Shown: positions 1-26,857 of the stretch, one piece after another | Layout: each line of letters begins with the position of its first letter | Position numbering within the stretch: position 1 is the first letter of the stretch | Origin: a virus | DNA length: 26,857 nt | Reading direction: 5' to 3' (one strand) | IMG/VR virus record: IMGVR_UViG_3300046820_001604 | Span: 1-26,857 of that record | Made by a program: the position numbers and the translations under genes | Notes under the pieces: model-generated | The model's input: the letters and a program-made list of their open reading frames with translations, nothing else | What the model was told of the DNA's origin: nothing | The model's database searches: none

Positions 1-230
1 CCTTTTCCAATACCTGCTTTATTTGCTGATTGTCTTACTTGACGATGATAAATCTCGATTTGTACTGCTTTATCAATAATCTTCATATCATCATCAGAAA
101 GCGCACTAAATACTTGTTTTACGCCATTTTTAGATAGTTCTTCAATCAATAAACTACCAAGAGGAAGTTTAGATAAATCTACTTCTGGAATACCGATTTT
201 CTTCTTCAAAAAGTTGCTAAATATACTCAT
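1..230 (-). CDS. Unknown phage protein, 5' part only (cut by window edge)
   Basis: The first 76 codons of a minus-strand gene are visible, and its 3' end lies beyond the left edge. The ATG at 228-230 is preceded by AGGAATAAATAA, a Shine-Dalgarno that overlaps the stop codon of the upstream lysin gene, so the two are translationally close. The visible protein begins MSIFSNFLKKKIGIPEVDLS and is rich in Lys, Leu, Ile and Asp. It looks mainly helical and has no signal peptide or membrane segment. I recognise no domain. Its place directly after the lysin would fit a late gene of the lysis or tail-end cluster, but that is only context. Confidence 0.7.
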   Translation of the reverse strand, partial: MSIFSNFLKKKIGIPEVDLSKLPLGSLLIEELSKNGVKQVFSALSDDDMKIIDKAVQIEIYHRQVRQSANKAGIGK

Positions 231-240
231 TTATTTATTC

Positions 241-765
241 CTAATATGTTTTTATAAATCCACCAAAAATGCCGAAGTTATTCCATTTTCTATGCTTGAT
301 ATAAACACCATCTCCATCAGCAGAAACAATATCAGTTTCAGGTCCAGTGTTTCCTTCAACCATTTTTACTCCGCCATCGATAGTATTTATTACAACTCCG
401 ATATGATAAATCCTGCCTTTTGTTTTGGAATAGAATAAACCAAGATATCCTTTTTTCAATAGTTCTGGATTTTCTCTTGCTTCTTGAACGCTAATCCATC
501 TTTTTTCTTTTTTAGCATAAGCAGCCCAATCAGGTGTCCATCCAGATAAGTCCATAAAAGATTTAGGTAGTTTCTTTTTGAGTTTTGTAGCAGCGGTAAT
601 CCATCTATATTTTACGAAAGCAGCACACCAAGCATAACCTTCATCCAATCCCACTGTTTTGAGATATTTGGCGATGTGGTCTCCTTGGTTGTCTCCGCCC
701 TTTTCTGTTGTGCCTACGTTGAGCAGAGCCTCGTCTGCTGCTAATATTGCGATTTGTTCTTCCAT
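241..765 (-). CDS. CHAP-like cysteine peptidase/amidase, probable endolysin
   Basis: This 174-aa protein is predicted to cut peptidoglycan. It shows the Cys-His plan of CHAP/NlpC-type hydrolases: Cys47 in the motif YAWCAAFV at the start of a helix, His121 in RIYHIGVV, and a polar third position at Glu137 or Asn139 in EGNTG. The N-terminal half holds a basic linker (TKLKKKLPK). There is no signal peptide and no separate cell-wall-binding domain, so export would need a holin or the protein could act from the virion. It follows the receptor-binding-like gene by 12 bases and precedes an unknown gene by 10. No clear Shine-Dalgarno precedes the ATG. A weak copy of the phage promoter-like motif lies at 770-779, just five bases upstream. 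A tail-associated lysin is the main alternative to a lysis enzyme. Confidence 0.75.
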   Translation of the reverse strand: MEEQIAILAADEALLNVGTTEKGGDNQGDHIAKYLKTVGLDEGYAWCAAFVKYRWITAATKLKKKLPKSFMDLSGWTPDWAAYAKKEKRWISVQEARENPELLKKGYLGLFYSKTKGRIYHIGVVINTIDGGVKMVEGNTGPETDIVSADGDGVYIKHRKWNNFGIFGGFIKTY

Positions 766-769
766 ATTT

Positions 770-779
770 CATTTTATCT
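770..779 (-). promoter_or_regulatory. Weak copy of the CGATAAAATA promoter-like motif before the lysin gene
   Basis: The minus strand reads AGATAAAATG here, 8 of 10 matches to the core found at the four exact sites. It overlaps the stop codon of the upstream gene and ends five bases before the lysin ATG. If used as a -10 element, the transcript would start near the ATG and be almost leaderless. The weak match makes chance plausible. Confidence 0.3.
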
Positions 780-3675
780 AACTAAATGTAACTCCACCGT
801 CATAACTACGAACAATAGTAATACCAGTTGTAGTATGAGAATAAACTAAATAAATAACATCATCTCTTGTATATGCTGCTAATCCATTTGTACTTACATT
901 TCCAGTAATAACAATAGAAGATGCTATAAAAGTATTTTCTGCTGGGTCTAATGCTATTCTTTTTATAGAACCACCACTATCTGTTGTTCTGAAAAAATGA
1001 AACTCAACTCCATTTTTATATATTGCTACTGCTGGTTGTGTTCCAGTTCCTAATGTAGTTGCCAATGTTGCCACTCCTGTTTCAAGATTATTTAGAATAT
1101 ATTTTTTTATTGTTCCTGTACTATCTTCAACATCTAAAATAAGATTGTTTGTACCACTATAAGTTTGCCATTTTATTGCTGCCCCAACTGCTCCTGTAAT
1201 ATTAGTAGTTAGAATAGTATAAGTTGAAAAATCAGGGGCTACATTTAGTAATAGTTTTATAGTTCCAGCATCTTGATAAGCAATAACGTGTTGGTACATC
1301 TCGCTATGGTCTGCTGATAAAACACCATAAACAACTGCTGGGTTTAGGAATGATTTACGATATTTTTTAGCAGCATATAAAGGTGTTATATTAGAAGTTA
1401 GTGTAAGATAATCTACTCTATGATTTTTATAAGATAAACCCATAGGAGTACCAGTTTTGTAAGTACCATTAGTAGCACTTACACCACTACCTCTATTAGC
1501 AAGAGTAGAAGATAATAATAAATCTACATTTCCAGCAAGTAATGGGGTTTTTGTACCTGATACTAATAATCCAAAAGCAGGTCCTCTCAAAATACTAACT
1601 GATGGTAATGTAATAAGAGGGAATGCTGTATTTTTATAAACTCCAAAAGGGTCGCCATAATCTGGTATTAGTTCATTAGTTATAAACTCATCAAAAATAG
1701 TTTGAGCAAGAACATCAGTATCTGCTTCTCCTTGATTTTGATAAACATTTAGATAATCTTTTTGAACAGTACCACCACCAGTATCTGCTTTGTAAGTAAT
1801 ACCACCAAGCCAGAAACTATAACCAGTAATAGAGTTTGCGTATGATTGCCTACCACTTCCAACAACAGTAGAAGGAGAAGACGTAAATCCCTTATGATTT
1901 CCTTGTATTCTTGTAGTAAGGTCTTGTATTGTAGTATTTGCGAGAGTTACAACACCAGATACTTTTAGAACATCAAACTCTTCCTCGTGTTTACCAGAAG
2001 TATTAGCAGACCATAATCTTCTTCCAAAATAAGTTGTTCCAGCAGTAGCATCTGTTTGTACCTTTACATAATATTCTGGTGGAAAACAATAATCTGCTTG
2101 ACAAGATTGAGTATCAGCAACAAGAAAAACTCTTCCTAATGTAATGGAAGGATTTGTTATTTGTAAACTTCCTATTCTTGCTACTCCAAACCAATCTTGA
2201 TTTTGTCTTTCTTGTAATGGATTAGAACCAGAAGGATTTAGTCTTGGATATGGGTCATCTTGGTCATCTATACTTGCTGATTTATTAGGTGGAATACATA
2301 AATCAAATCTTTTTCTTTCAAATGTAGGAGAAGAAGTACTAAAAGTATAAGTTTTAGCATCAGCACCTGGCATACAAGATAATGTTAGAGTATCTGAAAA
2401 TAAAGCACCAGTATTACTTTTTACTTCTATTTCAAGATATCTATAAGAGTTGAAGTTTTCTGTTGGAGAGAATGTACGAAGATTAGAAACTCCACCAGCA
2501 GTTATTTCAGTTTCATTAGCAAGTTCAACGTGGGCACCAGCAAAGTTCCAGCCTCTAAAAGGAAGTCTTGTATATTTAGGGTCATCTCCATTAGCAGTTA
2601 GAGAAGAACCAATAATAGCAGTTTTTATAAGGTTAGGTAATGTAAAAACAGGACCAGTATTTACAGTTTGAGGAGAAGCACCTGGATAAGCAGTAAGAGT
2701 TGATGAAATACTATAATCATAATAGGTATCGCTTTCATCATAACTTCCTGTGCGAACTATGTCTCTATAACCTAAACCAGCATTATCTACACCAGTTATT
2801 CTAATAGTTAGAGCATTAGGATAAGATACATCATAAGCATTGATTTTACCCAAAAACTTCATACGTCTTTCTAATGCTGTATGAGAAGACATTGTAATAG
2901 AAGAGTTTTGAGGGTCTCCAAAAACATCATCAGTACCAATAATCCTACAATCTACACTACTACCAGTATGAGTAGCGAAAAAGTTAGAGTTTATAAAGTT
3001 TAGGTGGCTATATCCTGGTACTGCTATACTATTTGTAGTCATAGCATTTATTGTTAGATTACTTATGCCAGAAACAGCACCACTCTTGAAAAATGTACTA
3101 ATATTTACATCATATCTATAATCAGTGGCTAACGCAGTAGAAACAGTTCCAGATGCTTGTACTGTATTTCCACTTATAGTTATTCTTGAAAGAGCAGTAC
3201 CACCAACAGTGCTTCTTTCATATTGTTTGTATGTTGTGTAAGAAGGATAATCTAAAACAGCAGTGGCAGTTTCATTTACATCATATTTTATATCTGATGG
3301 AACCTCGAAATAAAATGTGCCACTAATAGTACCTAATGAAATAGTAGCAAAACTATTAGCAGCAAAAGGTCCACCACTTGCTAATAAAATATCTCCTGTT
3401 GTTGATGCTCCGTGGCCATTATTTACAGTAATACGAGCAAGTAAAGACCAAGACCAAGGTGTACCAGGCCCACCAGGTTGAGAATAAGTAATGATATCTC
3501 TTACTCTTGCAGAACATCCATAATGACCACCAATAGTAAAATCAAACTGTGTATTTTGCATATAAGAACCAGGTGGCAAAAGACCAGTAGGGTCAAATAC
3601 TCTTCTATTATAGTTAGTAAAAGTAAATAGACCCTCCTGTTTGCTTGTTCTTGATAAATCAGTAAATGTAGGCAT
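778..3675 (-). CDS. Large beta-rich tail protein, candidate receptor-binding/fiber protein
   Basis: This 965-aa protein is probably exposed at the tail tip. It is almost entirely short beta strands rich in Thr, Ser, Gly, Asn and Tyr, with few predicted helices. No enzyme motif is visible. From about residue 760 to the end there are sialidase-propeller-like blades, with alternating AYQDAGTIKL- and VEFHFFRTTDSGG-type strands. The last residues, SYDGGVTFS, match an Asp-box (S-x-D-x-G-x-T-F). The start codon overlaps the stop of the tail-tip gene (TAATG) with no strong Shine-Dalgarno, suggesting translational coupling. Its position after the tail-tip protein and before the lysin is where siphophages often encode the receptor-binding protein. 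That role is inferred from position and composition only. Confidence 0.65.
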   Translation of the reverse strand: MPTFTDLSRTSKQEGLFTFTNYNRRVFDPTGLLPPGSYMQNTQFDFTIGGHYGCSARVRDIITYSQPGGPGTPWSWSLLARITVNNGHGASTTGDILLASGGPFAANSFATISLGTISGTFYFEVPSDIKYDVNETATAVLDYPSYTTYKQYERSTVGGTALSRITISGNTVQASGTVSTALATDYRYDVNISTFFKSGAVSGISNLTINAMTTNSIAVPGYSHLNFINSNFFATHTGSSVDCRIIGTDDVFGDPQNSSITMSSHTALERRMKFLGKINAYDVSYPNALTIRITGVDNAGLGYRDIVRTGSYDESDTYYDYSISSTLTAYPGASPQTVNTGPVFTLPNLIKTAIIGSSLTANGDDPKYTRLPFRGWNFAGAHVELANETEITAGGVSNLRTFSPTENFNSYRYLEIEVKSNTGALFSDTLTLSCMPGADAKTYTFSTSSPTFERKRFDLCIPPNKSASIDDQDDPYPRLNPSGSNPLQERQNQDWFGVARIGSLQITNPSITLGRVFLVADTQSCQADYCFPPEYYVKVQTDATAGTTYFGRRLWSANTSGKHEEEFDVLKVSGVVTLANTTIQDLTTRIQGNHKGFTSSPSTVVGSGRQSYANSITGYSFWLGGITYKADTGGGTVQKDYLNVYQNQGEADTDVLAQTIFDEFITNELIPDYGDPFGVYKNTAFPLITLPSVSILRGPAFGLLVSGTKTPLLAGNVDLLLSSTLANRGSGVSATNGTYKTGTPMGLSYKNHRVDYLTLTSNITPLYAAKKYRKSFLNPAVVYGVLSADHSEMYQHVIAYQDAGTIKLLLNVAPDFSTYTILTTNITGAVGAAIKWQTYSGTNNLILDVEDSTGTIKKYILNNLETGVATLATTLGTGTQPAVAIYKNGVEFHFFRTTDSGGSIKRIALDPAENTFIASSIVITGNVSTNGLAAYTRDDVIYLVYSHTTTGITIVRSYDGGVTFS

Positions 3676-6600
3676 TAGAGTGTACTATATACTTTGAAAG
3701 TTAGTGGAATATTTAGAGTATAACCTGAACCAACAGCATTTGATAATGTAATAACTACATTATAAGTATTACCAACGTGTGTAGAGTTTGGTGTCCAGTT
3801 TATAACAACATCAGTATATACACCATTTGAAGTTGTACTAAATGTCATTCCACTTGGTGCTCCTGATGTAGTTAGTGTACTTGTAGCAGTATCAAGAACA
3901 TTTTGAACTATTTTTACAGCAGTACCACTCAAACAGTTGATAGTATTTGTAAATATTCTATTGTAATCTTCATTAGGAATAATACTATTTACATTCAACA
4001 ATGATGTTTTTACTGCTCTATATGTAGCATTAGCAACATTTATAGTTTCAGGATTATTTGCTATTCCACCACTATAAGTAATGATATTTTCTTTTACAAA
4101 ATCAACTCTCCAACTAATAATCTTATAAATACCTTCTGTTGTACCATCAAGATTTTTCAATGTTATAGCATCATCTAAATCAAGTTTTTCATATTCATAT
4201 AAAGTAATATATGTTGGGTCAGTAGAAAAAACACTATTTATAAGAGGTATTTCAGCATAAGATGCCAATGTAAGATTTGTATTACTTGATATACTTTCTA
4301 TTTTTCCAATATATGTACCATCATTTTTATAGATTTTTTGTCCAATAGAAAGTTCAGTAGTAAATAATGTTCCAATACCAACAACAACACGAGAGTTAGT
4401 AAGAGTAGTAATGGTTCCAGTTTTATTACCACCATAAGCAACATTGGTCTCTTTTGAAGTACTATTGAAATAAGTAAGAAAATCAGATGTAAACTCTATT
4501 ATTTCTCTACCAGTGCTCAATCTATTGAATAATGCTTGCGCTGATTTTGAAACAATATATTGGTCAGTAAGTCTATCATTCATATAACAAAAAGTTTTTA
4601 CCATTCCAAGCCAGTTATTTGGTCTTGATGTTGAATATGGATTTTGACTATTGACATCATCTATAATGCTTGTAATCCTGTCATTATTTGATTTATCAAT
4701 ACCAACTACAATAACTTGATTTGCTTCTGGTGCTTCATAAACTTTTTGAATATCTCTTATAGTTCTTTTATATGTTTTTTCAATAGGGATAGAGCCATAA
4801 GTATTAGCAGATTGTTCATTCAAATATAAATCTAATAATGAACTACTTGGTTTCCAATCATTTTCATTGAACTGAAAACCAATATCTCTAATATATCTAT
4901 TATAGAAAGTAGAATATGCCCATTTAGTTCTACTACTAAATACTACATTTTGCGCTATTTCTGAACGTATTTTTTCAATATATGAACCTACACTATCTGA
5001 AATAACAGGAGTGTAGTTATATTGACCATTACTATTTGACCTATTGTATGGTAATAGTTGTGTAAGAATATTTGGAGTAAATCCAACACTATCAGATATA
5101 CCTAATGTTCCACCATACTTACATAATCTTTGAATAGTCTCTGCTAATGTATAGTTATCATATGAAGGTGCTTTTGAGAAAAATACATCATTCAATAAAG
5201 ATTTTTTACAATGTCCACTAAATGTAAGTAATGAATATTTATCATAGTTTAAACCTTTTATATATTCAATAGAAGGATTATCAACCATACCATCAAAAAT
5301 AATAACTTCTTGAAAGTTATTATTTCTTGGTTTCAAAGTTATTTTCAATGACCTATTAGATATTTTTTCTGGATTTGTAATACCTAAATCAATCATATTT
5401 TGTTTTCTTGTTGAAAAACTTACATTTAGATATCCATCTTCTGTTCTTTCTAATGATAAGTTTTCAAGAATAGATGTAATATCAACTTGTGTAGATGTAA
5501 TAGCATTTTGACCAAAAATATAGTTTTCATCTAAACTATAAAAAATCGTACTACTATCATTATTTTTCAAAGTATTAGTTGGGTCAGTAGCAGATATTTG
5601 ATAACATTTCATATAAACTGTATCATCTAATGAAAGTTCAGCAACATCTCCATCATTATTATATAGTTGAAAGTTAGCAGGAACAATATCAGTATATTGA
5701 GTACTTATTGCTGGTCCAAATATTTCTATTCCAGCGTTTACATCATTGTTTATTATTTGAGGTAATGCTGGCCAAAATACTGTATTAGTAGCAGAAAATA
5801 AAGGATTATAATATAAAGTTGCTGATGTATTTGAACTGATTGATGCTATTTTTCCAATATATCTATCTTGGGCATCATAAATATCTAAACCAACTCCATA
5901 TATAGTAAATAATGTACCAGTTCCAGTAATAACATTTGATGAAGTAGAAAAAGATATAGTTCCAGCAGTTTTTCTGACTACAAAATATTTCCCGCCAGAT
6001 GGAGCAAAAACATTACTATTATTTACAAGTGTCAAAGATGTAATAGAAGAAACAGATTGAATAGTTCCAACTTCAACTGCTGCTATTTTTCCTGGTATCC
6101 AAAATAATCTTCCAGCAACATCATCTACTATAAAATCAGTACTTGTACCTGTTATAGTTTTAGATGTAGTTGTTCCACTAATAGTACCAGTTCTCAAAGG
6201 ATATTGAGTATAAGAAAGATTTTTATATCCCTGTTGTGCTACTTCATTTACAATAGGTTTACTACTTATTTCCCAGTTTGAAAGGAAAAATAAGTTTGCT
6301 AACTGAAACGCAACTTTACCATTTGGAATAACAATACTAAAAGGTCCACCAGGCAATATTTCTGGTAATAAAAAAAGTTGAGAAGGAGTAGTAGTTCCAA
6401 CAGTTGTAGTTGAACCAACATAATATTTATCATTTGGTTGAGGATTATTAGGTTCATTCAAATCATCAAAACTATGAGAAAAGTTTAGACCAAAAGAAGT
6501 ATTTACAATAAGTTCTTTACCACGACAAGGAATAATATAAACATCATTATATTGATTATTTGCTGTTTGATTTGAAATATTAGTTGCTTGTTTATTATAG

Positions 6601-7382
6601 TTATTTTCAGTTCTTGAATATGTTTGTACTTTTAGTGGTTGTTTTTTATGATATTTACCAGCATAGTTTATATTAGCATTAGCATATAATGTTAGAGATG
6701 TTCCACTACTGACAGATAAAACTTTACCTATCAATCTTCCATCTTCTGTATATATAAAATCATTTGTGGCTAAATCTGCTACAAAAGTTGTATTTACACC
6801 AGTTACAACAGCAGTAGCAGTAGTAGCAAGAATAGTTCCTTGTAATAGTTTATATCCTCTATAAACATCGCAAGAACCATCATCTTTGAAATGAAGTTGA
6901 GTATCTCTATTTACAAAATCAGTACCAGCCCAAAATAACTTTGCTAATATTTGAGTATTACTATCTTTTTTATTTTGTTTTATGAAAGAAAAGAATAATG
7001 GACGATTTCTTTTTACTCCACCATTCAAAGAAATAGTAGAGTTCATAATAGCAGTATTGTTTGATAAACAATATATATAAGTATCTTTTGTACCGTAGAA
7101 ATCAAGATTTTTCCAAGAAGTAGGAGAAGTAAATGTAAAATCAGCAAGTTGATATCTATTATATCCTTGACCTACAAAAGTAGTTCTCCAACTTGGTGTC
7201 ATAGGAACAGGCATACCAAAAACACTACGAGTTACTGGTTCAATATAAGCATTTATAGAGGTAGAAGCATCAACAGAAGTTCCATCCATAGCATAAACTA
7301 ATGGATTTTTGAGATTTTTTCTATATTGTGGATAATCTAAATAAACTTTGATATCAAGTTCATCTAATGATGATGCTGGCAT
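3675..7382 (-). CDS. Tail-tip/baseplate hub-like protein with four inserted beta repeats
   Basis: This 1235-aa protein follows the tape measure and is the largest in the window. Residues about 620-1110 resemble a tail hub: beta-strand segments, then LAETIQRLCKYGG near residue 746 and helices around 800-880. That is the pattern of gp27/Mu gp44-type hubs, and I infer the match without a search. A beta domain of about 55 residues recurs at about 181-236, 397-455, 473-527 and 988-1042. Each copy begins with GTI plus Ser/Thr and ends with SISSNTSLTL-like text. The C-terminus, about 1150-1235, looks like a putative Ig/cadherin-type domain. AAGGAG lies upstream of the ATG, and the gene overlaps the tape measure stop by one base. 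The gene is very AT-rich. A fused distal-tail plus hub protein is likely. Confidence 0.7.
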   Translation of the reverse strand: MPASSLDELDIKVYLDYPQYRKNLKNPLVYAMDGTSVDASTSINAYIEPVTRSVFGMPVPMTPSWRTTFVGQGYNRYQLADFTFTSPTSWKNLDFYGTKDTYIYCLSNNTAIMNSTISLNGGVKRNRPLFFSFIKQNKKDSNTQILAKLFWAGTDFVNRDTQLHFKDDGSCDVYRGYKLLQGTILATTATAVVTGVNTTFVADLATNDFIYTEDGRLIGKVLSVSSGTSLTLYANANINYAGKYHKKQPLKVQTYSRTENNYNKQATNISNQTANNQYNDVYIIPCRGKELIVNTSFGLNFSHSFDDLNEPNNPQPNDKYYVGSTTTVGTTTPSQLFLLPEILPGGPFSIVIPNGKVAFQLANLFFLSNWEISSKPIVNEVAQQGYKNLSYTQYPLRTGTISGTTTSKTITGTSTDFIVDDVAGRLFWIPGKIAAVEVGTIQSVSSITSLTLVNNSNVFAPSGGKYFVVRKTAGTISFSTSSNVITGTGTLFTIYGVGLDIYDAQDRYIGKIASISSNTSATLYYNPLFSATNTVFWPALPQIINNDVNAGIEIFGPAISTQYTDIVPANFQLYNNDGDVAELSLDDTVYMKCYQISATDPTNTLKNNDSSTIFYSLDENYIFGQNAITSTQVDITSILENLSLERTEDGYLNVSFSTRKQNMIDLGITNPEKISNRSLKITLKPRNNNFQEVIIFDGMVDNPSIEYIKGLNYDKYSLLTFSGHCKKSLLNDVFFSKAPSYDNYTLAETIQRLCKYGGTLGISDSVGFTPNILTQLLPYNRSNSNGQYNYTPVISDSVGSYIEKIRSEIAQNVVFSSRTKWAYSTFYNRYIRDIGFQFNENDWKPSSSLLDLYLNEQSANTYGSIPIEKTYKRTIRDIQKVYEAPEANQVIVVGIDKSNNDRITSIIDDVNSQNPYSTSRPNNWLGMVKTFCYMNDRLTDQYIVSKSAQALFNRLSTGREIIEFTSDFLTYFNSTSKETNVAYGGNKTGTITTLTNSRVVVGIGTLFTTELSIGQKIYKNDGTYIGKIESISSNTNLTLASYAEIPLINSVFSTDPTYITLYEYEKLDLDDAITLKNLDGTTEGIYKIISWRVDFVKENIITYSGGIANNPETINVANATYRAVKTSLLNVNSIIPNEDYNRIFTNTINCLSGTAVKIVQNVLDTATSTLTTSGAPSGMTFSTTSNGVYTDVVINWTPNSTHVGNTYNVVITLSNAVGSGYTLNIPLTFKVYSTL

Positions 7383-8947
7383 TATGCTCTCCTTGGATTT
7401 ATATTCAAACTATTGGATATTTGAAATCCTCTTACAAGTTTTTCTACACCTCTATTGATATCATTAGAAGCATTTATCAAAGGACTTCCTGCTCCTCTTC
7501 TCAAACCAGATAGTTGCAAATCAGATATACCTTGATTTGCTAACATTCCACCACCATAAGTCATATTTCTCAAAGTGGCTTCCGCATTTACTCTTGTATG
7601 GTCTTCTATCTTTTTGAGATGTTGAGTTTGCTTTTCAATATGTTTTTCTGCTTTTGTTTTTTTATCTTTATTTCCAGCAGCATCTCTACCAGAACCTTCT
7701 GTTGCTCCTTTTCTCAACATTTCAGTTTCAGGAGTAAATCCAGGTCCTTTTCCAAATCCTGCTTGTATTCTTTTTGAATAATCTTCTGCTGTTTCTCCAA
7801 TAACACCTTTTAGTATAGCCATACTTCTTTGTTGTTTTGATAAATCAAGTTTTACATCTGGTATATATTGATTTTTTAGTTTATCAATATTTCCACCAAA
7901 AGGATTAGTCAATCTTTCAGTAAATATTTGTAAAGAAATGTCAAGATTATGAAGTTTTTTACCTATATATTCAAAAACAATACCAATACTTTCTCCCATT
8001 ATTTGAGCAAATGTTGGTATTGCTTGAAAATGAGCAAGGATAGTTCCAACTACATCTGCAATAATAGTTTGTACTTTTTTATTATCAATACCTTTTGAAA
8101 GATTATCCATCATACCTTTACCAATAGAAAGAAAACCTTTTATAGTATCAGCAATAACACCTGATTTTATTACAGCACCAAGAGTTTTATTTAGAGCATC
8201 AATAAGAGGGCCTGTAAATGAAATAAGTTCTTTACCTATTTGTTCTTTCAATCTTGTAAAGAAATCAGATAATGTTGCTAATCTTGCTTCAAATGTTTGT
8301 CCAACTTTTTCAGTAAGACCACTTGTCATTCTATCTATTTCATTCATTACTGCTTGTATAGCGGGTCTAATACCACCAACAAGTTTTCCTTCATCAAACT
8401 TCAAACCTGCTTTTACAAGGATATCAGAAAATCCTAATGATTGTAAAAGTTCTTGGTCTGGTTTTACTCCTGCTCTCAATAAGTTTAGAAGTCTAACCAT
8501 TCCTTGAAGTTTTTCAGAACCTCCACCAATAGCGTCAGCCCATTTTGCTAATCTTGGTACAGCAGCATTTACATTGAAACCAGATTGATGAAGTTGTAAA
8601 GTCATCTCTTTTAGTTGTTCAGTAGTAAGAGTAGAAACTTCTGCTACTTTATATAACATTTGATTGGTTTTATTTACATCTAATCCAAAAGCAGAAAAAC
8701 GAGCATTAGTAGTTTCTGCTGCCATACCTGCTTGAAAAAATGATTTAGTAAGGTCCAGTAACCCTGAACCCATACTTGATAAAATACCACCAACAATATT
8801 TCCAGTAGCAATGGCCATTACAGTATCTTTGAAAGCATTGGCCTTTTTAGAAGCATCATCAAAACCAGACCCTATTTTACTAACATCTGATTTTAGTTTT
8901 TCTGCTCCCTCTGTTCCAAACTTTACTATAAGTTCTGCAAATGTCAT
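7382..8947 (-). CDS. Tail tape measure protein (short)
   Basis: This 521-aa protein is the probable tape measure, which sets tail length and occupies the tail lumen. It is mostly helical. A Gly/Ala-rich hydrophobic stretch lies at about residues 42-64, and long amphipathic helices with repeated LKEQIGKEL- and TEKVGQTFEAR-type segments follow. The C-terminal third is charged, rich in Lys, Glu and Gln. At the usual rough scale of 0.15 nm per residue it would span about 78 nm, a short siphovirus tail. It sits directly after the frameshifted tail chaperone pair, the diagnostic context. Its ATG overlaps the chaperone extension's stop codon (TAATG), and AGGAAG upstream serves as ribosome site. Confidence 0.85.
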   Translation of the reverse strand: MTFAELIVKFGTEGAEKLKSDVSKIGSGFDDASKKANAFKDTVMAIATGNIVGGILSSMGSGLLDLTKSFFQAGMAAETTNARFSAFGLDVNKTNQMLYKVAEVSTLTTEQLKEMTLQLHQSGFNVNAAVPRLAKWADAIGGGSEKLQGMVRLLNLLRAGVKPDQELLQSLGFSDILVKAGLKFDEGKLVGGIRPAIQAVMNEIDRMTSGLTEKVGQTFEARLATLSDFFTRLKEQIGKELISFTGPLIDALNKTLGAVIKSGVIADTIKGFLSIGKGMMDNLSKGIDNKKVQTIIADVVGTILAHFQAIPTFAQIMGESIGIVFEYIGKKLHNLDISLQIFTERLTNPFGGNIDKLKNQYIPDVKLDLSKQQRSMAILKGVIGETAEDYSKRIQAGFGKGPGFTPETEMLRKGATEGSGRDAAGNKDKKTKAEKHIEKQTQHLKKIEDHTRVNAEATLRNMTYGGGMLANQGISDLQLSGLRRGAGSPLINASNDINRGVEKLVRGFQISNSLNINPRRA

Positions 8948-9509
8948 TATAATCTACTTCCTAATAAAGCATTGAGAATAGCAGAAGCATTATCTGCTTC
9001 TGCTTCCTCTATTTGCCTACCAATAAATGCTATTTCAGCGATTTGGTCAATGGATAAATCAACTTCTGCCGGATGCCTTTTTAGATACTTTACACAATAA
9101 TAAAGAACCTGCGAAGAACATCCGATTAGTCGTTTTTTGCTTTTTTTACCTTATCATCAATATTGTCAGTAGGATAAGCATTCAAAAACTCTGTAAGAAT
9201 ATGATAAAAACATTCTTTATTTGTTTTTGCTAATGAAGCAAAATCTTGAACAGCGTTGAATGTTTCTGGGTCATTATCTTGAACAACATAACATTTACCC
9301 ATAAGAGCAATCTGATAAAGCATACTATCAGGATAATCAGGATACTTTATTTTTAGATTTTGAATAAAGCCAGCATCAGGAAATAATGCTGCTGCTGTTG
9401 GTTCTGATAACTCCACAAAACATTCTTCTCCATCAGCAAACATTGATAAATCAATCTTTACAGATGGTCTTTGTTCTTTTGATTTTACTTTTGCTAATCC
9501 ACTAATCAT
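8947..9509 (-). CDS. Tail assembly chaperone G-T fusion made by -1 frameshift
   Basis: A second product can be read from the chaperone gene if ribosomes slip back one base at 9132-9138 (A AAA AAC). The frame then stays open for 61 more codons, to TAA at 8947-8949, whose last base is the first base of the tape measure ATG. The fusion is 187 aa: 126 from the short protein plus 61, with text such as LIGCSSQVLYYCVKYLKRHP and then an acidic helical end rich in Glu and Ala. This mirrors the lambda gpG/gpGT arrangement, in which the G-T product recruits tail-tube subunits to the tape measure. The extension has no start codon or ribosome site of its own. I read it by hand on the reverse strand, and its length fills the 180-base gap exactly. 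Confidence 0.85.
9126..9509 (-). CDS. Tail assembly chaperone, short form (gpG-like)
   Basis: This 127-aa protein is the normal, non-shifted product. It helps the tape measure and tail tube assemble and is absent from the mature virion in characterised siphophages. It lies between the tail tube gene and the tape measure, as expected. It is a small, mixed, acidic protein (PSVKIDLSMFADGEECFVEL) with helices in the second half and a lysine-rich end. The last codons, GTA AAA AAA GCA AAA AAC GAC TAA, carry two in-frame slippery heptamers. AGGAATAAAAT precedes the ATG. Sequence alone gives weak family evidence; gene order plus the frameshift make the call. Confidence 0.8.
   Translation of the reverse strand: MISGLAKVKSKEQRPSVKIDLSMFADGEECFVELSEPTAAALFPDAGFIQNLKIKYPDYPDSMLYQIALMGKCYVVQDNDPETFNAVQDFASLAKTNKECFYHILTEFLNAYPTDNIDDKVKKAKND
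9132..9147 (-). other. Programmed -1 frameshift site with two in-frame slippery heptamers
   Basis: The minus strand holds A AAA AAA (9141-9147) and A AAA AAC (9132-9138), both in the X XXY YYZ register of the upstream gene. They lie just before its TAA at 9126-9128. No stop codon occurs in the -1 frame between or after them until 8947. A AAA AAC is a well-known strong slippery word. I did not find a convincing long downstream hairpin. Confidence 0.8.
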
Positions 9510-9522
9510 ATTTTATTCCTTA

Positions 9523-9969
9523 TTATCCACTAATAGTTGTCAAACCAAATGCTCCGAGTTTGATTGTTGCTGTTTCCATTTCAACTCCACCAGGGTCAAG
9601 AGAAACAGAAGCATCAGTTACAAGTCCAGCATATGTAAATGTAGCGCCAGTAGTAGTTACAAGGTCTACTAAAACTTTACATAAAAAACCAACTTTATCT
9701 CTAAAAATAGGACCAGCGTCTTTATCAATATAAAGTTCAAGGTCGAGAGAACCAGTTTTTCTGGTTTCAAAAGTTGCTTCAACGTTTGAACATAAAGTAC
9801 TCATATCAATAGTTGAAGATGAGATATTTGCTTTCAAACTTTTAGCATAACAAGTGTATGCGACAGTAGGAGCAGCAGGAACAGCAGTAGCACCACCAGT
9901 TGCTTGCGAAACTGTGCCAAAACTGATTTTTACAGATGCCCCTGATACAAGAACAGGTGTATTTGCCAT
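9523..9969 (-). CDS. Major tail tube protein
   Basis: This 148-aa protein would polymerise into the tail tube. It is beta-rich with the typical order of a compact tube protein. An N-terminal segment begins MANTPVLVSGASVKISFG, and then comes the motif SSSTIDMSTLCSNVEATFETRK. Such 'defined on a set, then modified' segments precede the long tube loop in related proteins. The protein ends in a sheet with VETATIKLG-like strands. The length is at the lower end for tube proteins and no C-terminal Ig domain is attached. It lies between the tail terminator and the chaperone. A good ribosome site, AGGAATAAAATAA, precedes the ATG, as expected for an abundant product. The call rests mainly on position and composition. 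Confidence 0.8.
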   Translation of the reverse strand: MANTPVLVSGASVKISFGTVSQATGGATAVPAAPTVAYTCYAKSLKANISSSTIDMSTLCSNVEATFETRKTGSLDLELYIDKDAGPIFRDKVGFLCKVLVDLVTTTGATFTYAGLVTDASVSLDPGGVEMETATIKLGAFGLTTISG

Positions 9970-9981
9970 TTATTTTATTCC

Positions 9982-10464
9982 TTATTTGATTATTGTAAAT
10001 CGATATAACATAGATAAGCCAAAATCAACTCTACCATCTTGTTGAACTATTACCGGCATTTCAGTATCATATCTTTGCGATTGAAACTGAACACCATTTA
10101 CAGTAGAAATAGTATTGCCAAGTAAGGTATCAACTCTTTCAGCAATAGATTTTAGCGTATTGAAAGAAACAGCACCAGAACTTTGATGCCATACAGTTAT
10201 CCTATATAATGGAAAAGAAGCATATGTATCTCCACATAAAACAGGAGCATCAACACTTTCAGAACCATTACGAGCAAAAATAATAAATGGTGTTTGAGGA
10301 GTTATTTTACTAACTGGGTCTCTTTCAGGCGCTAATGTACTATAAACTCCAATCTGATAGTTCTTTACAGCATTATTTACTTTTGCTAACTCTGTTTGTA
10401 AAGTACTATCATTTTTTAGAGTAGTATAAATCCATTGTTCTATTGCTAACGGTTCAAATGCCAT
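9982..10464 (-). CDS. Tail terminator / tail completion protein (DUF3168-like)
   Basis: This 160-aa protein probably caps the tail tube and joins it to the head-closure complex. It opens with a helix (EPLAIEQWIYTTLKNDSTLQ) typical of these proteins. A segment TPFIIFARNGSES follows, then an alternating core LYRITVWHQSSG and a helix NTLKSIAERVDTLLG, and it ends with a strand that includes MLYRFTIIK. This order of helix, strand, helix and strand is that of the lambda gpU/DUF3168 family. It lies between the HK97 gp10-like gene and the tail tube, the standard place. AAAGG is upstream of the ATG. Confidence 0.8.
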   Translation of the reverse strand: MAFEPLAIEQWIYTTLKNDSTLQTELAKVNNAVKNYQIGVYSTLAPERDPVSKITPQTPFIIFARNGSESVDAPVLCGDTYASFPLYRITVWHQSSGAVSFNTLKSIAERVDTLLGNTISTVNGVQFQSQRYDTEMPVIVQQDGRVDFGLSMLYRFTIIK

Positions 10465-10868
10465 TATTTTTTACCTTTATTTAGTGCTCGTATTGCTTTC
10501 ATAAGTTTCTTTTTAGCATTTTGTAAAGCAGGAGTAATAAATGGTCTTGCTGCCATTCTTGATGTTCCTACTTCAAGAGCCAAAGCATATTCAGAGTTTA
10601 TAGAAACCTCGTGTTTATCATTAGATTTCTTCTCATATCTAATACTTCCAGCAAGTTTTCCACTATCAGATGCTGGTGCTTGTCCTGGTGCTGATGCTGT
10701 ATGAGAACTATTACCTCTTTGATAAGTAATACCAGTTTTAGCACCATACTCTATTTCTTGTTTCATTTCTTTTTCAAACTCTGTTGCTGCTTTACCTAAT
10801 AAAAGATGTACTTGGTCAACCAGTTCTTTTGAAATGTTTTTATTTATTTTGGTGCTTACTGTTATCAT
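10464..10868 (-). CDS. HK97 gp10-like head-tail connector/tail completion protein
   Basis: This 134-aa protein belongs by motif to the HK97 gp10 family of neck proteins. It has an N-terminal helix (KELVDQVHLLLGKAATEFEKE) and the central segment HTASAPGQAPASDSGKLAGS, with the diagnostic 'S-APG-P-..-G-L--S' pattern. It continues with SEYALALEVGTSRMAARPFI and a lysine-rich helix at the end. Its start overlaps the upstream stop by one base (TAATG) and the Shine-Dalgarno is weak (AAGAG), so translational coupling is likely. In ordinary phages it directly follows the head-closure gene; here about 6 kb of other genes separate the two. Confidence 0.9.
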   Translation of the reverse strand: MITVSTKINKNISKELVDQVHLLLGKAATEFEKEMKQEIEYGAKTGITYQRGNSSHTASAPGQAPASDSGKLAGSIRYEKKSNDKHEVSINSEYALALEVGTSRMAARPFITPALQNAKKKLMKAIRALNKGKK

Positions 10869-11581
10869 TATAAACTCTTGACTAATAACTGTAATGGGCC
10901 AAAACTTACAATATCAGCAACCCCATTATTTCTAACAGCATAAATATTATAAGTGCCAGCATTAGCAGAAACAATAGTATCCAATGTAAATGATACTTCT
11001 CCATTAGTATTGTATTGAATAACAGGAGTATAAGTAGCAATCAAAGTATTAGCAACATCATAAACTTTTATAAGAATAGTAGCAAGACCAATAGCAACAG
11101 GAGCATTATTAGCATCTACCATTTTTACATTTACATCTAATACTGAACCTTTATAAACATCAAGTTTAGCATCAAGATTACTTTGGTCAGATACAAGATT
11201 ATAAGGAGCAGTAGAAATATGATTTTCTACTACATTTCCTAACTGAAACATAAAATAAGAAGAAGATGAAGCACTATAACCGTGGAAACTAATAACAGCT
11301 TGGTCTTTTCCAACAGCCAAAGCAGCATCTGGAATATCAAATCTATAAAGACCAGGAGTATTAGTAGCATCAACTTCTTTGAAACCACCAGAAACATATG
11401 CTCCTGTAACTGTTTGATTAGCAAGAGTAATAGGTACTGGTGCTTCTCCTGGTCTCGTGTATCTAACAATAAGGCCAGCAGTATTATATGCTAGTCCTGT
11501 TGCTGGGTTATTATTATTGGCTCTAATCTCTAAAAGAATACTTTCAGATGTAGAACCTGCTGGCATATAATGAAAATCCAT
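10868..11581 (-). CDS. Two-domain Ig-like structural protein (BppU-like ends)
   Basis: This 237-aa protein has two beta-sandwich domains joined by a short linker at about residues 120-135. The C-terminal domain (about 137-237) is clearly homologous to the end of the 772-aa neighbour. Both read VKMVDANNAPV/VLEVIDENNEP, then KVYDVANT/NIYDIGGT, NGEVSF/GGQVSF, and GTY plus a strand. The N-terminal domain resembles that neighbour's N-terminus (TGL.YNTAGLIVRYTRPG style) more loosely. Such terminal domains are seen in baseplate upper or fiber-type virion proteins. It starts two bases after the 772-aa gene ends and has a good ribosome site (GAGGTAAG). It may be a decoration or fiber-linked protein. 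I cannot tell whether it is on head or tail. Confidence 0.65.
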   Translation of the reverse strand: MDFHYMPAGSTSESILLEIRANNNNPATGLAYNTAGLIVRYTRPGEAPVPITLANQTVTGAYVSGGFKEVDATNTPGLYRFDIPDAALAVGKDQAVISFHGYSASSSSYFMFQLGNVVENHISTAPYNLVSDQSNLDAKLDVYKGSVLDVNVKMVDANNAPVAIGLATILIKVYDVANTLIATYTPVIQYNTNGEVSFTLDTIVSANAGTYNIYAVRNNGVADIVSFGPLQLLVKSL

Positions 11582-11582
11582 A

Positions 11583-13901
11583 TTATCTTACCTCTAATCT
11601 CAATCCACCGTATTTTGTAATAATAGTTCCATTATCTATTGAAAGAACTACATAATAAGTACCCTTTGTAGCAGTAGTAGTTGTTGTAATATCAAAACTT
11701 ACTTGACCACCATTTGCGTAATCAACTGTTCCCGCATATGAGCCAGCACTTGTTCCACCAATATCATAAATATTTACAGTGTAGGTATAAAGTGCTGATA
11801 ATGGGATTGGTTCATTATTCTCATCAATAACTTCTAAAACAATATTTCTTGCGTCATTTTGTACTAAATCAAGAATATCATTTTGTCCCATATCTTGTGT
11901 TGCTGATAGTTTGAATGGTCCTTGTTTGATAATAACAGCACTACCACCTCCACCACCACCACTTGTACTAACTCTACTATCCAAGAAATATCCAAATGTA
12001 CCAACAGCAGGAATACTACCACCATTTGCTGTTGCTCTTACTTGGTTCCATATAGCACTCATTATTTGTGTTGTAGTTGGAGGAGCAGTATAAGTAAAGG
12101 TTGCCATTCTTGAACCTACATTAGTATCAAGATTAGTACCAATAATAAATCCTGCTTGACCAGTAGTAAATGAACCTGGTAATGTTGCTTGCCAGATTTG
12201 ATTTACAGTAGGAGCAGCAGTATATGAAGAACTTGCTAATCTTGTACTTATTTGAGCATCTACGTTGGTTTTGAGTAATAAGCCAATACTATTAGTTGTA
12301 AGAATATTAGTAGTAAGATAATCCCAAATATTAGATACATTACTTACTGACCCCACTGCTCCACTAACGGACCCAACACTTCCAACAACATTTCCTCCCA
12401 CATTTCCAACAACTGACGCAACTGTTCCATTTACATTACCTCCGATAGAACCACTAACGGAAGCAACACTGCCACCAACATTACCAACAACAGAACCAAC
12501 GGAACCAGATAAGTTTCCTGTAATATTTCCAGTCAAGTTGAATGATTGAGTGGAAGCAAGAGAGAAGTTTGCTTTATCTGTCAATGCTCTCGTAGCATAA
12601 GTCCATACTCCAACATCAGTAAGAGTAGAACGTGTAGAAACTGCTGCGTCTAATCTATTTCCAATAATAAAACCAGCAGTACCAGAAGTATATGCTCCTG
12701 GAAGAGTTGTTGCCCAAGGGTCAGCAGCAGAGCCAGCAGCATTTAGTTTGAAACCTGCTTGTGTTGCTGTATAGGTTCCTGGTAAAGTTTCAGACCATAC
12801 TTGTGTTGCTATGGCTGCTGCTGTTGGAGGTGTAGTATATGCAAATGTAGCCATTCTTGTAGATACAGCAGTATCTAATCTATTTCCAAGAATATTTCCA
12901 GCAGTACCAGCAGCATAAGAACCAGGTATTGCTGTTGCCCAAGGGTCTCCTGCTGATGAAGCAGCATTTAGTTTAGCACCAGCACTACCAGCAGCAAATG
13001 AACCAGGAATAGGTTCTGTCCATACTTGTGTAGATATTTGAGCAGCAGTTGGAGGTGTAGTATATGTAAATGTAGCCATTCTACTTGAAATAGTTGTATC
13101 TACATTAGTATTCAACTTCAAACCAATACTTCCAACAGTAGTAAGACCAGAAGTTGCTACATCCCATACATTTTGAGCAGCAATATCGTTGAAACCAGTA
13201 ATACCAGTTCCCTTGGCTAAAACTATATTAGTACCAGCAGTAAGAGTTCTTGTAGCATTTGTCCAAACAGTAGCATCAGTTGCTCTTGAAGAAATAGTAG
13301 CATTTACATTATCAACAAGAAGTTTTCCAATAGAACCAACAGTTGTAAGAGAAGAAGTGGTATCATCCCAAATATTTTGAACAGCAGTAGCAGTAAGAGA
13401 ACCTACACTTCCAACAAGGTTTCCAGAGACGTTTCCAGCAACAGAACCTACCGAGCCTGATACTGATACAACTGTTGAGATTGCTCCACTACCATTGACC
13501 TGTATTTGGTTAGCACCAGTACCAGTAGTTGGAATGGCACCAGCAGAGCCAGTAGCCACAGCAGGAATGGCAGTAAGCCCAAGATTTGTTGCTGCTGCGT
13601 AATCATATGCCATAACCTGAACAACCGCATTATAATCTCTACTAACTGTTGCTTTTTCAATATTTACAGCAATCCATCCTAATGTATCAACTTCTCCTGC
13701 AGTAAACTCATAATAATATTGACCATTACCTATTTCAGTCCAAGTACCAGCACCAGTAGCAATCGTGGCACCATTTTTAGATACATTGATAGTAGGAGTT
13801 ACAACACCAGTTTCAGGAGTAAAACCATCTGTAATATCAACTAATAATACAGGTATTCTTCTTCTTGCTGCTGTGGCTTCTGATTGTTTTATTTGATACA
13901 T
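11583..13901 (-). CDS. Repetitive fiber-like virion protein with terminal Ig-like domains
   Basis: This 772-aa protein starts with an Ig-like domain (residues 1-100). A long repeat body follows, then a six-glycine hinge at 648-653 and a C-terminal Ig-like domain (about 670-772). The body contains at least eight copies of a unit of about 20 residues with the pattern G-S-x-G-x-x-L-x-x-N-V/L-D-x-x-I/V-S-S/T-R, near residues 187, 255, 300, 327, 375, 402, 536 and 576. Two glycine/serine/valine tracts (about 145-168 and 455-520) repeat GNV/GSV every three or four residues. A tandem duplication of about 72 residues covers 291-436. It reads like a trimeric fiber or beta-solenoid protein. The promoter-like motif at 13927-13936 lies just upstream, and GAGG precedes the ATG. 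Confidence 0.7.
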   Translation of the reverse strand: MYQIKQSEATAARRRIPVLLVDITDGFTPETGVVTPTINVSKNGATIATGAGTWTEIGNGQYYYEFTAGEVDTLGWIAVNIEKATVSRDYNAVVQVMAYDYAAATNLGLTAIPAVATGSAGAIPTTGTGANQIQVNGSGAISTVVSVSGSVGSVAGNVSGNLVGSVGSLTATAVQNIWDDTTSSLTTVGSIGKLLVDNVNATISSRATDATVWTNATRTLTAGTNIVLAKGTGITGFNDIAAQNVWDVATSGLTTVGSIGLKLNTNVDTTISSRMATFTYTTPPTAAQISTQVWTEPIPGSFAAGSAGAKLNAASSAGDPWATAIPGSYAAGTAGNILGNRLDTAVSTRMATFAYTTPPTAAAIATQVWSETLPGTYTATQAGFKLNAAGSAADPWATTLPGAYTSGTAGFIIGNRLDAAVSTRSTLTDVGVWTYATRALTDKANFSLASTQSFNLTGNITGNLSGSVGSVVGNVGGSVASVSGSIGGNVNGTVASVVGNVGGNVVGSVGSVSGAVGSVSNVSNIWDYLTTNILTTNSIGLLLKTNVDAQISTRLASSSYTAAPTVNQIWQATLPGSFTTGQAGFIIGTNLDTNVGSRMATFTYTAPPTTTQIMSAIWNQVRATANGGSIPAVGTFGYFLDSRVSTSGGGGGGSAVIIKQGPFKLSATQDMGQNDILDLVQNDARNIVLEVIDENNEPIPLSALYTYTVNIYDIGGTSAGSYAGTVDYANGGQVSFDITTTTTATKGTYYVVLSIDNGTIITKYGGLRLEVR
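12342..12539 (-). repeat. Coding tract of Gly-Asn/Ser-Val repeats
   Basis: This stretch encodes residues about 455-520 of the 772-aa protein, a continuous run of GNV, GSV, GSI and GTV units separated by zero or one residue. At DNA level it shows repeated AC-rich words on the plus strand, such as CCAACAAC and CCACTAACGG. A shorter tract of the same kind encodes residues about 145-168 (13398-13469). Confidence 0.8.
12594..13031 (-). repeat. Two tandem ~220-bp coding repeats
   Basis: Residues about 291-362 and 366-436 of the 772-aa protein align copy to copy. Shared text includes TQVW, the PG-[ST]-[FY] word, DPWAT, GNRLD and AVSTR. Plus-strand DNA shares words such as TTGCCCAAGGGTC (12708 and 12935 areas) and AGCAGCATTTAGTTT. 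Such repeats can expand or contract by recombination. Confidence 0.75.
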
Positions 13902-13926
13902 AAATGGTCCTCAAAGTTTGCTGTTC

Positions 13927-13936
13927 TATTTTATCG
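13927..13936 (-). promoter_or_regulatory. Promoter-like motif CGATAAAATA before the repetitive fiber gene
   Basis: The core matches the other exact copies, and the longer word TTAGACGATAAAATA is shared with the site at 17787-17796. It begins at the base after the stop codon of the upstream gene and lies 25 bases before the fiber ATG. No TTGACA-like -35 is evident at the usual distance, and no terminator hairpin precedes this copy. Confidence 0.65.
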
Positions 13937-13937
13937 T

Positions 13938-15002
13938 CTAAAAATCTAACTGACTAAATCCTGCTGGTAATGAATAAGTAGTAGTTCCACCTGTTTGGTC
14001 ATATTTTATAGTGTCAAACATCAAATATCCTTGGCAAGTTACAGCAGTTGTTTCAGTAAATGTTGTTCCATTATATTCAACAAGATTAGCAACTATTCCA
14101 CCTCTAATGTCTGTCATAAGAGCACCTGAAAAGTTAGTACAAGTTCTCATAAGTGGTGGTGTTCCAGAAGTTCCTGTAAGCATAATATAATATTTAGTTC
14201 CTGCTACAAAATCTACTGGTGTAGCAAACTCAAAATATGGAGTAGAACCAGTTGAAACAAAATCTCCATCGAGTGCTGATGTTGCTAATAATGTTCCAGC
14301 AGCATTTCTTACTCTTACTTCATATGTAGTACCAGCATTAGGACTAACAGTGTAAAACTGCATACTTTTTAATGTAATAGTTGGATGATTAGCAGGAAGT
14401 TGGAATGTAGTTCCTATTTCATTTGGACTTGACCTTGCTGTTGCTGAACCTGAAATAGGATAACAACCATAACCATAATATTTAGTACCAGAATACAACC
14501 AAAAACATCCACCAGGTCTTGTTGATGCTCCTGACCATACACCAGAAGTACGAGTATGAGAACCTGCTACTTTTTGAGTTGTAGCATTATTTGGACTAAT
14601 AGTAATACTAACTGAACCTGAAAATCCAGAAGTAGCATTTCTAATAACAATATAATAATCTGTTCCTTTTACCATACTGAATGAAGTTACAGATACATTA
14701 GCAAAACCACTACCAGTAGAAGGAGCAGTCCAAGTTCCTGATGTTTGGAAAGTGCCATCAGGAAGACCAGTAGTAGCATTAAAGCCTTGAATACCTACAT
14801 CAAAAGTAGCAGGAGATGGAGTTGTATTTATAGTGTAAAAAAATATAATATTGGTAAGAGTAAAGTTTTCTTGTGGAATAAACATAACTGCTAAACCACC
14901 ATTACTTGCTCCAATAACACCATTTGCTCCGCCCCAGTTTACAGTAGAATAACCATCAAGAGGAATAATGAGTTTATCTGTTGGTACTGTTATTGTTGGC
15001 AT
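13938..15002 (-). CDS. Beta-sandwich virion protein, paralogue of the preceding gene product
   Basis: This 354-aa protein is a clear paralogue of the 370-aa product encoded just upstream at 15002-16114. Shared pieces in order are a GIQGFNATTGLPDGTF segment, KGTDYYIVIR, a second-half NAAGTLLATS segment, and GTKYYIMLTGTSGTPP near residue 270. Each protein looks like two beta sandwiches, with predicted strands around 15-160 and 190-320. No enzymatic motif or collagen tract is visible. The ATG overlaps the upstream stop (TAATG), with AGGAGG further upstream inside that gene. Its role is unknown; a surface-exposed adhesin or decoration protein is the most natural reading. Confidence 0.65.
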   Translation of the reverse strand: MPTITVPTDKLIIPLDGYSTVNWGGANGVIGASNGGLAVMFIPQENFTLTNIIFFYTINTTPSPATFDVGIQGFNATTGLPDGTFQTSGTWTAPSTGSGFANVSVTSFSMVKGTDYYIVIRNATSGFSGSVSITISPNNATTQKVAGSHTRTSGVWSGASTRPGGCFWLYSGTKYYGYGCYPISGSATARSSPNEIGTTFQLPANHPTITLKSMQFYTVSPNAGTTYEVRVRNAAGTLLATSALDGDFVSTGSTPYFEFATPVDFVAGTKYYIMLTGTSGTPPLMRTCTNFSGALMTDIRGGIVANLVEYNGTTFTETTAVTCQGYLMFDTIKYDQTGGTTTYSLPAGFSQLDF

Positions 15003-16114
15003 TATCCTGAAAATCCTCCTGAAAACATTGGAGAAGCATTAACATATCCACCTGCTCCACCACCAGCATCATCAAATCTTATTCCATCAACTTCTAAATG
15101 AAAAATAAAAAACTGTGTTGTAGTTTCAGTAATAACACCACCAGAAGACCTTTGAGCATAGTTAGCATTATATGCTCCTAATGCTGTTTGAACTGTATTA
15201 TCATAAAGATTTGTAGAGTATTGTGGTGTATTTGTAAAAGTACCACTAAATGCTTGCATAATATAATATTTTGTTCCAGGTTCAAGCCAAATATCAGAAC
15301 CACTACTATTGAAAAAATAAGCATTTCCATTTCCAGTAGTAGTATTTATTCTATCTGTATCTTGTGTATCAAAAGTATAAAGCAATGTTCCAGCAGCATT
15401 ATAAATCTTACAAATAAACGACATACCAGGATTACCATTACCAGCACTATTATTCAAACTATTAGCAAATGAAATACCTTTTACTCTGATTGCTGGATGG
15501 TTAGCATCAAGAGTAAAAGCAAATCCATATTCTTGGTTAGCAGCAGGAGAAATAACAGTAGTACTATCTGGAACATAAGCAGCATCAACACTATACCATT
15601 TTGTGCTACTTCCAACCATTGCAATAGAACCAATAGTAGTATTTCTTGACCAAGTTGATGCTGTTCTCAAAGCAGTACGATATTGACCGTTATAAGAAAC
15701 TAAACCTAAAAAATGGTTATAGTATACTTGTAAAGTACCAGTAAAAGTACCAAGTGGTCTAAAAACTAACCAATAAACTTGACCTTTGACAACTGAAACG
15801 CTATTTGTAAGGTTTATTATATAGTTTGTTGGAATAGAGTTTGTTGAACCTGATTGTACATTTGGAGTTGCTAAATAAGTATCAGAAGGTAAATCTCCTG
15901 TCGCATTTGAACCCATTATTCCAACATTCAAGTTTGTATAGTTTGTGTTTATAACAGCAGTCAATACTACACGAGTAATAGAACCTGTAAACTGTGCTAA
16001 AAAAGGCAATGCTACACCAACAGTAGTACTATTGATAGTAGAAGTATTACCAGATGTAAAAAATCTTTGGTCAAAACCTATTTTCAAAGATGTATTAGTG
16101 GTTATAAGAGCCAT
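15002..16114 (-). CDS. Beta-sandwich virion protein, first of two paralogues
   Basis: This 370-aa protein starts MALITTNTSLKIGFDQRFF and has the same two-part plan as the next product. A GIMGSNATGDLPSDTYL segment lies near residue 100 and KGQVYWLVFRPLG near 145. YNAAGTLLYTF lies near 240 and GTKYYIMQAFSG near 285. The C-terminus is glycine-rich (GGGAGG, FSGGFSG). These half-motifs suggest each protein is itself an internal duplication of a carbohydrate-binding-like sandwich. It starts in a one-base overlap with the upstream gene, with AAGGA as ribosome site. No metal or catalytic signature is evident. It belongs to the cassette inserted between head-closure and gp10-like genes. Confidence 0.65.
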   Translation of the reverse strand: MALITTNTSLKIGFDQRFFTSGNTSTINSTTVGVALPFLAQFTGSITRVVLTAVINTNYTNLNVGIMGSNATGDLPSDTYLATPNVQSGSTNSIPTNYIINLTNSVSVVKGQVYWLVFRPLGTFTGTLQVYYNHFLGLVSYNGQYRTALRTASTWSRNTTIGSIAMVGSSTKWYSVDAAYVPDSTTVISPAANQEYGFAFTLDANHPAIRVKGISFANSLNNSAGNGNPGMSFICKIYNAAGTLLYTFDTQDTDRINTTTGNGNAYFFNSSGSDIWLEPGTKYYIMQAFSGTFTNTPQYSTNLYDNTVQTALGAYNANYAQRSSGGVITETTTQFFIFHLEVDGIRFDDAGGGAGGYVNASPMFSGGFSG

Positions 16115-16383
16115 TAGACAATCCTTACAATATTGCCATTAGGTTCATCAAGGTCAAATACCATCTTTTTACCTACTAATGAAGCACCACCAAAATGAGC
16201 ACAATAACAAACAATATATCTGCGTAAGTTTTCTATTACTTCTGCATCATAAGTGGTACAATCTTGGTCCAATGAAAGTTCGTTTACATAAGTCATAGCA
16301 AGATTATCATCAAATGAAATAATAATCATTCCATCATCTAAAATATCATAGGAGACAAGACCTAACTCAAAATATTCATCCAT
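16114..16383 (-). CDS. Small acidic protein of unknown function
   Basis: This 89-aa protein, starting MDEYFELGLVSYDILDDG, is strongly acidic in its first half, with a cluster of Asp and Glu. It contains a hydrophobic helix near residues 50-66 with two cysteines (YIVCYCAHFGGASLVG) and ends in strands. I recognise no family. It overlaps the upstream two-membrane-segment gene by 8 bases and the downstream beta-rich gene by one, so it is read as part of the same message. GGAGAAGGAA upstream of the ATG supports the start. Confidence 0.65.
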   Translation of the reverse strand: MDEYFELGLVSYDILDDGMIIISFDDNLAMTYVNELSLDQDCTTYDAEVIENLRRYIVCYCAHFGGASLVGKKMVFDLDEPNGNIVRIV

Positions 16384-16624
16384 TTACTATTCCTTCTCCC
16401 TTTTGATTGTTTACTAAATATGCCAAAATACTGCTCATAATAGCGCTTATTCCTGATTTTAGAGAAGATACAAAAGAAATCTCAATAACCAAATAAAAAT
16501 CATCAAATGTAGCATTATTTGGTAGAGTTGTATGGCTAAACGTATTAGAGAAATCAGTAATAAAAGCAAGAAAAAATGCCATTATTACAACCATAATCAT
16601 TTTACTAATGGAAATATTTTTCAT
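16376..16624 (-). CDS. Small membrane protein with two hydrophobic segments, holin candidate
   Basis: This 82-aa protein begins MKNISISKMIMVVIMAFFLA, with one membrane segment at about residues 8-23. A second hydrophobic stretch at about 46-70 contains SGISAIMSSILAYL. Start choice: the frame is open further upstream, but the ATG at 16622-16624 has GGAGAG at 16630-16635 at good spacing and puts charged residues just before segment one. It overlaps the end of the preceding membrane-coiled-coil gene by 20 bases. Two-segment small proteins of this size often act as holins, but here the lysin gene is about 16 kb away. A virion membrane role or a regulator is possible. Confidence 0.6.
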   Translation of the reverse strand: MKNISISKMIMVVIMAFFLAFITDFSNTFSHTTLPNNATFDDFYLVIEISFVSSLKSGISAIMSSILAYLVNNQKGEGIVNG

Positions 16625-16901
16625 TATTTCTCTCCAACATTTCGACCTTTGCTTGTAATACTCCAACAGTAGTATGAAGTTTATTTACAGCCTGTTCGTT
16701 GTTTTCAATCTTATTTTCAATCTTTTCGATTTGTTTACTCATTTTTTCAACGTCATCTTTTACATTTTTGACATCAGAGGAAACACTATCTATCTTTTTT
16801 GAAATATTGGAGAAAAATAAAAATCCTGGTATGACGATTGTGCTGACGACCAATATTCCATTACCTATTACTCCATTTATAACATTAGGGTCAACACTCA
16901 T
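16605..16901 (-). CDS. Membrane-anchored coiled-coil protein
   Basis: This 98-aa protein has one N-terminal hydrophobic segment (residues about 9-30, VIGNGILVVSTIVIPGFLFF). A long heptad-patterned region (about 33-95) rich in Lys, Glu, Val and Ile follows, with DDVEKMSKQIEKIENKIENN as its core. The upstream ATG at 16922 is less likely: the ATG at 16899-16901 has GGAG at 16910-16913 and lies just after the upstream stop at 16906-16908. The shape recalls phage XhlA-type membrane proteins, but with the membrane segment at the other end. Together with the next gene it could form a membrane-active pair. No function is proven. Confidence 0.65.
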   Translation of the reverse strand: MSVDPNVINGVIGNGILVVSTIVIPGFLFFSNISKKIDSVSSDVKNVKDDVEKMSKQIEKIENKIENNEQAVNKLHTTVGVLQAKVEMLERNNEKYFH

Positions 16902-16905
16902 AATA

Positions 16906-17280
16906 CTAACTCCATCTTTCAATCAAGTCAGCAGTAGTAAATAGCCCTTCTGTTTGTCCATAATCAGATGCTATAACTAAATAATATCTTTCTACAAGCG
17001 CATCATCTTTTATTTTTATTTTGTCATCAGGTCTTATTTCAACATCTGACGGTAATATTATTTGCCATTTAGATGAAGATGCTAAACCTCCACCAGATTG
17101 TTCTTCTTGAAAGTTTTTTGCTACTATACGAGCATTTGTAGTATAGATAACTCTTTCATCTGTTGTAATACCACCAGCAACATCTACTTCTGTTATTGCT
17201 CTATAAACTAAAACAATATCAGGTAAATGATAAGCCGCTGATACATTTCTTATTTTATTTAGTAAGTTTTGATTTATCAT
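16906..17280 (-). CDS. Head closure / head-tail joining protein
   Basis: This 124-aa protein probably sits on the connector and receives the tail. It opens with a helix (NQNLLNKIRNVSAAYHLPDI) and continues with strands around VYRAITEVDVAGGI. The middle carries a Gly/Ser loop (EEQSGGGLASSS). It ends as a small beta barrel, WQIILPSDVEIRPDDKIKI, then GL plus FTTADLIERWS. That order fits head-closure proteins of the SPP1 gp16/HK97-type group. It follows the adaptor gene by one base and lacks a strong ribosome site, suggesting coupling. Position right after the adaptor supports the call. Confidence 0.7.
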   Translation of the reverse strand: MINQNLLNKIRNVSAAYHLPDIVLVYRAITEVDVAGGITTDERVIYTTNARIVAKNFQEEQSGGGLASSSKWQIILPSDVEIRPDDKIKIKDDALVERYYLVIASDYGQTEGLFTTADLIERWS

Positions 17281-17281
17281 T

Positions 17282-17767
17282 TTAGTAGATTACCACTGGT
17301 CTATATTTTTCAGCCATTACTAAAAACTGCTTTTGTAATGCTTCAAGGTTGATATCTTGACTACCATCTTTTGAGGAAATAAGATTGGCTACTTTTGCTG
17401 CTTTCAAAATCCATCCTGCTCTTACTGCTGAACGTACATCATAGATTTCAACATTAGCAGGACCAGCATCAACCCAAGTAATAGTATTATCTATAAAAGC
17501 AATACCAGAAGCACCATAAGTGTAATAATCTGGAAATATATTTGTAGAACCACTTGTTCCTTCTTTGATACATTGATATAATCTACCGTTTCTAACAACA
17601 GGCTGAACTACATCTCCATAAACATAAGTAGTAGATGCTGCCCAATCATTAGACCTTTTATATGTATCAATAAGTGTTCCAAGTTCATCGCTATTTAGTT
17701 CTGGATATTCAGTACTTTGGACCATACTTGAAAGTTGTTGTATTGCTTGTGTTCTTGTTAGAGCCAT
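17282..17767 (-). CDS. Head-tail adaptor (gp6-like) with inserted carbohydrate-binding-like domain
   Basis: This 161-aa protein has helices at residues about 4-40 and 106-155, the usual framework of HK97 gp6-type adaptors that bind the portal ring. Between them, residues about 41-102 hold a beta insert: WAASTTYVYGDVVQPVVRNG, then YQCIKEGTSGST and ITWVDAG. Trp/Tyr-Gly-Asp-Val-Tyr-Gly patterns of this type occur in chitinase-like (CBM5/12) modules and in several phage neck or fiber proteins. It is the first gene after the capsid terminator and the promoter-like motif at 17787-17796. GAGGAAAT before the ATG is a good ribosome site. Confidence 0.75.
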   Translation of the reverse strand: MALTRTQAIQQLSSMVQSTEYPELNSDELGTLIDTYKRSNDWAASTTYVYGDVVQPVVRNGRLYQCIKEGTSGSTNIFPDYYTYGASGIAFIDNTITWVDAGPANVEIYDVRSAVRAGWILKAAKVANLISSKDGSQDINLEALQKQFLVMAEKYRPVVIY

Positions 17768-17786
17768 ATTATTTCCTCGCTGATAT

Positions 17787-17796
17787 TATTTTATCG
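17787..17796 (-). promoter_or_regulatory. Promoter-like motif CGATAAAATA before the neck and tail block
   Basis: The word TTAGACGATAAAATA lies immediately after the capsid gene's terminator (17801-17834) and 19 bases before the adaptor ATG. The arrangement of terminator, motif, ribosome site and ATG fits a fresh transcript start for the neck and tail genes. Confidence 0.7.
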
Positions 17797-17800
17797 TCTA

Positions 17801-17834
17801 ACAAAATAAAAGGGGCCTCCAAAAAGGAAGCCCC
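17801..17834 (-). terminator. Intrinsic terminator after the major capsid gene
   Basis: On the minus strand GGGGCTTCC (17826-17834) pairs with GGAGGCCCC (17812-17820) around a five-base loop, with one T-G wobble. TTTTATTTTGT follows. It begins 24 bases past the capsid stop codon, so it ends the portal-to-capsid transcript. Confidence 0.88.
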
Positions 17835-17857
17835 AGTGTAAATAAGAACCAGTAAGA

Positions 17858-19168
17858 TTATGTGGTTCTTTTGAGTGCGATAATAGAACCAGCAGCAGTA
17901 GAAGTACCGACATCGTGCGCTGAAAACCCAAAGCGCTCAACAGCCTTGAAAGCCAACTCATCAGTATTGAAGAGGTAATCAGATGAAACACTGATTTGAA
18001 CACTTCTGCGGTCTCCAAGAACAGTACCAGTTTTGAGGTTAGCAAGCGCACAAAGAGGTGCGTTGTTTGTACCAGCAGCAACTGATGCTAAATGTTGGGA
18101 GAAAACGATAGGATAACCATAAAGGGTTGGTCTACCATTTTGGAAGTTCATAAGGTCAAGAGCAGCATTTCCAGAGAGCGCATCAAGTCGGTTGCAGACT
18201 ACATCATTGAAGAATGCCTTGGACATATACCATTTAGCATCTTGGTTGTCAGCATACAATGGAAGTTTACCAACCATTGAGCGGAAGTTAGCAAGAGTAA
18301 TAGCATTGTAGTTAGCAGCAGAACCAGTAGCACCAGCAACTGTACCAAGGTTGGAAGCAACAGCCAAGTTAGCAGTAATAAAACCATCAATATTACCATC
18401 AGTAGCGTTGGCAGCAGAACCAATCATACAAACTCTATCTTCTTCTTGCGCAAACTTCCAAGCCATATCTTGTGCTAACGCAGTACCGATTTCAATGATA
18501 CTATCTTCATTTACTTCGGAAGTTACAGCAGTAAGAATACCAAGTTTCTTTGCGAGAACTTGAACTCTATCAAAAACTGGTTGGGATTGAGTAATAGCAG
18601 TGCTTTCTCCAACCCAGTAAGCAGTAGTAGAAGCAGAGTTCTTTGGTATCCAAAGAGTATCAGAACTCATTGTTCTAATGGTAGCATTTTGTCTAACAAC
18701 ACCATATTGCTCTCTCAAAAAGATGAGTTCAGCAACAAGTTCATCAGGTACTAAAAAACCACCAGCACTGTTTGTGCCTTCGTTGACTGCTTTGTAAGTG
18801 GTATTTTCAGTAAGCCATTGAATAGCCTTCTTATTACCACGAGTTGAAAGGGCAAACATACCAAAGGCATAGCCCATCTTTGCTTTTTCATAACCAGTTT
18901 CGCCACTGAATGGAAGGCTCTTATAATGTCCAGCACTCATAGGCATAATAATATTGGATGTATTTTCCATAATAATATCCTTGCTTTTTGTTTCAACAGG
19001 GAGAAGTTGAGTTTCTACACTTTTGAGTGCTTCAATCTTCTCGGAGATTTTTTGATTTTCATCTAACAACTTTTTTGCGTCCTCAACGACACCATCTTCT
19101 GCTTCAAGGATTGTTTTGGCCTTTACAGCATTTTCATTTTTGAGGACTTCGAGTTCTTCGATTGTCAT
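17858..19168 (-). CDS. HK97-fold major capsid protein
   Basis: This 436-aa protein builds the icosahedral shell. Residues 1-70 form a charged, coiled-coil-like delta domain (EELEVLKNENAVKAKTILEA) that acts as internal scaffold in HK97 and is normally cut away by the protease. The mature part begins around residues 70-110. Typical Phage_capsid words follow: GTNSAGGFLVPDEL (131-144), a YWVGESTAIT segment near residue 185, and KLGILTAVTSEVNEDS leading into the spine helix. It is followed by a terminator. Base and codon usage differ from the neighbours, with much higher G+C (29/60 at 17881-17940), as expected for a very highly expressed gene. GAGGATAAAT precedes the ATG. Confidence 0.95.
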   Translation of the reverse strand: MTIEELEVLKNENAVKAKTILEAEDGVVEDAKKLLDENQKISEKIEALKSVETQLLPVETKSKDIIMENTSNIIMPMSAGHYKSLPFSGETGYEKAKMGYAFGMFALSTRGNKKAIQWLTENTTYKAVNEGTNSAGGFLVPDELVAELIFLREQYGVVRQNATIRTMSSDTLWIPKNSASTTAYWVGESTAITQSQPVFDRVQVLAKKLGILTAVTSEVNEDSIIEIGTALAQDMAWKFAQEEDRVCMIGSAANATDGNIDGFITANLAVASNLGTVAGATGSAANYNAITLANFRSMVGKLPLYADNQDAKWYMSKAFFNDVVCNRLDALSGNAALDLMNFQNGRPTLYGYPIVFSQHLASVAAGTNNAPLCALANLKTGTVLGDRRSVQISVSSDYLFNTDELAFKAVERFGFSAHDVGTSTAAGSIIALKRTT

Positions 19169-19180
19169 ATATTTATCCTC

Positions 19181-20227
19181 TTATAATAAATCTAACATTG
19201 CTCTTTTGAGTAATGCTTGTTTTACTTCATCAACAGTTTTTACGTTTTCAACTGTTTCAGTAGTTGTTGCTGGTGTTTCATCTACATCTCGTAAATGAGA
19301 CCATACAATCCCAGACAAAACTTTCGCCTGGTTGTTAGATAAAGAAAATACATCTCGCATTTTCTTTTCTAAATCTCTAATAGTTTCTGGCATTTCTTTT
19401 CTAAATGATTTCAACATTGCCATTTCAGAAGGAACTACATTATAAATATTTTCTGCTACATTTTTTGCTCTACTTGAAAAACCATCAATAAGAGCATTTA
19501 CATAAGAAATATCTTTTCCTTCTTCTAAAACTACATATAATCCTTCGCACATCTTTTCAAATAGTTCGTGGATTGCTTCTGAAACTAACTCTCCCTCATA
19601 ACCTTCAAATAATACATCTACGAGCATATTTGGGTCATCAGGTAATACGATAGGTTCTTCTGGCATTTCTTCTTCCATACCATCATCCTTTTTTGGTTTG
19701 TACATATCCATACCATCTTCTTTTGGATAACAAGCATCAACAAAATCAGATAAGGATTTGAAAACTTTATTTCTACTTTCTGCTGGGGTTGGTGTAAGGG
19801 ATATTTCAGCAATAGGCCAGGATTTTACTTCAAATGATGTACCTTTTTGAGTTCTTGATACTAAATGACCAGCAGAACCAGAAGAATAACCTAACTTGCC
19901 TTGTTTTGCGAGTTCATTTATCATTACAGCATATTTATCAGCCATATTTAGTTGTGCTTCAAACCAAATACCTGTATCATCATAAGTAGCAATACCACTA
20001 CCAATAGCATAAGATTTGATTGTATTATCTTGTCCGTGGTGGTAGTACAAGTTCATTTGAAACTTGTCTCCCTTTTTGAGAGGTCTACCAAAATCAGTGT
20101 TTTTTGTAAAATAATCTGCTTCTAAATCAGTATCGGAAGGATTACCAAATCTAACAGCATATCCTTTTACAACACCATTATCAGTTGCTTTGATTTCAGA
20201 CCCAGAATAATAATATTGATGTTCCAT
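19181..20227 (-). CDS. HK97-type prohead protease (S78) with long acidic C-terminal tail
   Basis: This 348-aa protein should cleave the capsid delta domains during maturation. Residues 1-160 carry the S78 layout: VKGYAVRFGNPSDTD, His63/His64 in YYHHGQ, a YSSGSAGH motif with candidate Ser115/116, and Glu141 in AEISLTPTPAE. Residues about 165-205 are very acidic and Met/Pro-rich (GMEEEMPEEP). The rest is helical with many Glu and Lys up to residue 348. The extra length of about 150 residues beyond the protease core looks like a scaffold-type extension. It ends 12 bases before the capsid start, typical gene order. AGGTAAATAA precedes the ATG. Confidence 0.9.
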   Translation of the reverse strand: MEHQYYYSGSEIKATDNGVVKGYAVRFGNPSDTDLEADYFTKNTDFGRPLKKGDKFQMNLYYHHGQDNTIKSYAIGSGIATYDDTGIWFEAQLNMADKYAVMINELAKQGKLGYSSGSAGHLVSRTQKGTSFEVKSWPIAEISLTPTPAESRNKVFKSLSDFVDACYPKEDGMDMYKPKKDDGMEEEMPEEPIVLPDDPNMLVDVLFEGYEGELVSEAIHELFEKMCEGLYVVLEEGKDISYVNALIDGFSSRAKNVAENIYNVVPSEMAMLKSFRKEMPETIRDLEKKMRDVFSLSNNQAKVLSGIVWSHLRDVDETPATTTETVENVKTVDEVKQALLKRAMLDLL

Positions 20228-20234
20228 ATGTTAT

Positions 20235-21263
20235 TTACCTAATATCTCGCAATGGTTTTATAATAGTTGTAGGTCCCCAATCAGCATCTTGTTTTATTCC
20301 AACAAAAGTGTCTAATGGTTTTCCTTCTTTCCACAAGTTATATCTTTCTGGACCTAATACTCTCTTTTTATCTTTTTCAGACAATCTATCAAAAAGTTGT
20401 GCTGCTGATGGGATTTTATCGGATACCTCTTCTATGGTATCGTCTCCTGTTATTTCAGCCCAGGTTTTTGTTTTTGGAACTATAATACAGCGACAGTTTG
20501 GATGGGTAGGAAGTATTTGATTTAGTTCATATACAGTTCCGTGTAGGGCAAAACAAGCAGGACAGGTTCTACTATCTCCTGTTGCTAATCTTACATAACC
20601 ACTAATAAGGTCAGTGTTTTTACCATAGTTTTCAATAGTTGCTGCTCTGGCTGCTCTATGACTTTCTGTTCTTGCTATTGTATTTGCTCTATATAATGGC
20701 ATACCTGTATATTTTTTTATTTCTCTTGCTATTTTTAGAGGATTTTGACCTTGAAGAATACCATTAGAAAGAGTATTTGTAATATCAGCACCATAATCAA
20801 CAACAATCTTTTGAAATAAATCATTCAAAGGACTACCATTAGAAGAAAAACCTACAAACTGTTCCATAGCACCAGCATCAATAACATTTATTTCATATGT
20901 AAATCCTGCTGGTGGTTTTCCTAATGCTGCTTGTAGGTTATCTTTACTATAATCTGTTCCAACCTTTACACTATCTTTTTGTAAATCTTTTGTTATTTCA
21001 ATAGCATCTTTATTGAATGCTTCTATTTTATTTTCAATAGCATTTAGTTTTTTCTCATAAAAACTTTGCATTTCCTGATATATTTCTAAATCAGGCTTAC
21101 CATCTGCTATCATTTTATTTATTTGTATTTCTAATCTATTTAGTTCATTCAATACAGATGAGAAAGAAGCAGTGTAAGCCCTTTGCATTTGCTTCATTGC
21201 TTTTTCTTCTAATGCTCTCAATCTTTTCTTATATCTATTGGCAACTGTATATAATCTTGCCAT
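20235..21263 (-). CDS. MuF-like minor head protein
   Basis: This 342-aa protein is a phage Mu F-like head protein that binds the portal and is packaged inside or near it. Residues 1-100 are helical and coiled-coil-like. The MuF region includes RANTIARTESHRAARAATIE (about 192-211), and then a zinc-type signature with Cys234, Cys237, His254, Cys257 and Cys259 in TCPACFALHGT and THPNCRC. The C-terminus is charged (AAQLFDRLSEKDKKRVLGPE). It starts two bases after the portal stop and ends seven bases before the protease start. AGAGGA upstream is the ribosome site. No toxin domain is attached at the end, unlike some MuF proteins. Confidence 0.92.
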   Translation of the reverse strand: MARLYTVANRYKKRLRALEEKAMKQMQRAYTASFSSVLNELNRLEIQINKMIADGKPDLEIYQEMQSFYEKKLNAIENKIEAFNKDAIEITKDLQKDSVKVGTDYSKDNLQAALGKPPAGFTYEINVIDAGAMEQFVGFSSNGSPLNDLFQKIVVDYGADITNTLSNGILQGQNPLKIAREIKKYTGMPLYRANTIARTESHRAARAATIENYGKNTDLISGYVRLATGDSRTCPACFALHGTVYELNQILPTHPNCRCIIVPKTKTWAEITGDDTIEEVSDKIPSAAQLFDRLSEKDKKRVLGPERYNLWKEGKPLDTFVGIKQDADWGPTTIIKPLRDIR

Positions 21264-21265
21264 TT

Positions 21266-22960
21266 TTAGTCCTCTGGTTCATAAGGTACGATATTCTTGC
21301 CTTCATCCATCAATCTATTTCTGATTTTAGTTGACCAAGAAAAACCAGCATCTCCACCCCATAAATCCCAAGCAACTCTACCTGCACTTGGAAAACCTTC
21401 TTCTCCACTATTGAAACCTTGTGCTTCTTTATCTACCTCGTGTCTGGAAAAGAAACTATACATTCTCAAAATAGTATCTTCTGATAAGTTATCTCCATTT
21501 ACGATTTGATTTGCTCTGGCTAAACCTACTCTTGTTCCGCCAGCATATCCTTCTTCTTTCCATTTCAATGCTCTTTTTGCTGCTTCTTTCATACCATCAG
21601 TAGCAAAATATTTGAATGAAATAGATTTACCATAAGTAGGATAATCAATAGGAGTATTCAAAATCTCTTCTGCAATACTTTTAGCAATAGTATTATCCAT
21701 TGCTATTTGACCAAAATAAGTTGTTTCATCTTCTGGTGTTGGTTCAATGCTAATCATTCTTTTTGCTTCTGCTCTTGAAATAACACCTTTTTCATATAAT
21801 AATGCTGCCCTATCAGAGTTAGCGTATACATCTTCTGCTAATGCTCTAACATCGCTAACATCATAATCTACATAATCTCCTGGTTTTGGATTGAACTCTG
21901 GTAATAACATAATAGATAAAACTTCGCATAAACTATCAAGTAAAGGAAGCATACCATCAGTCCAAGCAGCAGATTGACTTTGTTCATAGTTAGAATAAGT
22001 AGAATGTGCTAAACCTGCTCCTAATCCTAAAACCATAGCATTCAAACCAAGGGCAGCAGGTATTCTTTCTTCTGGCAATCTTCTTATTTCTGAAAGATTG
22101 AGTTCATTAGGAGAAAATGATACTCTTTCCATTTTATAAGCCCCAGATAAAACAGCAATACCACCAGCATTATCCGTGGCAAAATCTTCTCTCAATCTTT
22201 TCTTTATTGTTTTAGCATCATCAGGAGAGATATCAACAGCATTATCATTAGCATCAGGACCAATAATCATAGAAGGTAAAGCACCATTTTTGATAAGACC
22301 ATAAGCAGTTGATGATGCTTGATTATCTGCTGCTATTTCCCTCAAAACCGATGTAATAGGAGATAAACCTAATCTAATATCAGTTGTGCTTCTACCAAAT
22401 CTCCAATGAATAAGGTCTTCTTTTTCTATTTTGTATTCTTGACCAGTAACTGTGTAAATGTAGTATTGAACTGCTATTTTGCTATCTCCAACAGGTCTAA
22501 CCATATCAGCAGGTAAATATTCTAATGCGATAACACTACTTCCAATGCCTCTAATCTTGCGTAAATAAGCATTGCCAAGTAATAAATAATCTTGAATGTA
22601 GTTTCCCCATACAATAGATGGAGGAATAGTACCATTCATAGGGTCTTTTAGAAGTTCTGTAATATCATTCATCTGGATTTCTTTTTGACCAGATGTTTTA
22701 TTAGCAACTACAAAAGAAACCTGGGAAAAGTTTGTTAGATACCAGCGAGTACAAATAGCAACAATAGAGTTTAGCGATAAATCTCCTGCTTCTGCTACCC
22801 AATCTCTGTTAGTGGAAGGTAGTTTCTTTTGAAGTAAAGCAAGTAAATCTCCATTACCTCTACCAACTAATCCACCTGTACTCATTTGATATTGATTTGG
22901 TGGTGGAAGTTGTTCTTTATTATTTGCTGATGTAAGTTTTAGAAAATCAAAAAATCCCAT
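21266..22960 (-). CDS. Portal protein with extra C-terminal domain
   Basis: This 564-aa protein forms the dodecameric portal through which DNA is packaged. Residues about 40-430 follow the HK97/SPP1-like portal order, with EYLPADMVRPV near 147, DLIHWRFGRST near 182, and a C-terminal helix bundle with EKGVISRAEAKRMI at 390-403. A separate module occupies 450-564: KWKEEGYAGGTRVGLARANQ, FSRHEVDKE and SAGRVAWDLWGGDAG. It resembles a conserved module seen attached to other phage head proteins, not a normal portal part. The gene stands right after the motif at 22987-22996, with GAGGAAA before the ATG. Confidence 0.92.
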   Translation of the reverse strand: MGFFDFLKLTSANNKEQLPPPNQYQMSTGGLVGRGNGDLLALLQKKLPSTNRDWVAEAGDLSLNSIVAICTRWYLTNFSQVSFVVANKTSGQKEIQMNDITELLKDPMNGTIPPSIVWGNYIQDYLLLGNAYLRKIRGIGSSVIALEYLPADMVRPVGDSKIAVQYYIYTVTGQEYKIEKEDLIHWRFGRSTTDIRLGLSPITSVLREIAADNQASSTAYGLIKNGALPSMIIGPDANDNAVDISPDDAKTIKKRLREDFATDNAGGIAVLSGAYKMERVSFSPNELNLSEIRRLPEERIPAALGLNAMVLGLGAGLAHSTYSNYEQSQSAAWTDGMLPLLDSLCEVLSIMLLPEFNPKPGDYVDYDVSDVRALAEDVYANSDRAALLYEKGVISRAEAKRMISIEPTPEDETTYFGQIAMDNTIAKSIAEEILNTPIDYPTYGKSISFKYFATDGMKEAAKRALKWKEEGYAGGTRVGLARANQIVNGDNLSEDTILRMYSFFSRHEVDKEAQGFNSGEEGFPSAGRVAWDLWGGDAGFSWSTKIRNRLMDEGKNIVPYEPED

Positions 22961-22986
22961 AAATGTTTCCTCGTAGGTTGCTTTTT

Positions 22987-22996
22987 TATTTTATCG
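22987..22996 (-). promoter_or_regulatory. Promoter-like motif CGATAAAATA before the portal gene
   Basis: On the minus strand the motif begins at the base after the TAA of terL (22997-22999), so the stop and motif are adjacent. The portal ATG is 26 bases downstream. No hairpin precedes it, so this site would add transcripts to read-through from terminase and would not replace them. Confidence 0.65.
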
Positions 22997-24427
22997 TTAG
23001 TAAGCCATAAACTTCTTCAATATAAACAGTTGAGAGAAAGCATCAGACATAGCATCAACTTGGTCATCGTGTTTACCTAATGGAAAAGTTCGTAGTTCTT
23101 CAATAAAATCTCTATTCCAATGCGCTTTTACTATATAAACATTACCAGCATTTATTTGACTTGCTATTCCTTCTGCTCTTATTTGTTTTTGTCCAGTAGG
23201 TTTTATTTTTGTAATGTTATAACCTGCTAATAACCTAAATAAATATTGTGCTTGAAACTTACCTGCTGCTCCTGGGTCTTCTGGTATTGTAATATTTATT
23301 CTTCCATCTAAATCAGCAGTATTTTTGATGTATCTATCTCTAACATCAGGAGACCATTGACCTCTAACAACATCAAGAATATAAATATTTTTATCAGCAT
23401 CTATTCCCATTTTTATGCCAGCAGTAAAGTCTCCATCATTTTCAGTGGCTGCTAAATCCCAACTTCTAACTATTTTTGTAAGATTATTAGGAATAGCATC
23501 AATGTAGTTTAGATTATTTATTTTTATAAATGAGCCTTCTTTTGGTGTTGGATTTACTTGATAAAGAGATTGGAAAGCATAGTCTCCAATAACCTTTTTT
23601 ATGCGTAATAAATCATCAATATTGTATCTTTCTGGCCATAATGCTTCTCCAACACTTCTACCAATAGCATCATTTTCATCATTACAAATAGCAGGTAAAT
23701 CTAATATATGCCATTTATCTGGTTCTGCTTCTACTGCTCTTACTGATAAATCATCTTCGTGCCAAGGTGTCATAGTAATCAATACTTTTCCACCAGGCTC
23801 TAATCTTGTAAGTAAATCAGAAGTATACCAATCCCATACATTTTCCCTATATGTTTTACTTTCTGCTTGTTCTCGGTTAGCAATAGGGTCATCAATACAA
23901 ATACAAGAAAAACCTTGACCAGTAGGGGCATTACCTGTTCCTCTTGCCATACATACACCACCATTTATTGTTTGCCATTCATCAGAAGCAGTTTTATTTC
24001 TATCTAAATGGTTTCTGCTTTGATAAATGTTTCTGCTCATACGGGAAAATCTACGAGCCATTCTTTCATTATAAGAAGTAATCAAAACATTATCTTCTGG
24101 AAACATCTCCATCATATAAGCAGCAAGTCTAATAGTTGATGATTGTGTTTTGCTATGACGTGGTGGCATTTTTATAAGTAATCTATCAAACTTACCATCG
24201 ACAAAATCCTGTATTGTTTCTGCTATTTTTATAATATGCGGTGGTAAAGTCCAGGTTTTAGGATAAGTTTGTGTAAGAAAATCTAAATATAGGGGCTGTT
24301 CATTTTGAATACTATCATTTTGGTTCTGGATTGTTTGCTGCTTCGAGAAGTTGAACAGACCAGTTTGTAAGTTGTTGATGCAAATCGGCAATCTGTCCTG
24401 CGCTTTGCGTCCTAATATATCTTTCAT
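22997..24427 (-). CDS. terL: Terminase large subunit
   Basis: This 476-aa protein packages DNA. The ATPase part has a Walker A-like loop MPPRHSKT (87-94), Walker B CICIDD (175-180) and coupling motif TMTPWHEDDL (218-227). The RNase H-like nuclease part has Asp324 in SWDLA, Asp384 in PEDPGA, and Asp454/455 plus Asp458 in HDDQVDA. The ATG at 24425-24427, with AGGTCAAG upstream, makes it overlap the small subunit gene by 113 bases, which is long. No internal ATG before the ATPase motifs gives a good alternative, though a TTG at DRLPIC could also start it. The promoter-like motif at 24713 starts this block. Confidence 0.93.
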   Translation of the reverse strand: MKDILGRKAQDRLPICINNLQTGLFNFSKQQTIQNQNDSIQNEQPLYLDFLTQTYPKTWTLPPHIIKIAETIQDFVDGKFDRLLIKMPPRHSKTQSSTIRLAAYMMEMFPEDNVLITSYNERMARRFSRMSRNIYQSRNHLDRNKTASDEWQTINGGVCMARGTGNAPTGQGFSCICIDDPIANREQAESKTYRENVWDWYTSDLLTRLEPGGKVLITMTPWHEDDLSVRAVEAEPDKWHILDLPAICNDENDAIGRSVGEALWPERYNIDDLLRIKKVIGDYAFQSLYQVNPTPKEGSFIKINNLNYIDAIPNNLTKIVRSWDLAATENDGDFTAGIKMGIDADKNIYILDVVRGQWSPDVRDRYIKNTADLDGRINITIPEDPGAAGKFQAQYLFRLLAGYNITKIKPTGQKQIRAEGIASQINAGNVYIVKAHWNRDFIEELRTFPLGKHDDQVDAMSDAFSQLFILKKFMAY

Positions 24428-24695
24428 CTTGACCTACTTTTGCTATTGTTTCTATTGCTTTTAGATGTTCTTTCAAAGATGTAATAAGTAAATCCTCTAT
24501 TCTATCCACAGCATTTTCAGGTAATAGCGATTTCTGGTCTTCATCTAACTCTTGTTTTATTTTAGATACAGCACCAGAAGAAATACCGTGCTTTCTACTC
24601 ATTTCATTTACACCAATACCTAATAATAAGCCAGAAATAATATCTGCTTTTATTTCTTGTGTAATCTTTTTATATGCTCTTGTTTTACTTTCCAT
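24315..24695 (-). CDS. terS: Terminase small subunit
   Basis: This 126-aa protein should recognise the packaging site. It has an N-terminal helix-turn-helix region (about 13-50): SGLLLGIGVNEMSRKHGISS followed by AVSKIKQEL, which reads as a homeodomain-like DNA-binding fold. A charged helical C-terminal part follows that would oligomerise and contact the large subunit. It directly precedes the large subunit and overlaps it by 113 bases. GAGGTATT precedes the ATG, and a variant promoter-like motif lies at 24713-24722. The call is from position plus helix-turn-helix; sequence alone is weaker. Confidence 0.85.
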   Translation of the reverse strand: MESKTRAYKKITQEIKADIISGLLLGIGVNEMSRKHGISSGAVSKIKQELDEDQKSLLPENAVDRIEDLLITSLKEHLKAIETIAKVGQDERYIRTQSAGQIADLHQQLTNWSVQLLEAANNPEPK

Positions 24696-24712
24696 AATAA
24701 TACCTCATTGTA

Positions 24713-24722
24713 TATTTTAGCG
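24713..24722 (-). promoter_or_regulatory. Promoter-like motif CGCTAAAATA before the terminase genes
   Basis: One mismatch to the core of the exact copies. It lies just downstream of the terminator at 24731-24763 and 17 bases before the terS ATG, with GAGG between. This gives the same terminator-motif-start arrangement as at 17787 and 26119. Confidence 0.6.
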
Positions 24723-24730
24723 TCATAATA

Positions 24731-24763
24731 AAAAAAGAGCCCCAGAAGGAGAAGACTGGGGCT
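24731..24763 (-). terminator. Intrinsic terminator after the small-gene block
   Basis: On the minus strand AGCCCCAG (24756-24763) pairs perfectly with CTGGGGCT (24738-24745) around a ten-base loop. CTTTTTTT follows. It lies 52 bases past the stop of the 71-aa gene and ends the nuclease-block transcript. Confidence 0.9.
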
Positions 24764-24814
24764 TTAGTAGGAGTTGTAGAAATGTCAATGAACTACAAAT
24801 ATATTATACCACAT

Positions 24815-25030
24815 TTATAATAGTTTTACCTGCTCATCCCAAGAATGAAGATAAATATTTACCATTCCTTCATCTAATAGCATCTTTACAAACTCAACAG
24901 GAGATTTGTTCATATCAAATGCTTCCATCAAATCTTCAATAGTTGCCATATCATTTTCTCCTGTCATAGCAGCAATGTTGATTTTTATAATAGGATGTAA
25001 ACCTTTTTGTTGAATATTATTGTCGTCCAT
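24815..25030 (-). CDS. Small protein of unknown function
   Basis: This 71-aa protein begins MDDNNIQQKGLHPIIKINIA. The second half (ATIEDLMEAFDMNKSPVEFV, then KMLLDEGMVNIYL) looks like a small helical bundle, possibly winged-helix-like, ending in a strand. It is acidic, without membrane segment or cysteine. I recognise no family. It is the last gene before the terminator at 24731. AAGGTAATAAA precedes the ATG. It may act on host regulation or packaging, but nothing in the sequence decides. Confidence 0.6.
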   Translation of the reverse strand: MDDNNIQQKGLHPIIKINIAAMTGENDMATIEDLMEAFDMNKSPVEFVKMLLDEGMVNIYLHSWDEQVKLL

Positions 25031-25039
25031 TTTATTACC

Positions 25040-25285
25040 TTATACTAAATATAGTCTATCATTTTCTTCCCTAAAATAGCAATAATATCCTTCTTCAATC
25101 TTATTTATTTTCTTACCTTTAAACTTATATCCGTGTTTATCCCAATCTTCTCTACTAATATAACCAACAATAAGTTTATTCTTTACTACAATCATCTTTA
25201 CGCCAAACACAAAACCAGAATAAACTTGTAATGAACCACTATCGTAAATCTCATCAAGTTTTTCTATTTCTATGCTATGTTTCAT
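25040..25285 (-). CDS. Small beta-rich protein of unknown function
   Basis: This 81-aa protein begins MKHSIEIEKLDEIYDSGSLQ and alternates strands: YSGFVFGVKMIVVKNKLIVG, KGKKINKIEEGYYCYF and a final RLYLV. It may be a small barrel or SH3-like domain. It is near neutral with many lysines and one cysteine. It starts inside an ATGA overlap with the HNH gene (4 bases), so it is translated by coupling. No family recognised. Confidence 0.6.
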   Translation of the reverse strand: MKHSIEIEKLDEIYDSGSLQVYSGFVFGVKMIVVKNKLIVGYISREDWDKHGYKFKGKKINKIEEGYYCYFREENDRLYLV

Positions 25286-25746
25286 TCAATATGTGTCCAT
25301 ATTTTATTATTTTTTATTTTACTTATTGTCATTTCAGAAACATTGAATATTTTTGAAATATCTTTTTGTAATATTCCACTTGATAATAATCTTTTTATTT
25401 CAATAACATCAACATCAGAAAGTTTAGAACCTGGATTATGAGAACCTTTTTGATTTCCATTATATGTTCTTCCTTTATTTGCTTTATCTTCCATATTTTG
25501 TTTATGAGAGCCTAAAAATAAATGTTCTGGATTTACACAAGATGGGTTGTCGCATTTATGACATACACATAAACCATTTTCTATATTTCCAAAATGAAGT
25601 TCATAAGATAAACGATGTGCTCTAAAATCTTTATTGTTGTATGAAAAAACACCATAACCATCTCTTGATTTTCCAGTAATCCATTCCCAACATCCATTTT
25701 CAATCTTATTTACTTTACTAAAAAATCGCTCTTCTAATGTTTTCAT
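25282..25746 (-). CDS. HNH endonuclease with C-terminal helix-turn-helix tail
   Basis: This 154-aa protein is a freestanding HNH nuclease of the HNH_3 type. Residues 14-52 carry NGCWEWITGKSRDGYG and FRAHRLSYELHFG. The zinc/active-site region is CVCHKCDNPSCVNPEHLFLG (60-79), with Cys62, Cys65, Cys70, His63 and His75 as candidate metal or catalytic residues. KQNMEDKANKGR follows. A tail (about 106-150), SKLSDVDVIEIKRLLSSGIL then DISKIFNVSEMTISKI, looks like a DNA-binding helix-turn-helix as in homing enzymes. It overlaps both neighbours by ATGA and has AGGA upstream. It may be a homing element or a terminase helper, as some HNH proteins beside terminase are. Confidence 0.88.
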   Translation of the reverse strand: MKTLEERFFSKVNKIENGCWEWITGKSRDGYGVFSYNNKDFRAHRLSYELHFGNIENGLCVCHKCDNPSCVNPEHLFLGSHKQNMEDKANKGRTYNGNQKGSHNPGSKLSDVDVIEIKRLLSSGILQKDISKIFNVSEMTISKIKNNKIWTHIE

Positions 25747-26114
25747 TCAATCATTCCTAAATATTTTTGTATTAGCATTATACCTTCTTGGGCATCTCTA
25801 ACAACTACAAAAAGAGGCCATTTTGAGGTATTTTTCATAATAATATCTTTCCATTCTTGTTGTTGCTTTGAAAGTGTTCCTTTTTCGCTTTTTACTTCAA
25901 TATATAAGCAAGAATAGATACTATTATCGATTGGAACTACTAAATCCCATACACCACTTTTCATACCAAGTTTTTGAAGCCATTTTATTATTCCAAATCC
26001 TGTTCCAAAAAAAGAGTTGGGTGGGTGGTATATACATTTCAATACTTCATAATCTTCTTCATTAGCTCTAACCCAATCCATAATAGCAATATGGATTTCT
26101 GCTTCTTTTTTCAT
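25743..26114 (-). CDS. VRR-NUC domain nuclease
   Basis: This 123-aa protein is a compact VRR-NUC (PD-D/ExK) nuclease. Visible motifs are KEAEIHIAI at the N-terminus, HPPN (30-33), KLGMKSGVWDLVVP with Asp57, LYIEVKSEKGTLS with Glu73 and Lys75, and the trailing Gln run at 84-86. Standalone phage VRR-NUC proteins are thought to process branched DNA, such as Holliday junctions, before packaging; that role is inferred. It heads the operon VRR-NUC, HNH, unknown, unknown. The ATG lies only four bases beyond the promoter-like motif and has no Shine-Dalgarno, suggesting a leaderless or near-leaderless start. Confidence 0.9.
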   Translation of the reverse strand: MKKEAEIHIAIMDWVRANEEDYEVLKCIYHPPNSFFGTGFGIIKWLQKLGMKSGVWDLVVPIDNSIYSCLYIEVKSEKGTLSKQQQEWKDIIMKNTSKWPLFVVVRDAQEGIMLIQKYLGMIE

Positions 26115-26118
26115 AACA

Positions 26119-26128
26119 TATTTTATCG
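26119..26128 (-). promoter_or_regulatory. Promoter-like motif CGATAAAATA before the nuclease block
   Basis: It lies directly after the terminator at 26131-26160 and just four bases before the VRR-NUC ATG. Used as a -10 element, transcription would begin about at the ATG. The run reads CGATAAAATATGTTATG, so an extra out-of-frame ATG overlaps its end. Confidence 0.65.
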
Positions 26129-26130
26129 CT

Positions 26131-26160
26131 AAAAAAACCCTCCTTTTTAGGGGAGGGTTT
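26131..26160 (-). terminator. Intrinsic terminator after the 147-aa gene
   Basis: On the minus strand AAACCCTCC (26152-26160) pairs with GGAGGGTTT (26135-26143) around an eight-base loop, followed by T residues. It ends the gene at 26166-26609 and is followed at once by the next promoter-like motif. Confidence 0.9.
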
Positions 26161-26165
26161 GTATT

Positions 26166-26609
26166 TTATTTTCCGTAGATATCTTTTAGTTTTTGGATTT
26201 CATCAAGTCGATGAGAGTGTTTTGTCCAGGATGAAATCAATAAATCTACTTTATCTAAAATAAGTTTTTTTATTGCTTCTTTATGATTTTTATCATAATC
26301 AAACTTATCAAGATTATTCCAAATAAAAATACAAGTATCATCGCAAGGCCATAGTTGATTTATAGTAGGTTTTTTACTACCACAAACAAAATAATACATT
26401 TTGAACCCAGTCCATTTATTGTAAACACGGAACTTACATTTGGCAGGTTTTTTGAAAAATGGCGTTTGTAAGATTATTTCATTTGAAACATCTTCAAAAG
26501 CATTATCAAGAAACTTTTGATATCTTGTATATTCAAACATTACTTCTCCTGCGTCGTTCATCATAACGACCCTTTCTTTACCACCAACAACTTCAACTTT
26601 TTCAGTCAT
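26166..26609 (-). CDS. Unknown 147-aa protein with its own promoter and terminator
   Basis: This protein begins MTEKVEVVGGKERVVMMNDA. It looks mixed: beta strands in the first half (GEVMFEYTRYQKFLDN, KCKFRVYNKWTGFKMYYFVC) and a lysine-rich helix towards the end (KEAIKKLILDKVDLLISSW). Two cysteines flank the tryptophan-rich middle. I recognise no family. The frame is open up to an ATG at 26636, but the ATG at 26607-26609 has GGAG at 26618-26621 with eight-base spacing, so I prefer it. It is a single-gene unit driven by the sigma70-like promoter at 26651-26678 and ended at 26131-26160, so it is probably expressed early, before the motif-driven blocks. Confidence 0.75.
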   Translation of the reverse strand: MTEKVEVVGGKERVVMMNDAGEVMFEYTRYQKFLDNAFEDVSNEIILQTPFFKKPAKCKFRVYNKWTGFKMYYFVCGSKKPTINQLWPCDDTCIFIWNNLDKFDYDKNHKEAIKKLILDKVDLLISSWTKHSHRLDEIQKLKDIYGK

Positions 26610-26627
26610 TTCATTTTCTCCGTGTAA

Positions 26628-26644
26628 GTAGTTCATTCAACTAC
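26628..26644. promoter_or_regulatory. Perfect dyad GTAGTT-N5-AACTAC in the leader, possible operator
   Basis: Six-base arms flank five bases, placed just after the predicted start point of the promoter at 26651-26678 and before the ribosome site. It could be a repressor site or a small RNA hairpin. The arms are short, so chance is possible. Confidence 0.4.
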
Positions 26645-26650
26645 ATTACT

Positions 26651-26678
26651 ATTATACATACTTCTACATAGAAAGCAA
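26651..26678 (-). promoter_or_regulatory. Sigma70-like promoter TTGCTT-16-TATAAT
   Basis: The minus strand has TTGCTT (26673-26678), a 16-base spacer and a perfect TATAAT (26651-26656). The predicted start is near 26644. It drives the 147-aa gene. This is the only place in the window where I found a consensus host-type promoter, in contrast to the CGATAAAATA sites. Confidence 0.7.
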
Positions 26679-26703
26679 GCCTTCCTTCATAAAAAATGCG
26701 ATT

Positions 26704-26787
26704 ATTATTTGTTGGACAAAAGTTGATTATTTGTTGGACAAAATACTATTATTTGTTGGACAAAAATGTATTATTTGTTGGACAAAA
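26704..26787. repeat. Four iteron-like 18-bp direct repeats at exact 22-bp period
   Basis: ATTATTTGTTGGACAAAA occurs four times without a mismatch, starting at 26704, 26726, 26748 and 26770. The 4-bp spacers differ (GTTG, TACT, ATGT), so the 18-bp unit is what is conserved. Each unit contains the dyad TTTGT-TGG-ACAAA, which suits a dimeric protein. The period is two helical turns, so all sites face the same side. An A-rich stretch follows at 26784-26792. The block is upstream of the minus-strand promoter at 26651. Confidence 0.93.
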
Positions 26788-26807
26788 AAATAGACTGTCC
26801 AACAAAT
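26773..26807. repeat. 12-bp inverted repeat formed by the last iteron and a reversed copy
   Basis: ATTTGTTGGACA (26773-26784, inside the fourth repeat) is matched by TGTCCAACAAAT (26796-26807) around 11 bases. The reversed copy makes a fifth site in the opposite orientation, or a stem-loop. No T run follows on either strand, so it is not a standard terminator. Confidence 0.8.
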
Positions 26808-26857
26808 CCTATCCTAAATAATGGTTCATCTTTCTGTAAGATAATAAAGATAATAAG

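Follow-up and report, generated by a model that had tools for sequence, protein, structure and literature searches.

An iteron-like array in a group of environmental tailed phages, a candidate replication origin, and an early protein whose helix-turn-helix covaries with it

The window, by which we mean the whole stretch of DNA analysed (26,857 bases), is an entire IMG/VR virus record whose right end lies 50 bases past an array of short repeats (Table 1). Its major genes are all on the minus strand, its terminase, portal and head genes identify a tailed phage, and the array is located upstream of the late operon. The interval between the array and that operon holds a gene for a 156-amino acid accessory protein, with its own sigma-70-type promoter outside the array; in relatives this place is taken by different genes, or by none. 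The conserved neighbour on the late side is a Holliday-junction-resolvase-like VRR_NUC nuclease. No tRNAs and no Rfam matches were found. We also observed an HNH endonuclease gene with a helix-turn-helix (HTH) tail (25282-25746), inserted between the VRR_NUC gene and an 81-amino acid gene and absent at that place in the relatives L002, L004, L007 and L085.

Table 1. Features at the array end of the window, and candidate binder genes on the contigs of four relatives
Feature	Sequence	Positions	Strand	Remarks
Terminase large subunit	Window	22997..24427	-
Terminase small subunit (TerS)	Window	24315..24695	-	Position and similarity to relatives
VRR_NUC nuclease	Window	25743..26114	-	Conserved late-side neighbour
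156-aa accessory gene	Window	26166..26636	-	No PHROG or significant Pfam match
Promoter of 156-aa gene, TTGCTT-N16-TATAAT	Window	26651..26678	-	Sigma-70 type; outside array
Iteron 1, ATTATTTGTTGGACAAAA	Window	26704..26721	+	Exact match
Iteron 2	Window	26726..26743	+	Exact match; 22-bp period
Iteron 3	Window	26748..26765	+	Exact match
Iteron 4	Window	26770..26787	+	Exact match
Inverted fifth copy, 12-mer, TGTCCAACAAAT on + strand	Window	26796..26807	-	Inverted copy in 8/8 phages
Spacer from inverted copy to AT-rich tract, CCTATCCTAAATAATGGTTC...	Window	26808..26837	+	Conserved; five-phage alignment
Start of AT-rich 9-bp tandem repeat, AAGATAATA	Window	26838..26857	+	Candidate unwinding element; from sequence; tract runs into contig end
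Candidate binder gene	L002	3026-4000	-
Candidate binder gene	L004	3926-4954	-
Candidate binder gene	L095	9761-10789	+
Candidate binder gene	L007	2869-3864	-

The first-pass annotation of this DNA had described four perfect 18-bp repeats at an exact 22-bp period with variable spacers, next to one inverted copy, and exact matching bears this out: four identical ATTATTTGTTGGACAAAA 18-mers, separated by spacers of 4 bp each and of variable sequence, occupy 26704-26787, and the inverted copy is present as a 12-mer. The array far exceeds chance expectation, as no 18-mer was seen more than twice in any of 200 first-order Markov sequences of the length of the window. Nor are the repeats scattered through the record, a pattern that would have spoken against the earlier reading: the 13-mer has no copies elsewhere in the 26,857-base record at zero or one mismatch, and three scattered matches at two mismatches. 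The dyad symmetry claimed for each repeat fared less evenly. The window copies have a perfect 13-bp internal dyad (TTTGT-TGG-ACAAA), but it is broken in those of relatives, where alignment gives ACAGA, ACACT or ACGGT on the right side; the part of the unit that is kept, unlike the dyad, is ATTATTTGTTGGAC.

A search with the terminase large subunit returned six close contigs (84-89% identity), including one that we refer to as L095 (the L006 contig), and the repeat pattern led to one more, L085. Arrays of the window type occupy the corresponding place in L002, L003, L005 and L085. The arrays of L004 and L095, in the corresponding region, are of a GGATACATCT type and that of L007 is of a TCGTACATCT type, again with a 22-bp period; the internal dyad is not evident in either of these two types. 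Thus three different repeat sequences occur among the eight phages within one shared design, which in all eight consists of four direct copies at spacings of 22, 22 and 21-22 bp, with a single inverted copy towards the early genes. Copy four of L005 and L085 has an A replaced by a G (TTTGTTGGACGG), such that the pattern script lists three copies while the printed sequence shows four. A pattern search with the flanks yielded no further array, and relatives of the VRR_NUC nuclease comprised the known contigs, one short contig without an array and one remote match. The only match in a bacterial genome, a pair of 13-mers in Achromobacter (L086, spacing 18), is probably due to chance.

The design extends beyond the repeats. 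In the six relatives that could be read there, the inverted copy is followed after 31-41 bp by AT-rich tandem repeats of 9-10 bp, then by a small perfect hairpin, and then by a reading frame of 37-42 amino acids. The tract that begins in the window continues in L002, L005 and L085, and has another spelling in L004, L007 and L095. An origin-like layout had been proposed for the window, and the iterons, the inverted copy and the AT-rich tract support it. The hairpin, which lies between the tract and the small frame in L002, L004, L005, L007, L085 and L095, varies in its stem (AAGGAC, AGGC, GCAC) and has TGC or TTC loops, corresponding to GCA or GAA on the opposite strand; GNA loops form unusually stable DNA hairpins. 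The small frame (MxIDITxTALxx...NEVRLY...) is conserved in L002, L004, L007, L085 and L095, encodes a hydrophobic product and has a strong ribosome-binding site.

The cognate protein had been expected just past the right edge of the window. Relatives support a location beyond that edge, but not one adjoining the array: the gene that we consider the candidate, encoding an early protein of 324-342 amino acids with a C-terminal HTH, is 0.4 or 2.6 kb from the array, and 2.6 kb in the nearest relative. In L004, whose phage genome is complete (32,406 bp, with 123-bp identical contig ends), the early arm encodes a methyltransferase, a sigma factor, an XRE protein, a 208-amino acid protein (p208) and the candidate, here of 342 amino acids; neither of the last two matches a family. 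An initiator related to O, RepA or Rep_3 had been suggested, and neither one of these nor a RepA_N initiator was recognised, as the candidate had no Pfam match at E<=0.05 and no NCBIfam match at E<=1. Likewise, there was no PDB sequence match at E<=1, the PHROGs gave weak partial matches only, tblastn of the L004 and L002 forms against phages and plasmids gave no match, and a profile search for more relatives of the candidate, p208 and the sigma factor returned the same four contigs only. Both AlphaFold models made of the protein were of low quality (mean pLDDT 40 and 42) and unfit for a fold search. Among the window-type phages, only the L002 contig extends as far as the gene, and it provides the sole window-type sequence of the protein; this sequence is 32-34% identical to the other forms and has a different HTH, while the products of neighbouring genes are 78-89% identical.

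A swap that associates this protein with the array is seen in one contig, L095, in which the array and the HTH depart together from the rest of the genome. For 16 of 18 genes tried, a counterpart exists in L007 as well as in L004, and over its whole length each of the 16 resembles the L007 gene more than the L004 one (XRE, 100 versus 75% identity; sigma factor, 99.6 versus 83%; p208, 99.5 versus 78%; TerS, 98 versus 93%). The array, over a 100-column window, is instead 97% identical to that of L004 and 75% to that of L007. Within the candidate binder, the last 36 residues, which hold the HTH, have eight informative sites that side with L004 only and two that side with L007 only, as against 13 and 42, respectively, in the remainder of the protein (Fisher p = 0.0011); the stretch that reads TKLDLLKNTVKKRLDR in L095 and L004 reads TRLNIAKNTVIYRLSN in L007. 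Between the L095 and L007 arrays, the change from GGATAC to TCGTAC is repeated across the copies, including the inverted one, while the spacers of copies 3 and 4 are for the most part unchanged. The HTH difference was noticed before the L095 array was read, and the array type was thus an informal prediction that held. Since TerS, the sigma factor, XRE and p208 are nearly unchanged across this swap, they are unlikely to read the array; the XRE protein, a candidate we had considered, is 100% identical in L095 and L007 though their arrays differ. Selection on protein binding, inferred earlier from the repeats of the window, finds support, and the 324-342-amino acid protein is, from these comparisons, the likely array binder and the best candidate initiator.

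We think that the array is probably the iteron block of a phage replication origin, to which this early protein would bind. Phages that depend on the replisome of their host require an initiator and an origin. Much the same requirement has been described previously (PMC4488673). A scan of the early genes of L004, ten further L004 late genes and the late genes of the window, which covered the small frames in part, revealed no polymerase, helicase, primase, recombinase or integrase family; with no polymerase, helicase, primase or integrase recognised in a complete genome, the protein and the array become the best candidates for initiator and origin, respectively. In this model, the protein, encoded beyond the right edge of the window, would bind each 22-bp iteron through its C-terminal HTH, with each iteron serving as an asymmetric, monomer-type site and the proteins aligned on one helix face. 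Binding would strain and open the AT-rich repeats, which begin 31-41 bp away, for loading of the host replisome, and the inverted copy would form a cap at the end facing the unwound DNA. Of this reading, the evidence backs the array itself, the conservation of its design and the covariation of array and HTH; binding, DNA opening, helicase loading and a role in replication rather than transcription control are what we infer from them. Two common indicators of origins are, in our judgement, not diagnostic here. The cumulative GC skew of the complete L004 genome is lowest at the array, as it would also be through divergent transcription, and highest near the convergence of transcription, not opposite the array. 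There is no cluster of DnaA boxes (TTWTNCACA) near the array in L004, and the two matches in that genome, one of which overlaps a promoter, are about what chance would give. DnaA boxes are common but not universal, and many iteron origins vary in this respect.

It is also conceivable, if rather unlikely, that the array is an operator block and the 324-342-amino acid protein a repressor or activator of the diverging early and/or late operons, in which case the switching of array types would be a switching of immunity types as in lambdoid phages. In L002, L005 and L085 early and late genes do diverge from the two sides of the array, the protein has a DNA-binding HTH, and operator-regulator pairs covary in the same manner. 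However, no conserved sigma-70 promoter overlaps the array (there is one non-conserved match in the window), and the late genes begin anywhere between tens of bp (L002) and well over 1 kb (L004, L007) from the array, whereas the AT-rich tract is at a nearly fixed distance. Moreover, the genome has a separate XRE-type regulator and another conserved repeat better suited as an operator, and the phage would be left without a recognisable initiator.

The swap in L095 bears on the remaining explanations as well. That the array follows the host, being bound by a host-encoded protein (DnaA, an IHF-like protein or a regulator), is very unlikely, given that L095 and L007 have most early genes in nearly identical form and probably have a common host range, yet differ in their arrays, and that the array tracks a phage HTH. 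Cos and pac sites can contain repeats, and the location of the array upstream of the terminase genes would suit a packaging site (pac or cosB) for TerS, but this seems still less probable, as the TerS of L095 has 98% identity to that of L007, which has a different array, and 93% to that of L004, which has a matching one, and variable genes separate terS from the array. We give least credence to the repeats being promoters or upstream elements for late transcription by a phage sigma factor. A protein with sigma-70 region 2 is encoded in the early region and late genes begin near the array in L002, but this factor is 99.6% identical in L095 and L007 although the array changed.

Returning to the array as an origin, its closest parallel is among iteron theta plasmids. 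Direct repeats of about 20 bp in helical phase are present in all eight phages, and adjacent AT-rich short direct repeats in six relatives, with the start of the tract in the window. The theta plasmids of lactic acid bacteria of the pUCL287/pRC12 type likewise have about four direct 22-bp iterons and an AT-rich region; in pRC12, a gap of 37 bp separates 4.5 iterons of 22 bp from four direct repeats of 11 bp (PMC7117683), a distance comparable to that in the phages. The phages differ in that they always add an inverted fifth copy, and in that their initiator candidate is outside the recognised Rep families and its gene may be 0.4 or 2.6 kb away. The resemblance to the lambda origin, with which the array had been compared, extends to four iterons beside an AT-rich segment and would include a phage initiator working with the host replisome (PMC4488673, PMC5043065). 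However, the lambda iterons are inverted repeats bound by O dimers, while helix-phased iterons are typical of plasmid origins (PMC5043065), and the broken dyad of the relatives points to the plasmid mode. Thus the iteron unit, as judged by alignment, is asymmetric and plasmid-iteron-like rather than lambda-like, and the layout fits theta-plasmid iterons better than the dimer-and-dyad analogy. The lambda iterons also lie inside gene O (PMC4488673), whereas the array is intergenic in all relatives that contain the candidate gene; its period is 22 bp, and no P-like loader was recognised. RepA phage-plasmids such as P1 and mycobacteriophage Miko, which lack an integrase, have an HTH initiator of about 320-350 amino acids (PMC7157519), a description that the candidate here would fit. 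In contrast, the HTH of P1 and Miko RepA is in the N-terminal part, and here we found no RepA homology and no parABS. The phage may also replicate as a plasmid, as had been suggested should the array be an origin; integrase and partition (par) genes were sought among the L004 early genes and the late genes scanned from L004 and the window, and none was found. We place the array with the iteron origins by its likely mode of action, not as a proven member of their class.

Whether the protein represents a previously undescribed initiator family, in which close relatives swap, or mutate together, the C-terminal HTH and the 4+1 array as a specificity pair, is to our minds evenly balanced. If so, the array types would define origin-compatibility groups that may be either mutually exclusive or compatible within one cell. 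The comparisons provide a candidate initiator for an environmental phage group without a recognisable replication gene, and the natural pairs of matching array and reading helix make origin recognition and phage-phage replication interference directly testable.

Further features were noted in the relatives. The 501-amino acid DNA methyltransferase of L004 (742-2247) has an apparent extra HTH-like segment, which the L002 form (452 amino acids, cut by the contig end) seems to be without. A second repeat, TTGACTAAATCAGTAGGAATA, is present in two to three copies in six relatives (L002:5620-5700, L004:5430-5500, L005, L007, L085 and L095), directly after an extended -10 site resembling TGNTATAAT, and is possibly the operator of the conserved XRE protein. 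Upstream of an SprT-like gene in the same six relatives is a conserved, GC-richer 5´ leader of about 300 nt preceded by a sigma-70-type promoter (L002:5158-5455, L004:5625-5992). RNAalifold predicts 62 pairs in this leader, 16 of them changed on both sides, with a small covariation term (-1.28) and no Rfam match. The two groups have the SprT-like gene and its leader to different sides of the array and pointing in opposite directions (L002:3026-5157 versus L004:5956-6696), as if they had been inverted or moved between them.
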